Of a DNA stretch of 64,000 nucleotides, positions 1-64,000 are shown in pieces. The stretch covers positions 62,001-126,000 of the forward strand of contig JAKALA010000005.1 in NCBI GenBank assembly GCA_021813325.1, in the 5' to 3' direction. The DNA comes from a bacterium. GTDB lineage: Bacteria > Verrucomicrobiota > Verrucomicrobiia > Limisphaerales > UBA11358. The position numbers and the translations under genes are program-made. The notes under the pieces were generated by a model, which had not been told where the DNA came from, ran no database searches, and saw nothing but the letters and a program-made list of their open reading frames with translations. Numbering within the stretch: position 1 is the first letter of the stretch; every line of letters starts with the position of its first letter.

Positions 1-1844
1 ACCTCCAGCCGGCCAAGGACAAGAATTTCGACTTCAATGAATTTGGTCAATTGCCCGCCATTGACAAGGGCCGCATCGTCCCGCTGGATACCATCGCCCG
101 CAACTCACTTTTACTGATCCGCGAAAAACAGACTCTCAATACGGAACCATGGAAGAGTTGGAATGGGCACCCACGCATCATTTCGGCGACCGAATGGATG
201 GCCAATCTGATGATGAATCCGACGGTAGCAGACGCCTGGCCGGTTTTTCGCATTGATAATCCCGACTTGATTTCGCTTCTGAAATTGCCCGAAAAGGACA
301 CCGCCAAACAGTCCGATGGCAAACATTATTCCTGGAATCAGATTCAGCCCGTGTTGAGCGTATTCGACAAGGAAAACAGCCGCATCCGCGCCATCGAACC
401 CAGCCACCGCACGGCTTACGAAAATTCCGTGTCCAAGCTGGAACAAAATTTATTCGTTTACGTGCAGTTAAAAAACACCGTTCAACCGGGCGACGCCTCG
501 GACTGGCCGGCTGAACTTGGTGATTTTGAGGCGCTGATTCCCGCTGGCGTGGCCGCAGCCGAAGCTCAACAGGCGGGCAAGCTTTTTAATCAAACCAATT
601 TCGCGGCCTTTGCCGGCTATGTGCAGGAATTTCAATACATGGCCAATTTGGAACCGCCGTTGATCGTGCCGCCCAACGGCAAACAAGACTGGCGTCGCAT
701 GGGCGATGCCCTGCTCGCAGCGCCCCACGGCACGCCCATTGATAATGCGATGCGCGATTATGCCAACATGGCGGGCGCCCTGGCGGGAAACAAACCTGAT
801 GCGTTTAACGCCGCGTTGAATGATCTGCGATCCCGTTTGATTTCGCAACAAACCAAGGCCATGGCCAAAGCCCGGGCCGAGGTTTTTTTCAACCAGATGG
901 AACCGTTTTATAACGCGATGGTCATTTACGTCCTGGCCGGGCTGCTGGCGTTTTTCTCATGGTTTAATCTCTCCGAACTGCTCCGCCGCTCTTCCGTGTG
1001 GCTGATCTGGCTGGCGTTTGCCATTCACACCGTTGGATTGGTTTACCGCATGGTTCTCGAAGGCCGCCCGCCGGTGACAAATCTTTACTCATCCGCCATC
1101 TTCATCGGCTGGGGCGTGGTGCTGCTCGGATTGATTCTGGAGCACCTTTATAAAAATGGCATCGGCGGCGTGGCCGCTTCGGTCATTGGCTTTATTACGC
1201 TCATCATTGCCCACCATCTGGCCCTCGAAGGCGACACCATGGAAATGATGCGCGCCGTGCTGGACTCAAATTTCTGGCTGACCATTCACGTCGTCACCGT
1301 AACCATTGGATACGTCGGCACATTCCTGTCCGGCTTCCTGGGCTTGATTTACATCCTGCGGGGCTTGTTCACCAAAACCTTGGATGCCGCCACGGGCAAG
1401 GCCCTAGGCCGGATGATTTATGGCGTGGTCTGCTTCGCCACCTTGTTCAGCTTCATTGGCACCGTCACCGGCGGCATTTGGGCGGACCAGTCGTGGGGAC
1501 GTTTTTGGGGCTGGGATCCCAAGGAAAACGGCGCGCTCATCATCGTGCTGTGGAACGCGCTCATTCTACATCTGCGCTGGGGTGGTCACATTCGGGAACG
1601 CGGCCTCGCGCTCTGTGCGGTCGGCGGCAATATTGTCACCGGCTGGTCGTGGTTTGGCGTCAACATGCTGGGCATCGGCTTGCACAGCTATGGGTTCACT
1701 CAGGCGGCTTTCTTCTGGTTGATGCTGTTTGCCGTCAGCCAGTTCGTGTTTATCGCACTGGGGTCGCTGCCGATGAAATTGTGGAGAAGTTTCCAAACCC
1801 CACCCGCTTCGGAAATCCCGCCCACAGATCAAAGTTTGGTCTGA
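1..1844 (+). CDS. ccsA: Cytochrome c biogenesis protein CcsA/ResC-like (5' truncated by window edge)
   Basis: Open frame from base 3; C-terminal multi-TM region with WGRFWGWDPKENGALIIVLWNALILHLRW, the CcsA WGxxWxWDPKE heme-handling motif. Confidence 0.85.
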   Translation, partial: LQPAKDKNFDFNEFGQLPAIDKGRIVPLDTIARNSLLLIREKQTLNTEPWKSWNGHPRIISATEWMANLMMNPTVADAWPVFRIDNPDLISLLKLPEKDTAKQSDGKHYSWNQIQPVLSVFDKENSRIRAIEPSHRTAYENSVSKLEQNLFVYVQLKNTVQPGDASDWPAELGDFEALIPAGVAAAEAQQAGKLFNQTNFAAFAGYVQEFQYMANLEPPLIVPPNGKQDWRRMGDALLAAPHGTPIDNAMRDYANMAGALAGNKPDAFNAALNDLRSRLISQQTKAMAKARAEVFFNQMEPFYNAMVIYVLAGLLAFFSWFNLSELLRRSSVWLIWLAFAIHTVGLVYRMVLEGRPPVTNLYSSAIFIGWGVVLLGLILEHLYKNGIGGVAASVIGFITLIIAHHLALEGDTMEMMRAVLDSNFWLTIHVVTVTIGYVGTFLSGFLGLIYILRGLFTKTLDAATGKALGRMIYGVVCFATLFSFIGTVTGGIWADQSWGRFWGWDPKENGALIIVLWNALILHLRWGGHIRERGLALCAVGGNIVTGWSWFGVNMLGIGLHSYGFTQAAFFWLMLFAVSQFVFIALGSLPMKLWRSFQTPPASEIPPTDQSLV

Positions 1845-1866
1845 GTTGGGCGTTGCCGGAGCAATC

Positions 1867-3189
1867 TTAAACCACGTTCAGCGGCGTGAACGTCCGGCCA
1901 AGAATCGGGGCACTCGGCGTGCGCAACCAATTTTCCAGCACACCCGCATAGACACTGCGAAAATCCACGTTGAATTTCACATCGCCCTGAAATAAATCGC
2001 CCGGGGCCAGGCTGGGATATTGGCCGAGCAATCCGGCTTTCACTTTTTCCCCGATGACAAACATCGGGGCAGCCGCGCCGTGATCCGTGCCGCCATTGGC
2101 GTTTTCCGCAACGCGCCGCCCGAATTCACTGAAGGTCATCACCAGCACGCGCCCCATGTTGCCCTGGGCTTTTAAATCCTCCGTGAAGGCCTTCACGGAT
2201 TCCGCCAAGTCGCCCAGCAGTCGTTGCTGCGTCGCCAACTGATTCGTGTGCGTGTCATAGCCGCCTTGGGACGCATAATAAACGCGCGTGGGCAAACCGC
2301 CGCCAATCAACTTGGCCACCAGCTTGAGCTCGTTGCCCAACTGCGAGGCCGGATACGTTGCCTGGTTCCGCACCCGCGCCGCGATGTTGCGGACCTCATC
2401 CGAACTGTGCTGGGCGTCCAGCGCCGTGCGCGAAATGAAATCCACCGCCCGGCCCGCGGTCATCGGCATTCCCGCCGGCAGCATGGCGATGCTGCCGCCT
2501 GAATTTTCATCCGGAAGCGGACTGGACATTTCCAGTTCATTGAGCTTTTTGTAGGATGCTTCCGTGGTCTCGCCATTGGCCCTGAAGCGGTAGTTATCCG
2601 GGTTGTTGAAAACAATCCCTTTCGGTTTGGCGGCGAAAAAGGCCTGCGGCAATTGATTGCCAATGGCCACGCCCACCGTGGGGTCCGCCCCTGAACAGGC
2701 ATTGTCAAAGTAACGACCAAGCCACCCGTTCTTCTCCACGCGATTGGAATCGCTGGCGGTCTGCCAAATTTCAGTGGAGCGAAAATGCGAACGGTTGGGA
2801 TTGGGATACCCCACCCCTTGAATGATGGAGAGTTGTCCCGCGTCGTTGAGCGCCTTAAACCCTTTCATCGCGCCGTGCAGGCCTATCTCGTCCGTCACTC
2901 TTAATATCTCTTCGGCTTTCTGACCGATTTTCGGGCGCGCCTTGTGATAAAAATCATTCGCATACGGCACCACCGTGTTGATGCCGTCATTGCCTCCGGC
3001 CATCTGCAGCACCACCAGTATCGAAGCATCTTTGCCGGTGGCAATTTGCGTGGCACTATCCGCCGCCTGGGTTTGCAATGCGGAAAAAGTGTCCGCCAAA
3101 AATGCGGGCACCGTCCATGACAAGGCGCTGCCAAGCACGGTGCGGCGCAAAAATTCGCGGCGCGTCTGGAGCGTGATTTTATTCTTCAT
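1867..3189 (-). CDS. DUF1501 family protein (Tat-type signal)
   Basis: N-term RREFLRRTVLGSALSW; VVLQMAGGNDGINTVVPY, GGYDTHTNQ, TFSEFGRRVAENANGGTDHG motifs. Confidence 0.9.
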   Translation of the reverse strand: MKNKITLQTRREFLRRTVLGSALSWTVPAFLADTFSALQTQAADSATQIATGKDASILVVLQMAGGNDGINTVVPYANDFYHKARPKIGQKAEEILRVTDEIGLHGAMKGFKALNDAGQLSIIQGVGYPNPNRSHFRSTEIWQTASDSNRVEKNGWLGRYFDNACSGADPTVGVAIGNQLPQAFFAAKPKGIVFNNPDNYRFRANGETTEASYKKLNELEMSSPLPDENSGGSIAMLPAGMPMTAGRAVDFISRTALDAQHSSDEVRNIAARVRNQATYPASQLGNELKLVAKLIGGGLPTRVYYASQGGYDTHTNQLATQQRLLGDLAESVKAFTEDLKAQGNMGRVLVMTFSEFGRRVAENANGGTDHGAAAPMFVIGEKVKAGLLGQYPSLAPGDLFQGDVKFNVDFRSVYAGVLENWLRTPSAPILGRTFTPLNVV

Positions 3190-3232
3190 AACTTCAGCGT
3201 GTTTGAATGGAAAAATGCCGGCCCAAGCGGCG

Positions 3233-4717
3233 TCACGTCACTTGGTAATCCGGCGTGGACATCATTAATCGAATGGCGGTCAGGATGTCCTCGTCGGACA
3301 TATGTTTTTTGGAATCCAAAAAATCCCGCAAGGTTTGCTCCTTTTGGGTGTCCAAATCCGTTTGAAACAAGCGTTTCTCCAGGGCGGCAACGATCTGGTC
3401 CTTGTTGTCTCGCTCATCCCGCGTGAGAATTTTCTCAACCTCGACGCGCCCCAAGCGGGCGCGCTGCATCATCTTCATGGCTTTTTGCCCGCCGCCACCG
3501 CCGGCCTTGCGCGCAAAGTCGCCGGTCCTCATGGGCGGCAAGCTGCCTTCCACCAAAGTTTGCGCGTCGTTGTAACGGGTGAGCAAGGTGTTGGTGGAAA
3601 TCCAAGTCACCCCGCCATCCCAGCCTTTGACATTCGGCGGCGCGAACAACTCCTGGCCCAACTGACGCAGCATGGCCCAACTGACAATCGGCGGCGGCAA
3701 TTCCGTTTCGAGCATCCGCACGCTGCTCACCAGCCATTGCACCGGGCTTTTTACCTGGTTGCGAATGATGTCGTCCCCATAAAATTCCTCCGACTGGAAC
3801 ATCGTCCGCAACAGCGGTTTGAAATTATTCCCATGACTGCGGAAGACTGCGGCGAGCGCCTGGCTGAGGGCTTCCGACGGCTCCTGTCCCGCGAAGAAAT
3901 TCCAGATTTTGGCCGTAATAAACCGGGCCGCCTGCGGCTGGGCCACGATCATGGCTATGAAATCATCGCCATTGAAATCACCTTTGCGCCCGAAGATCGT
4001 TTTATCGCCCGCATCATGAATTCGCGGCCGATAAACGTAGCTTTCCGTCTGGGGATTCAACGACCAGCCGGTCAGCGCCCGCGCGGCTTCGGTGATGTCT
4101 TTCTCCGTGTAATGCCCCTCCCCCAAGGAAAACAGTTCCATCACCTCCCGGGCAAAATTCTCGTTGGGATGATCCTTGCGGCTTTGCGCCTGATCCAGCC
4201 AGACCAACATCGCCGGGTCTTGTCCGGCATCGATCAAAAGCTGCTGCCAGTTCCCCACCGCCAGCCGGCGGAACAGCTCGTTCTGACGCCACATGTAATA
4301 CGGATTCCGCACTTTTTCAACGCTCGTTGCAAAATGTCCGTGCCAGAACACGACCATTTTTTCCTGAAGCGGTCGGGGTCCGGCGACCATGCGCTGCAGC
4401 CACCAGCCGCGCAGTTCCAACATCCGACGCTGGTAAAGTTGCCGCTGCTCCTGCTGGGCCTTCTTCTTTTCCTCGGCTGAACCAGTGCGGATGGCTTCGC
4501 GATATTTTTTGACTTCATCCGGCTCCGGATGCGCCCAGTCTGGGTTTGGCGTTGGATCGGGAATTTTTTCGAAATCGACCAGCCATGAAACCGACTTTTC
4601 CAATCCCCAATCCGCCAGCTTTTGGATTTCCGCCGGCACCCCGCCGAACCCGGCGCGGTTCAACAAATGCGCCGCTTTTGTGTAGTTCCAACTGTCGGAT
4701 GCAAGGGGCTTAAGCAT
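3233..4717 (-). CDS. DUF1800 family protein
   Basis: AAHLLNRAGFGG, NENFAREVMELFSLGEGHYTEKDITEAARALTGW, PPNVKGWDGG motifs; paired with DUF1501. Confidence 0.9.
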   Translation of the reverse strand: MLKPLASDSWNYTKAAHLLNRAGFGGVPAEIQKLADWGLEKSVSWLVDFEKIPDPTPNPDWAHPEPDEVKKYREAIRTGSAEEKKKAQQEQRQLYQRRMLELRGWWLQRMVAGPRPLQEKMVVFWHGHFATSVEKVRNPYYMWRQNELFRRLAVGNWQQLLIDAGQDPAMLVWLDQAQSRKDHPNENFAREVMELFSLGEGHYTEKDITEAARALTGWSLNPQTESYVYRPRIHDAGDKTIFGRKGDFNGDDFIAMIVAQPQAARFITAKIWNFFAGQEPSEALSQALAAVFRSHGNNFKPLLRTMFQSEEFYGDDIIRNQVKSPVQWLVSSVRMLETELPPPIVSWAMLRQLGQELFAPPNVKGWDGGVTWISTNTLLTRYNDAQTLVEGSLPPMRTGDFARKAGGGGGQKAMKMMQRARLGRVEVEKILTRDERDNKDQIVAALEKRLFQTDLDTQKEQTLRDFLDSKKHMSDEDILTAIRLMMSTPDYQVT

Positions 4718-4741
4718 ACAATTTGAAAGACGAATGCCTGT

Positions 4742-5359
4742 TCAGAATGGTTTCATGGTTTCCTCGCCAAACGGACACTCGGCCAGCGCCGAATGCCGCA
4801 CACCATCCGCCAGCAGTTCGCAACGGATGATTGCCAACCGATCTGCCGTCCAGATGCCGTAAGTTTTAAGCGGTATTTTCCCAAGCTGCTTTTGAAACGT
4901 CTTTTGTGCCGCCGGATTTCCGGGCTTGAATCGTCCAAGCGTAATGTGCCCCACAAAGCGTTCGGATTGATCCGCAGGCTCAAACGGTCTCGTTGCCAGA
5001 CTGATTTTACGATGCAGTTCGACCAAGCGATTATCCGGATCTTGCACCCCCACCCACATCACCCGCGGCCGATGCGCATTAGGAAAACAACCCAGGCCCG
5101 CAGCGGCAAGCGGGAACGGCGAGACAGTTTTCGCCACCGCAGATACGGCATGTTGCAATTCAGCCAGGTTCGCCGCGAGCTGATCGCCAAGAAATTTGAG
5201 CGTCACGTGAAATTGTTCCGGCTTGCCCCAGCGAACCGAGCCGGGCGGCAGACTCCGCCGCCATTGCGATTGGGCTCGTTCGATTTGCGCCCGCACCTCG
5301 GTCGGAACCGGCACGGCAATGAACAGTCTCAAGAATGCCGGCGGATTTTCATCGGACAT
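4742..5359 (-). CDS. thpR: RNA 2',3'-cyclic phosphodiesterase (2H family)
   Basis: Two HxT/S motifs: FHVTLKFLGD and VGHITLGRFK. Confidence 0.85.
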   Translation of the reverse strand: MSDENPPAFLRLFIAVPVPTEVRAQIERAQSQWRRSLPPGSVRWGKPEQFHVTLKFLGDQLAANLAELQHAVSAVAKTVSPFPLAAAGLGCFPNAHRPRVMWVGVQDPDNRLVELHRKISLATRPFEPADQSERFVGHITLGRFKPGNPAAQKTFQKQLGKIPLKTYGIWTADRLAIIRCELLADGVRHSALAECPFGEETMKPF

Positions 5360-5431
5360 GAATTTAAGATCGGCGTTTCATGTCGATGATTCAACACTTG
5401 AATCCGGTGGTTCAAATCGGGAAACTCGGGC

Positions 5432-6232
5432 ATGTCGTTGCCCGCAGATTTGCACATGCACACCCCGCTTTGCCGCCATGCCGCGGGCGAACCGGTGGAA
5501 TACGCCCGCCACGCGTTGTCCGTTGGCTTGACGGAAATTGGCTTCTCCGATCATTCGCCCATGCCGCGGGACGACTTTGATGACTGGCGCATGTTGGATC
5601 GTCAATTGGATGAATACGTGGCCAAAGTTCAAGTTGCCCAGAAGGAATTCCCTCAACTTGCCATTCGCCTGGCGCTGGAAGTGGATTATTTGCCCGGCCA
5701 CGAGGATTGGATTCGTCAGCTCGCTCAACGACATCCGTGGGATTATTTCATCGGCAGCGTTCATTACGTCTCCGACTCCTGGGACATCGATAATCCCGCC
5801 AAGCTTTCAGAGTGGAAAAAGCGAGATCCGTTTGAAGTGTGGTCCGCCTACTTTGACCGATTAACGATGGCGGCGGAATCCGGTTTGTATGAAATCATCG
5901 GGCACAGCGATCTGCCCAAGAAATTCGGGATTCGTCCGGCCCAGGATTGCACCCCGCTCTACGAGAAATTTCTTGACGCCGCGGCGCGCTCTGGTTGCGC
6001 CATGGAATTGAACACCGCCGGGTTGCGCAAAGATTGCCGCGAAATATATCCCTGCCGCGAAATGGTTCGCCTGGCGTTCCAAAAAGGTGTCCCCATTACC
6101 TTTGGCTCGGACGCGCATGTCCCCGGGGAAGTCGGCATGAATTTCACTGACGCGGTGGAGTTGGCGCGTTCGGAAGGTTATACCGAGACGTGCCGGTTTA
6201 AACAGCGGCAACGGGAAGCTGCCTGGTTATAA
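5432..6232 (+). CDS. Histidinol-phosphatase HisJ-like PHP-domain protein
   Basis: DLHMHTPLCRHAAGEPVEYARHAL, GFSDHSPMP, GSDAHVPGEVG PHP motifs. Confidence 0.85.
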   Translation: MSLPADLHMHTPLCRHAAGEPVEYARHALSVGLTEIGFSDHSPMPRDDFDDWRMLDRQLDEYVAKVQVAQKEFPQLAIRLALEVDYLPGHEDWIRQLAQRHPWDYFIGSVHYVSDSWDIDNPAKLSEWKKRDPFEVWSAYFDRLTMAAESGLYEIIGHSDLPKKFGIRPAQDCTPLYEKFLDAAARSGCAMELNTAGLRKDCREIYPCREMVRLAFQKGVPITFGSDAHVPGEVGMNFTDAVELARSEGYTETCRFKQRQREAAWL

Positions 6233-6233
6233 T

Positions 6234-7982
6234 ATGACCTCGGCGCCCAACTCCCGATTTTTTGTTTCCGCCAGCCTGGTTTTGGCTTTGGGAACCTTGG
6301 CGCTTTACCTTCCCACGCTGCATTATCCGTTCATCAATTTTGACGATAACGACTACATCACCGGCAATCCTGTGGTCAAAGCCGGCCTGACCTGGCACGG
6401 CGTCGTCTGGGCGTTCGATGGCATCCATGTCGCCAACTGGCATCCGCTCACCTGGCTTTCGCACATGCTCGACTGTCAGTTGTTTGGTTTAAGCGCGGGC
6501 GGACATCACCTCGTAAATGTGCTTTTCCACGTTGCCAACACGCTTTTGCTTTTCACGTTTCTGACCTACACCACCGGCGCACAAATCCGCAGTGCCATGG
6601 TGGCCGCGCTGTTTGCCTGGCACCCTACCCACGTGGAATCGGTTGCCTGGATTTCAGAGCGCAAGGATGTCTTGTGCGGCTTCTTCTGGCTGCTCACGCT
6701 AATGGCTTACGCCCGCTACGCTCAAACGCCCAAGCCTGCGAACAGCGGAGCGGACGAACCACCAGCCAATCAACGAAGCGGATTGTTTTACGGACTCGCG
6801 CTTGCCGGTTGCGCGGGATCGTTGATGTCAAAGCCGATGGCCGTCACTCTGCCGTTGACGCTGCTGCTGCTGGATGTTTGGCCCTTGAATCGAATTCGCT
6901 GGCAAGGCCCCAAACCTCAAAACAGCCTGCGCCTCCTGTTGGAAAAAGTCCCCTTCTTTCTGCTCTCGGTTGCTCTTTGCGCGATGACACTCCTGGCTCA
7001 ACGTGGCGGCGGCGCGGTCAGCACCGTGGACTGGGGTAGCCGGCTGGGCAACGTCCCGGTTGCCTACACGCGTTACCTTTCCAAAACTTTCTGGCCCTCT
7101 GATCTCGCCATCGTGTATCCCTACGTTTACCACTGGCCGGCCATGGCGATCATTGGGTCCATTGCGTTGTTGCTGGTGGTGTCGGCTTTGGCACTGATAC
7201 TTTGGCGCCGAAAATCCTGGTTCGCGGTCGGCTGGTTCTGGTTTCTGGGAACACTCATTCCTGTAATTGGCTTTATGCAAGTGGGCGCGCAATCGATGGC
7301 CGATCGCTATATTTATATTCCCAGCATCGGGCTCTTCGTCATCATCGTCTGGGCGGCGTCGGAATACTGCGCAGCACGACTGAACGGGAAAATGATTCTG
7401 TCCCTCATCGGCGGAAGCGCTTTGATCGGCTGCGTGTTGGCGACCTCTCTACAGATTACCTATTGGCGCAATACCGTCAGCCTCTTTCTCCACGCCCGGG
7501 CGGTTACGGACAACAATTACGTCGCGGACAATGCCTTGGGCAAGGCTTTTGAAACCGCCGGCGATTTGCAACAAGCGCTCGCCTTTTATGACGAAGCCGT
7601 TCGCATTCAGCCGCGCTACGCCGTCAGCCAATTCAACTTTGCTATTGCTCTGATTGGCGCCGGCTTGAAGGAACAGGCCTTTGAACACCTCGTCGCCGCG
7701 GCAAAACTGGACCCAGCCAATGCGGATGCGCAATTCAATCTCGGCATATATTTTCTACAACAAGAAAACTGGACTGACGCCGCGTCCTGTTTTGGCGTCA
7801 CCACCAAATTGCGCCCGGAATTTGCCCCAGCCCATTACCGCCTAGGCCAGGCTTTGATTCATCTGGGGAAAAATCCAGAGGCACTGGCGTCTTTGCGCGC
7901 CGCCCTGGCTTTGCAGCCCGACCTGAAGCCCGCCAGCGACGCGCTGACTAATCTGCTGGCCGCTCATCCGGAGCTGAAATAA
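6234..7982 (+). CDS. Multi-TM tetratricopeptide repeat protein (TMTC/PMT-like)
   Basis: FDDNDYITGNP...HLVNVLFH N-terminal membrane region and C-terminal TPR repeats. Confidence 0.75.
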   Translation: MTSAPNSRFFVSASLVLALGTLALYLPTLHYPFINFDDNDYITGNPVVKAGLTWHGVVWAFDGIHVANWHPLTWLSHMLDCQLFGLSAGGHHLVNVLFHVANTLLLFTFLTYTTGAQIRSAMVAALFAWHPTHVESVAWISERKDVLCGFFWLLTLMAYARYAQTPKPANSGADEPPANQRSGLFYGLALAGCAGSLMSKPMAVTLPLTLLLLDVWPLNRIRWQGPKPQNSLRLLLEKVPFFLLSVALCAMTLLAQRGGGAVSTVDWGSRLGNVPVAYTRYLSKTFWPSDLAIVYPYVYHWPAMAIIGSIALLLVVSALALILWRRKSWFAVGWFWFLGTLIPVIGFMQVGAQSMADRYIYIPSIGLFVIIVWAASEYCAARLNGKMILSLIGGSALIGCVLATSLQITYWRNTVSLFLHARAVTDNNYVADNALGKAFETAGDLQQALAFYDEAVRIQPRYAVSQFNFAIALIGAGLKEQAFEHLVAAAKLDPANADAQFNLGIYFLQQENWTDAASCFGVTTKLRPEFAPAHYRLGQALIHLGKNPEALASLRAALALQPDLKPASDALTNLLAAHPELK

Positions 7983-8031
7983 TCCCCCGGAAGCTGGACA
8001 CCCACGCCCGGTTTTGAAAAACTTGGCGCCT

Positions 8032-8634
8032 GTGAAACAAGCTATCGTCACATTGGACATGGAAGGCGTTTTGACGCCGGAAATTTGGATTGCCGTCGCC
8101 GAAAAAACCGCCATCCCGGAACTGCGCCGCACCACGCGCGACGAGCCGGATTACGACAAGCTGATGAGCTACCGCATCGGCATTCTGGATCAGCATGGGA
8201 TCAAGCTTTCGCAAATCCAGGAAGTCATCGGCACGCTCAAACCCATGCCCGGCGGCAAGGAATTTCTCGACGAACTGCGCTCGCTGGTGCAGGTCATTAT
8301 TCTCTCGGACACGTTCGAGCAATTCGCGCAGCCGCTGATGCGTCAGCTTGGCTGGCCCACGCTTTTCTGCCATCGGCTGATTGTGGCCAACGATCAAATC
8401 ACCGGCTATCAACTGCGTCAGCCCAACCAAAAACAGAAATCGGTTGCCGCACTGAAATCGTTGAATTACCATGTTATTTCCGCCGGTGATTCCTACAACG
8501 ACACCGCCATGCTCGGCGAAGCGAATGTGGGCTTTCTCATCCATGCACCAGAGAATGTGAAAAAAGAATTTCCGCAGTTCAAAGCCGTGGAAAGTCACGC
8601 CGCATTGCTCAAGCTCATCAAGGAAGCCCTCTAA
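8032..8634 (+). CDS. thrH: Bifunctional phosphoserine phosphatase/homoserine phosphotransferase ThrH
   Basis: TLDMEGVLTPEIWIAVAEKT...LRRTTRDEPDYDKLM; HAD motifs LSDTFEQF and SAGDSYNDTAML. Confidence 0.88.
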   Translation: MKQAIVTLDMEGVLTPEIWIAVAEKTAIPELRRTTRDEPDYDKLMSYRIGILDQHGIKLSQIQEVIGTLKPMPGGKEFLDELRSLVQVIILSDTFEQFAQPLMRQLGWPTLFCHRLIVANDQITGYQLRQPNQKQKSVAALKSLNYHVISAGDSYNDTAMLGEANVGFLIHAPENVKKEFPQFKAVESHAALLKLIKEAL

Positions 8635-9539
8635 TGCCGACACAGAAAGGTTCAGTTCGGTTGTTTCGCCTGCTGGGGATCGATGTGTATTTGCACTGGG
8701 CCTGGTTCGTGGCGTTTCTTTATTTCACCAGCCGGCCAAACGAATATTCCAACTACGGGTGGAGCGCGGTTGAGATCTTGTGTCTGTTCCTGATCGTGCT
8801 CACGCACGAGTTCGGCCATGCCCTGGCATGCCGATCCGTTGGCGGCAAAGCGAATTTAATCGTGCTGTGGCCTCTCGGCGGCGTCGCCTATGTATCCCCA
8901 CCACAGCGGCCGGGCGCGCAGCTTTGGAGCATTGCAGCCGGACCATTGGTCAATGTTTTGCTCACGCCCATTTTATTGGGAGCTTTCTTTTGGGCCAAAA
9001 AACTGGGGTTGGCGGCAAGTTTCCCTGATGTCTATATGCTGCTGCGAAACATCGCCATCATCAACATCATCATGCTTTGTTTCAACTTGCTGCCAGTCTA
9101 TCCGCTGGATGGGGGTCAAATCTTCAGATCGTTGCTGTGGTTTTTGTTTGGGCGCGCAAGCAGCCTGTTTGCTGTGAGCATTATTGGTTTTGCGGGCGTG
9201 GCGGCGTTGGTTTTGGCGGCAGTTTTCATGGGTTCCTTCTGGCTGGGAATCATGGCGGCGTTTGTTTTGATGAATTGCTGGGGTGGATTGAAGCAGGCGC
9301 AGGCGCTGGCTAAAATCGCCAAGATTCCGCGACGTGAGGGGTATGCCTGCCCGGAATGCAAGTCTGGTCCGCCGTTGGGACCTTACTGGCGTTGCAGCCA
9401 ATGTGGAAATCCCTTCGACATGTTCGAAAACCACGGACTTTGCCCTTGCTGCAACGGCCAATACAATCTCATGCAATGCTTGGATTGCGGCATGCGAAGC
9501 CCCATCAGCGAATGGCGCGTTCCCGCCGACCGGCACTAA
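8634..9539 (+). CDS. M50 site-2 protease family protein with C-terminal zinc-ribbon-like Cys pairs
   Basis: LTHEFGHALACR (HExxH) and NLLPVYPLDGGQIF; CPEC/CSQC/CPCC/CLDC pairs. Confidence 0.85.
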   Translation: MPTQKGSVRLFRLLGIDVYLHWAWFVAFLYFTSRPNEYSNYGWSAVEILCLFLIVLTHEFGHALACRSVGGKANLIVLWPLGGVAYVSPPQRPGAQLWSIAAGPLVNVLLTPILLGAFFWAKKLGLAASFPDVYMLLRNIAIINIIMLCFNLLPVYPLDGGQIFRSLLWFLFGRASSLFAVSIIGFAGVAALVLAAVFMGSFWLGIMAAFVLMNCWGGLKQAQALAKIAKIPRREGYACPECKSGPPLGPYWRCSQCGNPFDMFENHGLCPCCNGQYNLMQCLDCGMRSPISEWRVPADRH

Positions 9540-10517
9540 TCAATCTTCCGCCTTGAAGGATCGGGAAATCAAATCGCGCACGGCCAATCTCGGTTCCTTG
9601 CCTTCATAAAGCATCGCATAAACCTCATCAATGACCGGTGTGGACACATTCCTTTCCCGTGCCAGCCGATGCGCCGAACGCGCCGTCGGATAGCCCTCCG
9701 CCAATTTTGGATGCGAAGCCTGAATGGCGGCCATGGTTTCGCCGCGCCCAAGCCGATCACCCAAATCGCGATTCCGGCTTTGCCTCGAAAAACAAGTGAG
9801 CATCAAATCGCCAAGCCCGCTCAAGCCATTGAACGTTTCGGCCCGGGCACCACAAGCCACGCCCAATCGCCGCATTTCGGAAAGCGCCCGCGTCACCAGT
9901 CCCGCTTTGGTGTTGTCGCCGTAGCCCAACCCGTCGCTCACGCCGGCGCCGACGGCGATGACATTTTTCAACGCGCCACCGTATTCGACGCCAACCACGT
10001 CGGGGCTGCGGTAAATGCGGAATTCCGGCCGATGGAACAGGCCTTGAACCGTTTTGGCCGTGCCATCGCTTTCACAGGCGCAGACCACCGTGGTGGGAAT
10101 GCCCATGGCCACTTCGCGGGCAAAGCTGGGACCGGACAGCGCCACCACGCGATCAGGCGGCGCAAGTTCGCGCAAGATGCGGCTCATGGTTTCGCCGGTC
10201 TCAAACTCAATGCCTTTGGTCACGCTGACGAATACGCCGGGATGCCCTTTCAATTTCATCGCCACGTCGCGAAAAAACTGCGAGGGAATGGCCATCACCA
10301 GCACTTCGCGTCCGCCAATGGCTTTGGCAAAATCCGGCTCGACTCTCCAATCCGTCGGCAAAGCCACGCCCGGCAGCAGCTTCTCGCTGTGACCTTGTTT
10401 TAGTTCCGTCAGCAATGCCGCATTGATGTCCCATAGCGTCACGGAATTGCCGTTTTCGTGCAGCACTTTGGCCAGGGCCGCGCCCCATGCTCCCGCTCCT
10501 AAAACGCAAATTCTCAT
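9540..10517 (-). CDS. gpsA: Glycerol-3-phosphate dehydrogenase [NAD(P)+]
   Basis: ICVLGAGAWGAALAKVLHENGN, LSGPSFAREVAMGIPT, GLGDLMLTC motifs. Confidence 0.93.
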   Translation of the reverse strand: MRICVLGAGAWGAALAKVLHENGNSVTLWDINAALLTELKQGHSEKLLPGVALPTDWRVEPDFAKAIGGREVLVMAIPSQFFRDVAMKLKGHPGVFVSVTKGIEFETGETMSRILRELAPPDRVVALSGPSFAREVAMGIPTTVVCACESDGTAKTVQGLFHRPEFRIYRSPDVVGVEYGGALKNVIAVGAGVSDGLGYGDNTKAGLVTRALSEMRRLGVACGARAETFNGLSGLGDLMLTCFSRQSRNRDLGDRLGRGETMAAIQASHPKLAEGYPTARSAHRLARERNVSTPVIDEVYAMLYEGKEPRLAVRDLISRSFKAED

Positions 10518-11167
10518 TTAGCCTCCTTTTTTTTGCCAAAGCGATTTTCGGCTCCCGCCATGAGTCGTTGAATGTTGGATTTATGTTTGTAAATGGCCAG
10601 CGCGCCAAGCGCGGTGGTCACGATGCCCAGGAAATAATTGTGTGGTTGCATAATCCAAACTGCCGTTGGCAAAGCAATGGCACCGGAAATGGAGCCTACT
10701 GAGATATAACGCGTCAGCACTACCGCGAGAATGAAAACAACAAGCGCAATCAACAACGGCCAAGGCGCCAACGCGAGGTAAACACCGGCTGTCGTGGCGA
10801 TGCCCTTGCCACCTTTGAACTTCAACCAGCAGGTGTAGTTGTGGCCGAGCACGGCACAGATGCCAGCGAGTATTACGCAATTCTGCGCCTGCTGAAATGA
10901 AGCCATCAGGCCAGTTGCATTCGGGCTGAAATTGCAATAAATGATGAGTCCAAGCCAAACCGCCATGTAACCCTTCGTCGCATCCAGCAATAGCACCGCA
11001 ATTCCTATCGGCTTGCCCAAAACCCGCATGGCGTTGGTGGCGCCAATGTTGCCGCTGCCCACGCTGCGAATGTCAATGCCCTTGGCTTTCGCCGCCAAAA
11101 ACCCGAACGGGATGGAGCCAAGCAGATACGCACCGAGCGCCGTGACGATGTAGGCAATGTATGGCAC
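10514..11167 (-). CDS. plsY: Glycerol-3-phosphate acyltransferase PlsY
   Basis: GSIPFGFLAAK, GSGNIGATNAMR, GHNYTCWLKFKGGKGIATT motifs; overlaps gpsA start. Confidence 0.93.
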   Translation of the reverse strand: MPYIAYIVTALGAYLLGSIPFGFLAAKAKGIDIRSVGSGNIGATNAMRVLGKPIGIAVLLLDATKGYMAVWLGLIIYCNFSPNATGLMASFQQAQNCVILAGICAVLGHNYTCWLKFKGGKGIATTAGVYLALAPWPLLIALVVFILAVVLTRYISVGSISGAIALPTAVWIMQPHNYFLGIVTTALGALAIYKHKSNIQRLMAGAENRFGKKKEAK

Positions 11168-11347
11168 GGCGATAATCTAACGGTTGCCGGCTGAAAGTTG
11201 AAAGTTGAAAGTTCAACCTGACGGCTCACACCAGGACGAATAGCCAAAATCATTTCTCGCGGTGGCAATTCATTTTCTTTGCACCTTTGCGCCTTTGCGT
11301 GAGCAATTTTGATTTTCCGCCAGCGGCTTTACTGGCAAACTTCGCGC

Positions 11348-12382
11348 ATGGCAAAAGTCAAAGTCGCCGTCCTCGGCACTGGTTCGCTCGGTCAGCATCA
11401 CACTCGCATCTATTCCGAACTGCACGCCGCCGGCAAAGTGGAACTTACCGGCATTTATGATGCCCACGCGGAGACCGCCCGCAAAATCGCCGACAAACAT
11501 CAACTGCGCGTCTTCAGTTCGATCGCGGAAGCGGCATCTGCCAGCGATGCCTTGAACGTTGTCACGCCAACCATCACGCATTACGAGATTGCCAAGGAAT
11601 TGCTTGCCCAGGGAAAACACGTTCTGGTCGAAAAGCCCATGACCAGCGAGACCACGCAGGCAGCTGAATTGATCCAACTTGCCCAGGCGAAGAACTGCGT
11701 GTTGCAGGTCGGTCATGTGGAACGATTCAATCCCGTTTTCAAATTTTTGGAAGACGCCGCCACGGAACCCAAATTCATCGAATGCCACCGGCTTTCACCC
11801 TATCCCGCCCGTTCCATGGACATTGGCGTAGTGCTGGATTTGATGATTCACGATCTTGATATTGTGCTCGCGTTCGTGAAATCCCCGGTCGTCAACGTGG
11901 AAGGCGTGGGCATTCCCGTGTTGAGCAAGAGCGAGGATATTGCGAATGCGCGACTGCGCTTTGCCAATGGCTGTATCGCCAACCTGACCGTCAGCCGCAT
12001 CAGCCCGGAGCGGATGCGGAAGATCCGCGTATTCAGCGGCCCCACGAATCCCTGTTACATCTCGCTGGATTATCGTTTGCAGGAAGGCTTCATTTACCGC
12101 GTGGCCCGCGAAGGCGAGGAGGAAACGCCCTTCATCAAAAAGGTGCTCGCCGCCAAGCTCGGCATTGGCAAGGACTCGGCGATTGTCAGTGAATTTGCCG
12201 GTCGCAAAATCGTGCGCGAGCCGGTTCCGATCAACAAAGACGAGCCGCTGAAACTGGAGTTGCAGCATTTCGTCAATTGCGTTCGCGAGAAACAAACGCC
12301 CGTGGTGAGCGGTGAAGCCGGCAAACGCGCGCTCGATCTGGCGTTTGAAATCACGCGTCAGATTCAACAAATCAAGCAGTGA
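11348..12382 (+). CDS. Gfo/Idh/MocA family oxidoreductase
   Basis: Rossmann VAVLGTGSLGQHHTRIY and GKHVLVEKPMTSE; near lpxB. Confidence 0.88.
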   Translation: MAKVKVAVLGTGSLGQHHTRIYSELHAAGKVELTGIYDAHAETARKIADKHQLRVFSSIAEAASASDALNVVTPTITHYEIAKELLAQGKHVLVEKPMTSETTQAAELIQLAQAKNCVLQVGHVERFNPVFKFLEDAATEPKFIECHRLSPYPARSMDIGVVLDLMIHDLDIVLAFVKSPVVNVEGVGIPVLSKSEDIANARLRFANGCIANLTVSRISPERMRKIRVFSGPTNPCYISLDYRLQEGFIYRVAREGEEETPFIKKVLAAKLGIGKDSAIVSEFAGRKIVREPVPINKDEPLKLELQHFVNCVREKQTPVVSGEAGKRALDLAFEITRQIQQIKQ

Positions 12383-12391
12383 AAGCGGGAT

Positions 12392-12952
12392 TTATTTGGC
12401 AGAAGTCTGATTGGGTTGCCATTCGGATCGCAACAGACCGTAGAATGCGTGATCCACATAGGCGTCGCCCAGCCGTTCCACCTGCCGAATAATGCCTTCC
12501 AATTTGAATCCCAGGCGTTCAGGAATCCGCCGGCTGCGGGCATTTTCCGTGGCGCACTCAATCGTGATACGGTTCACATTCAGTTCGTTGAAACAGTAGT
12601 TAATCACCGCGCGACAACTGGCGGTCATGATTCCACGACCTTGATGTGCTTCATCCAGCCAGTAGCTCAAGGCCGTCCAGCCGTTCGTTCGATCAAGATT
12701 CAAATGGTGAATCATCCCGCATAACCGGTCTTCGAACCAGATGCCAAAACAAAAACCTTCTGCCTTGCCATTTTGCTGCTGCCAAATTTGAATTGCTTGG
12801 CCGACATCTGTTTCAGAGCGGACCAGATTAACCCACGGCAACCACCGGGTTAGCTGGCTGCGATTGTTTTCCAACATCCAGCTTAATTCCAAGCCGTGCT
12901 GGGCTTCAAGTGGGCGTAAAACTGTATGTCGATTGACTGTCAGCGAAATCAT
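12392..12952 (-). CDS. GNAT N-acetyltransferase (RimJ/RimL-like)
   Basis: GYWLDEAHQGRGIMTASCRAVINYCFNELNVNRI and NARSRRIPERLGFKLEG. Confidence 0.85.
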   Translation of the reverse strand: MISLTVNRHTVLRPLEAQHGLELSWMLENNRSQLTRWLPWVNLVRSETDVGQAIQIWQQQNGKAEGFCFGIWFEDRLCGMIHHLNLDRTNGWTALSYWLDEAHQGRGIMTASCRAVINYCFNELNVNRITIECATENARSRRIPERLGFKLEGIIRQVERLGDAYVDHAFYGLLRSEWQPNQTSAK

Positions 12953-13020
12953 TTCGTGGCCATTAAGCTGTGAATTCAGATTTGCTCCTCAGCCATGGCC
13001 AACACGACCAACTTGAATCA

Positions 13021-13422
13021 TCAGGCTAATGCATTGAGGGCAATTCCATCTTTCGCCGAAAGCGAGCTGGCTTTGCCTGCTGAACTTCCGCTTTGCTCAT
13101 CAACTTTATGGTTCTTCAATGCCGATTCTAGATTTGTAAATGCTTGTTGCGCTGCGGAAAGATCGCCCGATTGAATCGCCCTGGTCAGGTTCTGATAGTT
13201 TGCATTCGCGTTCATGTTCCGCCCAAAAGGCTGAACCCCATCAGAAATGGAGCGGGCAGACCAAGATTGCTCCAGAGTGTGCAAGGCATTTTGAGCTAAT
13301 GAAAGATTCCCGTATGACAAAGCCGTGCCAATGGATTTCAAATCATTATTTGCCGGCCCCGAATCCTCTTCAATCGGGCGCCTGTAATTCGCAGGCATGA
13401 AAACGCTGGATATACTGCTCAT
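13021..13422 (-). CDS. Hypothetical protein with two internal approx. 30-aa repeats
   Basis: Repeats DLKSIGTALSYGNLSLAQNALHTLEQ and NYQNLTRAIQSGDLSAAQQAFTNLES; likely start MSSISSVF. Confidence 0.6.
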   Translation of the reverse strand: MSSISSVFMPANYRRPIEEDSGPANNDLKSIGTALSYGNLSLAQNALHTLEQSWSARSISDGVQPFGRNMNANANYQNLTRAIQSGDLSAAQQAFTNLESALKNHKVDEQSGSSAGKASSLSAKDGIALNALA

Positions 13423-13600
13423 AAACCATTCCGTTGCTTCATTTGTTTCATTGCAGATCGGAATCCGCCGTATCTTGTCATCGGCTGTTTGCGGAGAAAC
13501 TTGAGGGATAAATTCAACGGTTTTGACTTGGCTGAATTTCATCCCGGCCAGCCGTCAAAATTTGCTCCATGACGCCATGTCTCTGTGGCAAACTGACCGG

Positions 13601-14761
13601 GTGAAGCCGAAAACATTCATGCTCATTGCCGGTGAAGCCAGTGGCGATCTGCTCGCAGCGGAATTGGTTGCGGCTCTGCGGGCAAAGCTGCCGGACGCCC
13701 GGTTTTTCGGCGCTGGGGGCGCTAAAATGGCCGCCGCAAATGTCGAACTGGCTTTTGACATGACCCAACACGCCATGGTCGGCATCCCGACCGTCGGCAA
13801 GTATCTCAAATTGCGGCAGATGGGAGATCAATTACGGGAAATGGCCATCAAGCGCGCCCCGGATGTGGTTATCGGCATTGATTATGGCGGGTTCAACCTG
13901 CGATTCGGCCACGCCATTAAACGCTATATCCGCGAAAACCCATTCTCCACCTGGAAACCGAAGCTGGTGCAATTTGTCTCTCCGCAAGTCTGGGCATCCC
14001 GCCCGCGACGCGCCCGGCAGATTGCCGCCGACTACGATCTGTTGCTGAGTATTTTCCCCTTTGAGAAAGCGTGGTATGCCGCCCGGGTTCCGCAATTGCG
14101 TGTCGAATTTGTAGGCCATCCCATGATAGACCGTTTTGCCAGGGAAGATTTGGAATTCGCCCGGCGAGGTTCAGAGCGCTCTTCTACTCCGAATCATCAG
14201 GCCAAAATCCTGTTGCTGCCGGGCAGTCGAACGGGCGAGTTAAAACAGCACTTGCCGGTGATGCTTCAAGCCTTGCAATTGATCCAACAAAAATTGCCGG
14301 AGGCCAAAGCCAAAATGGTCCTGCCCAATCCGGCCCTGATGCGGCTGGCCCAATCATTGGGAGCAAAACTGGAAATTCAAATCGGCGAACTGCCCTGGGC
14401 CTTGTCGGAAGCGGACGTGGTATTGACCAAAACCGGCACCGTCACCATGGAATGCGCCTACTTCGGCGCGCCGGCCGTTACGCTGTATCGCAAGCAACTC
14501 TTGGGACTGGCCTTGGCGCTCCGCATTATCAAAATAAAAACGCTGACCATGCCGAATTTGCTGGCCGGCGAGGAAGTTTATCCCGAATTTCTGCAAAAGG
14601 CTGCCACCCCGCAAAACTTGGCGGAAGCCACGCTCGCCCTGCTGCAAGACCCAGCCAGACAGCAAAAAATCAAACGGCAGCTCGCCCAGATCATCGATTC
14701 GCTTGGCCAGCCGGGCGCCCCGAAACGCGCGGCGGACGCGGTCTTGAGCTTGTTTCCATGA
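13601..14761 (+). CDS. lpxB: Lipid-A-disaccharide synthase (start uncertain: 13577 or 13601)
   Basis: MLIAGEASGDLLAAELV, QFVSPQVWASRPRRARQIA, LLPGSRTGELKQHLPV. Confidence 0.92.
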   Translation: MKPKTFMLIAGEASGDLLAAELVAALRAKLPDARFFGAGGAKMAAANVELAFDMTQHAMVGIPTVGKYLKLRQMGDQLREMAIKRAPDVVIGIDYGGFNLRFGHAIKRYIRENPFSTWKPKLVQFVSPQVWASRPRRARQIAADYDLLLSIFPFEKAWYAARVPQLRVEFVGHPMIDRFAREDLEFARRGSERSSTPNHQAKILLLPGSRTGELKQHLPVMLQALQLIQQKLPEAKAKMVLPNPALMRLAQSLGAKLEIQIGELPWALSEADVVLTKTGTVTMECAYFGAPAVTLYRKQLLGLALALRIIKIKTLTMPNLLAGEEVYPEFLQKAATPQNLAEATLALLQDPARQQKIKRQLAQIIDSLGQPGAPKRAADAVLSLFP

Positions 14762-15012
14762 AAGACCTGACCCATCCCATCTGGATCAAACTGAAAGGAA
14801 TCCTGTTCCTGCTCATCGGGCTTGCGTCGGCCACATTGATCTTGCTCGACAACTGGAAATGGCAAACCGCCATTCTGCTGGCGGTTGTCATCTGGAGTTT
14901 CTGCCGTTTTTATTACTTTGCGTTTTACGTCATCGAGAAATACGTGGACCCGAATTACAAGTTCTCCGGTCTCTTTGCTTTTGCCAGATATTTGATGCGG
15001 CGGCGCAAGTAA
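14758..15012 (+). CDS. Small two-TM membrane protein
   Basis: ATGA overlap with lpxB stop; MKDLTHPIWIKLKGILFLLIGLASATLILLDNW... Confidence 0.75.
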   Translation: MKDLTHPIWIKLKGILFLLIGLASATLILLDNWKWQTAILLAVVIWSFCRFYYFAFYVIEKYVDPNYKFSGLFAFARYLMRRRK

Positions 15013-15124
15013 ATCTCCGTGCTGGATTTCCCCCCTCGCAAAAGTTCGCGCGTCGGGCAACTCAAACCTTGTTCACGTTCCCGTTTTGGCTTTCCTTATT
15101 TCACCTGCGTTTTAACTTTTAGTC

Positions 15125-15616
15125 ATGGAATCACTGCACGCGCCCTGGCGCATTGAATATATTTTAGCGCCCAAGCCAAAGCTGGAAACGAGCTTGTTCA
15201 CCAGCATTGCCCAGTCGGACGACGACATTGGCAACCACGTGATTGCCCGCGACCGCACCTGCTACGCCCTGCTCAATCGTTACCCTTACAACGGCGGACA
15301 TTTAATGGTGGTTCCCTACAAAGCCGTGGCCGATCTGCACGGACTGACGGATGAAGAACTCGCGGATTTGTGGAAACTGGCACGCCGCTGCATCTCCGCC
15401 CTCAAGGCCATCATGAAGCCGGACGGGTTTAATGTGGGCATCAACCTCGGCAAAGTTGCCGGCGCGGGCATCGTCGAACACCTGCACATTCACATTGTGC
15501 CGCGGTGGAATGGCGATACGAATTTCATGCCGGTCATTGCCGGAACCGGCGTGGTGCCGGACGCCCTGCTGGACATCGCCGCAAAACTTCGAACGGAACT
15601 GGCAAAGCAAATTTAA
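15125..15616 (+). CDS. HIT family protein
   Basis: NRYPYNGGHLMVVPY and EHLHIHIVPRWNGD histidine triad. Confidence 0.92.
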   Translation: MESLHAPWRIEYILAPKPKLETSLFTSIAQSDDDIGNHVIARDRTCYALLNRYPYNGGHLMVVPYKAVADLHGLTDEELADLWKLARRCISALKAIMKPDGFNVGINLGKVAGAGIVEHLHIHIVPRWNGDTNFMPVIAGTGVVPDALLDIAAKLRTELAKQI

Positions 15617-15619
15617 ACT

Positions 15620-16585
15620 GTGGCCACGGAAACACTTCATTTTGAAAACGCGCGGTTCGCGCAGCAACTGTTCAACCATGAGCCGCGCAATCTGGCTTTG
15701 CTCGAACCGGAACTCGGCGTCAAAGCCACCGCGCGCGAAGGCTGGATCAAGCTGGAAGGAACTCCGGACGCCATTGAACGCGCCCGGCATCTTTTTGCTT
15801 CCTTGGAAAGTTTGCTGAAAGCGGGTTCGCCGGTCAAAAACCGTGAATTCACTCACGCTTTAAACGTCGTGAAAAACGAAGGCGGCACCGCGCTGAAGGA
15901 CTTGGTCAGCGATCGCGTGATGACACACGAACGCAAGCCCGGCGTCACGGCCAAAACGGTCGGGCAGAAAAAATATCTCGATGCCATTCGCAAGCACGAC
16001 ATCACATTTGGCATTGGTCCCGCCGGCACCGGCAAGACTTATCTGGCGGTCGCCATGGCACTCGCCGCCCTGCGTGAGGGCGGCATTTCACGCCTCATTC
16101 TGACCCGTCCCGCCGTCGAAGCCGGCGAGGCGCTGGGATTTTTGCCCGGCGACCTTTACGAAAAGATCACGCCATATTTGCGGCCATTGCACGATGCGTT
16201 GCACGACATGCTGCCGGCGGAAGAATTACAACGCCACACCGAGCGCAGCACCATTGAAATTGCACCGCTGGCCTACATGCGCGGGCGAACGTTGAACAAC
16301 GCCTTCATCATTCTGGACGAGGCGCAAAATGCCACCACCGAACAAATGCTGATGTTTCTCACCCGGCTTGGTCATGGTTCAAAGGCTGTGATCACGGGCG
16401 ACGAAACCCAGACCGACCTGCCCGCGCACAAGCATTCCGGCCTGGCCGAAGCGCACCGCGCCCTGAAACACACGGAAGGCATTGCCATCATCGAATTCTC
16501 CAAACGCGACGTCGTCCGGCATCCGCTGGTGCAGCGCATCATCGCCGCCTATGAGCACCATCGCGGCACCGCCCAGAAGGAATGA
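15620..16585 (+). CDS. phoH: PhoH family ATPase
   Basis: GIGPAGTGKTYLAVAMA, ILDEAQNATTEQM. Confidence 0.93.
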   Translation: MATETLHFENARFAQQLFNHEPRNLALLEPELGVKATAREGWIKLEGTPDAIERARHLFASLESLLKAGSPVKNREFTHALNVVKNEGGTALKDLVSDRVMTHERKPGVTAKTVGQKKYLDAIRKHDITFGIGPAGTGKTYLAVAMALAALREGGISRLILTRPAVEAGEALGFLPGDLYEKITPYLRPLHDALHDMLPAEELQRHTERSTIEIAPLAYMRGRTLNNAFIILDEAQNATTEQMLMFLTRLGHGSKAVITGDETQTDLPAHKHSGLAEAHRALKHTEGIAIIEFSKRDVVRHPLVQRIIAAYEHHRGTAQKE

Positions 16586-17055
16586 ACGTCGCCATTGTCA
16601 ACCGCCAGCGCAGCAGGAAGATCAATACCCGGCTGCTGAAGCAAATGATCGGGGAATTGTTCTCTGAATTGAAAATCAGCGAAGCCGAGTTGGGCATCAT
16701 CCTCGTCGGCGCCCGGGAAATGGCGCGGGTCAACCGGGAATTTTTGCAGCACGAAGGTTCCACCGACGTCATCACCTTTGACCATCGGGATGAACCATTG
16801 CCCACCGATCAGGTTCACGGTGAACTATTCATTTGTGTGGATGACGCCATCAAGCAGGCCGGGGAATTCAAGACCACCTGGCAATCTGAAATCGTTCGAT
16901 ATGTGGTTCATGGCGTTCTGCATCTGCTGGGCTACGATGATTTGCAACCGCATTTGCGCCGGGTCATGAAACGCGAGGAAAACCGGCTCGTGCGCCGGCT
17001 TGAAAAACGCTTTTCACTCGCGGAACTATCCTCCGCCGGTAAAATTGGGGCGTGA
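16582..17055 (+). CDS. ybeY: Endoribonuclease YbeY
   Basis: VNREFLQHEGSTDVITF and YVVHGVLHLLGYDD (HGxLHLxGYD). Confidence 0.9.
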   Translation: MNVAIVNRQRSRKINTRLLKQMIGELFSELKISEAELGIILVGAREMARVNREFLQHEGSTDVITFDHRDEPLPTDQVHGELFICVDDAIKQAGEFKTTWQSEIVRYVVHGVLHLLGYDDLQPHLRRVMKREENRLVRRLEKRFSLAELSSAGKIGA

Positions 17056-17717
17056 GAAAGAATTTATTCGCGCGGTGGCGGGCCAGTTTTTTTGCCGGAT
17101 TGGCGGTTACCCTGCCCGCCTTGCTGACCATTGCCGTCATCAAGTGGCTGTTCGGCACCATTTCCAGCTTTACGGACACGCTGCTGTTCTTTCTGCCCTA
17201 TCTTCTACCGCCGAGTGAAGTTTATCAAAACGGCCAGGCGGGACCGATGCTCTGGCATTGGAGTCTGCTGGCGCTTCTCTTTGCCATAACGCTGATTACC
17301 GGGGTTGGTCTGCTGGCGCGTTATTACATCGGCAAACGCATGATCGAGTGGATCGACCTCACCATGATGAGCGTGCCGTTCGTCAACAAGTTTTACGGCG
17401 CCATCAAGCAGGTCAACGAAGCTTTTTCGGGGAATAAAAACTCGTTCAAAACGGTGGTCATGGTGGAATTCCCGCGCGAAGGCATGTATTCCGTCGGCTT
17501 TCTGACCAGTGAACAGCATGCGGAAGTGCAGCAAAAGACGAAGGAAAATGTCGTGGCGGTGTTTATTCCCACCACCCCCAATCCGACTTCCGGATTTCTC
17601 CTGCTGGTGCCCGAAGAAAAAGTTACCAAACTGGACATGAGCGTAGCCGACGGCATTAAATACATCGTCAGCCTCGGCTCCATTTCGCCGGAACAACTTC
17701 CGCTTCACAGCCAATGA
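17052..17717 (+). CDS. DUF502 family membrane protein
   Basis: FFAGLAVTLPALLTIAVIKWLFG; VFIPTTPNPTSGFLLLVPEEKV. Confidence 0.88.
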   Translation: MRKNLFARWRASFFAGLAVTLPALLTIAVIKWLFGTISSFTDTLLFFLPYLLPPSEVYQNGQAGPMLWHWSLLALLFAITLITGVGLLARYYIGKRMIEWIDLTMMSVPFVNKFYGAIKQVNEAFSGNKNSFKTVVMVEFPREGMYSVGFLTSEQHAEVQQKTKENVVAVFIPTTPNPTSGFLLLVPEEKVTKLDMSVADGIKYIVSLGSISPEQLPLHSQ

Positions 17718-18361
17718 TCGAGTCTGCCCGTGGCATCATCCTACGCACCCGGCCACTGACTGAAACCAGCCTGATCATTCACTGGCTGACGCCAGAGTTT
17801 GGCCGGTTGGCCACCGTGGCCAAGGGCGCCCGCCGCCCCAAGTCACCGTTCGCCGGCAAGCTGGATTTGTTCTACGCAGCGGATTTCACCTTCACCCGCA
17901 GCCGCAGCTCTGAATTGCACGCCCTGCGGGAAACCCAGTTGCTGGATACGCACCGCGCCATCCGCGAAGACCTTTCCAAGCTTCAGCAGGCCGGCTACGT
18001 CACAGCGTTCATTGAACAAACCACAGAGACCGAAACGCCGATGCCGGAAATTTTTGACTTGGCCAGCGGTTTCCTCAGATGGCTTTGCCTGGCAGAACCC
18101 GCCCCGCAAAACATTCTGGCACTGGAACTCAAATTGCTACGGGAACTTGGACAATTGCCAGAGGTTGAAGAAACGCGATTAACGTCTGGCGCCAAAAAAG
18201 TTGCTGAAATGCTGTTGAATGACGAGTGGAGCCGCCTTAACCGGCTAAAATTAAGCCAGTTGCAATGCGAAGAATTGCAACAGTGGCTGCACCATTTTTT
18301 GACATTTCATCTCGGACGCGCGCCCCGGGGACGAGCCGCCGCCTTGAGGGGAAAACCGTGA
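17714..18361 (+). CDS. recO: DNA repair protein RecO
   Basis: RGIILRTRPLTETSLIIHWLTPEFGRLATVAKGARRPKSPFAGKLDLFY. Confidence 0.9.
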   Translation: MIESARGIILRTRPLTETSLIIHWLTPEFGRLATVAKGARRPKSPFAGKLDLFYAADFTFTRSRSSELHALRETQLLDTHRAIREDLSKLQQAGYVTAFIEQTTETETPMPEIFDLASGFLRWLCLAEPAPQNILALELKLLRELGQLPEVEETRLTSGAKKVAEMLLNDEWSRLNRLKLSQLQCEELQQWLHHFLTFHLGRAPRGRAAALRGKP

Positions 18362-18404
18362 CACGTTTCGACCCCAAAACTGCCTATTTTTTAGGCTGCT
18401 TAGA

Positions 18405-20789
18405 ATGATTTTGAAGTTCGCAAAACGATTCGCCAGCGCGCGCGCGCAACTGGTGGTGAGCGTATTGCTGGGCATCGTGCCCGTTTTATTATTCACCTTG
18501 CTGCTGAATCAGGACTGGTTCTGGGAACTGGCTCCCGAAACATTGCGCCCATATGCGGCGTGCCTGCCCTGGCTCAGCGTGGTCATCGGTCTGCTGGCTC
18601 TGGCCGCCGCGTGGCTGGGCGGCGAACGTTTCATCCTGCAACAAGTTCGCGGGTTGTCCCGCGCCGTTTTGCGATTGACCGCCGGCGATCTGAAGACGCG
18701 TTCCGGCCTGCACGATGCGACCGGCGAAATTGCCCAGCTCGCCAGACGGTTTGACGACATGGCCACGTCGCTGCTGCTGCGCCAAAACGAGCGCGATGAA
18801 GCCGACCGCAAACTGCTCAATAAAGCCATGCAACAAGCCGCCGTGGCGGCGGTGGGCCAGTGCGCGTTAACCAACCGCAACCTTGAAGTCATCTATGAAC
18901 AGGCGGTTTATCGCGTCGCCGAAATGTTCGCCGTCGAATACGCCCTCTTGTTGCAGCGGCTGCCGGATGGCCGGCTGCATCCCATCGCCGCTTACGGCCT
19001 CACTCCGGGAGCATCCGGGGAAACCGCCGCCCGAAATGACGAAGGCTCGCAAATGGCCTGGACCGCCGACACCGGCGAAGTGTCCATCGTCGATGACTGG
19101 ACGCGCGAAAATCGCTTCACGCAGTCGCCCAGGCTGATTGAACTGGGCGTGGTCAGCGGCGCGGCCGTGGCCATTCCCACGCGCGGCAAACCATTTGGCG
19201 TGCTGGCCGCGCATACGACCCATCGCCGCGAATTTTCACCGGATGATGTCCAGTTTCTCCTCGCCATTGCCAACGTGGTGGGCATGGCCACCGAACGCAT
19301 CCGCGCCGAACAGGAGACGGAAAAAATCGCCGCGTTCATCAAGGAAAACCCCAACGCGGCGCTGGAAATTTCCGCCGACGCCACGGTCACTTATTTCAAC
19401 GATGCCGCAGAACGGCTGGCATTTTCGCTGGGCCGGAGCCATCCGCAGGAATTGCTGCCGGAAACCCTGCCCCAGATCATTTATCACTGTCTGCTCACCG
19501 GGCAGGGCGAAAAGAACCTGGCCACGAAGGTGAACGGTCACACCATCTCGTGGGTGTTTCAGCCGCTCACCTCCAGCGGCGTGGTGCATTGCTATGGCGA
19601 GGACATCACCATGCAGTTGAATTTGGAGGCGCAATTGCTCCAATCCGAGAAGATGAAAACCTTTGGTCAGTTCGCCGCCGGAATCGCGCATGATTTCAAC
19701 AACATGTTGACGATCATCCAAGGCCATTCCGGAAAATTGCTGACGGATGATTCGTTGCCACCGGAAGCCAAAGAGTCGCTCACGCAGGTGTATTCCGCCG
19801 GCGACCGGGCGGCCCGCCTGACCCGCCAACTGCTCCTGACCAGTCGGAAAAATGTGATGCAACCCAGGCTGCTGGATCTGCGCGAGGTGGTCGGCAGCAT
19901 CAGCAAAATGCTTGAGCGTCTCGTGGGCGAAACCATTCGGTTACATTTTCAGTGCCCGGAGCTTTTGCCAATGGTTTATGCCGACCAGAGCATGGTGGAA
20001 CAAGTCGTCATGAACCTGGCCAGCAACGCCCGTGACGCCATGCCCAATGGCGGGGTGCTCGCCATTGACATTTCCGAGACGTTTGTGGCCGAGGACTACA
20101 TGGAAAAATATCCCGATGCCGTCGCCGGGCAATACCTCAAGCTTCAGGTCACCGACAGCGGCTGCGGTATGGATGAAGCCACCCGCGCCCACATTTTTGA
20201 ACCGTTTTTCACCACCAAAGACGTCGGCAAAGGCACCGGACTGGGACTGGCCACCGTGTTCAACATCACCCGCCAGCATAACGGCTGGGTCGAAGTCGCC
20301 AGCGAACCCGGCATCGGCTCCACTTTCACCGTTTATTTGCCGGCGAGCGCCGAATCCATTTCTGAACCAACTCAAGAACCGCCCGCGGAACCGTCACCTG
20401 TCGTTGGCGGCGATGAAACCGTTTTAATCGTGGAAGACGAAGACATGCTTCGCGAGTTGGCGCGGGATGTTCTCCGCGACTGCGGTTATCACACATTGGA
20501 AGCTTCGTCAGGACGCCAGGCGCTCAACCTCTGGGAAGACCACGGCCGATTGATCGACCTGTTGGTCACGGACATGGTCATGCCGGAAGGCATCTCCGGC
20601 GTCGCCCTGGCCGAGCATTTGGTTTCGGAAAAGCCCCAGCTCAAAGTCGTTTACATGAGCGGCTACACCGCCGACGACATCAACCCTGATCTGCTGCAAC
20701 GCACCAACGCCAGCTTTATTCAAAAGCCCTATAGCCACGTTGAACTGGCGAAAGTGGTGCGCGAATGTTTGGATGCCGCCGTTGGCTAA
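18405..20789 (+). CDS. Hybrid sensor histidine kinase (HAMP-GAF-PAS-HisKA-HATPase-REC)
   Basis: GIAHDFNNMLTIIQGHSGKL, GTGLGLATVFNI, REC VLIVEDEDMLRELARDVL...LVTDMVMPEG. Confidence 0.9.
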   Translation: MILKFAKRFASARAQLVVSVLLGIVPVLLFTLLLNQDWFWELAPETLRPYAACLPWLSVVIGLLALAAAWLGGERFILQQVRGLSRAVLRLTAGDLKTRSGLHDATGEIAQLARRFDDMATSLLLRQNERDEADRKLLNKAMQQAAVAAVGQCALTNRNLEVIYEQAVYRVAEMFAVEYALLLQRLPDGRLHPIAAYGLTPGASGETAARNDEGSQMAWTADTGEVSIVDDWTRENRFTQSPRLIELGVVSGAAVAIPTRGKPFGVLAAHTTHRREFSPDDVQFLLAIANVVGMATERIRAEQETEKIAAFIKENPNAALEISADATVTYFNDAAERLAFSLGRSHPQELLPETLPQIIYHCLLTGQGEKNLATKVNGHTISWVFQPLTSSGVVHCYGEDITMQLNLEAQLLQSEKMKTFGQFAAGIAHDFNNMLTIIQGHSGKLLTDDSLPPEAKESLTQVYSAGDRAARLTRQLLLTSRKNVMQPRLLDLREVVGSISKMLERLVGETIRLHFQCPELLPMVYADQSMVEQVVMNLASNARDAMPNGGVLAIDISETFVAEDYMEKYPDAVAGQYLKLQVTDSGCGMDEATRAHIFEPFFTTKDVGKGTGLGLATVFNITRQHNGWVEVASEPGIGSTFTVYLPASAESISEPTQEPPAEPSPVVGGDETVLIVEDEDMLRELARDVLRDCGYHTLEASSGRQALNLWEDHGRLIDLLVTDMVMPEGISGVALAEHLVSEKPQLKVVYMSGYTADDINPDLLQRTNASFIQKPYSHVELAKVVRECLDAAVG

Positions 20790-22501
20790 ATGGTTTTTGC
20801 CAGCGCAAGCACGGCTTCAACCGCCCCGTCGATCTTGACGAATTGCACTGGCGCGGTGCGCGGCTTGATCTCCACTTCGCCTTTCGCCAAGGCCTTTTCA
20901 CCAATCGCGATTCGAATCGGAAAGCCCACCAGATCGGCATCCTTGAACTTCACGCCCGGGCGCTCGTCGCGGTCGTCCAGAATGACCTCCACGCCTTTGG
21001 CCGTCAGTTCGGCATACAATTTCTCAGCGAGTTTCATCGGCTCGCTCTCCGGCGCCACCGCCAGCGGGGTGATGCAAACTTGATACGGCGCCACGCTCAA
21101 TGGCCAGATCACGCCGTCCTTGTCATTCCCTTGCTCGATGATCGCCTGCAACGTGCGGGTAACGCCAATGCCATAGCACCCCATCACCGACGGCTTGCGG
21201 GAGCCATCCACATCCAGAAACGTGGCGTTGAGCTTTTCGCTATATTTCGTGCCGAGCTTGAAGACGTGCCCCACTTCGATCGCGCGGCGAATCTTCAAAG
21301 GCTTGCCACATTTGGCACACGGTTCACCCGCTGTAACTGTGCGCAGATCGAACCACGCCGAAACCTTGATATCGCGTTCCATGGAGACATTTTTGAAATG
21401 GAAACCATCCTCGTTGGCGCCCGTTGTCATGTCGTTGGCGTCTTGCAACCGTTCGTCGGCATAGACTTTGACACTTGCCGGCACATTCACCACCGCGCCC
21501 AGTGAACCGGGTTTGGCGCCGAGCAAAGGCACAATTTCATCCACTGTCGCCGGCCGGACCGCCACCGCTCCAGTCTTGGCCATCAACTTCGTTTCGTTCA
21601 GTTGATCGTCGCCCCGGATCAAAATGATGATCGGCTGACTATCGGCAATGTAAACCAGCGTCTTGATCTGGCGATTGGCCGGCACTTTATAAGGCTCCTT
21701 GCTCAATGCCTCAATCGTCACCACACCCGGCGTGGCAAATTTTTCCGCCGCCGCGCCGATCTCGCGCGCCGCTGTCTTTGGAACGCCGCTGGTGGCCTTT
21801 TCAATATTCGCCGCGTAACCACATGCTTCGCAGAATGCGACTTCATTTTCGCCGGTCTCCGCCGGCACCATGAATTCATGCGAATAGTTGCCGCCAATGA
21901 CGCCGGTGTCGGCTTCCACAGGAAACGCTTTCAACCCACAGCGCGCAAAAATGCGGGTGTAGGCGTCATACATTTTCTTGTAACTCGCCATGGCGCCCTC
22001 ATCCGTGGCATCAAAGGAATACGCATCCTTCATGATGAATTCCTTGGCGCGCATCAAACCGAAGCGCGGACGGATTTCATCCCGGAATTTCAGACTGATC
22101 TGATAGAAATTTTTAGGCAACTGGCGGTAGGAATTAATTTCGTTGGCCGCCACGGTGGTAATGACTTCTTCCGCCGTCGGACTCAAAAACCATTGCCGAC
22201 CGGCGCTGTCTTTCACCTTGAACAAAACGTTGCTGGCGGTTTCGGCGCGGCCGCTCATCTCCCAGATTTCCGGCGGCTGCAATGCCGGCATGAGCACTTC
22301 GTTCGCACCGGCGCGGTCCATTTCCTCCCGGACGATTTGCTCGACCTTGCGCAGCGAGCGCAGCCCGAGCGGGAGAAAAGTATAAACGCCGCCAGCGAGC
22401 TTGCGGATGAGGCCGGCGCGCAACAACAGCTTGTGCGAAACGATTTCCGCGTCAGACGGGGCCTCGCGAAGAGTCGGAATCAAAGTTTGTGTCCACTTCA
22501 T
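20786..22501 (-). CDS. proS: Prolyl-tRNA synthetase (bacterial type with editing insert)
   Basis: MKWTQTLIPTLREAPSDAEIVSHKLLLRAGLIRKLAGGVYTFLPLGLRSLRKVEQIVREEM; GCYGIGVTRTLQAIIEQ. Confidence 0.94.
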   Translation of the reverse strand: MKWTQTLIPTLREAPSDAEIVSHKLLLRAGLIRKLAGGVYTFLPLGLRSLRKVEQIVREEMDRAGANEVLMPALQPPEIWEMSGRAETASNVLFKVKDSAGRQWFLSPTAEEVITTVAANEINSYRQLPKNFYQISLKFRDEIRPRFGLMRAKEFIMKDAYSFDATDEGAMASYKKMYDAYTRIFARCGLKAFPVEADTGVIGGNYSHEFMVPAETGENEVAFCEACGYAANIEKATSGVPKTAAREIGAAAEKFATPGVVTIEALSKEPYKVPANRQIKTLVYIADSQPIIILIRGDDQLNETKLMAKTGAVAVRPATVDEIVPLLGAKPGSLGAVVNVPASVKVYADERLQDANDMTTGANEDGFHFKNVSMERDIKVSAWFDLRTVTAGEPCAKCGKPLKIRRAIEVGHVFKLGTKYSEKLNATFLDVDGSRKPSVMGCYGIGVTRTLQAIIEQGNDKDGVIWPLSVAPYQVCITPLAVAPESEPMKLAEKLYAELTAKGVEVILDDRDERPGVKFKDADLVGFPIRIAIGEKALAKGEVEIKPRTAPVQFVKIDGAVEAVLALAKTI

Positions 22502-22680
22502 ACGAAAGCGCGCATTTTGACGTGCTGGCCGCCGGTTGCCAATTTTATTCGGAACGCAGTTCGGAGGGCGCGTTGCATCCAATCAAAAAACAACGCGCCG
22601 CCGCCGGATGGGAAGGCGCGACCGTTTTCACAACAAGTCTGGAATTCCGGCGGGGTTATGTCTAAGCTGCGGTCAATCCT

Positions 22681-25203
22681 ATGAAACTCATCGTCCAAAA
22701 ACTTTTTTGGGTGGCTGGCCTTGTCGTTGCCCTGAGCGCAGCTTTACCCGTTTTGGCTTCTGAACTCCGCATCGCCAGCCTGAACGGCGACTGGGAGTTT
22801 AGCCAAGCGGGCCAGAGTGATTGGCTGCCGGCCAAGGTTCCCGGATGCGTGCATACCGATCTGCTCGCCGCCGGCAAAATTCCCGATCCGTTTTACCGGG
22901 AAAACGAGCAGTTGGTGCAATGGGTGGGCGAAACCAATTGGATTTATCGTCGCACATTTGATGTCTCCGCCGCCGATCTGAATCACCATCGGGTCTTATT
23001 GCGTTGCGAAGGCTTGGACACCTTTGCCACTGTGACGGTCAACGGCCATGAACTCGGCCGCACCGACAATATGTTTCGCACCTGGGAATTTGATGTGAAG
23101 CCAGTGCTGCATGAAGGTAAAAACACCATTGAAGTTTCATTCGAATCGGTGCTGCCTTACATGGCGAAACGGAATGCGGAACGTCCGCTTTACGAATGGG
23201 CCGGTTCCCATGAACCCAAAGGGCGCGCCTGGGTGCGCAAGGAACCGTGCAACTTCGGCTGGGACTGGGGCCCGGTGCTGATCACCTGCGGCATTTGGAA
23301 AAATATTGAACTGGTCATGTTCAACGAAGCCCGGCTCTCGGACGTGGCCATCCTCCAGGATCTTTCCGACCGCGCGAAGGCGAAACTCACAGTTCAAGTC
23401 AACGCCGAGACCGTTCAGCCGGCCGCGTTGCGCGCCATCATTCACGTGAGCCATTCCGGCCAAACCGTCGCTGAATCCGCAGTGGAACTTGCGAATAGCA
23501 GGGCCTCAACCGAACTGGCCATCAAAGATCCACAACTGTGGTGGCCAAACGGCATGGGCAAACATCCGCTTTATACCGTGCGGGTGGATTTGCTCGGACC
23601 GGATCAAACGCTCTTGGACAGCCAGGTCAAACGCATTGGCCTGCGCACCGTCGAATTGTTGCCGGCAGATGATTCCCATTCCATCCGCTTTGCCGTGAAT
23701 GGCGTGCCGTTTTTTGCCAAAGGAGCGAACTGGATTCCGGCGGACGCCTTCGCCAATCGTGTGACGACCGAAAAACTGCGCCAATACGTGGCCGGCGCCG
23801 CGTCCGCCAACATGAACATGCTGCGGTTCTGGGGCGGCGGCTATTACGAGGAAGACGCGTTGTATGACGCCTGCGATGAGATGGGCATTCTGGTCTGGGC
23901 CGACTGCAAGTTTGCCTGTTCCAGCTACCCCGCGTTTGACCCGGCGTTCATGGCAAACGTGCGTCAGGAAATTCACGACAACGTCCAGCGTCTGCGCCAT
24001 CATGCTTGCATCGCGGACTGGTGCGGCAACAACGAAATTTCGCTGATGACCAAGCCCGAATGGTCCACCAACAGCATGGGCAAAGCGGACTACGACAAGC
24101 TGTTCAGCGGCCTGATTGCCGCTGAAGTCAAAGCGCTGGCTCCGCAGGCGTTGTATGTGCCCGGCAGCCCCGAAGTCGGCGATGTTCATTACTGGCAGGT
24201 CTGGCACGGCGGCCAGCCGTTCGATTCCTACCGCACGCTCAACGGCTTTATGAGCGAATTCGGTTTTCAATCCTTTCCCGAGCCAAAATCGGTTGACACT
24301 TACACTGCGCCTGAAGATCGGGATTCGCTGCATTCAGCCGTGCTGGACTGGCACCAGCGTTCTTCCGGCAATGGCAACAAGAAGATCAGCGACATGATGG
24401 AACGCTATTTCAAACCGGCCAAAGATTTCGACAGTTCGCTGTGGTTGAGTCAAATCTTGCAAGGCTACGGCATCAAAACCGGCGCGGAATTCTGGCGGGA
24501 GCACATGCCCAAATCCATGGGCTGCATTTTCTGGCAATACAACGACTGCTGGCCGGTGACGAGCTGGTCGTCCGTGGATTATTACGGCCGCTGGAAAGCC
24601 CTCCAATACCTGGCCAAGCGGTTTTATTCGCCGGTGCTTGTTTCTGGTTTGGAAGACACCACGAATCAATCCGTGGATATTTTCGTCACCAGCGATCTGC
24701 TCAAGGCCAGCCGTGGAAAACTCACGTGGGAAGTTACCGATCCGAGCGGAAAATCCCTGGCCAAAGGCGGTGAAACGGTGAGAATTGGCGTGCAATCAAG
24801 CCAGGTCGCAAAACATCTGGATTTGAGCGGCCTCGCCACGCAATACGGTGCGAAGAATCTGCTCGTCTGGTTAAAAGTCAAAGTTGCTGGCCAGCCGGTT
24901 TCGGAAAATCTGGTCACGCTGGTTTACCCGAAGGAACTGGAACTGGCCAATCCGCAACTCAAAGCCGACATCAAAAAAGTGGGAGACAGCTTCCGCGTCA
25001 AACTAACGGCTAAATTCCCCGCCTTGTGGGCCTGGCTGACATTGAAAGGCGCGGACGCCAGCTATTCCGACAACTTCAATCACGTTCGGTCCGGTTCGCC
25101 GCTGGAAATCGTGGTCAAACCGAACCATCCGATGAGCAAAGATGAATTTGCCAACGCGCTGCAAATTCACAGCCTTTACGACACTTTCAGTTCTGGCCGG
25201 TGA
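22681..25203 (+). CDS. GH2 beta-mannosidase
   Basis: GCVHTDLLAAGKIPDPFYRENEQLVQWVGETNWIYRRTFDV; GWDWGP; RFWGGGYYEEDALYDACDEMGILVWAD; WCGNNE. Confidence 0.92.
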   Translation: MKLIVQKLFWVAGLVVALSAALPVLASELRIASLNGDWEFSQAGQSDWLPAKVPGCVHTDLLAAGKIPDPFYRENEQLVQWVGETNWIYRRTFDVSAADLNHHRVLLRCEGLDTFATVTVNGHELGRTDNMFRTWEFDVKPVLHEGKNTIEVSFESVLPYMAKRNAERPLYEWAGSHEPKGRAWVRKEPCNFGWDWGPVLITCGIWKNIELVMFNEARLSDVAILQDLSDRAKAKLTVQVNAETVQPAALRAIIHVSHSGQTVAESAVELANSRASTELAIKDPQLWWPNGMGKHPLYTVRVDLLGPDQTLLDSQVKRIGLRTVELLPADDSHSIRFAVNGVPFFAKGANWIPADAFANRVTTEKLRQYVAGAASANMNMLRFWGGGYYEEDALYDACDEMGILVWADCKFACSSYPAFDPAFMANVRQEIHDNVQRLRHHACIADWCGNNEISLMTKPEWSTNSMGKADYDKLFSGLIAAEVKALAPQALYVPGSPEVGDVHYWQVWHGGQPFDSYRTLNGFMSEFGFQSFPEPKSVDTYTAPEDRDSLHSAVLDWHQRSSGNGNKKISDMMERYFKPAKDFDSSLWLSQILQGYGIKTGAEFWREHMPKSMGCIFWQYNDCWPVTSWSSVDYYGRWKALQYLAKRFYSPVLVSGLEDTTNQSVDIFVTSDLLKASRGKLTWEVTDPSGKSLAKGGETVRIGVQSSQVAKHLDLSGLATQYGAKNLLVWLKVKVAGQPVSENLVTLVYPKELELANPQLKADIKKVGDSFRVKLTAKFPALWAWLTLKGADASYSDNFNHVRSGSPLEIVVKPNHPMSKDEFANALQIHSLYDTFSSGR

Positions 25204-25289
25204 GTCGCGCCGGCTCGATTCGGAACACATCCGGCTTGAGCCTCGTAGAGGCTCCACCTGAAAGGCTACAATTTATCAATGTCATACAA

Positions 25290-25680
25290 AACGACTATTG
25301 ACACACTTTTTTACTACGGTTTAACCCGACTTCCGCTCCTGGAGGATGGCGCCCCGTGGGCAGGGGGGTGATTTGTTGGGTTTTTGAAACTGGTGGGGGC
25401 CGGGCCAGTTTAAGCCGGGCCAGCAACAGCGCCACGTCCCGCTCCGGTTCGGTGCGGACACCAGCAGCAATTCCCGCCCCTGCGGAGCATCCCCCGGCTT
25501 GTCCGGAAAACAATTTGAGCATCAGGGCGCACCGAGCATTCGCGGCGGCCAGATGAATCTTGGTGGGGCCTCCCCCGCGAGCGGCCGCTGGCGGGCGGGC
25601 CGTTTTTTCTGAACCCCAGCGCCATCGGGGTGAACTTTGATGGTGGGGCTGTCCAAGCACACCTGCTTGATCCGGATCGT
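25290..25680 (-). pseudogene. IS5-family DDE transposase remnant with multiple frameshifts
   Basis: Minus strand over several frames: VCLDSPTIKVHPDGAG..KKNGPPASGRSRGG..TKIHLAAANARCALMLKLFSGQAGDAPQGRELL, matching IS5 DDE core layout. Confidence 0.6.
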
Positions 25681-25707
25681 TAGAATCTGCTCGACCTGTA
25701 ACAGACC

Positions 25708-26472
25708 CTAAAACGTATGCACGTATTGCGGACTATTGCGGTTTTGATCGCTGATGCACCAAATATCGATCGGGTTGAACGCATCCGGACATTTGATGAA
25801 TTGCACACTGCCGTCGGCGAACACGTAATTGGAACCGCCCGAACCGGCCCCCGAATCGGCTCTGGCACCCGCACTGCCATGGCGACTCTGTTCCGCGACC
25901 TGGGTAATATCGTTGCCTTCGCCTTCCAACAAATCCATGTAAAAATCGGTGGCGGTGCTGAATTTTTCCCCCAGCACCACCGTGTCGCTATTATGAACGA
26001 TGACCGTTTCCCGGAGGCCATTCGGATAAATTCCCGCCATGTATTGTCCGGTAAAAACAGCGTCGCTCAAGGTGTCGTTAAAATAATCATTCCACCCGTT
26101 GATGAGATAACTGCGGGGTGAAAAGTCCGCCACGTTGTTGGAAACCGAAGTATTGGCCCCCGGTCGCATGTCGGTGGGACAAACCAACAGTTTAATATTT
26201 TTGCCAAACGCATTATAAAACCGGTTGGGCCAGCGGCTAATGTTGTCGCGGGGCGGAAAAAAACCTTGATTATCATCGACATAAATGCGTGAAGCCAGCC
26301 CCAACTGCCGCAGGTTGTTAGTGCAGGCAATCCGCCGTCCCATTTCCTTGGCACGGCTCAACGCCGGCAACAGCATGGCCGCTAAAATGGCGATGATGGC
26401 AATCACCACCAGTAATTCGATCAAAGTAAAGGCCCGGAGCGAGCGGCCCAGCATTGGATGTTCCGCAGACAT
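25708..26472 (-). CDS. Prepilin-type N-terminal cleavage/methylation domain protein
   Basis: [31 protein letters not shown] signature; C-terminal [12 protein letters not shown]. Confidence 0.9.
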
Positions 26473-26600
26473 AATGAGTAAAAGACGTATTTAAAATGCT
26501 TCCGGTTAGGAAATACTTGCAAAATATGTTGCAAAATTTCGCCAGCAAACCCGCACCTTGGATTGACAACCAGCGACAGGGCGGTAGGATGATGCGCATT

Positions 26601-26674
26601 GCGGGTGTAGTTCAATGGTAGAACGGCAGCCTTCCAAGCTGCACACGAGGGTTCGATTCCCTTCACCCGCTCCA
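26601..26674 (+). tRNA. tRNA-Gly (anticodon TCC), CCA encoded
   Basis: GCGGGTGTAGTTCAATGGTAGAACGGCAGCCTTCCAAGCTGCACACGAGGGTTCGATTCCCTTCACCCGCTCCA folds as a cloverleaf. Confidence 0.95.
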
Positions 26675-26738
26675 ATATCCACGGGCTTTTTTCCACTTCG
26701 ATTTGTTTTTGTGACCAATTTGTGTCAAACTAAACGGC

Positions 26739-27090
26739 ATGGCCACATTGAAATACAAAGGGTTGAACCGCCGCCCCGGCCAACGGCCCGCCTTCGAAGT
26801 CAAACGCGATTCGGTGACCGTTACCGTGTCTTTCCGGCCCATGCGCGTCAGCGGCCGCTGGTATGAGTCCTGGATGGTGGACTATTATCACCATGGCCAG
26901 CGAATACGCCGACGCCAAGAGGCTTGTGGAAAATGAGGATCTGCGAACCGTTGCGGCGTTTTATAAACAATTCGCCCGAACCAAACTGAAACCCATCTCG
27001 GTGCCGGAACTCGTCCAGGTGATGATTGACACCTTGTCCCAGGACAAACGAGGAACTTATCACATTCGGGATTTGCAGGTGCGCCTGGGA
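26739..27090 (+). pseudogene. Tyrosine recombinase N-terminal fragment A (frameshifted, truncated by IS21 remnant)
   Basis: MATLKYKGLNRRPGQRPAFEVKR...DYYHHGQRIRRRQ, then next frame EYADAKRLVENEDLRTVAAFYKQF...TYHIRDLQVRLGRL; 65 bp from the tRNA-Gly 3' end. Confidence 0.5.
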
Positions 27091-27454
27091 CGTTTACCGC
27101 CGCGTGGTCCAAGAGAGTCTGGATCATTTGCTGGATCGGGCGCGGCTGATTGGCGTCCATACCGGCAGTTGGGCTGAGAGCATGGTGCAACAACGCGGCC
27201 CCATCAGCACCCGCGTTTTGCATGGGCTGTTGGCGCTGGCCCAAAAGCATCCGGTCAAAGAACTGGAAGCGGCGGCGCAAAAGGCCCTGCATCACGGCAC
27301 CTGGCGCTTGCGGGACTTGCGCACCCTGCTCGAACAGGCCGTCCCGTCGCCGCAACTGGACTTTCTGGAAACGCACCCGCTGATCCGCAACCTCGACACT
27401 TACCGGGACTGTGTGCCCGATTGCTTTACCCCCGCCACCATTAACCAAACATGA
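27091..27454 (+). pseudogene. istA: IS21 transposase IstA, C-terminal fragment
   Basis: RGPISTRVLHGLLALAQKHPVKELEAAAQKALHHGTWRLRDLRTLLEQ...FLETHPLIRNLDTY. Confidence 0.7.
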
Positions 27455-28243
27455 ATGCACTGACCACCACCCTGAAACAACTCCGGCTCTCCGGCCTGAT
27501 CCAAACCCTCGACGTGCGGCTGCAAGAAGCCGCCGCCAATCGGCTGAGCCACGCTGAGTTCCTCGAACTGATCTGTCAGGATGAACTCAACGTCCGGCAA
27601 CAACGGCAGATGGAACGCCACACCAAACTGGCGGACTTCCGCCACTTGAAAACGCTGGACGACTTCGACTGGAGCTTCAATCCGTCCGTCCACAAGAAAG
27701 AGATTTTCGATCTGGCCACCTGTCGGTTCATCCGCGAAGCCAAGGACGTGCTGTTCCTCGATCCGCCCGGGGTCTGGCAAAACCCATCTGGCCCAAGCCA
27801 TCGGCTACGAGGTCATCCGCCAAAACTTCCTGGTGCTCTACCGTTCCATCTTCGATCAGGTGCAGGACTTCATGAAGGACGAAGCCTTCAACCAGCAGGA
27901 CAAGACGCTGCGCCGCTACTTGAAGCCCGACCTCGTCATCATTGATGACATGGGGCTGAAACAACTGCCCAAACACTCCGGCGAATACCTGCTGGAAGTC
28001 AGCATGCGCCGCTACGAAAACAAATCCACCATCATGACCAGCAACCGGCCGCTGGAAGAATGGGGCAAACTTTTATGTGATGTGCCCACCGCCGGAGCCA
28101 TCATTGATCGCTTCCTGCACCATGCTCACGTCGTCGCCATCACCGGCAAAAGTTATCGCGTCAAAGAAGCCCCAGTGGTGCCCCAGGAAACCAAGAAAAA
28201 CAGAAAGTCCAACGAACCGCCGACCGCCGAACCGGCGAGCTGA
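27451..28243 (+). pseudogene. istB: IS21 helper ATPase IstB, disrupted by 1-nt insertion in Walker A
   Basis: Frame 1 to KDVLFLDPPGV, then frame 2 GKTHLAQAIGYEVIRQNF...LVIIDDMGLKQLPKHSGEYLLEVSMRRYENKSTIMTSNRPLEEWGKLLCD; extra T near 27774. Confidence 0.8.
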
Positions 28244-28386
28244 ATGGCTCGCTATCCGGTTCGGCTCGTTTTAACTCGAAACGAAAACCCTTTGACTGAA
28301 AAACTAGAACTGATATGAATCCCTTACTTCAGAGTGGCCGGTTTTGAATCGCTCACCTCTGGCCGGTTTTCATCCGCTCGGTGACA

Positions 28387-28940
28387 CGTTCGGGATTGAC
28401 CTCGGCGGCGATGATTTTCTGATGTTCCTCAAGTGTGATGGCGCGTTTTACCTTGTAATGGATGGCGGGCCATTGCCGGCGCGGAATGACCGTTGCGGGC
28501 AGCCAGTTCATGTCCACGGCGAAGTTGTGAACCTTCCGCAGGAACGCATTGGTGGAAACCGTGCCGGTGCGCAACACGGCCAGCAGGTGTTCGGCCTGCG
28601 TTTCAATCAGGACGCGGTGGCGGATCAAATCAAACGCCTTGTCCTTGGCGGCGGATTTCCAGCGGGCCTGCGTGGGGCCGGATTTGATGGCGATGATTTC
28701 CTCCAGCACGTTCTGCCAGGTGCGCGTGGTCACCATCGGATCGCTGTGCCGCAGATAGACGCGGGCCAGGCTCAGGTTCATGGCCGGCTGTTTGCCTGCT
28801 TCGTTCATCGCCATCAGCAGGCGATTGGCCTCGGCCTTGTCCTTGGTCTTGAGGCTGGTGAAGGTTTTGGTCTGGTCGTCAAAGGCGTAGTAAACGCTTT
28901 TGCGACGGAGGAATAGACGGTAACGCGCTTTCATTTTCAT
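28387..28940 (-). pseudogene. Tyrosine recombinase N-terminal fragment B, truncated by the IS21 right end
   Basis: About 180 aa collinear with the intact integrase at 56866-57930 (TRTWQN, VSTNxxLRxxHNFxVDMNWLP, PxRQWPA, KRAITLxEHQxI, NPER), then TGTCA IS end. Confidence 0.85.
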
Positions 28941-29103
28941 GAGGCGTCCATGCTACCTTGGCGAAGATTCCGGCAGTTAAGCAATAGCGGGAGAATCCTC
29001 CCCAATGGTGGAACAATTTTGGAGCAATCCAAAAGTTGTTAGCCATTTTGTTAGCCATTGCCCTTTTGAGACTCCTAAGAAACTGCGATTTAAGCAGTTA
29101 TCA

Positions 29104-29127
29104 TTGGAGGCGAGGGTCGGAATCGGA
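29104..29127. other. att-like sequence resembling the tRNA-Cys 3' end
   Basis: TTGGAGGCGAGGGTCGGAATCGGAC vs TTGGAGGCGGAGGTCGGAATCGAAC at 58094 (3 mismatches in 25). Confidence 0.7.
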
Positions 29128-29271
29128 CGAAAATCCGTTTACCGACAGCCCAATAATAGGCGGTTTCCCCTTATTTTACAAGGGAAACTTGCGGTAACTA
29201 GGGGTAACTAAACCTAACTCATACCCTAGTTTTACTGGCAGTTTTACTGGCAGTGCCGGCGGCGATATGTG

Positions 29272-29658
29272 TCAGTTTAAGCCGGGTTTGCCGGGTGGGA
29301 GCACCATGGATTTAAGCAGGTCGGGATTCTCAAACACCATGTCCGCCACCACATCGCGAGGCATCCAGTTGGCCATCAGGAATTGAAACGTCTCCATAAC
29401 GGTCAACTCCACGCCGGGAGTTTTGGGATCGCCAAACATTCCATCATTCATGGGCCAAACTTTGAGGTAGTAGCAGTGGCCTTCGGGATGACGCCACAAT
29501 TCCCATTCCCAATGCTGGTGGTTAAACATGGATTCGAGGATGCTTTCCGATCCCTCGTCCATGACATCGTTTTGCGGGACGACGAAATTCTTGGGCCAGT
29601 TAGGACCGGCAAGGAGGACGGATTTCCAATCGGATTTAGGTGACGGCGATGGCTTCAT
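29272..29658 (-). CDS. Hypothetical protein
   Basis: 128-aa ORF with proteinlike composition just inside the att-like site. Confidence 0.55.
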   Translation of the reverse strand: MKPSPSPKSDWKSVLLAGPNWPKNFVVPQNDVMDEGSESILESMFNHQHWEWELWRHPEGHCYYLKVWPMNDGMFGDPKTPGVELTVMETFQFLMANWMPRDVVADMVFENPDLLKSMVLPPGKPGLN

Positions 29659-29855
29659 GCAATGTCTGCGCCAGCATACACGGCGCTGCGGGATGATGCC
29701 AGAGGGGCGGCACCTGTTTCCTGTTGCTCGGCCCGGACGAAAATCCGAAGGGAAAAATTTTCGGATGAGCGCCTGGGCCGGGGCGTGTGATAATCGAGTG
29801 CCACTCGCTCATAACTCTTGTTTGGTTGTGGAATGGGTTTTGCCGTGGCTCATGC

Positions 29856-31025
29856 TCAACCTTTCGGCTGGTATTTTTCATCGCCAGTGCTGGCGCTGAA
29901 TGGATTGCTTGCCGGCGGTGCAAACGATGGCCGTGAATTTGGTTTTACCGCTTGGCCGGGGAGCCGGCTGCGAACGTGGTTAATGTGGTATTCGTCGGTT
30001 TCCAGCGACCGGCGCTCGCGCTTCATTTCAATTCGCCCGACGATGTAGGTCATCTTGCGCTCGTCATACAGGGTGGGACGGTCAGCGGTAAGGAATGGAA
30101 TCAAGCCGCCGAGCCGGATGACGTTGGGGCCAAGGTCGGTTTTGAATTCAGCATCGCCGGTGAACACCACGACGGAATGAAAATTGTCCGCCGGCAAATC
30201 AAACAGCGATTGCAGGGTCTTGATGTGTCCGTAATTCTGGTGGAGCGGATTTTGGAACCGGGATTTGTGCCGGTAAATCTGCTGTGTCCACTGGTGTCCC
30301 TGCGGGTCGCCAAAAATCCAGCCGGAATAATGCTTGGTCTCAATGACGAAGATGCCGGTGTCGGCGACAAGCACATGGTCAATTTGGGTGGTGCCCTCCG
30401 GCGTGGACAGCGTGACATTGTTCAACAAGAGGTGTGGCCGGGAATAATGTTTGTCTATGGTGGCCGCCAGCAATGCCTCGCCCAAATTTTTCCGAAACCG
30501 AAACCGGGCGGCGCCGGCTCCTAGCGCCAGGCCAAATATCACCGCCAAAAACATCCAGAGCAAAAACGAACCTATGCCCACAGAAAAAGCTGGAATGATT
30601 GCCGACGGGTGAAACACTGGCCGGCTGAAAACGAAAGCCGGCGCTGCGGGTGCCGGCTTGGCTGGTTCTGCCACGGCGGCGGGCGCGGTGGTTTCAACCG
30701 GAGCGGGGGCGGTGCCAATCGGAATAATTTCGCCCGCCATTGTCAGCGCATAGGGCGCGGGCAAATCCTGAATTTTCACCAGCGCGGACTGCTCTTGGAT
30801 TGCAAGGCACTGCACGCGGACGGTGCGCCCCTTGAGTTTCAAATCGTAAGCCTCGCCGATGGCGAAGTTTTTGCCGTTGATGATCGCGAGCTTTTGGTCG
30901 GATGTGCCATTGATGCCGGACAATTTAATCTGGCTCAACCAAGCGGGAACAGGAAGTTGGGCGAAGGCACTGGCGACGGTGAAAACAAAAAATAGAATCA
31001 GGGGTTTGGGGGTGCGAATTTTCAT
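29856..31025 (-). CDS. NERD (nuclease-related) domain membrane protein
   Basis: LLNNVTLSTPEGTTQIDHVLVADTGIFVIETKHYSGWIFGDPQGHQWTQ; signal peptide and TM before the NERD domain. Confidence 0.85.
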   Translation of the reverse strand: MKIRTPKPLILFFVFTVASAFAQLPVPAWLSQIKLSGINGTSDQKLAIINGKNFAIGEAYDLKLKGRTVRVQCLAIQEQSALVKIQDLPAPYALTMAGEIIPIGTAPAPVETTAPAAVAEPAKPAPAAPAFVFSRPVFHPSAIIPAFSVGIGSFLLWMFLAVIFGLALGAGAARFRFRKNLGEALLAATIDKHYSRPHLLLNNVTLSTPEGTTQIDHVLVADTGIFVIETKHYSGWIFGDPQGHQWTQQIYRHKSRFQNPLHQNYGHIKTLQSLFDLPADNFHSVVVFTGDAEFKTDLGPNVIRLGGLIPFLTADRPTLYDERKMTYIVGRIEMKRERRSLETDEYHINHVRSRLPGQAVKPNSRPSFAPPASNPFSASTGDEKYQPKG

Positions 31026-31049
31026 GCGTGCCAGCGGTGGTTAGAGAAA

Positions 31050-31910
31050 TCAAAGCTTCTGAATGAACTGGAATTCCATCTTTTTGCCGTCTAGGTCAGA
31101 TACCGGGGATTCAAACGAAATGAAGCGGCCCTTGCCTTCAAGCTCAAATTTTGAACTGATTTTTGCGCGCGCATTTATCACAAAATAGAACAGCGGCAGT
31201 TCTATGCTGTCCACGGCAAAGCCATTCAGTTCCAATTCCCGGTCTTGGAAATCCAAAAGAACATGCGGATGGCCCCAATGGGTGCCGATATGTTTATATT
31301 GATTATTCCTTTCCGCCAAATCCTTGCTGGCCGCTTTGTCCATCTCAGATTGTATGAACTGTAGAAAATCCGCCGGCTGACCAAATCGGCGGCAGGGTGT
31401 TTTAGAATAATCCAAGGGAGGCAACTCGGACATCGAAAGCCGGTCACGAAAATGAATCCTAATGGTGGTTGGTAGTGGATCGGTAAAAATGTGCGTCATT
31501 TGGACATCCGTTAACGGGCCGGAAAAACTCTCCGAGCAGCGGATGAAGCCCAAGCGAGGATATTTTTTCAACTGAGCTTCGGCTCCGCTGGTAAAGCGAT
31601 TGGCGACAAGAAATCCTTTGTTAGCATTCCAGGCTTCGACCTTATCAGCCAAGACCGTCACAACGTCTTTATCCACCGGCTCGGACCAGTTTTTACATTC
31701 AAAAATCCAGATAGCCTCGTAGTCAGACTTGAGATTGGTTCGGACAAGAACATCAATCTCATGAGTCACGCCTGAAAAATTTTGTCGCACGTTCGTCTCA
31801 ATCGTGAAATTTTTGCCCACCACTTCCGGTGAAGACTCAAGAATTGCTTCCTGAATAAACTTCACCGCCTGCTCCAGTGCCCGGCCTTTCTCTGTGTGCT
31901 TGGTGGACAT
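31050..31910 (-). CDS. PD-(D/E)XK (Mrr-like) restriction endonuclease-like protein
   Basis: HEIDVLVRTNLKSDYEAIWIFECKNWSEPVDKDVV (D...ECK catalytic pattern). Confidence 0.7.
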   Translation of the reverse strand: MSTKHTEKGRALEQAVKFIQEAILESSPEVVGKNFTIETNVRQNFSGVTHEIDVLVRTNLKSDYEAIWIFECKNWSEPVDKDVVTVLADKVEAWNANKGFLVANRFTSGAEAQLKKYPRLGFIRCSESFSGPLTDVQMTHIFTDPLPTTIRIHFRDRLSMSELPPLDYSKTPCRRFGQPADFLQFIQSEMDKAASKDLAERNNQYKHIGTHWGHPHVLLDFQDRELELNGFAVDSIELPLFYFVINARAKISSKFELEGKGRFISFESPVSDLDGKKMEFQFIQKL

Positions 31911-31925
31911 TCAAAATCGCTGGTT

Positions 31926-32726
31926 TCAAAAATCTGGCTTATTGAAAACCCAAATAATCAATACGCCCCTGTCCATTTTGGACGGCCCCTTCCATAGTTC
32001 GGTTTTAATGCCTACTTGGTCAAAAGCGCATTCAAGTGAAATAGCGCAAGCTGGCGGGTAATCTTGCTGGCTGGCCAGCAACATAATGTTTACTTTGTCT
32101 GGGTTTTGAGGGTTTGCTCTAAAAAGGCAATACACACCGTCCCCCAAAGTGCCTGTTCCAAATTGCCTGGTCAGACCTTCACTGGGATTACTTCCAGTGA
32201 TACCATATCCGGCTTCATTGAGCATCTTTCGCAACTGCGCAATATAGTTCAACATTTCGCTCGTAGGGTCACTACAGAGAATCCAAATCGGACACTTGGG
32301 GGCATTGGTCAATAATTTAACAAACTGGTCTTGTTGCTCTTTGGTGACAGTTCTTGGCTGCATTTTTTGCTCTAGCTCGACAATCTTTGCGCGCAGGACA
32401 AGATTGTTGGACTCCGTATTAGCCGCACGTTCGAGCGCTGCCCCCGCATTCAGACGCGCATCGGCGGCTTCTTTGTTGAATTCCGCAGATTCCCACAAAG
32501 AAAAAGGAAGGCACATTAACTCACCCGCAATCCCAAAAATTAAGATGGCCTCAAAAATCTTTTTAATTTTTTCCTGCCTGAATTGAACAGGCACAAGATT
32601 ATTCGGAGGATCATGGATAATTAACTTCAGAAACCAATCCGATTCTCCACATACGCCTAGCAAAACCAAAATGGTAAAAAAGACATCCAACCATCCCCAA
32701 ATTGGTATTGATTGAAAAAGCGACAT
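31926..32726 (-). CDS. Hypothetical membrane protein with coiled coil
   Basis: N-terminal TM helices, then AALERAANTESNNLVLRAKIVELEQKM and a soluble C-terminal domain. Confidence 0.6.
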   Translation of the reverse strand: MSLFQSIPIWGWLDVFFTILVLLGVCGESDWFLKLIIHDPPNNLVPVQFRQEKIKKIFEAILIFGIAGELMCLPFSLWESAEFNKEAADARLNAGAALERAANTESNNLVLRAKIVELEQKMQPRTVTKEQQDQFVKLLTNAPKCPIWILCSDPTSEMLNYIAQLRKMLNEAGYGITGSNPSEGLTRQFGTGTLGDGVYCLFRANPQNPDKVNIMLLASQQDYPPACAISLECAFDQVGIKTELWKGPSKMDRGVLIIWVFNKPDF

Positions 32727-32951
32727 ACTCCCTCACCGGCTGAATTTTCCGTTCTTCTCGCGGGCGTAGCTGTGCCGACGCGATGCAACACCGAGCAGGT
32801 CGCAAAGTTCCAGCAGGAACGGTTGCGAATTGGCCCGTTCGGACGCACTGGCGGCAGACCAATGGGCGATAAAATCCTGAACTTCCCGGCGCGGCATGGC
32901 AGACGTTAGCAAAAAAGAGGCGCGGGCGGCAAGGGCGGGATGGGGGCAAGT

Positions 32952-33920
32952 CTAAAAAGACTTGGTGATGGTCAGGGTAATGAGGTTGCCTTGGGGATGA
33001 TCCATTGCGGAAAATTCGTAGGCATAGCGCAATGAGCCGCTTAATCCCCATTTGGCGTAGGTTCCCTTGATTTCTGGACCGATACCGGCAACGTGGATTT
33101 TTTCGTTTTTCCAAGTCGGGCCGTTTGGTGCAGGACCTTCAGTATCGGTGATTTGCTGCTGGTAGAATCCTGTTAGGCCAACATCTACACCTTTAAGGAT
33201 AGTTTTGCTGACAGCCCACTCAAGGGTATAAATGTCACCGAGCGTAGTCCCATGTGTAACGAGTGAATTACCATTCCAATAAGTGGAGTCATACTGTTCC
33301 GTGTTAATATCATAGTGGTTAAGAATAGAAGCAGCCCAAGTCTTCTCGCTGTCAAAATACAAGGTGCCTCCCAATGAAAACGAGTGTGTCCAATAACCTT
33401 GGCCGAGATTAAAGAGAAAAAGCTGGTTCTTATCATAGTCGCCAGAAGGCGCATAAAATGAGTAGCCCGCACTCACATCAACTCGCCCGAATCGCCAGCC
33501 GAGTTTGACCGGATCAACTTCAATGTCAGAAAGTCCAGACTGTCTTTTAGTTGTTGAAACATTCGGTTGCCACGGATAATGCGGGAAAATTGCTGTTGTT
33601 TGCTGATAAACAAACGGCACTTGAACAGACACGCCGTATTCAGCCCCAAAAATTTTCCAACCAGTCATCCAAGTGAGACGGGGGGCCTGAGTGTATGAAA
33701 AATAACTGTAATCGTGATTCAATGCCCCGCCATATCCTTTCATCTGGTTGGCAAAATAAAATGAATTTTGATCTTCAAAATAGAAGCCGGTTGCTGGCAG
33801 CGAACCGCATTTGATGCCTTCGCTGCCAGCAGGGTAATGCTGGGCGCGAAGCTGGAAAACGACAGCAAATAAAAGGCCGACTATTAACCGGCGATGTGAG
33901 ACCATTATTCTCGTTTTCAT
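32952..33920 (-). CDS. Outer-membrane transporter, phenol MetA degradation-like
   Basis: Signal peptide; beta-barrel composition; YPAGSEGIKCGSLPATGFYFEDQNSFYFANQ. Confidence 0.7.
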   Translation of the reverse strand: MKTRIMVSHRRLIVGLLFAVVFQLRAQHYPAGSEGIKCGSLPATGFYFEDQNSFYFANQMKGYGGALNHDYSYFSYTQAPRLTWMTGWKIFGAEYGVSVQVPFVYQQTTAIFPHYPWQPNVSTTKRQSGLSDIEVDPVKLGWRFGRVDVSAGYSFYAPSGDYDKNQLFLFNLGQGYWTHSFSLGGTLYFDSEKTWAASILNHYDINTEQYDSTYWNGNSLVTHGTTLGDIYTLEWAVSKTILKGVDVGLTGFYQQQITDTEGPAPNGPTWKNEKIHVAGIGPEIKGTYAKWGLSGSLRYAYEFSAMDHPQGNLITLTITKSF

Positions 33921-33946
33921 ATTAGTGTGGGGTGGTCGGTGTCTTG

Positions 33947-34393
33947 TCATATCGTCAAATCGAGACGGAAAACAAGGTCATCGAAATCATCGTCTGCTCT
34001 TCCGTCATTGCAAAAGTAACGTCTGCTGTTGACACTTTCTTTAACTATCATTGCTGCTCCGTTATGCCAAGAATGAACCACCCCGTCGCCTGTATCCCAG
34101 ACGTTCTTTATTTGCAATTCGCCTTTCGATGAATTGATTTTGATTTTCACTGTTTTTGGGGCTGTATCTTGCCACAGTATGATTGATTTATTTATGATCT
34201 TCTCATTTACAATAAAGCTACCGTCTATTGTTAAGCAGATACCTTGACGCCAATCTGCGTTCACATTTTCGATGGTTATTGAAAACTCTTGGCCGTTTTG
34301 CATTGGAATACGGTCAACCATTTGAATTGTTTTATCACCATAAACAACAGGTTTTCCCTTTGACTCAAAAAATAGTTTTTCAAAAGATGGCAT
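33947..34393 (-). CDS. Small protein directly downstream of RHS; immunity or lectin-like candidate
   Basis: 148 aa, starts 4 bp after RHS stop; beta-rich, ends RRYFCNDGRADDDFDDLVFRLDL. Confidence 0.6.
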   Translation of the reverse strand: MPSFEKLFFESKGKPVVYGDKTIQMVDRIPMQNGQEFSITIENVNADWRQGICLTIDGSFIVNEKIINKSIILWQDTAPKTVKIKINSSKGELQIKNVWDTGDGVVHSWHNGAAMIVKESVNSRRYFCNDGRADDDFDDLVFRLDLTI

Positions 34394-34396
34394 AAA

Positions 34397-37300
34397 TTAG
34401 TTTCCTGTTTGTCGAAATGGATCAACAGCGGCATGTTCATCCGGCCATACTGGTTGAACATCAAATAAGCCACCATCTCTTTGGGCAGGTGTATGGTGAA
34501 GTTCCATGCTTTCAACCTGGCCTGTTGTTGGGTTGATACGTTGGGGTGCCAGCCCCTGTTTCATGCGGTCTAAATTTGCATCACTATAATTTGCGGCGTT
34601 GTTTTGAGCCTCGTTTTTCCAATAGCGTGCGCGCACAGCATCCCACGATGGGACATTTCCTTTTGACGTAAGATTATTGATAGGATCGCCAGTTTTCCAG
34701 CCACGAGTTGCATTTGGTTTTGTCGGAACTGTTGGGCATGGAGTTGAACTGGGTTTTGTAGCAGGCACTGCACCATTCGCCGGAGGGCGTAGCCCAGCAG
34801 GTGATTTTCCAATAGGGGCTTTGGCCGATGGGACACCTTCTAATCCAGCAGCCAATACGCCAGCCGCTGTCGAAACATCCTGCGCCAAGCCAGCGGCATT
34901 TTCCCAAGATGGATCAGCCGAGAATGTTCCTGTGCCTTCGCCCAAATGTCCGATAGCTGCTGGTGTCGAAGCCAATCCATTGCCAAGGTCAATCGCCGTA
35001 TCAACTGCGGTGGCAACGGAAGGCGGCAGCGAATTATTAACGATGCCTTTCGCCTGCGACGCGCTGTTCGCTACATAATTCGCCAAATCGTCATACCAGA
35101 TGAACCCAAATGGATCAATGTAGAGCATCGGCGAATTGAGCGCATAGGCGTAAAGATTTACGCCGCCCAATTCTGCCAGCGGGTCGCGGTTGATGAATCG
35201 TTGAAGATTGGGGTCATAAAACCGTCCGCCAAAATAATAAAGACCTGACAGCGGCAAAAATTCTTTTGATGAGAAACGGTAGCGGTTCACGTCCGCATAA
35301 CCGCCCCACTTCCCGACGATATTTCCATAGGGGTCGTAAAGATAACGTGCTTCAAGTGTCTGGTATCTGTCAACCAGCATGGTGACATTGCCCAAAGCAT
35401 CGCTGTGATAATATACTGATCCCTTGATGTCTGTTCGCGCCAACAACCCGCCGATGCCACCCGCGTCCTCTAGCGTTCCGCTCAAATCCAGCCCCCGGTC
35501 ATAATACGCCACAACATTGTTGTTGGTGTCCCGTTCCTGAATCACCAATTTGCCGTCGTAAATATAATGCACTTCGCCCGTTAAAATCCATGAGCTATTC
35601 CAAGTGTAGTCGCGAGCAATGCGTCGCCGGCCAAGGCCGTCGTATGCGAAATCAGATTTTGACTGCCCCGGAATCGTGACGTTGACCAACTGATTTTCGT
35701 CGTCATAACTCAGAATTCGCAGCCCGTCATTGGTCAAATTGCCGTTGGCATCGTATTGATAGGTGACGGGTGTCGGCAGTTGGGAGACATTAACTTTGGT
35801 GATGCTATTGGATGGGAACTGCACGACTGTGGTAAACGTGTTTGCACCATTTGTCAGCGTTAATCCTGCCGTCGTTGCAAACGTCTTGTCATCGTAAAGA
35901 GCCGCATTCTGGCCATTCACCGTAACGCTGGTCACAGCCTGTGCCGTATTGCCCGCGACTGTCATCGTGCCAGAGCGGCTTGCATTGGTGATTTGATTAA
36001 CCGAGTTGGCGGTGAAACTTTGCGTCAACGTGTTATTTGTCCGCACCGATAGATTGCCTACCGCATCGTAAACGTAGCCAAACTGTTCATTCAAACGCAA
36101 GGTGCTGCCAGCCTCTCTCGCGCTGGCTGTTTTCAACTGACCAATGCTGTCGTAAGTGTAGGCAACTGTGCTGTTGTCGGTGCGTGTTTGCTGAATCCGG
36201 CGACTATCCGCGTCGAAAACATATTTTTGTGAATCCAGCGGAACGGAATTTGAATTTAGCAGCGTGGTGGCCGTCAATCTTCCGCCAATGTCGTAACCGT
36301 TCGTGATGGACATTCCATAGGGCAAGGTAAGCGTTTTAACCAGCGGCGAACTGAAGCTGCCGGAATTGTAAGTATAGCCAAACGATCCACTCGCGCCGAG
36401 CAAAGAATATAAACGGCGGGCAGCGTCAAAGCCATAGACCGTGGTTTGTGAGTTCAAGGTCAAGGTCGAGCGCAGCCGATTATTGTAAACGCGGGTTACG
36501 GTGTCATTAGGCCAAAGCCCACCTTCGCTTTGCAACTGGCTGGATGGCGTGTAGGAAAATACAGTTGTGCCGATGCCGTCCACCATATTTGTTAAGCGCC
36601 CATCGCTATCGTAAGTGAAGGTGATTTGCGGATTCACCGGATAAGTATTGGTGAGAACGCGCCCGACAGCATCACGCCAAAATGTCGTTGTGCCCTTTTC
36701 CGGCGTCCAGCGGGTCTTGATGCGGCCATTGGCATCATAGGTCAACTTCAATACCGACGCTTGGGTATTATCCAATTTATTTGTCAGGCGACCGAACAGG
36801 TCAAATTGGAAAGTGGTTTTTTGCGATTTTCCATCGGTAAGCGTGACTAGATTTCCGGAAGAATCATACTGGAATTGCGTCACCTCCTTGTTGGCATTGG
36901 TGCGAGAAGTGACGCGGCCAAGCACGTCATTTTGCAACAATGTCAAATTTGTGCGCAAGCCGTCTGCTACTTGCTTCAGTCCATTTGTGGAATAAACAAA
37001 GCTATTGGTCGCCACGCCGACAAGCACGTTGGTCAATACACGGTCAATCGCGTCATAACTTAACGTGGTGGTGACGCCGCGATTGTCGGTGATGGATTGC
37101 GGGCGGTCTAAAATATCGAAGCTATTGGAACGGATAACTCCGACAGAATTCGCAGATAAGGTGATAAATCCTTGCAGGTTAAAGCTGTTTGTGATGTAGC
37201 TGACAGCATCGGATGCTTTTACCAACTGGTCTATGGAATTGTAATTGTTTGTAACTGTATATCCGTCTGGATACTGGATGCTGGTCATTCGTCCAGCCAA

Positions 37301-40300
37301 ATCGTAATTGTAGTAAGTAAAATAACCCAACGGATCGCGCATCCAGTTCAACGCGCCACATGAACAGTATGAAGCCAGCGCCACTTCTTGGTTGGCATTG
37401 GTTACAGCCACAAGGTGCTGAAGCGCGTCGTAACCGTAATACGTCCAGTTGCCAAGTTTGTCGCGAGACGCAGACAAATCGAGTTTGGTATAGATATTGG
37501 AGACATAACCTTCGGAATCACTCTGCGAAACCATGCGATTCAATTTATCCCATGTGAATGTGGTCGTTAGGCCGCGTTCGTTTTGCCATGTAGCAATAAG
37601 GCCGTTGGTATAGGTAAATGAATTGGTGCGGCTGATTTGCAAATCAACAGTTTTTGTAAGAAAGCCGGTCGCGTCGTAAATGTTTGTTGTTGTCAATCCG
37701 GCTGGCGAACGAACGCTCGTAACCTGATTATTTCCGTTGCATGTGATGGTGGTAACGTAGCCAATCGCATTCGTAATCAGAGTTGCAATCGGAATGGTGA
37801 AAGTGTTGATTGTGCGTTGTTGCCAACTTACCTTTTGCCAGATATTTTCAAGCTGCCAAGCTGTGTATATGTGATTTGTGACCGTTTGACTAGACTGCGC
37901 ATATCCCCCATATCTGTTTGTTGCGCCAGATGCGTCAATGGAACTAATCAGAAGGCTGGCATAGGACACAGTTGAAGTGCTGTATAATGACAGCGACCAA
38001 GCCCCGCATAAATTTGAAGCGGACATGGAAACATTAAACCCAGGAACATAAGGCCCATTAACATTGTCCCCAGCACCATCATTAAGAATGCCTACATAGC
38101 TATAAGCAAAGCCGGGCGGGTAATTAACCAGAATATATGAAATTGTATTTGTCGCATAAACAAAAGTGTTTGTTCTTGTCCGTGCAACACCATCCGCCAG
38201 CGTGTAAGTCGAAATGTCCTTTGTTACAAATCCATCCGAGTTATACTGTTTCCAATCATATTCCGTGTTGCCAGATGGCTGCCGACGAGCAATAACAGCA
38301 ACCTGTGAATTTGTTCCTTGCAGATAGGAAAGGGTCTTGCCGTAATAATCGTAGAAAGTGAGTTGTCCTGCCGTCGTTCCGTCCGGTGATGGTTCTTGCT
38401 CAACGGAAAGCAACCCGCTTTGAGTAACATTGTTTTGATCGCCCAGCCAATGCTGGCGACGCGCCTTCATATAGTCAGTCGCCGTCAAGTTGGTTACAGT
38501 CAGCGTTGAAAGTGACTGGCATTGGCGAGCATCCCAATAATAGCTGTTGCGCCAAGTTGCGGCGGCGTAGTCGTGGCTGATCTCGTTCGTGCCAACATCA
38601 AGAGTTCCCAAAGGAGTTGATTGCGGTGTAAGATTGGACGGATATTGCTGATACGTCAGTTTCGTGGATGAATCAAAGCGGTAGAGGTAGATTTGATTTC
38701 CGCCCGTTGGATCGGTGACTGTCACCGCGCGGTTTACGCTATCGTGGCCGTCGAGGAACGCATCATTTGTGCTGCCAAAATCCCAATCGTAATAATTGAA
38801 AGTGGTCGTGCCATACGGCGTGTTCAAGGTTGACACGCGCCCGCTCGAATCCCAAACAAAACCGCTGCTGTTCGTGACTGCATCCGTGATATTCGTCAGG
38901 TTTCCAGAACTATCATAGGCAAATGTGGCGGTCTGGTTGTAAGGGGTGGTAACTTTTTGAATCAATCCCGAACTGCTTGAAAAATAAGTGAGCGAGTTGG
39001 TCTTGCCGTCGTAGTCAACAACTTGTTTCAGGCGGAATGCGCCATTGCCAAGTGAGTTGGTGTAAAAATCGTAATTAAAATAGGTGTCATTTCCAATCGG
39101 GTCAGTCCGTTGTGTCAGTATCGCCTCAACTTCATAAAATCCCGAAGTTGTATTTGCCCGCCAGTAAAGAAGTCCGTAGCGATCTACGCTGCCATCCGTG
39201 TGAAAAACACGAAAACCGCTGGCGGCATCATTCCAAGTCGTCATGCCGTATGCGCTCGAAGTTCCTGCCGGGGGCGTAGAATTCCAATCGGGTGCAACCC
39301 CAGTTCCGCCTGCGGGATAGCCGATGATGGGATATTGGGTTCCATCCGGCATGACGCCGTAAGCCGGTTGTAATGTGGTTTTCGTTTCCTCGTCGTATGA
39401 GGTATTTGAATTGGTCTTTGAATAATAGGTCACTTGCCCGCCGGTCGGCAGGTCAACCGTAGCCGTCCAGCTTGCAAAGGCATTGGTTTCGGCCACCGGC
39501 ACATTTGTTGTCGTCACCACATGGGTAATAGGATTGGTGACATATTGGGTCAGCGTCAAAGGCATCCCTTGAATAAAAATGCGCGAATACCAATTATGCA
39601 AAAGCCCTGGACGTGGATATGCAAATTGAACATTGGTGTTTTGGTTTCCTGCTGTATCGCGTTGTTTGATCGTGATGTGGAAAGCCATATCTTCTCCGCG
39701 CGACGTTTGATAACTAACTGGTTCATCCGCAAAAAACACATTGATGTAAGGTTCAGTTACCCACCATTGTGCCATTCCGTGACAAACCGGACATTTTCCA
39801 CCACAGCCTTTATCCTTTTTGTCGTCAATGCTGTAAATGTAGCTTCGTCCTAAAACTTTCGCGCATTCCTTGTCCGAGACAATCGGCCATGAGTCGGGCC
39901 GTTGGTCTGCTGGTATCAGAAAATAGCCGCTGGTCTCGCTGTCAATGTCCGGTGCGGACATCCAATTTGGTTCGCCAAAAATTACACGGTAAGCGCCGAC
40001 GCTCTGGTTGTAATCCATCAGCGCGCCGTAGTGGTTTTGCACCCAATGCACCACGCACGGCACAGGCAACGGCGTTCGGTCGGTGCGTTTCACCGCAACC
40101 ATGCCCAAATCATATTGACGGCTCAACTGCACGAGCCGCAGCAACGAGATGCCTTCCTTCGGCGACGGTTCTTCCACCAATGCGGCGATGGTGGAAGCGG
40201 GCTTGCCCTGCTTCCGCGCGATTTCCGCAAGAACCAACGTGCCGCAGCGATAATTTAGGCCCGGATTCTGGCGCATGGTGATGTAGCCCTCGCGCGCCGC

Positions 40301-40798
40301 CTCGATGCGCTGGCGATCTTCGGGACTGAACGAGCGGTCTTGCGCCGCCTTCAACAAATCATGCAGTGTCTCGACCCGGCCAAGGCTGGTCAGTAATTCA
40401 AGCTGGCCGGCGAGCGCATGATTGGCTTCGCCATACGACTCCGCATTAGTCGCCGATTTTAATTCCTGCCATGTCGTCGTCCAATCGGTTAAGGCCGGCG
40501 TGATGCGGCCGGATTGCCGGTAGCCGGATGCCAGCGTGTTTCGTAACTGCGGGGCGTAGATTGAATTCGGATTCGTGGCGACATATTGCTCCATCGCCCG
40601 CGTGTCGCCGACGATACCTTTCAACTCATCGGGAACATTCCGCGATAAATTATTCTGCCAGCCTGAACTTTGCGTTTGGGTGGCGGGAAACTGGCCGGAT
40701 GTCGGCAAAGGGTTCTGGTCAGCCGCTGCTTTGACAATCAAAAGCCCTGACAATAAAAAAAGTCCAAGTGAGTTTTTCATAGCTCTGATGCGATCCAT
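34397..40798 (-). CDS. RHS/YD-repeat polymorphic toxin with N-terminal papain/C39-like region and C-terminal HNH/Endo VII-type nuclease
   Basis: Many YD repeats; core end YRFSSKEFLPLSGLYYFGGRFYDPNLQRFINRDPLAELGGVNLYAYALNSP; C-term WDAVRARYWKNEA..RMKQGLAPQRINPTTGQVESMELHHTPAQRDGGLFD; N-term NYRCGTLVLAEIARKQ..HWVQNHYGALMD. Confidence 0.9.
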   Translation of the reverse strand: MDRIRAMKNSLGLFLLSGLLIVKAAADQNPLPTSGQFPATQTQSSGWQNNLSRNVPDELKGIVGDTRAMEQYVATNPNSIYAPQLRNTLASGYRQSGRITPALTDWTTTWQELKSATNAESYGEANHALAGQLELLTSLGRVETLHDLLKAAQDRSFSPEDRQRIEAAREGYITMRQNPGLNYRCGTLVLAEIARKQGKPASTIAALVEEPSPKEGISLLRLVQLSRQYDLGMVAVKRTDRTPLPVPCVVHWVQNHYGALMDYNQSVGAYRVIFGEPNWMSAPDIDSETSGYFLIPADQRPDSWPIVSDKECAKVLGRSYIYSIDDKKDKGCGGKCPVCHGMAQWWVTEPYINVFFADEPVSYQTSRGEDMAFHITIKQRDTAGNQNTNVQFAYPRPGLLHNWYSRIFIQGMPLTLTQYVTNPITHVVTTTNVPVAETNAFASWTATVDLPTGGQVTYYSKTNSNTSYDEETKTTLQPAYGVMPDGTQYPIIGYPAGGTGVAPDWNSTPPAGTSSAYGMTTWNDAASGFRVFHTDGSVDRYGLLYWRANTTSGFYEVEAILTQRTDPIGNDTYFNYDFYTNSLGNGAFRLKQVVDYDGKTNSLTYFSSSSGLIQKVTTPYNQTATFAYDSSGNLTNITDAVTNSSGFVWDSSGRVSTLNTPYGTTTFNYYDWDFGSTNDAFLDGHDSVNRAVTVTDPTGGNQIYLYRFDSSTKLTYQQYPSNLTPQSTPLGTLDVGTNEISHDYAAATWRNSYYWDARQCQSLSTLTVTNLTATDYMKARRQHWLGDQNNVTQSGLLSVEQEPSPDGTTAGQLTFYDYYGKTLSYLQGTNSQVAVIARRQPSGNTEYDWKQYNSDGFVTKDISTYTLADGVARTRTNTFVYATNTISYILVNYPPGFAYSYVGILNDGAGDNVNGPYVPGFNVSMSASNLCGAWSLSLYSTSTVSYASLLISSIDASGATNRYGGYAQSSQTVTNHIYTAWQLENIWQKVSWQQRTINTFTIPIATLITNAIGYVTTITCNGNNQVTSVRSPAGLTTTNIYDATGFLTKTVDLQISRTNSFTYTNGLIATWQNERGLTTTFTWDKLNRMVSQSDSEGYVSNIYTKLDLSASRDKLGNWTYYGYDALQHLVAVTNANQEVALASYCSCGALNWMRDPLGYFTYYNYDLAGRMTSIQYPDGYTVTNNYNSIDQLVKASDAVSYITNSFNLQGFITLSANSVGVIRSNSFDILDRPQSITDNRGVTTTLSYDAIDRVLTNVLVGVATNSFVYSTNGLKQVADGLRTNLTLLQNDVLGRVTSRTNANKEVTQFQYDSSGNLVTLTDGKSQKTTFQFDLFGRLTNKLDNTQASVLKLTYDANGRIKTRWTPEKGTTTFWRDAVGRVLTNTYPVNPQITFTYDSDGRLTNMVDGIGTTVFSYTPSSQLQSEGGLWPNDTVTRVYNNRLRSTLTLNSQTTVYGFDAARRLYSLLGASGSFGYTYNSGSFSSPLVKTLTLPYGMSITNGYDIGGRLTATTLLNSNSVPLDSQKYVFDADSRRIQQTRTDNSTVAYTYDSIGQLKTASAREAGSTLRLNEQFGYVYDAVGNLSVRTNNTLTQSFTANSVNQITNASRSGTMTVAGNTAQAVTSVTVNGQNAALYDDKTFATTAGLTLTNGANTFTTVVQFPSNSITKVNVSQLPTPVTYQYDANGNLTNDGLRILSYDDENQLVNVTIPGQSKSDFAYDGLGRRRIARDYTWNSSWILTGEVHYIYDGKLVIQERDTNNNVVAYYDRGLDLSGTLEDAGGIGGLLARTDIKGSVYYHSDALGNVTMLVDRYQTLEARYLYDPYGNIVGKWGGYADVNRYRFSSKEFLPLSGLYYFGGRFYDPNLQRFINRDPLAELGGVNLYAYALNSPMLYIDPFGFIWYDDLANYVANSASQAKGIVNNSLPPSVATAVDTAIDLGNGLASTPAAIGHLGEGTGTFSADPSWENAAGLAQDVSTAAGVLAAGLEGVPSAKAPIGKSPAGLRPPANGAVPATKPSSTPCPTVPTKPNATRGWKTGDPINNLTSKGNVPSWDAVRARYWKNEAQNNAANYSDANLDRMKQGLAPQRINPTTGQVESMELHHTPAQRDGGLFDVQPVWPDEHAAVDPFRQTGN

Positions 40799-40814
40799 TT
40801 TTCCAAGTTGAAGA

Positions 40815-42296
40815 TTACGGCAGATTCAGATTTAGTTTCGGTTCGGTTACTAAAACGCCGTAATTGTCCGGCACATTTGGATTTGTTCCGGCCATGTATT
40901 CCTGATAGTTGGTCATCCCGTCGCCGTCGGGGTCGGCATTGGGGTCAACTCCGGTGTGGCCAAAATAAAAGATTTCCCAGCCGTCGGCCATGCCAGTGCC
41001 GTCGGTCGAATACATGGTGGGGTCGGAGATGCCGGTTAGATGCTCATACGCATCTGTAAGTCCATCTCCATCAGTATCTTGCGGCGTTCCGAGTTGCAGA
41101 AAACAGGCGGTGTTTGGCATTCCGGTCAGGGTGTAGCGGTTGCAATGATACCCTTGCCCCTGCCATGACCAAGCAAAGCCTTTGGAAAGCGTGGAATTTA
41201 CAAAAACGTCATACGCCAATCCGTCATACCCGCCTTCAATCGTGAAGGTCAGATTCATTTTACCCCCTGCGCCTGGCGTGGCGACGACATCTGTTACCCA
41301 GACATTGTTGCTGGTGACGCAACTCGACGCATTCGTCACCCAAATCAAGTTACCGGGGCCGGAAAAAACAGGCGTATAAGGCGCGAAAGCCACGGCTGAA
41401 GACAAGGCCGATGGGAACATCAAACAATTCCCCACGTTGGCGGGATTCATCAAGTATGGAAATTTTTCCCGGTTGAAATCGTTGCCGATGGTCGTGGCGT
41501 CCACCGGAACATTGTAGGTGCGAAGGTCATCGAACATTCCGTGCGCCTGCAAGACACCGTTGCTGTCGCTGCCAAGAAAAAATCCATTTGCCAAAACATC
41601 CTGCGACGGCCAGACGGCCAAGCCAGCCGGATCGTTCGTCGCCAGCGCGCCGTCAATGTAGAGGCTGACGTTCGTGCTGGAGTAGGTCAGGGCGATGAAG
41701 TGCCAGCGGTTTGTCGTCCAGTCAATCGGCGTGGACAGGGTGTAACAATTTGAAGAACTATCGTTGGTTTGCGCGGAAAAATAAAAATTAGCTCCAACAT
41801 CGTCCACATAGATACTCCACCAGCCATAGCTTGAATCTGGCGTGTATCCTCCAACTTCAAGCAAGCGGCCATAGACGCCAGGTCCAGAGCCTGGATAATA
41901 TGCGTCGTTGGTGCTGGCCCAATTCGGCGCATACCAAAACATCACGCTGCCTTGGTCAACCGTTAGGTTGGTTGTTCCGTCCGCCTCATAGACATTGTAT
42001 TGCAACCATGCTTGATTCGTGCTATCCACCACCACCGCCGTATTGTTGCCCAGCGGTGACGACGAAAGATTGGTGAATGAAATCGGGTCAAAGCCGTAGG
42101 CGTTCGCCCAAAAATTGGTGTCCTCAAAATACCAAGACTCCAATGGCGTATAGGACGGGCCGCTGGAACCGCCCCCGCCGCCACCCGGCAGAATCAGTTG
42201 CGCCCGACCGGTTTTGGGCATCAAAAAAATGAGAAACGCCGCGATGATTAGCTGCGGTAACAGACGATTAAACTGAATGCAATTAACTTTTTTCAT
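40815..42296 (-). CDS. LamG-like secreted protein with Ca-binding (thrombospondin type 3-like) repeats
   Basis: WHFIALTYSSTNVSLYIDGALATND LamG motif; DTDGDGLTDAYEHLTG, DPNADPDGDGMTNYQEYMAGTNPN. Confidence 0.85.
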   Translation of the reverse strand: MKKVNCIQFNRLLPQLIIAAFLIFLMPKTGRAQLILPGGGGGGSSGPSYTPLESWYFEDTNFWANAYGFDPISFTNLSSSPLGNNTAVVVDSTNQAWLQYNVYEADGTTNLTVDQGSVMFWYAPNWASTNDAYYPGSGPGVYGRLLEVGGYTPDSSYGWWSIYVDDVGANFYFSAQTNDSSSNCYTLSTPIDWTTNRWHFIALTYSSTNVSLYIDGALATNDPAGLAVWPSQDVLANGFFLGSDSNGVLQAHGMFDDLRTYNVPVDATTIGNDFNREKFPYLMNPANVGNCLMFPSALSSAVAFAPYTPVFSGPGNLIWVTNASSCVTSNNVWVTDVVATPGAGGKMNLTFTIEGGYDGLAYDVFVNSTLSKGFAWSWQGQGYHCNRYTLTGMPNTACFLQLGTPQDTDGDGLTDAYEHLTGISDPTMYSTDGTGMADGWEIFYFGHTGVDPNADPDGDGMTNYQEYMAGTNPNVPDNYGVLVTEPKLNLNLP

Positions 42297-42517
42297 GGAA
42301 TTTACTTCTGGAAGTGGACTCCCATTGGCTCCCGCCGGTTGGCTGCATTCACCAGATTCATCTGACAAAAAAATCTTGCATCATGTCTCCTTGTTTCGTC
42401 CAGATGTTTTCCGCAACATTTTGGAAACAGTTTGCGCGGCGATTAGAATAGCATTGCACCCCATTGTCAATCATATTTCCCCATGAGTTCAAAAATGTTG
42501 TCTGGCAGGCTTCGAGC

Positions 42518-42742
42518 GTGGCCAAAAAAACGCTCCAATACAATATCCGCATGTCGGAAGAACAACGCGCGGAATTGGAAGAAATGTGCCGTCGGCGCGG
42601 GCGTCCGTTGAGCTTCCAAGTGGAGCATCTGATTGCCTTGGCCAAGCTGGTGATTGAATTTTGCGATGGCAATGACGATCTGGAAATTGTTCGCGAACGG
42701 CTGGCCGCAGCCAAAAAGCGTTTGCCAAAGAAGAGCGGTTGA
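42518..42742 (+). CDS. Small ribbon-helix-helix-like protein (start uncertain)
   Basis: KKTLQYNIRMSEEQRAELEEMCRRRGRPLSFQVEHLIALAKLVIEF. Confidence 0.5.
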   Translation: MAKKTLQYNIRMSEEQRAELEEMCRRRGRPLSFQVEHLIALAKLVIEFCDGNDDLEIVRERLAAAKKRLPKKSG

Positions 42743-42815
42743 ATTCCGGGCAGGGCGTTTCGCCCGCGCCTTCCCCAAAGGTGCGTTTCCGATTCCAACT
42801 GATGGAATGCTTTTG

Positions 42816-43259
42816 TCATGCCGTTGCGGTTTCTTCGACGAGTGAAAGAATGCGTGAAAGAAAATCCTGCGTCTCAAATGGCTTTTCAATAAAATCCGCC
42901 GCGCCAAGGTCAAGGGCACGTTGCTGGTTTTCTATGCAGGAAGAACCGGATACAAAAACAATGGGTGTTTCCTCAAGGCCGGGGATTTCTCTCAAGCGTC
43001 CGTAAAGGTCAAATCCACCCATGCCGGGCAAACCGATGTCCAGCGTAATTAAATCGAACGCTTCCATTTGAACCAGTCGCAGTGCTTTCTCGGCGCTCAA
43101 GGCTCCTTGCGTTTCGCATCCGGCCCGTGTCAGGAGAAACCGGATCATCGTTGCCACAGACATTTCGTCATCCACCACCAAAATTTTTATTTTGGAGGAC
43201 AGGGCTTCCGAATCCACCTCATAGCTGGCTGCTTGCTTTCCATCCGCTGCTGAATTCAC
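42816..43259 (-). CDS. Stand-alone response regulator receiver protein
   Basis: KILVVDDEMSVATMIRFLL...LITLDIGLPGMGGFDL...PIVFVSGSS...GAADFIEKPF. Confidence 0.9.
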   Translation of the reverse strand: MNSAADGKQAASYEVDSEALSSKIKILVVDDEMSVATMIRFLLTRAGCETQGALSAEKALRLVQMEAFDLITLDIGLPGMGGFDLYGRLREIPGLEETPIVFVSGSSCIENQQRALDLGAADFIEKPFETQDFLSRILSLVEETATA

Positions 43260-43328
43260 GGTTTCATGTTTAACAATACATTGTTAAAAAGCAACAGCTT
43301 TTTTTTGCGCTTTTATGATTCAATAAAC

Positions 43329-43568
43329 ATGGGTCGAAAACCAAAAGCACGCCGCGACACTTATGGAGCATGGCTTCATCATCTCCGCAAGGAGCGCAAA
43401 TTAACGCAGCAAGAATTGTCCAAGCTTGTAGGCGTGCCGCAGACGACGCTCGGCTATTGGGAACGGACTGGAAAATTATCCGGGCGTGAAATTATTTTCC
43501 GGCTGGCAAAAGCCCTTGGCGTATCGGTCAATAAACTGCTGCGCGCCGAAAAATCCCGTCAAGATTAG
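43329..43568 (+). CDS. XRE-family HTH regulator
   Basis: LHHLRKERKLTQQELSKLVGVPQTTLGYWERTGKLSGREIIFRLAKALGVSVNKLL. Confidence 0.88.
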   Translation: MGRKPKARRDTYGAWLHHLRKERKLTQQELSKLVGVPQTTLGYWERTGKLSGREIIFRLAKALGVSVNKLLRAEKSRQD

Positions 43569-43685
43569 TTTTGGCAGTTGGAAAACAAGACAACTTGGTT
43601 CGCCAGCGAATACCTATTGGCATCACTGCATTGATTTTTAGATTTGCGTGAGGAGATAAGCGGCCATGAGGAGATAAGCGGCAAG

Positions 43686-44639
43686 CTATTTTATCGGCCC
43701 GTTGGTGGCCTGTGACGGATTGTCAATGTCCTGCTGCAAATGCCGGATTTGTTTTTGGGATACGCTGCTGCGGAAGAAAATGCAGCCGTCGTTTTGTCCA
43801 TTGACCTGACGCAAATCAGCGGCGTAAGCGCCTTCCATTACCAGCACAAACCCCGGTGGGCTGTCAAAGCCGTCATTTTGCGTTGGCAATACTTGGATGG
43901 GAATTTGGGCGACCGCCAGTTGATGAAACGCCGCCTGATTGAATTTCATCACCTGCGCCATGTTGGCGATTTGGACGGCCATTTTATGGTCGTAACGGGC
44001 GGTAACCGCCAAGCAAATCAGGCTGGAAACGATAATGGCCGTCCCAATGCTCCAAAACAAGCTGGTTGTCCACGCGGTTTTCCATATTCGTTTTGTCCAT
44101 TCGGACTTGGCTTCGTCGGCGGCATCCTGAATTTTCTCCAGCGTGGGCATGACCTTCCAAGCCAGGTCGTGGGTATGCTGCACGAATGGCGCGATGATTT
44201 TCTGGTTGATGCCCGATTGAATTGAATTTTGAACGCCCTGCACGATGGACTTGGTGTCCACCTGTGCGCCAAGATTCTTCACCGTCAATTCGATGGCGGC
44301 AATGGTTTCATCGCATTTTATCTGGGTTGCGCGGCAAAGCTCGCCGGTTTTTTCGGCGTGTTCTGTAATGGTGGCATCGCGGGTTTCAATCGTTTTGGCG
44401 AGCAAACTGACTTCCTCGCGCAATTCCTGAATGGTCGCCAGCGAATCGGCGTTCGCCGAAATCATCCGGGCGGGGATGCGCTCGGAGTAATGGGCATACA
44501 CGTCCAGCACGAGAAAAAGCTGGCTGAAAAAATGCGCGCTGTCGCCGTCGGCGAAGCGATAATAAACAGCCCGCGCCAGCTCCCGCTTTTCAGCGGGATA
44601 GGCGGCGAGCATTTCTTCAAATAAATCAGATTCGGGCAT
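43686..44639 (-). CDS. Coiled-coil/TM protein, TraM-like by position in a K-L-M-type operon
   Basis: Long helical region then TM AIIVSSLICLAVTARYDH; follows the ParA/TraL-like gene. Confidence 0.5.
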   Translation of the reverse strand: MPESDLFEEMLAAYPAEKRELARAVYYRFADGDSAHFFSQLFLVLDVYAHYSERIPARMISANADSLATIQELREEVSLLAKTIETRDATITEHAEKTGELCRATQIKCDETIAAIELTVKNLGAQVDTKSIVQGVQNSIQSGINQKIIAPFVQHTHDLAWKVMPTLEKIQDAADEAKSEWTKRIWKTAWTTSLFWSIGTAIIVSSLICLAVTARYDHKMAVQIANMAQVMKFNQAAFHQLAVAQIPIQVLPTQNDGFDSPPGFVLVMEGAYAADLRQVNGQNDGCIFFRSSVSQKQIRHLQQDIDNPSQATNGPIK

Positions 44640-44650
44640 AACGGTTCCTT

Positions 44651-45478
44651 TCAGTTCGCCAGATTGATTTTCGCGCCACGCTTGGCAGCGAACGGTTCGC
44701 CGATGGGCGGAACAATCTTTGGTTTAATGGTGGCAGCTTCAACGGCGGGCAATAGTTTGGCGGCAATCTGGTCGTATTGATTGAACAGGATGCCCAGCCA
44801 GTCCTGCAATACGCCCCGCGCCATGATGTCCAAGCCAAGACTGTCGTTGCCGAGGGCTTCGTTGAATGGGATGCCGCGCTGCTGGTCGGCCTCCAATTTT
44901 GCCAGCCGGAGTTTCACGAATTCCGACAACACCGGGATGGTGACGGTGACTGCGCCGCAATCGAGCAATTCCTTTTCCAGCGGGCTGTTGTCGAACATCC
45001 GCGTTTTCGCCGCGCGGGCCGGGTTGCGGACGATGACATAATCCACCTGTCTGCCGCAGAATTGGCAGACGGCAGCGAGGTTGGTCATCACGTCCAGATC
45101 ATCGAATGGAAACAGCATGAGCGTGATGCCGATGTTTTGCGCGCTGGCGATGTCAAAGAAATGCGTGGCGGCAAGCGCCTTCATCAGTTGCGCGTCCAAA
45201 TGTGCCCGTGGGTCAATCAGCGTGACAGGTTGGGCGGTGGCCTTTCGCAGAATCAAAATGAGTTCGTCCAAGTCCCCGGTTTGTCCGCTCAAAGGCACGA
45301 GGTTGACCTGGTCGGGGAACAATCGGGACAGCGTGCGATTATCGCCGTCAAGATCAAATCCCTGCCACGGGATGCCACGTTGATTAAGCCAGCACGCGCG
45401 GGCGGCGGCTTCGATGCTTTTGCCCAAGTTTCCTTTGGCCTGCATGGGCAGAATCAGGCGATGTTTGTTTGTTTTCAT
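44651..45478 (-). CDS. ParA/TraL-like P-loop ATPase
   Basis: MKTNKHRLILPMQAKGNLGKSIEAAARACWLNQRGIPWQGFDLDGDNRTLSRLFPD: deviant Walker A KGNLGKS. Confidence 0.75.
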   Translation of the reverse strand: MKTNKHRLILPMQAKGNLGKSIEAAARACWLNQRGIPWQGFDLDGDNRTLSRLFPDQVNLVPLSGQTGDLDELILILRKATAQPVTLIDPRAHLDAQLMKALAATHFFDIASAQNIGITLMLFPFDDLDVMTNLAAVCQFCGRQVDYVIVRNPARAAKTRMFDNSPLEKELLDCGAVTVTIPVLSEFVKLRLAKLEADQQRGIPFNEALGNDSLGLDIMARGVLQDWLGILFNQYDQIAAKLLPAVEAATIKPKIVPPIGEPFAAKRGAKINLAN

Positions 45479-45807
45479 ATATCTGTATTGAACTTGTATT
45501 TGTTTGTTGCTGTTGTCTGCGCCGGCATTGGCACCGATGCAGATGGATTCGCCGTGGCCAGCTGTGTCGTTGCCGCTTCGCTTTCCCAATGGGAGCGCGC
45601 CTGACGTTTCAGGTAGCGCCGGTAGAACTGGTGCAATCCCTGAAACGTGATGACGCAATCCTTTTCGGTGCGAAGCCGGGCGGCGATTTCCTGCCACGTC
45701 CGGCGCTGCTGGCGTTGCTCGCGGATAAATTCCACGAACGCTTCCAGGCGGCTGCGATAAGCGCGTCCGCCGCCACGCCGGTTGTTATTTTTGCTTTCCG
45801 AATCCAT
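45475..45807 (-). CDS. Small basic DNA-binding protein, TraK-like candidate
   Basis: Arg-rich N-term; RRTWQEIAARLRTEKDCVITFQGLHQFYRRYLKR; ATGA overlap with the P-loop gene. Confidence 0.5.
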   Translation of the reverse strand: MDSESKNNNRRGGGRAYRSRLEAFVEFIREQRQQRRTWQEIAARLRTEKDCVITFQGLHQFYRRYLKRQARSHWESEAATTQLATANPSASVPMPAQTTATNKYKFNTDI

Positions 45808-45841
45808 TCGCCATCAGTTTAGGCCAGCGAATGAAGATTGC

Positions 45842-45864
45842 GTTAGCGAGTAGTGGGCGGGTTA
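45842..45864 (-). promoter_or_regulatory. 21-bp motif copy 1 (upstream of TraK-like operon)
   Basis: gttagcgagtagtgggcgggtta; near-identical to copies at 47322 and 57966. Confidence 0.7.
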
Positions 45865-45884
45865 AGCCGGAAAGTGGGGGAGTT

Positions 45885-45900
45885 AAACGCGATAGCGTTT
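45885..45900. repeat. Perfect inverted repeat AAACGC-GATA-GCGTTT
   Basis: Read directly from sequence. Confidence 0.85.
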
Positions 45901-45906
45901 TTACCC

Positions 45907-45988
45907 GTTGAAAGGCGTTGAATCGCCGGGTTGAAACCGGTTGAACGGTGTTGAACCGTGGCGTTGAAATATGTTGAAGGGCGTTGAA
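45907..45988 (+). repeat. Eight GTTGAA direct repeats, spacing 10-13-10-10-13-10-10 bp
   Basis: GTTGAA at 45907, 45917, 45930, 45940, 45950, 45963, 45973, 45983. Confidence 0.9.
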
Positions 45989-46042
45989 TTCATCAACGCA
46001 GTTCAATGCTTTTCAACATGGCCGAAGGCGCATAGCCAAGAA

Positions 46043-46060
46043 CCTACGAATTTTCGTAGG
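46043..46060. repeat. Inverted repeat CCTACGAA-TT-TTCGTAGG
   Basis: Perfect 8-bp arms; flanked by GGGGTAGGGCGTCCCCC. Confidence 0.85.
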
Positions 46061-46420
46061 GGTAGGGCGTCCCCCTTCCAAGCATCCCATCAGGATGCCA
46101 GCGCATTGATTAAAAACCGTGCGATTAGCGTTGAATCGGAATGTTGTAAATGGATTACACCATGATGAATTTCAGTCGTATGCAACTGAACCGGATGGTT
46201 TTTGAATCACGTTTGGAAGGATTGAACCGGCCTACGTTTCAAACCAATGGTGATTTCTTAACGGAAATTGGTGGTGAAAATTCAACTGGAAAAATGGCGT
46301 CAATCTCCGTCAGCACTGAATGGGCGATTGGGAAATCGGAGCGGAATGAACGGATTGTGGAATGGAGCGCGGTTTCCCAATCGGCCATTGAGTGCGCCAC
46401 CGGATAGGTTTGAATCCTGC

Positions 46421-46477
46421 GGCGTTTAGTCTGTCCGGTTTCCGAGAGCCGCAGGAAAGCCGGACAGTCTAAACGCC
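46421..46477. repeat. Long inverted repeat (approx. 23-bp arms, 10-nt loop)
   Basis: GGCGTTTAGTCTGTCCGGTTTCC / GGAAAGCCGGACAGTCTAAACGCC, nearly perfect complements. Confidence 0.9.
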
Positions 46478-46727
46478 GTCACCTAGCATTGTGGATTCGG
46501 TTTCAGGTGGTATTGCGAATTCAAAAATTCAGGCAGGTTTGCCGGTGGGTTGCGGGAAAGGATGGGACAAGCAGTGGTTGAATTCTGCCGGAAATCCCAA
46601 CCTAAAGTTCTTTCCATTTTGTTTCAAAATGAAACGTGCGGGCTTCGCCAATCTGCAAAGATACTTACCTTGACGGCCATGAAAAAATGAAAGTCCAAAA
46701 AATCATTATGGCAAAAGTGATGGTTTT

Positions 46728-46752
46728 ATCCTGTGCGTTTCCCGCACAGGAT
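46728..46752. repeat. Inverted repeat ATCCTGTGCG-TTTCC-CGCACAGGAT
   Basis: Perfect 10-bp arms, 5-nt loop, upstream of the relaxase operon. Confidence 0.85.
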
Positions 46753-46876
46753 CGCCCGGAAACTCTGCCAAAATGGGAGCCGTTGGGGACATTTATTTTG
46801 TGCAATGATTACGCAAAGACAGCTTTTTTTCCTGCAATAATGTCCGCTGGAAACATGAATAAATCATAGGTGACGT

Positions 46877-47299
46877 ATGAACAATGAAGCGCCAAACAAC
46901 CTCGCTGGCCGGATGGAAAAAGAGATTCGCGCCAAGCCGGAGAAAAATAAAGAAGCAGCCCAGCAGCGAGCCAGTGCCATTTATGTGCTCAACAATGAAC
47001 TCAAGGCGATCTTGAACCTGACCCGGCCACCCGCGCGTTTGAACACGGCGCAAACCGCCGCCTACCTGGGGTTCAAACCGCATGACATCCCGGTGCTGAC
47101 TGCGCGTGGCTTCCTCAAGCCGTTGGGTGACCCGATGCCCAACAGCGACAAATACTATGCGCGGGCAAGAGTTCTGGAACGGTTGGACGATGAAGAGTGG
47201 CTGTCCCTGGCAACGGCGGCGTTGAGCCAGCATTGGCAGAAGAAAAACCTCCGCAAAACCAAAAAGCGGAATGGCCATGCCCGGCCAGTAAAAAGATGA
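46877..47299 (+). CDS. Excisionase/MerR-like HTH protein preceding the relaxase
   Basis: RLNTAQTAAYLGFKPHDIPVLTARGFLKPLGD winged-helix-like segment. Confidence 0.6.
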   Translation: MNNEAPNNLAGRMEKEIRAKPEKNKEAAQQRASAIYVLNNELKAILNLTRPPARLNTAQTAAYLGFKPHDIPVLTARGFLKPLGDPMPNSDKYYARARVLERLDDEEWLSLATAALSQHWQKKNLRKTKKRNGHARPVKR

Positions 47300-47321
47300 A
47301 CTATTCGGTTTAACCGCAACC

Positions 47322-47342
47322 AACCCGCCCACTACCCGCTAA
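47322..47342 (+). promoter_or_regulatory. 21-bp motif copy 2 (upstream of relaxase)
   Basis: aacccgcccactacccgctaa = reverse complement of copy 1 with one mismatch. Confidence 0.7.
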
Positions 47343-47376
47343 TGGGAGCAAGGCCGGTTGCTTTAAGCTGGTGTCC

Positions 47377-48036
47377 ATGCTTGCACCGAAAGCCCAATAC
47401 AACCCGGTTGACGCCAAAAGGTATTTCAAGGAACACCTGGCGGTGGGTGATTACTATGCCGAGGGGCAGACCGTCCCCGGCCAGTGGATCGGCCAGGGCG
47501 CGGCGGATTTGGGACTGTCTGGTGTGACAAGTGCCGATAAGTTTGTCCGACTCTGCGACAATCTGCACCCGCAAACCGGCGAACGGCACACCCTGCGGCA
47601 AAAGACGACCCGGATCGAAAAAGGGATTGATGGCGAAGAACGGCAGGCGGCCAATCGCCGGGTGTTTTACGATTTTACTTTCTCACCGCCGAAGTCGGTT
47701 TCCATCGCCGCGCTGGTTGGCAACGACGCGCGGATTATCGCGGCACATGAGCAGGCTGTAACGCTGGCCATGCACCAGTTGCAAACCTTTGCGGCAACAC
47801 GGGTGCGGAAAAACAATGAATGCACCGACCGGCCTACGGGCAACCTTGTGGCCGCGATGTTCCGCCATGACACCTCCCGCGCGTTAGATCCGCATCTGCA
47901 TACGCATTGCATCGTGTTCAACGCCACGTTTGACGCGGTGGAAAAGCAATGGAAGGCGTTGCAGAACCATGAAATGTTCGCCGCGCAAAAATTTGTCGAG
48001 AATGTTATTACCATGAACTCACGCGCGGACTGGTGA
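47377..48036 (+). pseudogene. MOBF (TrwC/TraI-type) relaxase, N-terminal relaxase part, terminated by apparent frameshift
   Basis: RVFYDFTFSPPKSVSIAAL and DPHLHTHCIVFN (HxHxH); frame breaks at about 48005. Confidence 0.85.
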
Positions 48037-50336
48037 AGTGCGGTTATCAGATTGAAAACCAGCCGCGCGGCGATTTTGAAATCAAGGGCGTCGCGCCGGA
48101 ACTGGTTGAAAAGTTTTCCAAGCGGCACCGGGAGATTGACCGGAAAACCAAGGAACTGCTGGCGCGTGAACCGGAAAAGGCGGGTGACAACATCGCCGCA
48201 ATCCGGGAAAACATCGCGCACAAGGAACGGCCACGGAAGATTCGGGACATCGGTTTGGAAAAACTGCAAACGCTGTGGGATGGTCAAATGACGGCGGGCG
48301 AAAAGGCTTCGCTGGATGGGCTGACGGCGAAGCCATCCGTTGCGCTCGTTGCCAGCGAGAAGGTTTGCGAGCAGGCCGTGACGTGGGCGGAGCAGCATTT
48401 GTTTGAACGCCGTTCCATCGTCCATGAGCATGAACTGTGGCGGCACGCGCTGGAACGCGCCCGGGGGCAGGACATTTCACTGGCCGACATTCAGGCGGTC
48501 ACCCAGCAGCGCGGTTATCTGCATTTTGACGAACATCCCGGCAAGGTGTCCACGCGGGAACATCTCGAACGCGAAATGGAAATTGTCCAGACGGCCAGAG
48601 CGGGCATTGGTGAATGCTATCCGCTGGTCTGGCAGCCAAAACCGTTTAATCCCATGCTGGATGAGGAGCAGCGTGAAGCATTGAACAAACTGGTTTCCAA
48701 TCGCAACCGGGTCGCGGTCTTTCGCGGCGGTGCGGGCACGGGCAAAAGTTTTGTGCTGCGCGAGCTGGTCGGGCAAATCCGCGACGGCGGGCGTGGCGTG
48801 GTCGTCCTCGCGCCGCAACGCCAGCAAGTGCTGGACATGGAGCGGGACGGTTTCCCGTCGCCGCAGACGGTCGCCAGCTTTCTGCAAAAGAAAGAACTCC
48901 AAGCGGGGACGGTGGTGATGGTGGATGAGGCCGGGCAGATTGGCGGCCAGCCGATGCTGGAACTGCTCCGGCTGGCGGCTGAACGCAATGCGCGGCTGGT
49001 TTTGTCGGGAGACACCCGCCAGCATGGAGCGGTCGAGGCGGGGGATGCGCTGCGGGCGATTGAAAAGCATTCCGGCGTCCGGCCAGTGGAATTGACCAAC
49101 ATCCGCCGCCAGAATCCGGCGCTGGCAAAGTCCATCGAGGAGCGCCAGCGGATCAAGGAATACCGGGAGGCGGTCGAGGCAGCGCGGGACGGCAGGTTCA
49201 CCGAATCGTTTGAACGGCTGGACAAGTTGAAAACGATTGAGTCCTGCACCCTGGCCGACAAGCATGAAAAGCTGACGGCGCGTTATCTGGAACTGGTGAA
49301 AGAGCGTCAAACCACCGTGGTCGTCTCGCAAAGCTGGAATGAGATTCACCAGGTCAACGCCGCGATTCGCGCCGCGCTAAAAAATGAAAAGCTCGTCGGC
49401 GATCTGGAAACCACGGTCACGGCTTTTCAGCCGGTGGATTTGACGGATGCGCAAAAGCGCGATGCCCGTTCCTATGATGCCAACACCGTGTTGGTGTTCA
49501 ATCGTGACGTGCGCGGGTTCAAGGCCGGTGAATCGGCGCGGTTGAAATTGATTACGGACACGCATTTGCTGGTGGAAACTGATAAACGCATTGTCCCCAT
49601 TCCATTCAAACAACTGGACAAGCTGACGGCCTGCCAGCGCAAGGAACTGGCTTTGGCCGCCGGCGACAAGCTGCAACTCAAGGCCAATGGCCGCAGCGTG
49701 GAAAACCGCAAGCTGGTCAACGGCGAACTGGTCACGGTCGAGGCCGTTGCGCCGGACGGCCGCATTGCGCTGGCGGATGGCCGGGTCTTGGATAATAACT
49801 TCCGCCAATTCGTCCGGGGCTATGCCATCACGTCCTATGCGTCACAGGGCAAGTCGGTGGAATACGTTCTATTTTCGGATTCAGCGGCGAAGGGTGCGAC
49901 GAACCAACAGCAATGGTATGTCACCATTTCGCGCGGCAAGAAGGGGATTCACATTTTCACCACGGACAAGGAGCAGTTGCGCGAGAACATCACGCGCAGC
50001 GGGGATCGCCCCTCCGTGGTGGATGCGCTGACAGCGCATTACCGGAAACATGATTCGTTCTATCGCCTGATTGAACAGCGTTGGGGGCCACGGGTGGCGC
50101 TCACCATGACCAACAGCAAACGTGCCAGACAGTTCCGGGAGATGCGCCAGAGGCAGAATCAAAGGCAGGCGCAAACTGAAACGGTCAAGCCGACGGTTGA
50201 ATCCCATGAGCCGCGCCAGCAACCCGTCCCGACACCGGTGCAAACCCAAGTGGCTGAAACGGCGGAGCCGAAAATCAAGCCGCACCGGATTTTCCCGGAA
50301 GCCCAGAAAAAGCAGTCGCGCGGTGTTGGCATTTGA
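48033..50336 (+). CDS. MOBF relaxase, C-terminal SF1 (TraI/RecD-like) helicase part, separated by the frameshift
   Basis: VFRGGAGTGKSFVLRELV, VVMVDEAGQIGG, LSGDTRQHGAVEAGDALRAI, GYAITSYASQGKS. Confidence 0.88.
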   Translation: MKCGYQIENQPRGDFEIKGVAPELVEKFSKRHREIDRKTKELLAREPEKAGDNIAAIRENIAHKERPRKIRDIGLEKLQTLWDGQMTAGEKASLDGLTAKPSVALVASEKVCEQAVTWAEQHLFERRSIVHEHELWRHALERARGQDISLADIQAVTQQRGYLHFDEHPGKVSTREHLEREMEIVQTARAGIGECYPLVWQPKPFNPMLDEEQREALNKLVSNRNRVAVFRGGAGTGKSFVLRELVGQIRDGGRGVVVLAPQRQQVLDMERDGFPSPQTVASFLQKKELQAGTVVMVDEAGQIGGQPMLELLRLAAERNARLVLSGDTRQHGAVEAGDALRAIEKHSGVRPVELTNIRRQNPALAKSIEERQRIKEYREAVEAARDGRFTESFERLDKLKTIESCTLADKHEKLTARYLELVKERQTTVVVSQSWNEIHQVNAAIRAALKNEKLVGDLETTVTAFQPVDLTDAQKRDARSYDANTVLVFNRDVRGFKAGESARLKLITDTHLLVETDKRIVPIPFKQLDKLTACQRKELALAAGDKLQLKANGRSVENRKLVNGELVTVEAVAPDGRIALADGRVLDNNFRQFVRGYAITSYASQGKSVEYVLFSDSAAKGATNQQQWYVTISRGKKGIHIFTTDKEQLRENITRSGDRPSVVDALTAHYRKHDSFYRLIEQRWGPRVALTMTNSKRARQFREMRQRQNQRQAQTETVKPTVESHEPRQQPVPTPVQTQVAETAEPKIKPHRIFPEAQKKQSRGVGI

Positions 50337-50386
50337 TATTTTTATTTCCCAGCCTGACGCAGAAATAACCAATCCCAATAGCGCCC

Positions 50387-50938
50387 TTATCCTTGAGATT
50401 CTTCCACGGCTTCAATCGTGAACATGAACCGGACAATTTCTTTAATCTTCGTCCGGCTGGGGCCGTTCAGACCATTCCCGTATCGTGAATCATAATTCTG
50501 GCAGTAATCTGCCGCCAGTTTGTAGCCGTCCGGCGGATAATCCGCGTGTCGGAGATAAATCGCCAGCGCGTGTTCCACCAGCATGAGATTCCAGTTGTGA
50601 ACGATACGCACCGGCCCCCATTGTTGATTCTGATATTCATTTTGAAAATCCCGCAAGCAGTCGTGCAACATTTCCGCCGCTTGGCGATTCAATTTCGGGC
50701 GGCATAAATCCGCGCCGGCCAGCAGCCTTTTGGCCGCGCGGAAAAGTTCAGCCGCTTTACCGCCGGCTTTGCCTTTGCGCGAGGTTGCGCGTGTCGCAAT
50801 CCAAACCGCAAACGCGGAAAGCCGCTCCGGTCTTTCAAACCATTTCTTCAACACCCCCAGTCTTGTCAGATTGGCGTTGCCGTTTTCAGCGATGTCGTCT
50901 GCGATTTGCAGGAGCTTTTCGGGAATGTTCGTCCGCAT
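50387..50938 (-). CDS. Hypothetical protein, last gene of the AbiE-TOTE operon
   Basis: 183-aa ORF, co-directional, 10 bp from upstream neighbour. Confidence 0.6.
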   Translation of the reverse strand: MRTNIPEKLLQIADDIAENGNANLTRLGVLKKWFERPERLSAFAVWIATRATSRKGKAGGKAAELFRAAKRLLAGADLCRPKLNRQAAEMLHDCLRDFQNEYQNQQWGPVRIVHNWNLMLVEHALAIYLRHADYPPDGYKLAADYCQNYDSRYGNGLNGPSRTKIKEIVRFMFTIEAVEESQG

Positions 50939-50948
50939 AAAATTTTCG

Positions 50949-51509
50949 TTATTTTGTCCGGCCTAATTTCTCTTCGAGACAGGACACCTGACCACACACG
51001 CTGTCGCCGTAGCCCCAGCCAATGCCATCGGCGAGAGTTGCCACCCGTTGAATCCGCGCCTGAAATCGAGGATAAAATTCATGGCCTTCGCGCAGAAGCC
51101 ATCGCGTCATTTCATTCAAAACTGATTCCAGGCTGTTATAAAAGGATTCGTTGATGTCACCAAACTCATGCGTGAACTCCGTGCCGTTTTCCACATAGGT
51201 CAGCATCAAATCAATCGTCCCTTCCAGATTGCCGGTGGCTTTGCGGTAATCGCGAATGGCCTTGCGAGCCTCGCCAAGTTTGAGTTTGCCATCGCCGCGC
51301 GCCGGGAAAAATTGTTCCACGATTTTGCGCCGATACTTTTCCAGTGCCACGCCGGCGTTTTCTTCCGCCTGAAAACGGGCTTGAAGAAAATCGCGGTTAT
51401 CCGGTGAAGCCCCGTAAAGGTCTTTCACCAGTGCAATCAACGCCGGTTTCGGCCAACCATTCAAGTGCCGGCGGACGCTCTGCCAGCCGGTGGATTTATT
51501 TTCGTTCAT
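50949..51509 (-). CDS. Hypothetical protein (start MNENKS likely)
   Basis: Co-directional ORF 8 bp after helicase stop; helical composition. Confidence 0.6.
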   Translation of the reverse strand: MNENKSTGWQSVRRHLNGWPKPALIALVKDLYGASPDNRDFLQARFQAEENAGVALEKYRRKIVEQFFPARGDGKLKLGEARKAIRDYRKATGNLEGTIDLMLTYVENGTEFTHEFGDINESFYNSLESVLNEMTRWLLREGHEFYPRFQARIQRVATLADGIGWGYGDSVCGQVSCLEEKLGRTK

Positions 51510-51516
51510 GTGAATT

Positions 51517-53919
51517 TCAAAAATCTTCGCCATCGTGAATTTCATAGCCTACCGCTTCATAGCCGCGCACCCGTTTTGAATACATTGCGGATAAAACCGG
51601 CACAGCCCCGTCCACATAATCATAAACGACGACTTCCCGTTTGTTGTCGTGCAGGCGGTGGAGACGGCCTACATATTGCTGCAACGTGCCGTGCCAGGAA
51701 ATCGGCATGGCCAGAAAGAGCGTGTCCAGACGCGCATCGTCAAATCCTTCGCCAATGTATCGGCCGGTCGCCAGCAGAACCCGCTCTTCGCCGGTGGGAA
51801 TTGCCGCCAACTGTTCGGCAATGGCACGGCGTTGTTTTGCCCCCATACCGCCTTTCAGGATGATGACATGCTTGACCAGCCCCGCAAGTCGTCCGGCAAA
51901 TTCGTCAATGTGGCTGGTGCGCTCAGTCAAAAGAATGGGCGAGCGCCCGGCCTTGACCGCGCGAACAAGGTCAACCGTGATCAAATCGTTGCGGGATTTG
52001 TCCGTCGCCAACGCCGCGTAAAGAACGTGCATTTCCGGCCTTTCGGGTGAGGACGGAAACCGGAAATTTGTCGGGCGTGGAACAACGATATGTTTGAACG
52101 GTCGCGCCTGCGCCTGTTCCTTTGCATTCACACGGTAACGAATCGGCCCGCATTGCATGACGATGATCGGATGATGTCCGTCCTTGCGCTGTGGCGTCGC
52201 GGTCAGGCCGGTGACGTAAGGTGCCTTCACCTGCCGCAACACTTGCTCAAAACTCACTGCCGACAAATGATGGCACTCGTCCACGATGACATGGCCATAG
52301 TTGGCAACCACGTCATCCACGACTTGTTTACGGTTCAGGCTTTGAATGACGGCAACATCAATGATTCCCGTGGCACGCTTCCGTCCGCCACCGATTTGCC
52401 CGATGCTTTTGATTGGCACGTTCAAAAATGTGGCCAGCCGTTCGCGCCACTGGTCTAAAAGTTGACGGCGATGAACCAGAACCAGCGTGTTGACATTCCT
52501 CGCGGCAATCAGCCAGGCAGCCACGACGGTTTTGCCAAAAGCAGTTGTCGCGCATAGGATGCCATCATCAAAACCGAGCATGGCATCGGCGGCGGTTTGT
52601 TGTTCTGGCCGAAGCTGGCCGTGAAATGTCACGCCAATCGGCTGACCGGCAAATCGCTGTTCGTCCAGATCAACCGCAATGCCATGTGACTTGAAAAGCG
52701 ATACAACTTCATCCAAGCAACCGCGCGGCAAGGCAATTTGCCGGGGAAATTCCTCGGCGCACCGAATGATGCGCGGCTTGCCAAACGTGGAAAGCCGCAT
52801 CGCCTGCGCGCGATAAAATTCCGGGTTTTGAAAGGCCGCCAGACGGTGCAGCCGGTTCAACATCGCCGATGGCAAGCCCTCCTTTTCAACATAGACGAGG
52901 TTGCTGCGGACAATTCGCACTTTTTCAGGCAGCGGGCCGACGATGGATTTGTCCTTTTTCTTCCGCGAAGGTGGCAGCGTCCACGGGTCTTCAGCCGCAT
53001 CTTCATCAGTCACGCTGCACCGGACACCGATAATCTCGCCGCTGTGTTCGGCGTCGCGCACAATGTTTTCCACTTCTGCCAGCGTCATTCGCCGAACGCC
53101 CGACAGAAATGCCCATTGATCTGTGTGTGGATTGAAATTGGAATCGAGAAAAACGCTGTTGCCGTGGCTGCGCGGCAGGTGTTGTAACGGCAGCGCAATG
53201 AGATTGCCAAAGCCGCCTTTCGGCATCGTGTCCTGACTCGGAAACAAACGGTCGTAGGAGTCAAGGCCGAGTTGATGTCGGCGTTCCATTGTCCGGGTGA
53301 GAATGGCCGCGCCCAATTTTCGCGCGAGACTGGCGGGCAACGGCATATCAAAGAAAATCCAGACGTGCCCGCCGCGTCCAGAGCGCGACCGTTCGAGAGT
53401 GGCGGAAATTTTCCAGTCAGCGCAGGTCTGAAGAACCGCGCGCACGTCATCCTGCCAGGTTGCCTTGTCGAAATCGGCGGCCAGAAACCAGCACGTTTCA
53501 TCTGTCAGCAGCGGATAAACCCCGGCCGTAATTTTACCGGTGAGATGGTCGTGAATGACTTGATCCGTCAGTGGAAAGTATTCCTTTGGCTCATCGGGTC
53601 TTTTCTGGAATGGACTGCTCCAAACTTTTCGACAAGCCGGAGAATAGCCGGTTTTCCCGTTTCGCCCATCCCACCGCACCGCATAAACATCCTCGCGTCC
53701 GCAAAACAGGCTGCGGAATAATTTTACTTTCTCCGCCGGGTTGGATTTGGAGCTGGTCGGCGCAATGGTAAAAGAAACCGCCGGCAAAATTGGCGGAACG
53801 ATATTTTCATTGCTGGGCAATCCCAAACGTTTCCGCAAATCGCGATTCTCCTCACGTAACCGTTCGCACTCCGCCAAGGCATCCGCAAGCCTGGCATTGG
53901 TCGTGGAGGATTCGTTCAT
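51517..53919 (-). CDS. TOTE-type archaeo-eukaryotic primase domain fused to SF2 DEAD/DEAH helicase
   Basis: LFCGREDVYAVRWDGRNGKTGYSPAC..YFPLTDQVIHDHLTGKITAGVYPLLTDETCWFLAADFDKATWQDD..LERSRSGRGGHVWIFF; helicase VIVDECHHLSAVSFEQVL, TATPQRKDGHHP. Confidence 0.85.
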   Translation of the reverse strand: MNESSTTNARLADALAECERLREENRDLRKRLGLPSNENIVPPILPAVSFTIAPTSSKSNPAEKVKLFRSLFCGREDVYAVRWDGRNGKTGYSPACRKVWSSPFQKRPDEPKEYFPLTDQVIHDHLTGKITAGVYPLLTDETCWFLAADFDKATWQDDVRAVLQTCADWKISATLERSRSGRGGHVWIFFDMPLPASLARKLGAAILTRTMERRHQLGLDSYDRLFPSQDTMPKGGFGNLIALPLQHLPRSHGNSVFLDSNFNPHTDQWAFLSGVRRMTLAEVENIVRDAEHSGEIIGVRCSVTDEDAAEDPWTLPPSRKKKDKSIVGPLPEKVRIVRSNLVYVEKEGLPSAMLNRLHRLAAFQNPEFYRAQAMRLSTFGKPRIIRCAEEFPRQIALPRGCLDEVVSLFKSHGIAVDLDEQRFAGQPIGVTFHGQLRPEQQTAADAMLGFDDGILCATTAFGKTVVAAWLIAARNVNTLVLVHRRQLLDQWRERLATFLNVPIKSIGQIGGGRKRATGIIDVAVIQSLNRKQVVDDVVANYGHVIVDECHHLSAVSFEQVLRQVKAPYVTGLTATPQRKDGHHPIIVMQCGPIRYRVNAKEQAQARPFKHIVVPRPTNFRFPSSPERPEMHVLYAALATDKSRNDLITVDLVRAVKAGRSPILLTERTSHIDEFAGRLAGLVKHVIILKGGMGAKQRRAIAEQLAAIPTGEERVLLATGRYIGEGFDDARLDTLFLAMPISWHGTLQQYVGRLHRLHDNKREVVVYDYVDGAVPVLSAMYSKRVRGYEAVGYEIHDGEDF

Positions 53920-53938
53920 ATTGATGTTGCGGTCGGCA

Positions 53939-54796
53939 TTACCGCCGCAACGCGCCGTAGAACTGCTGAACAGAATTGAAATGCGGATTGATGTCGGCAT
54001 CAATGCCGCATTCCTGCGCCAATTCCGCAAAGGGTGCTGACCACGAAGCCGGTGGCACGGCTAACTCGGTTGGAATTTCATGCGTCTTTCGCCGGTGAAA
54101 CGTATCACGAATCGTTTTTGGCAAACGGGCGATGTCCAGCTTTCCCTTTTCAATCAAAAGAACCAAGTCCACCAAATCTTTCACGCGGGAGTTCGGTCTG
54201 CCCACACGCGGCAAGGTGTAGGCGTGCAATTTTTCTGCGAATTGTTCCTCCTGCGAAATCGCCGGAACGCGAACGTGAGGCAGACCGGCAAAACCGAGCC
54301 AATCCCGGCCTTCCAGCATTTCGTAAGGTTCGCGCAGCACATCGCCAGCACTCACATCCAAGTGGAATTGAGCGAAGCGCCGTCCAGCCATTTGCGCGTC
54401 CACTGGAAAGCGCGCGCCGCCGTAAGGCGCGGCATCAAGGTCTAGCACCGGGCTGCCAATGGCGAATGTGAAACCATCATCCAGATTGACGGCGGCGGCC
54501 TGGCGCAACAAGCCGGTTATGGCTTTGGCATCCCATTCCGCTGGAATGGTGGGCGATTGCCGGAGTGCCAGATCAATATCCCGCGTGGTGCGCGCGGCCC
54601 GGATGCGGAGTTCCATCGCATAACCGCCCTTCAACAACCACGGCGATGTTTTACCTTGAAAAAGCCGGCACAGCAGCCGGTCAAAAGCGGCCTGCCGTCG
54701 GTATCGCTGAAGATCGCCGCCTTCTTTGGCGGCCAAGGCCAGCAGCCTGTCTTCAAGGGCGTGGCGGAGCGCTGCCGGAGTTTTGTAATGATTCAT
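53939..54796 (-). CDS. AbiEii-type nucleotidyltransferase toxin
   Basis: WLLKGGYAMELRIRAARTTRDIDLAL and ISQEEQFAEKLHAYTLPRVGRPNSRVKDLVDLVLL. Confidence 0.9.
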   Translation of the reverse strand: MNHYKTPAALRHALEDRLLALAAKEGGDLQRYRRQAAFDRLLCRLFQGKTSPWLLKGGYAMELRIRAARTTRDIDLALRQSPTIPAEWDAKAITGLLRQAAAVNLDDGFTFAIGSPVLDLDAAPYGGARFPVDAQMAGRRFAQFHLDVSAGDVLREPYEMLEGRDWLGFAGLPHVRVPAISQEEQFAEKLHAYTLPRVGRPNSRVKDLVDLVLLIEKGKLDIARLPKTIRDTFHRRKTHEIPTELAVPPASWSAPFAELAQECGIDADINPHFNSVQQFYGALRR

Positions 54797-55398
54797 TGGA
54801 ATAGTTTCTTGGCAATGTCCGCAAATTTCGGATTGGATTTTGCCGCCTTGATTTCACTTTCAAGAATCAGTCCCCGGCGGCTGGCATCTTTGGCTGCACG
54901 CCGGCATTCCGCCAGTGTAACGGGATTCTTGTGAACCACGTCACACAATGCGCGAGCTGGACGACAAATTTGCATCCCTCGCAAGACAGTGATTTCGGAG
55001 GGTGCGAGCGAGTCCCGATGAAGCGCCACCGCCTTCGGCGACGGGCTGTTTCGCCGAAATGCCACCGGCACGGTGATATGAACTTTCACCGGATTGAAAT
55101 CGCCAAGCTCAAAATAACTCAAGGCTGTCTCGTGCGAAAGGACTCCCAGCGGTTGGTCATTGCGTCCGCGTGTCCAGAGCAGAAACGCCGGCGTCAGTCC
55201 GTCCTCCGGTGGCGACAGATGTGCCAGGCGGTAAATGCCTCGTTGAATCCGCTCCCAGTTACCAACGCGAACATGGTAAGGATGTGTGTTGTCCGCGTAA
55301 CCAGCTTCGATAGCCTGCTTCGTGGTGAAATAACCCTGCTGCTCCTGCGCAACTTGTGTCAGCGCCTTGAAAGGGGCATTCTGCTGTCGTTTCGGCAT
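54793..55398 (-). CDS. AbiEi-type antitoxin
   Basis: GYFTTKQAIEAGYADNTHPYHVRVGNWERIQRGIYRLA..VLSHETALSYFELGD..RPARALCDV; ATGA overlap with AbiEii. Confidence 0.9.
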   Translation of the reverse strand: MPKRQQNAPFKALTQVAQEQQGYFTTKQAIEAGYADNTHPYHVRVGNWERIQRGIYRLAHLSPPEDGLTPAFLLWTRGRNDQPLGVLSHETALSYFELGDFNPVKVHITVPVAFRRNSPSPKAVALHRDSLAPSEITVLRGMQICRPARALCDVVHKNPVTLAECRRAAKDASRRGLILESEIKAAKSNPKFADIAKKLFQ

Positions 55399-55557
55399 GG
55401 CACGCATCCTCAACTTATTTGAGGATATATGCAAGTCGGAATTTCACCTTGCTGGATGTGCCTGCGTTCTCAAGATACGGCGCGCTATCCCGCGATTGCA
55501 TCTGCCGACGTTTGAAGATTGCCGAACTGGAATAGTCCAACTTAACCTTGGTTGAAA

Positions 55558-56550
55558 ATGATGGCCGACCCGACCAGACAAATGCCGCGCCGGTGGACGG
55601 CGGCGGAAGACCGATTGCTGGGCACAGCTTCGGATGCGCTCGTCGGCAAGAAAATTGGCCGCTCGAAAGGTTCGGTTTACCAACGGCGCAGAGTCCTGGG
55701 AATTCGTTGCGCCCTTCACGTTTGGACACCCGAAGATGACCGCATCTTGGGAACGGCTTCGGATGTGGAGATCGGTCGCCGCCTTGGCCGCACCCCAGCC
55801 TCGGTTTATCACCGGCGCAGAGCTTTGGGAATTACCGGTTTTCGCCCCCGTGTCTGGACGACGGAACAGGACAAATGGCTGGGCACCATTCCCGATTCGG
55901 AAATTGCCAGACGTGTCGGCTGCACCGAGGCTAACATTCGGGCAAGGCGCTTGCGATTGGGCATTGCCGCCACCCGTCACGTCAGACCGTGGACGGCGGC
56001 AGAGGACGCGCTGGTAGGAACCATGCCGGACAAGGAACTGGCGCAAAAATTAGGCCGGTCGGTCATCGCTGTGGCGCATCGCCGCGAACGGAAGGGCATT
56101 CACATTCCGTTTCACCCGAATCAAAAAGCATGGACTGCGGCGGAGGATGCGCTGCTGGGCACCATGATGGATCGGGAACTGGCGCAACGGTTGAACTGTC
56201 ACTACTACGTCGTGGCCTGGCGGCGAAGACAGCGCGGCATACCGCCGTTCAGGGGCAAACTGCGTGTCTGGACTCGTCAGGAGGAAGCCTTGTTGGGAAC
56301 CATGAACGACCGGCAACTGGCCAGGAAACTTCAGCGGACGGTCGTTTCGGTCACGGTGCGCCGCCATCGGAAAGGAATTCCGGTTTTCAAACGCAAAAGC
56401 CACGTCTGGAAACCGGAAGATGACCGGATTCTTGGCACCCGGCCTGACAGCCAGATTGCGCTCCTCCTCGGAATCAGCATATCAGCGGTGCGCCATCGGC
56501 GCAGCCGCTTGCGCATTCTTCGTAGAAAAAAACGCAATCAATCCTCATAA
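55558..56550 (+). CDS. Seven-repeat SANT/Myb-like HTH protein
   Basis: Seven tandem 43-47 aa units WTxxEDxLLGTxxDxELAxxLGRxxxxVxxRRxxxGI. Confidence 0.85.
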   Translation: MMADPTRQMPRRWTAAEDRLLGTASDALVGKKIGRSKGSVYQRRRVLGIRCALHVWTPEDDRILGTASDVEIGRRLGRTPASVYHRRRALGITGFRPRVWTTEQDKWLGTIPDSEIARRVGCTEANIRARRLRLGIAATRHVRPWTAAEDALVGTMPDKELAQKLGRSVIAVAHRRERKGIHIPFHPNQKAWTAAEDALLGTMMDRELAQRLNCHYYVVAWRRRQRGIPPFRGKLRVWTRQEEALLGTMNDRQLARKLQRTVVSVTVRRHRKGIPVFKRKSHVWKPEDDRILGTRPDSQIALLLGISISAVRHRRSRLRILRRKKRNQSS

Positions 56551-56855
56551 AATTCATCGTAATCCTCATGCGTGAATTGATGCGGCGGCGGAAATGGGTC
56601 GAACGTATCAGGCGGTGACGGCCAGGACGGCGGTGACTGTATTTCCACAAAGACGACGGGCGGCACATGAGTTCTTCTCTGCGGCGGCTTTCGCCGTTGG
56701 CCATGAAATACCAGCGCGATGAAGCCCGCAAGCAGAGCCATCGCCAAATAGATGACGGCGACGAAAACGCCCAGCTTATGCTGAGCGATAAATTCGTCCA
56801 GTTGTCCCAAGGCCGACACTTCCCATTCAAGTGCTTGGATTTGCCAGGATTGCAT
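56538..56855 (-). CDS. Small single-TM protein
   Basis: MQSWQIQALEWEVSALGQLDEFIAQHKLGVFVAVIYLAMALLAGFIALVFHGQRRKPPQRR. Confidence 0.6.
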   Translation of the reverse strand: MQSWQIQALEWEVSALGQLDEFIAQHKLGVFVAVIYLAMALLAGFIALVFHGQRRKPPQRRTHVPPVVFVEIQSPPSWPSPPDTFDPFPPPHQFTHEDYDEFYED

Positions 56856-56865
56856 GGTGGCCTCC

Positions 56866-57930
56866 TTATGCGGCAGCGGCGGTTGCCGCTGGTTCGGGGT
56901 TGCGGTTTCCAATGATGGCCTTCTGCTGCTTCTCGTATTCGCTCAAGGCTGGCATTTCCACCGGGGCGTTGCGCGAATAGGCGCGATGGACGGCCTTGCT
57001 GTTTTGGCCGATGTTCACCTGCGCATACCGTTCGGGATAACCGGCCGTCTTCGCCCGTTCCGCCCAAGCGTAACGGTAGCTGTGCAGCGACACGCCTTTG
57101 ATGCCGAGTCCGGTGCAGCGTTGCTTGAACTCCGTCGCGCGGTCGCCCGCGCGAACTGTCCGCAGATAGGGAAACAGCGGCCCATTGCCCGGCAGGTCGC
57201 GGAGCAATTCCGCCATTTCTTCATCGGGGCGCATGATCGCAACGCTTCCCGTTTTCATGCGCCGGTAGCTGATGACGTTATTATTCCAGTCAACATCCTC
57301 GGCTTGCAGGAACGCCAAGTCCGATTGCGACGCGCCCAAATACCACGCCAGTTTGTAGAACGCCTTGCGTTCGGGATTGTTTTCGCGTTCAACGATGGCC
57401 TGATGTTCGGCCAAAGTGATGGCGCGTTTCTCTTTGTATTCAACGGCGGGCCATTGGCGTTTCGGGACGAGCGGCCAAGGCAGCCAGTTCATGTCCACGC
57501 AAAAGTTATGCAGGCGGCGCAGATAGACATTGGTGGAAACTTTGCCGCATTGGAGGATGCGCAACAGGAGTTCGCCCTGGGTTTCAATGATGACCTTGGG
57601 CAGCAACGGGGCCAGCGCCTTGTCCTTGGCCACGCGCAACCAGCGTTCCTGGTTGGCTCCCTTCTTGGTGCCGGTGAGGGCTTCAATGGCGTTCTGCCAG
57701 GTGCGCGTTTTCATGCCGTCGTCCGAGCCGGCCAGATACGCCTTGGCGATTTGCAGGTTCAGGATGGGCTGGCGAACCGAATTGTTCTTGGCCTCGATGA
57801 TCTGTTGGGCTTCGTCCTCGTTGGTCGTGTGCAGGCTGGTCGGTTTGCCCGTGGTTTTGTCCACGGCATAATACATCCCGCCACGGCTGTTCCGGCGAAT
57901 TAAGCGATAACGTGTTTTCATAATGTTCAC
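56866..57930 (-). CDS. Tyrosine recombinase (integrase) of the element
   Basis: Adjacent to tRNA-Cys; C-term SLHSYRYAWAERAKTAGYPERYAQVNIGQNSKAVHRAYSR (HxxR...Y). Confidence 0.88.
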   Translation of the reverse strand: MNIMKTRYRLIRRNSRGGMYYAVDKTTGKPTSLHTTNEDEAQQIIEAKNNSVRQPILNLQIAKAYLAGSDDGMKTRTWQNAIEALTGTKKGANQERWLRVAKDKALAPLLPKVIIETQGELLLRILQCGKVSTNVYLRRLHNFCVDMNWLPWPLVPKRQWPAVEYKEKRAITLAEHQAIVERENNPERKAFYKLAWYLGASQSDLAFLQAEDVDWNNNVISYRRMKTGSVAIMRPDEEMAELLRDLPGNGPLFPYLRTVRAGDRATEFKQRCTGLGIKGVSLHSYRYAWAERAKTAGYPERYAQVNIGQNSKAVHRAYSRNAPVEMPALSEYEKQQKAIIGNRNPEPAATAAAA

Positions 57931-57965
57931 GCAATCGCAAGAATAAATGAACCCGATTCCGCAGA

Positions 57966-57988
57966 GTTAGCGAGTAGTCGGCGGGTTA
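57966..57988 (-). promoter_or_regulatory. 21-bp motif copy 3 (upstream of integrase)
   Basis: gttagcgagtagtcggcgggtta; one mismatch to copy 1. Confidence 0.7.
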
Positions 57989-58094
57989 GCGCCGGTTACG
58001 CTGGATTCTAACGGAGTTGGAAAAATGGTGTCCGTTTTGGTGTCCGTTGCGGACTCCTACACCACCAAACCCTTGTAAATAAAGGCGATAAATT

Positions 58095-58169
58095 TGGAGG
58101 CGGAGGTCGGAATCGAACCGACGGATGAGGCTTTTGCAGAGCCCTGCCTTACCACTTGGCTACCCCGCC
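58095..58169 (-). tRNA. tRNA-Cys (anticodon GCA), CCA encoded; integration target
   Basis: GGCGGGGTAGCCAAGTGGTAAGGCAGGGCTCTGCAAAAGCCTCATCCGTCGGTTCGATTCCGACCTCCGCCTCCA. Confidence 0.95.
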
Positions 58170-58280
58170 GAAAAGAGATGAAACGATAATTTTCTTCGGC
58201 CACAAACGCAAGTTTAATTACCCGCTTTATCGTGTCGTTTTCAAAAGGAGACATTTGCGTGCGAGCAAAAGGAGACCAGG

Positions 58281-59678
58281 CTATTCGCAGCCACGGCTGG
58301 CTGGGGATTTTTTCCATGAATTTTCGATGGCTTCAAGCGTCTTCCCCTTAGTTTCCGGCAGGAGCAACCATACCAGCCCAAAAGTCACAGCCGAACAGGC
58401 ACCGTAAATCCAGAAGGTGTGGGTTGGCCCGATTTTTTTCAGCAGGAACGGAAACGTTTGCGCCACCAACAGACAGCTCGACCAGATGCAGAATGTGGCC
58501 AGCGACATCGCGCGACCGCGGAGTTTGGCCGGGAAAATTTCCGAACACACAATCCATGGCAGCGGTCCCATCGCCATGGCAAACGCGGCGATGTAAAGGG
58601 TCACAAAGCCCAGCAGGGCGGAGGATTGTGGGTTGCGCGCGTAGATGAGGCCAACCATCGCCAAGGCCACGATTTGAATAGCGTTGCCGATGAGCAGCAA
58701 CGGCTTGCGCCCGGCTTTATCCACCAAACCGATGGCAATAAATGTGGCGATAAAATTAACCAGTCCGATCCAGATGGAGCTGCTGAACGCGGCATTGGCA
58801 TTACCGGTCGCAGCTTTGAATATTTCCGTCGAATAATACATGATGGCGTTAATGCCGCTCAATTGCGAACCGGCCATCAACACCACGGCGATGAGCAGTG
58901 GCTGCCGGTAATGCCGCGAGAAAAGTTCTCGGAACGAGCCTTCTTCCTGGGCCAGCACGGCTTTTACCGCAGCCACCTCCGTTTCGACCTCGGCCAGATC
59001 CCCGCCCCGCAGGCGGCCGAGCGTTTGGCGGGCACTGGTTTCGCGGGCGGCCTTGATCAACCAGCGCGGGCTTTCGGGAATCGGGAAGAGCAATAGCAGA
59101 AAGACAAAAGCCGGCGCGGCTTCCGCCGCGAGCATCCAGCGCCAGCCAAACGCGGCATTCCAGGTGGCATCGTCGGGCCGTTGAATCCAACTATTGATGA
59201 ACAGCGTCACAAAGATGCCGGTGACGATTCCGAGCTGAAACAGCGATCCCAGCCGACCCCGCCAGCGCGGCGGCGCGATCTCGGCAATATAAACCGGGCA
59301 AATCATCGAAGAGACGCCGATGGCAATGCCGCTTAATATCCGCGCGGAAATGAATTGCACAAACGTCTGGGGAATCGCCGACAGAATTCCCGACAGCGCG
59401 TAGAGGAGCGCGCAGAAAAACAGCACGCGGCGCCGGCCAAACCGGTCGCTGATAAAACCGGCGGACATGGCGCCGGGGATGCAGCCAAGTATGGCCGAAG
59501 CCGTGGCCAGCCCGATCAGCATGGAATCCCGCTCCGGGTCGAGCGCAAAATGCGTTTGCAGAAACGTATTGGCCCCATTGATGACGGCGGTGTCGTAGCC
59601 AAACAGGAATCCGCCAATGGCCGCAACCGCACTGGCGAACAGGACGAACCGCGAAGAGTTGGAGGTTTTGGTGCTCAT
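58281..59678 (-). CDS. MFS sugar porter family transporter
   Basis: GGFLFGYDTAVINGA, SDRFGRRRVLF, PIPESPRWLIK, LPETKGKTLEAIE. Confidence 0.92.
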   Translation of the reverse strand: MSTKTSNSSRFVLFASAVAAIGGFLFGYDTAVINGANTFLQTHFALDPERDSMLIGLATASAILGCIPGAMSAGFISDRFGRRRVLFFCALLYALSGILSAIPQTFVQFISARILSGIAIGVSSMICPVYIAEIAPPRWRGRLGSLFQLGIVTGIFVTLFINSWIQRPDDATWNAAFGWRWMLAAEAAPAFVFLLLLFPIPESPRWLIKAARETSARQTLGRLRGGDLAEVETEVAAVKAVLAQEEGSFRELFSRHYRQPLLIAVVLMAGSQLSGINAIMYYSTEIFKAATGNANAAFSSSIWIGLVNFIATFIAIGLVDKAGRKPLLLIGNAIQIVALAMVGLIYARNPQSSALLGFVTLYIAAFAMAMGPLPWIVCSEIFPAKLRGRAMSLATFCIWSSCLLVAQTFPFLLKKIGPTHTFWIYGACSAVTFGLVWLLLPETKGKTLEAIENSWKKSPASRGCE

Positions 59679-61450
59679 GTGTGGTTGGGTTTGCCAGTGC
59701 GAACAAACGCTTTGATGGTGGCCAGTTCACGTCCGCTGGACACGCCGTGCGGACGAATGGTGTAAGCGCCCACCGCAGCAGGGATGATGAACGTTTCCGC
59801 GTAATGGACCACGAACGGTGCAAACGCACCATCCGGACTCTCGACGATGGCTTCCTCGCCCTCGATCAGATTTAGCACATTCACACCGCCGTGGGTATGG
59901 TGGTGGACAGGCTGGGTGAACCAGTGTCGCCGCGTCTCAATAAATTCGCTCGCGTGCAACCCGGTCCGCTCCTCGCGCCAGCCGTCCCCGTGGCCAAGCG
60001 GTTCGACGCGGTTAACGAGGTTTCGTGCCACCCAATCGGTCGATCGATTCCATTGGATATTGGCCAGGCCGTGTTGGAGGTGGATCGGTCGCGGCTTGCC
60101 GTCGAGTCCCAACCGTCCCCAATCCCACATTTTAAACGTGAAAATATAGGGCGTGGCGCTGATTTCCAGCACCATGGATTGGCCTCCGCTGCAATGCACC
60201 GTGCCGGCGGGAATGAGAAAATGGTCGTGCTTCTTGGCCGGGATCTTATTCGCGTATTGCTCCGCGGGAAAAGGGGTCCCTCCGGCTTGCGCCGCCCGCA
60301 AATCGCTTGCCATCGCCGCCGGGTCCACCGACTCGCGCAGACCGAGATAGACGTTCGCATCCGGTCCGGCGTCCAACAGGTAATAACTTTCGTCCTGTGT
60401 GTAGGCCATCCCGAAATGGCGCCGGATATATTCGGTCAGCGGATGGACTTGAAATGACAAATTGCCGCCGCCCATCGTATCGAGAAAATCAAACCGGATC
60501 GGGAATTCATCACCAAAACGCGCATGAACGACGTCCCCGAGCAGCGCCTGCGGCTCGGCAAAAACCAGATCAATCGCGGGGATTTCAAAACGCGAGTCGC
60601 CGAATCCCAACCGCAAACTGTTTTCCTCCGGCACACAGTCAAAACACCAGCCGAAATTGGGTGAACTACGGTCCAGGTCGCAAACCTTTTTCATCCACTG
60701 GCCACCCCAGGGGGCGGGATCAAAAAATGGCGCCACGCGGAATGGCCGGGTGGCGGCGTGACGCAATCCCCGGCGCACCGCCGCGCCGTCGGCCAGCTTG
60801 GGTTCGCGCGGATTATTGGTGTCGAGGACAAAATCCCAGCGGGCCATGAGCGGACGCTTCCAGCGGTCGCAGACGCGCCAATCCACGAAAAAGGCCCGCT
60901 TGTATTGGAGGCTCGCCGCCAGGGTGCGGTTTTCCACGCCCAGATTGCTAATTTCGTCGCGGCGAAAGCGTCCTTGCGCCTCCCACCGTGCGAGATCGGC
61001 ATAGACCAAAAGATCACCGCCCGCAATCAGGGACGCCCCACAGCCGATGACCAGCACCAGGCCGTCCGCCACTTGTTCGATGCGTTGGCGCAACTGGCGC
61101 ACTTTTTCATCCGCAAAAAATTGCGGCAAATTCAAATTCGACAGCAAACCGAACACCGGATCGTCGCCGCCCAGAAACGGTGCGACGAGGGAATCAATCT
61201 GTGCCGCCGACAGCATCGCAGCCGCGGCGTGCAACGTGAGCGCGGGCTTTAGCCGGCCTGGTAATTCTCGGAGCAGTTCCGCTTCGAACACGCCGGTGTA
61301 GCATTCGACCGCGAGGATCGTTTTGGGCTTGGCGATGCTGGCGGCGGCTTGGCGCAGCCGTTCGCTGATGGCATCCCAGCCCGTGACGCAGGCGCGATCC
61401 TCGCCGGGGACAGGCACGAAAGGAAATTTGTCGTAGTTGGAGGTTTTCAC
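59675..61450 (-). CDS. Class I mannose-6-phosphate isomerase with long N-terminal extension (GTG start)
   Basis: GGGNLSFQVHPLTEYIRRHFGMAYTQDESYYLLDAG; IPAGTVHCSGGQSMVLEISATPYIFTFKMWDWGR. Confidence 0.8.
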   Translation of the reverse strand: MKTSNYDKFPFVPVPGEDRACVTGWDAISERLRQAAASIAKPKTILAVECYTGVFEAELLRELPGRLKPALTLHAAAAMLSAAQIDSLVAPFLGGDDPVFGLLSNLNLPQFFADEKVRQLRQRIEQVADGLVLVIGCGASLIAGGDLLVYADLARWEAQGRFRRDEISNLGVENRTLAASLQYKRAFFVDWRVCDRWKRPLMARWDFVLDTNNPREPKLADGAAVRRGLRHAATRPFRVAPFFDPAPWGGQWMKKVCDLDRSSPNFGWCFDCVPEENSLRLGFGDSRFEIPAIDLVFAEPQALLGDVVHARFGDEFPIRFDFLDTMGGGNLSFQVHPLTEYIRRHFGMAYTQDESYYLLDAGPDANVYLGLRESVDPAAMASDLRAAQAGGTPFPAEQYANKIPAKKHDHFLIPAGTVHCSGGQSMVLEISATPYIFTFKMWDWGRLGLDGKPRPIHLQHGLANIQWNRSTDWVARNLVNRVEPLGHGDGWREERTGLHASEFIETRRHWFTQPVHHHTHGGVNVLNLIEGEEAIVESPDGAFAPFVVHYAETFIIPAAVGAYTIRPHGVSSGRELATIKAFVRTGKPNHT

Positions 61451-62400
61451 TTTTGATCCTGAAACCAACTGGCGCAGCCGAACAATCCAGCATAGTTGCC
61501 CAGTTTTGCGGGTTTGATTTTCACCTGGCCCCACGGGGTCCAGGCCCGTTTTGAAACGTGGCGGCGCAGGGCTGGTAAAATGAGCCGGGCACTACCCATG
61601 ATGCCGCCGCCGATGAGGGCTATTCCCGGATCATAAGCGTGAATTAAATTGACCAGCGTAACCGACCAGACGTGGAGCGAGTGGTCGCGAATAGAGATCG
61701 CAAATCTATCTCCTCGCGCCGCTGTCCGAAAAACTGCGGCATAGTCCAGCACCGGCTCCTTCGCGAGTTGGCTGTTACGGAAGCCCGGTGCGTCTTTTGC
61801 GCGGGCTGCCAGCGCCCAGGTCGAAGCTTCGGCTTCGGCACAGCCGAAATTGCCGCAGCGACAAGGCCGACCATCCAGACTGACGGTCAGATGACCGCCA
61901 AGGCAACCGGCCTGTCCATGCTGACCGCGCAACGGTGTTCCTTCCAGAATTGCCGCCGTGCCGATGCCGGTGCCGAGCGTCATCATCACGACATTGCGAC
62001 AGCCTTGGGCCGCGCCGAAATGCCATTCACCCGCCAACGCCGCGTTGGCGTCATTGCCGATGCGGGTGGGCAGACGCAGAAGTTTCTTGATGAGCGCGGG
62101 CACATCGAGAGTTTTTGCGTCATCAAATTTTCCGGCAGGCGAGGACAAAATCTTTTCAGAGTGCGGATCGATGATTCCTGGAAACGCGAGACCAAAACCG
62201 CCGAGTTGGCTGCGGGCGACCTTGGCCTGATGGCATAGTCCGGGAATTTCTTTCGCGATCCGCTGGAGGGCGTCCGCCAACCCGCCTTTGGGTTCGGCCC
62301 CCATTTCAGTTTGTGCCAGCAATTGCGCGCCCAGCACAACACCAAGCTTGAGGCGCGTTCCGCCCAGGTCGCAGACCACGATGGGTTTTGGAGTTGTCAT
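61447..62400 (-). CDS. ROK family kinase/regulator
   Basis: VVCDLGGTRLKLGVV, GTGIGTAAILEGTPLRGQHGQAGCLGGHL, CRCGNFGCAEAEAS. Confidence 0.92.
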   Translation of the reverse strand: MTTPKPIVVCDLGGTRLKLGVVLGAQLLAQTEMGAEPKGGLADALQRIAKEIPGLCHQAKVARSQLGGFGLAFPGIIDPHSEKILSSPAGKFDDAKTLDVPALIKKLLRLPTRIGNDANAALAGEWHFGAAQGCRNVVMMTLGTGIGTAAILEGTPLRGQHGQAGCLGGHLTVSLDGRPCRCGNFGCAEAEASTWALAARAKDAPGFRNSQLAKEPVLDYAAVFRTAARGDRFAISIRDHSLHVWSVTLVNLIHAYDPGIALIGGGIMGSARLILPALRRHVSKRAWTPWGQVKIKPAKLGNYAGLFGCASWFQDQK

Positions 62401-62422
62401 GGTGTTTGGGCGTGAATCGTAA

Positions 62423-63613
62423 TCAGTGGAGGACCACTTCGATGCGTTGAACGGTCCAATAGATCCCGGTCACCGCGATCAGCGCGGAAGCAGGCACGAT
62501 GATGGCCGGCCGATACCAGCGGCGTTCCCGCCACCAGCCCACGCAGAGGAAGGCCGCCAGGATGACTGTGAACTGGCCCAGCTCCACGCCCGAATTGAAC
62601 GCCAGCAGCGCGGGCAGAAATTGCGGGCGCGGCAAACCGAGCGATAGCAGCACACTGGAAAAGCCCAAGCCGTGGACCAAGCCAAAGCCAAACACCACGA
62701 ACGGTCGCCAAGGCTGGAGCTTCGGGGTGCAGATATTTTCCACCGCGACAAATGCAATCGACAGCGCGATGAGCGGCTCCACCACGCTGGAAGGCAGCCG
62801 GATCACGCCATACAGCGCCAGCCCCAGCGTGATGGAATGCGCCAGCGTAAACGCGGTCACCTGCCAGAGCAGCGGTTTCAACCGGCAACTTAACAAAAAT
62901 AAACCCAACACAAATAGAATGTGGTCCAGCCCTTCGGGCAGGATGTGTTTGAATCCCAACCTCAAGTATTGCCCCACCACCGGCCACAGGCTAACAGCGG
63001 CTGGCAGACCATGCGCGACCTTCGTTTGGCCTGGCAGTAGAAGCGGAATGGGGGCGACCGATCCATCGGAATTCACCGCGAAAGCCGCCGGCGCCTGCCC
63101 GGGCAAATTGATGCTCCCGAGAACGTCGCCGAGTTCCGGCGGAAACTGAAACGCCACCGTGTCGCTTCCCGGCGGCAGGTGGCCTTCGATCGCCATCATC
63201 AGCATCGCCGGCAATCGAGGCGTTGGCGGTGATTCGCGATAACGCACCATGTCGGCCACCGTGGGGAAAATGACCGTGTCGATGGTGCCCGGTCCATGAT
63301 CAGTAGCCACCGTAAACTTTTTTTCAAAACGCGCCTGCGCGGAGGCCAGCCCTGTGGCCAGATCATTGGTGGAACCGTCCAGCCAGCCGTTTAACACCGT
63401 GTCATCGGCCTGACGGGGAGTGACGCCAAAAATAAACGGCGGCACGTCGAACGTGAGATTCAGCGAGAAATGTCCGTTGGTTTCCACGGTGACGTTGGCC
63501 AGCGCCACCTGCGGCAAATGACCGGACGCGAGCGGGGGCAGGCAAAGCCCGGAGAGCAGTGCCAGCCACAACCGTCCGCAAACTCCGAGGCGAAATAGGC
63601 GACCGTTCCTCAC
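62423..63613 (-). CDS. HupE/UreJ family membrane protein
   Basis: GFKHILPEGLDHILFVLGLFLL, FTLAHSITLGLAL, VFGFGLVHGLGFSSVL. Confidence 0.85.
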   Translation of the reverse strand: MRNGRLFRLGVCGRLWLALLSGLCLPPLASGHLPQVALANVTVETNGHFSLNLTFDVPPFIFGVTPRQADDTVLNGWLDGSTNDLATGLASAQARFEKKFTVATDHGPGTIDTVIFPTVADMVRYRESPPTPRLPAMLMMAIEGHLPPGSDTVAFQFPPELGDVLGSINLPGQAPAAFAVNSDGSVAPIPLLLPGQTKVAHGLPAAVSLWPVVGQYLRLGFKHILPEGLDHILFVLGLFLLSCRLKPLLWQVTAFTLAHSITLGLALYGVIRLPSSVVEPLIALSIAFVAVENICTPKLQPWRPFVVFGFGLVHGLGFSSVLLSLGLPRPQFLPALLAFNSGVELGQFTVILAAFLCVGWWRERRWYRPAIIVPASALIAVTGIYWTVQRIEVVLH

Positions 63614-64000
63614 GGCTCAACGCGCAGGGTTACCAAGTCCAGGCCGGCCACCGGAATTTCGGCCGGCGCCGCCGCTCCCGGTTCCTCGCGACCATTGGAA
63701 AGCCAAACCTGCCGCACCGGCGGATGCCATTTCAACTGGGCCATCACTGGCTGACTCGTGGGATTGTATAAACGCAGGATGAGCGCCTGGCCGTCGTCAC
63801 TCGGTTTAAAGGCCGTGGCAATGACCGTGGGCGGATCAATGGTCAAGCGGGAGGCGAGAGGCGGCTCGTTGGAGGCCGGGCGCACAATTAACGGCTCGGT
63901 GCTGTTCACGCCGAAACGGGTAGCCGCCACCGGATCATAAGCCCCATGGGGCTGAATTGCGTAACGAAACCAGACTGGGCCTGCCTGGTCCGCCCGGTAA
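63610..64000 (-). CDS. C-terminal part of GH38-type alpha-mannosidase (5' part outside window)
   Basis: Frame open to window end: VWFRYAIQPHGAYDPVAATRFGVNSTEPL...LILRLYNPTSQPVMAQLKW. Confidence 0.65.
   Translation of the reverse strand, partial: YRADQAGPVWFRYAIQPHGAYDPVAATRFGVNSTEPLIVRPASNEPPLASRLTIDPPTVIATAFKPSDDGQALILRLYNPTSQPVMAQLKWHPPVRQVWLSNGREEPGAAAPAEIPVAGLDLVTLRVEP

Follow-up and report, generated by a model that had tools for sequence, protein, structure and literature searches.

Recurrent linkage of AbiE-type nucleotidyltransferase pairs to a PrimPol-helicase gene: a probable selected unit in the cargo of a Limisphaerales mobilizable element

Introduction

AbiE systems are well characterized. 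Published examples are bicistronic, confer phage resistance as well as plasmid stabilization, and are autorepressed by AbiEi through inverted repeats, while the AbiEii nucleotidyltransferase (NTase) is recognized by four motifs (hG[G/S], DhD with an Arg, a K motif, and +DxxD) (PMC3985639). Phage resistance, together with the ability of AbiEi to neutralize toxicity without forming a protein complex, marks AbiE as a type IV system. A related structure is that of the Mycobacterium tuberculosis toxin Rv1045 (PDB 6y5u), and we know of no link between Rv1045 and a PrimPol-helicase. TOTE systems have been defined by their TPR, OB, TBP, and Effector components (Aravind et al. 2022, cited through PMC12458937), and a further relative is the CRISPR-associated Prim-Pol, CAPP (PDB 7nqd).

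Here we analyze a 64,000-nucleotide stretch of DNA (the window; GenBank assembly GCA_021813325.1, contig JAKALA010000005.1, positions 62,001 to 126,000) from a bacterium of the order Limisphaerales, phylum Verrucomicrobiota. A sequence-only reading of the window had proposed that an AbiE pair, a TOTE primase-helicase gene, and two genes for unknown proteins together make up one composite defense system. We asked how each of these parts compares with the described systems, and how often they occur together elsewhere. Loci used for comparison are referred to by L numbers.

Results

The five open reading frames are all intact and form one tight run on the minus strand, from 55398 down to 50387 (Table 1). 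The layout is as first read: the AbiEi and AbiEii genes share a 4-nt ATGA overlap, and the remaining junctions are gaps of 19 nt (AbiEii to TOTE), 7 nt (TOTE to ORF4), and 10 nt (ORF4 to ORF5). An alternative in-frame ATG at 51545 would make ORF4 overlap the TOTE gene. The identities proposed for the first three genes were also upheld, by both Pfam and PADLOC. Internal promoter-like sites showed no excess over chance within the run, and we infer that all five genes are co-transcribed.

Table 1. Features of the five-gene run and of the element that carries it (window coordinates).
Feature	Coordinates	Strand	Evidence or remark
AbiEi antitoxin/autorepressor, 201 aa	54793..55398	-	Pfam AbiEi_4 E=7.4e-9; PADLOC AbiEi E=3e-55
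AbiEii nucleotidyltransferase (NTase) toxin, 285 aa	53939..54796	-	Pfam AbiEii E=1.3e-30; PADLOC AbiEii E=8e-92
PrimPol-helicase (TOTE), 800 aa	51517..53919	-	Pfam AEP-TOTE E=2e-91 plus ResIII/DEAD
ORF4, 186 aa	50949..51509	-	DUF6155 E=2.5e-4, under cut-off
ORF5, 183 aa	50387..50938	-	no family match
Inverted repeat ATCCTCAA-N5-TTGAGGAT, proposed AbiEi operator	55406..55426	-	just 5' of AbiEi
MobF relaxase, split in two frames near 48033	47371..50336	+	TrwC E=2e-63; MobF E=8e-51
HTH-repeat gene, 332 aa, built of ~46-aa HTH-like units	55552..56550	+	Pfam HTH matches; repeats ~138 nt
Tyrosine recombinase	56866..57930	-	Pfam Phage_integrase E=1.7e-4, under cut-off; 96.8% identical in L330
tRNA-Cys, insertion site of the element family	58095..58169	-	ARAGORN

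The first two genes resemble AbiE in family membership, in their overlapping order with the antitoxin gene directly upstream of the NTase gene, in the NTase motifs, and in the operator-like repeat upstream of AbiEi. All four motifs are present in AbiEii: GG at residues 57-58, RTTRDID at 69-75 (with D73 and D75), EKLHAY at 188 (K189), and KDLVD at 206. The protein also aligns with the Rv1045 toxin across residues 4-257 (E=9e-15), with the catalytic Asp and Lys positions kept. Unlike the bicistronic published systems, the pair is followed here by a co-directional PrimPol-helicase gene. With 8-bp arms that match perfectly around a 5-nt spacer, the repeat is the single operator-like site of the five-gene run. 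Its core with 6-bp arms is the sole match in the window at one mismatch or fewer (0.17 expected) and is also present in L164. Another AbiEi lineage has a different repeat, ATACAA-N5-TTGTAT, with the same 5-nt spacer, before AbiEi in six loci. Such a repeat fits AbiEi autorepression, although the geometry of one short palindrome differs from that of the published sites, which consist of two 11-bp arms 27 nt apart (PMC3985639).

The third protein combines an N-terminal AEP-TOTE domain (PF22548, aa 63-286) with a C-terminal XPB/RadD-like SF2 helicase; it matches both the CRISPR-associated Prim-Pol 7nqd (E=7e-17) and the XPBII helicase 6p4f (E=5e-21). Like CAPP, its AEP domain has aligned DxD and H motifs, and PADLOC picks up this part of the protein through its CRISPR-associated PrimPol model. 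Unlike CAPP, the locus has no CRISPR genes, and the XPB-like helicase lies within the same protein. Of 75 aligned TOTE proteins, almost every one keeps residues D149, D151, H185, D230, and K463, as well as the DECH motif. Because active-site residues are kept in both AbiEii and the TOTE protein, both enzymes look active. The earlier label of AEP-TOTE conflict system holds for the domain, here fused to a helicase, and fails for the partners: in the scanned genes, which run from mobF through the integrase, Pfam found no TPR, OB/cold-shock, or TBP domain. We therefore do not file the unit as a TOTE system as defined; in the loci studied here, the TOTE protein either accompanies an NTase pair or occurs by itself. 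TOTE PrimPol-helicases are common, with relatives of the window protein (E<=1e-100) in 66 of the 293 genomes of the order. To our knowledge, their role has so far gone untested.

The TOTE proteins of the order divide into a clade of ~800 aa (74-85% identical to the window protein; supported at 100 in a tree built from 75 TOTE proteins) and a longer group (mostly 930-1090 aa, about 51-61% identical). Loci were counted if they had 0.9 kb or more of DNA upstream of TOTE, and an NTase gene was scored as present when it lay within 150 nt upstream of TOTE. Such a gene was found, at distances of 4-138 nt, in 19 of the 23 ~800-aa-clade loci (the window included), compared to 3 of 51 other TOTE loci. 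The associated Fisher p of 5e-11 overstates the case, since the clade loci come mostly from one order and are related to each other, so that rows are not independent. Tight linkage, which had been taken as the signal of a composite system, thus goes beyond chance for AbiE and TOTE, whereas all five genes were found linked only here.

The NTase genes at these 19 loci are not all of one kind. Thirteen belong to the AbiEii lineage of the window, five are NTases accompanied by an AbiEi_2-like protein, and one is of a third type, matched by a profile that we built and by no Pfam family. In those of the five loci that were checked, the AbiEi_2-like protein (a sub-threshold AbiEi_2 match) precedes the NTase. 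Even sister TOTE proteins can have different pairs, as in L168, with AbiE, versus L169, with another NTase (support 86). The arrangement also appears with distant TOTE proteins: in L275 (52% identical to the window protein), TOTE follows AbiEi_3 (E=1.6e-42) and AbiEii (E=8.8e-35) genes after an 11-nt gap, and in L237 (39% identical) it overlaps the gene of an upstream NTase (AbiEii E=4.6e-5). At some loci, an NTase is kept beside a truncated or broken TOTE gene (L175, at a contig end, and L176). That one pair has given way to an unrelated one at the same position is an argument for selection on NTase and TOTE together, or failing that for some shared need. The link was not seen on any of the sequenced plasmids examined and may therefore be mostly a trait of this phylum.

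Other neighbors of TOTE genes were also observed. In L062 (3317-6118), L167 (3137-6016), and L275 (near 51-395), TOTE is followed after 42-58 nt by a gene for an SNF2-family helicase, which may be a further part of the module. Some TOTE genes, located on plasmids and in one distant genome, lie near HipA or RelE/ParE toxin-antitoxin genes (L206, L296, L237, and L202); proximity to other toxin-antitoxin genes is possibly a general habit of TOTE.

The proposal that both unknown proteins belong to the unit fared less well. The five-gene order was found only in the window and nowhere else in anything searched. Across the 293 genomes of the order, ORF4 occurs in 11 and ORF5 in 13, the window genome included in each case, and TOTE was on the same contig in none of the 10 other ORF4 genomes and none of the 12 other ORF5 genomes; many of these assemblies are fragmented, and some of the absences could be contig breaks.

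ORF4 does meet the helicase elsewhere. It is a distant relative of DUF6155 (PF19652) by profile and by tblastn, its profile score of 21.3 bits falling below the family's gathering cut-off of 27, and its relatives adjoin TOTE genes, upstream and overlapping, on plasmids of Azotobacter, Cupriavidus, and Massilia. Because the TOTE proteins on these three plasmids are closely related, the three cases may be one event. In L237, an ORF4 relative lies in divergent orientation close to the NTase and TOTE genes, and two others come after an NTase gene (L069 and L070). Judging from these neighborhoods, ORF4 is a plausible facultative partner of TOTE.

No such encounter was seen for ORF5. In a scan of one genome per species, we collected 56 ORF5 loci from other genomes, spanning several phyla, and none had TOTE or AbiE beside it within up to 10 kb on each side. 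ORF5 relatives do lie next to HsdS-like sequence in L079, L085-L088, L091, and L093. The five-gene run contains no restriction-modification genes, and the idea that ORF5 is a type I restriction-modification subunit was dropped, as many ORF5 loci show no restriction-modification genes. In four loci (L077, L078, L079, and L084, the last being the same contig as L015), an ORF4 relative lies upstream of ORF5. We regard ORF5 as a separate family and a probable passenger, and both ORF4 and ORF5 as looser passengers beside the three-gene core.

The ORF5 model is confident (pLDDT 92) and mostly helical, and Foldseek returned no match at E<=0.001 against the PDB and viral models; we discounted its weak profile matches to cytochromes and designed helical proteins as chance hits. 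The ORF4 model is all-helical and moderately reliable (mean pLDDT 68), with just three sequences usable; Foldseek gave no significant PDB match for it, and the model is too weak for this to carry weight. Neither ORF4 nor ORF5 was found in the viral contigs. By eye, a small LexA-like HTH gene lies beside ORF4 or ORF5 relatives in L079, L094, and L232.

A sister element without the run was found in a genome of the same genus. This element, L330, lies at tRNA-Cys and shares with the window its integrase, MobF (93-95% identical), and a ParA-like gene (85%); similarity between the two ends at the tRNA. In L330, 274 nt stand in place of window positions 50325-56807, and thus the five genes and the HTH-repeat gene form a cargo block. 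The five-gene run makes up most of this block, which occupies 6.2 kb between mobF and the integrase gene and is missing from L330; the HTH-repeat gene, likewise absent from the sister element, is divergent from the AbiEi run. Judged by its integrase, its relaxase, its tRNA site, and a sister without cargo, the carrier is an integrative mobilizable element, and the run is its cargo. The MobF frame is continuous in L330, L331, and L337 and broken in the window, which reflects either a real frameshift or an assembly error.

Two further features of the region were noted. A 23-bp direct repeat (45842-45864 and 57966-57988; 22 of 23 positions identical, 12.1 kb apart) has one copy beside the integrase gene and no exact match in the other loci or viral contigs. 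We considered these copies as att sites and dropped the idea, as similarity to L330 crosses the left copy and stops at the tRNA; a left end for the element was not located. To the left of the element genes, a 2133-aa ORF (34397-40798) has, by eye, an RHS/YD-repeat look.

Discussion

What remains of the proposed composite system, one not obvious from its parts, is an AbiE-type pair with TOTE, which recurs and in which the pair is exchanged; the five genes together do not. With moderate confidence, we conclude that the NTase toxin-antitoxin pair and the PrimPol-helicase are one selected unit, carried as element cargo and probably defensive. This reading draws on the gene layout, the active-site motifs, the operator-like repeat, the recurrence of NTase with TOTE, the exchange of pairs, and the cargo block; protection against phage or plasmids, and coupling between NTase and TOTE, are what we infer beyond these. 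AbiEi would repress the operon from the putative operator and antagonize AbiEii. The PrimPol-helicase would engage invading or replicating DNA by unwinding it, possibly with primer or DNA synthesis. AbiEii would be the growth-arrest arm, released either when TOTE is active or when TOTE is inhibited or lost, and its release would stop the growth of infected cells. ORF4 would be an optional helical accessory of TOTE and ORF5 a co-mobilized passenger. Against this reading stand the published AbiE systems, which work on their own, the many TOTE genes (most of them) that have no such partner, the plasmids examined, on which the link was not seen, the relatedness of the ~800-aa-clade loci, which come mostly from one order, and the loci that keep an NTase beside a truncated or broken TOTE gene.

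The main rival explanation, which we consider less likely, is addiction by proximity, in which the NTase pair would stabilize its neighbor post-segregationally, TOTE would act alone in defense or repair, and pairs would be interchangeable because any addiction module would serve. The stabilization of plasmids by AbiE (PMC3985639), the swapping of NTase pairs between TOTE relatives, the HipA and RelE/ParE genes near other TOTE genes, and the mobile element on which the window unit rides would all suit such a role. Addiction, however, requires neither a shared strand nor short gaps, nor would it favor NTase pairs over type II pairs upstream of TOTE, and within the flanking DNA covered, this integrase family or MobF accompanies just 5 of the 22 other ~800-aa-clade loci.

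It is quite improbable that TOTE instead serves the mobile element in replication or repair, with AbiE maintaining the element. AEP primases serve many mobile elements, an integrase lies near the module in L056, L164, L165, L167, and L173, and genes for AlpA and YfjI/DUF3987 are found close to the Escherichia coli homologues; a replication role is nevertheless unlikely because L330, though equipped with the same integrase, relaxase, and ParA-like gene, has no TOTE, and further because the helicase is XPB/RadD-like rather than of a usual replicative type and most TOTE loci show none of these mobile genes. That all five genes are one defense system, as first proposed, is very doubtful indeed, for although the tight spacing, the one operator-like site, the one cargo block, the DUF6155-TOTE adjacency on plasmids, and the ORF4-ORF5 pairs in four loci would fit it, the order is absent elsewhere, TOTE is missing from the contigs of all other ORF4 (0/10) and ORF5 (0/12) genomes, and 56 ORF5 loci stand without TOTE or AbiE.

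Returning to the selected NTase-TOTE unit, we tentatively suggest a more specific possibility, that it represents an undescribed class of defense in which a PrimPol-helicase would sense foreign DNA and interchangeable NTase pairs would supply its lethal or dormancy arm, DUF6155 or SNF2 proteins being optional add-ons. AbiE itself is an established system, and TOTE proteins have been predicted to be conflict proteins; our results point to a partnership of the two that is real but undescribed. We found no description of an AbiE-TOTE unit in a body of literature that leaves out most subscription journals, the titles and abstracts retrieved for AbiEii with primase or helicase were silent on one, and searches of the same literature for "AEP-TOTE," "TOTE conflict," and DUF6155 returned no papers.

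If the proposed unit is real, the helicase would be expected either to govern a growth-arrest enzyme of a known class or to be guarded by one. The swappable link between NTase and TOTE would offer a concrete handle on the role of TOTE, and one that needs just three genes. AbiE, for its part, would then be a plug-in module of a larger system, beyond the stand-alone pair.

Follow-up and report, generated by a model that had tools for sequence, protein, structure and literature searches.

The gene at 55558–56550 (+) of the window, by which we mean the whole 64,000-nucleotide stretch of DNA analysed here, encodes a tandem array of seven helix-turn-helix (HTH) units and belongs to a previously unnamed family of array proteins, no description of which was found in the open-access literature searched. 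New here are the family itself, where its contact residues lie and how their evolution differs by clade, and its repeated insertion into defence loci. The reading we favour, to which we give about an even chance, is that the protein is a modular DNA-binding array, probably a local regulator carried with mobile and defence genes; we prefer local regulation on account of the gene's position, within or next to such operons, and of the lack of an enzymatic domain in the protein. The parts of this reading that we infer, namely binding to a long site as a monomer, control of transcription and the target itself, take the following form. Seven three-helix HTH beads joined by short linkers would align consecutively on a long DNA site without palindromic symmetry, much as the three HTHs of Cbp1 do on CRISPR repeats (PMC10883916), the protein probably acting as a monomer; the third helix of each bead would enter the major groove, with its positions 1, 2, 5, 6 and 9 selecting the local bases, and a conserved Arg-Arg pair (unit columns 31–32) would probably anchor the helix to DNA. 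Located in or beside mobile or defence operons, the array may control these operons or the gene that encodes it, and changes at the contact residues could re-tune which site it prefers.

A periodic protein of seven units

The open reading frame and its translation give 330 amino acids from the ATG at 55558, with an in-frame TTG at 55552 as a possible alternative start, and nearly all of the protein consists of seven units of 43–47 aa. The unit HMM places these, all on the forward strand, at 55594–55704 (unit 1, predicted contact residues K, G, Y, Q, R), 55723–55833 (unit 2: P, A, Y, H, R), 55855–55965 (unit 3: E, A, R, A, L), 55990–56100 (unit 4: V, I, A, H, E), 56131–56241 (unit 5: Y, Y, A, W, R), 56269–56379 (unit 6: V, V, T, V, H) and 56407–56517 (unit 7: I, S, R, H, S). 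The first codon of each unit encodes Trp, exactly where the first-pass annotation had put the conserved Trp codons (spacing 43, 44, 45, 47, 46 and 46 aa), and the helix segments that it cited for all seven units are likewise correct. Mean pairwise identity among the seven units over 37 columns is 0.459 (46%), whereas 2000 within-unit shuffles average 0.078 and never exceed 0.109, so that the periodicity far exceeds chance. The identity is unevenly spread: among these units, it is 10.5% at the five predicted contact columns vs. 51.5% at the remaining columns.

The codon-position GC bias of the gene is weaker than that of the neighbouring genes and still fits an Arg-rich coding sequence. Conservation at the protein level is seen in two same-genus genomes (42–43% identity over ~310 aa) and in a relative from another family that is 64% identical across units 3–7; the window's own genome holds a single array gene. 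A Pfam scan of the protein returned generic HTH matches only, with no enzymatic domain and no nuclease match.

Predicted fold and class assignment

AlphaFold2 applied to the single sequence of the whole protein gave 21 helices, three per unit, in agreement with the seven trihelical units anticipated by the first-pass annotation; at a pLDDT of 69 and a pTM of 0.22, this model leaves the relative positions of the beads undefined. Units 4–5, modelled from 32 aligned stretches of two units, gave three helices per unit at a pLDDT of 90.5, with helix 3 spanning unit columns 25–35, and helix 3 begins at column 25 in all modelled units. A chain of consecutive three-helix units is one mark of a tandem trihelical HTH array, and the predicted protein has this form. 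The fold search returned no match at E ≤ 0.001, and the best matches were all DNA-binding HTH chains: Reb1-Ter for the whole protein (a weak match, E = 0.06) and, for the two-unit model, the CRISPR repeat-binding protein 2lvs as the best PDB match (also weak, E = 0.14), followed by the DNA-binding domains of the Mos1 and Tc3 transposases.

The 'SANT/Myb' label given in the first-pass annotation holds as a resemblance and fails as a class assignment, as Myb_DNA-binding (PF00249) reaches 15.6 bits against a gathering cut-off of 24.4, and only one of the conserved Trp residues of Myb is retained. Across 374 family units, the Trp at the unit start alone is conserved, and the multiple conserved Trp residues per unit of Myb/SANT domains are absent. 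Like the eukaryotic multi-repeat Myb proteins c-Myb and Reb1, the arrays are chains of three-helix units, each with a leading conserved Trp; unlike these, they have one conserved Trp per unit, far more units, and contact residues that are nearly all different between units.

Several other assignments were rejected. HTH_AsnC scores above its cut-off, yet the matches are of HTH type only and the RAM domain of AsnC/Lrp regulators is absent; the similarity to sigma-70 factors, which combine regions 2 and 4, is limited to a marginal region-4-like match (26.7 bits, cut-off 25.7). The units, with three helices, 43–47 aa and 46% identity, are not those of a TALE array, which are near-identical two-helix repeats of ~34 aa, and the protein is not a GIY-YIG or HNH homing endonuclease, having no nuclease match.

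Variable residues map to the predicted recognition helix

The unit HMM, applied to the fetched loci, yielded 374 well-aligned units and 62 distinct arrays of at least three units. Column entropy across the 374 units is highest at columns 30, 26 and 33, with columns 29 and 25 within the top eight. These five columns (25, 26, 29, 30 and 33) correspond to positions 1, 2, 5, 6 and 9 of helix 3, which are the usual DNA-contact positions of an HTH recognition helix, and 340 distinct five-residue signatures occur at them among the 374 units. The variable residues thus map to what is, by analogy with other HTHs, the DNA-facing side of the predicted recognition helix; variable positions away from that helix, which the first-pass annotation had named as contrary to its proposal, are not what the models show. 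Its picture of a beads-on-a-string DNA reader describes the right kind of object, with trihelical units and variable residues at the canonical contact positions.

Orthologous arrays are collinear unit by unit: in two 11-unit arrays from different genera, identity is 0.68 between corresponding units and 0.38 off the diagonal, which indicates that the arrays are old and not recent tandem expansions. TALE and C2H2 zinc-finger proteins are likewise built of modular beads that combine a conserved frame with variable contact residues. They differ in fold and, unlike the array units with their ~46% identity, have near-identical repeats; no code is established for the arrays. If the beads read DNA in register, the arrays would be a bacterial HTH counterpart of TALE and zinc-finger arrays.

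Phage and viral relatives of the family carry nuclease domains

Of the 293 genomes sampled from the order (Limisphaerales-type Verrucomicrobiota), 45 encode relatives of the window protein at E ≤ 10−3, often several per genome. At E ≤ 10−12, matches are found in 35 of the 293 genomes of the order and in none of the 194 other sampled genomes of the phylum (Fisher's exact test, p ~ 10−8). By the unit HMM, arrays comprise 3–12 units, and the commonest period is 46 aa. The arrays of L060/L086, L068/L096 and L030 share an N-terminal region of ~180 aa with the motif GPY-PP...IPWP...HHWGVSRxTVxNWRxAL, part of which is HTH_23-like.

More distant relatives include repeat proteins encoded on Pseudomonas megaplasmids (pQBR103 and the PA83 plasmid), to which the same HMM assigns 4–8 units at ~27–32% identity; these differ from the family in being divergent, in their annotation solely as hypothetical, and in having no defence genes named beside them. 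In the Vibrio phages 1.170.O and eugene 12A10, GIY-YIG nucleases are fused to HTH units matched by the unit HMM, as is an HNH-like domain in an IMG/VR viral contig (fusions, GIY-YIG or HNH-like, on phage and viral contigs: L139, 1213–1931; L142, 1213–2253; L051, 5010–5777). These phage homing endonucleases share 3–4 HTH units under the same HMM with the arrays; the nuclease domain is theirs and is absent from the window protein, and none was found in the other family arrays scanned. The fusions offer the strongest independent clue to DNA as the target of the repeats, and through these relatives DNA binding by the array protein appears well supported, if indirectly.

Arrays recur at mobile and defence loci

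Arrays are found with related MobF or integrase genes (L079, L090, L103, L089), within or adjoining type I-G CRISPR operons (L094, L096, L108, L110, L026), immediately ahead of cas12b of type V-B systems (L023, L112), ahead of a type IIG restriction-modification gene (L091), and adjoining HsdR (type I restriction) and RepB genes (L025, L029). Several are translationally coupled to defence or mobile operons. About half of the arrays examined adjoin ordinary or unrecognised genes, and these locus proportions are approximate, as genes were called with a simple script and neighbours were annotated selectively. Since most of the genomes are metagenome-assembled, single contexts may be misassembled, and the weight rests on recurrence across independent genomes. 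For the local-regulator reading, the neighbours are a difficulty in two respects: they vary from locus to locus, so that there is no single regulated partner, and the arrays beside ordinary genes make up about half of the sample.

Of 43 arrays, eight are situated at CRISPR loci of type I-G or V-B or at remnants of such loci, a cas5/6 remnant at L022 included; even at an assumed rate of 2%, this adjacency has p ~ 2 × 10−6 and far exceeds any plausible rate. Such adjacency, together with the top rank of 2lvs when the two-unit model is compared with PDB folds, raises the possibility that the arrays act like Cbp1, which places three HTHs in order along an asymmetric site on CRISPR repeats (PMC10883916). 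On that account, an array would lie along CRISPR repeats or leaders and shape array transcription or spacer uptake, and copies away from CRISPR loci would be trans-acting or re-targeted. Cbp1 and Cbp2, from Sulfolobales and relatives, resemble the arrays in having tandem HTH domains (three or two, via domain duplication), and some Verrucomicrobiota arrays stand in CRISPR operons; the arrays differ from them in having 3–12 instead of 2–3 units, in being bacterial, in their many locus types and in their highly diverse contacts. We consider a Cbp1-like role quite unlikely, given that the fold match is weak and comes with no profile match among PDB sequences, that most arrays, the window's among them, lie away from CRISPR loci, and that type I-G repeats are nearly constant, whereas the arrays adjoining them come from different clades. 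CRISPR repeat binding as a general function is further weakened by the ~40 type I-G loci that we fetched, most of which have no array. One such locus lies in the window's own genome (contig C32, 2734–4344; L174).

The CRISPR loci also show how an array is placed. In the array-free locus L173, ~12 nt separate cas5/6 from cas4/1; in L094, this junction is occupied by a 1.4-kb array gene that overlaps cas4/1 by 4 bp. An orphan second cas5/6 3' end (5980–6137), resembling that of L108, lies behind the intact cas5/6 of L094 and immediately before its array gene, and cas5/6 3' fragments likewise stand directly ahead of the arrays in L110 (2737–3063) and L022 (9861–10304). From these orphan fragments, the array seems to have moved with a piece of a former neighbour and thus appears, as far as gene order can tell, to have travelled with part of a CRISPR operon; for the L022 fragment, locus decay is an alternative. 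The remnants bear on the mobility of the array, not on its mechanism. Direct repeats of 20–172 bp within 500 bp flank the arrays of L026, L079, L086, L091 and L092, and such repeats are more frequent around arrays (5 of 43) than around control genes (7 of 253; p = 0.019). At these mobile and defence loci, arrays are sporadic insertions.

Sporadic insertion at operon junctions with carried cas5/6 ends, the flanking repeats and the nuclease-fused phage relatives are what would be expected of a largely selfish mobile gene derived from the targeting module of a free-standing homing endonuclease, which would bind its insertion neighbourhood and spread with its flanks, having lost its nuclease or relying on one provided in trans. 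This account is unlikely: the window protein and the other family arrays scanned carry no nuclease, the repeats at their flanks differ in kind, with a hairpin repeat among them, and the contact residues of some clades are strongly conserved over large synonymous distances, which implies that a function is kept.

Selection on contact positions differs between clades

When orthologous change was compared with within-array change for all arrays pooled, the contact residues were not specially conserved, a result explained by splitting the arrays into clades. The clade nearest to the window comprises L035, L038, L061, L062, L064, L065, L072 and L118 and spans several families. When its 37 unit columns are ranked by non-synonymous change, the contacts take places 1, 2, 3, 4 and 7 (permutation p = 5 × 10−6, a value that is not fully independent, as the columns were chosen by entropy first and matched to the helix register afterwards). 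The maximum-likelihood ω in this clade is 1.08 for contacts vs. 0.17 for the frame; holding the contacts at the frame ω costs 16 lnL units, whereas holding them at 1 costs 0.7. An ω of ~1.08 is indistinguishable from 1, so that positive selection proper at the contacts is not supported, and pairwise values above 1 at these positions are suggestive only.

In other clades the contacts are constrained. The type I-G CRISPR clade has an ω of 0.20 at contacts vs. 0.093 in the frame; in the L088 clade, the values are 0.109 and 0.106, and setting the contact ω to 1 costs 22 lnL units. Between L094 and L073, there is one non-synonymous difference in 79 sites. The strict conservation of contact positions in some clades indicates that these positions matter. 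Their being held in some lineages and freely changing in others fits switching of specificity, as judged from substitution patterns, with relaxed constraint in the fast clade as a possible alternative. One clade resembles PRDM9 in that its changes gather at the contact positions; in contrast to PRDM9, TALE and zinc-finger proteins, the array units are collinear and old, and ω is not significantly above 1.

The first-pass annotation had also proposed invading DNA as a target, and fast-changing contact residues in one clade, along with defence-gene neighbours, would be compatible with direct defence, in which the array binds a fixed invader sequence and blocks its replication or expression. We regard this as very unlikely, as the protein has no effector domain, the contacts are frozen in other clades, and no partner gene is common to all loci. 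The arrays could also form a bacterial system of re-targetable readers, each bead recognising a short subsite through a partly regular code of five residues; arrays of 3–12 beads would be exchanged as controllers among mobile defence loci, CRISPR-Cas and restriction included, with the contacts rewritten whenever the target changes. This proposal is tentative and on balance improbable. Should the beads read DNA in register, the 340 sampled contact signatures would make a recognition code measurable, and the arrays would represent a hitherto overlooked accessory gene that inserts into loci for CRISPR-Cas, restriction and abortive infection.

Candidate target DNA and the surrounding element

If the array is a local regulator, as we favour, a candidate operator is the divergent promoter region at 55435–55551, between the open reading frames of the array gene and of the AbiEi antitoxin/regulator (54793–55434, −; Pfam AbiEi_4, E = 7 × 10−9). 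Against this reading, no operator has been identified: motifs repeated elsewhere in the same locus are found in 10 of 39 array promoters and in 77 of 284 other promoters, i.e., without excess. In a search for a conserved footprint upstream of orthologous arrays, most hits fell in coding sequence, in remnants of cas5/6 or in interspersed repeats.

The window element offers other sites. The 21-nt sequence AACCCGCCsACTACyCGCTAA occurs at 45843–45863 (+), 47322–47342 (−) and 57967–57987 (+), 28–36 bp ahead of the start codons of three element operons and in constant orientation relative to the gene; of the 293 genomes sampled from the order, 47 contain it, controls yielding few matches, and it also stands ahead of a relaxase in L036/L103. 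It is a candidate operator, promoter or recombinase site of the element family. At 45905–46020 lie eight direct GTTGAA iterons with 10–13 bp spacing, followed by inverted copies, and strong inverted repeats stand near these at 46313–46395 and ~46432–46474; by their arrangement, the iterons and inverted repeats are a candidate oriV or oriT.

Given these sites near 45.9 kb and at three promoters, the occurrence of arrays in several related MobF/integrase elements, and the RepB/ParB-like genes beside the array of L029, the array might serve element housekeeping by binding att, oriT, iteron or partition DNA of the element. The first-pass annotation had named both an att/oriT array and the element's own DNA as targets, and neither proposal gained support. 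The 21-nt site is present in same-genus genomes without any array, which also rules it out as the array's operator; the iterons at 45.9–46.0 kb are near-identical copies, a poor match for seven readers that all differ; and many arrays lie off recognisable elements. A housekeeping role is therefore rather improbable.

The surrounding genes include that of the AbiEii toxin (53939–54796, −; Pfam AbiEii, E = 10−30) and a tyrosine integrase (56866–57930, −; Pfam Phage_integrase, E = 2 × 10−4, slightly under the cut-off) with relatives at L079, L089 and L090. The integrase adjoins a tRNA-Cys gene (58095–58169); a duplicated tRNA end, as expected of a tRNA-Cys-based att duplication, was looked for and not found. 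The MobF (TrwC) relaxase-helicase (47371–50336, +; Pfam TrwC in both open reading frames) is split into two frames of 221 and 767 aa that overlap by 4 bp, through a frameshift, a sequencing error or recoding; an undivided MobF relative of 955 aa adjoins an array in L036/L103. The first gene of one operon behind a 21-nt site encodes a 110-aa protein (45475–45807) with a marginal MADF (Myb/SANT-like) match. Between the AbiEii gene and a DUF6155 gene, an AEP-TOTE conflict-system protein (51517–54030, −; Pfam AEP-TOTE, E = 2 × 10−91, and ResIII) combines primase and helicase in one fused chain, and a relative with 28% identity is encoded near another array, at L024.
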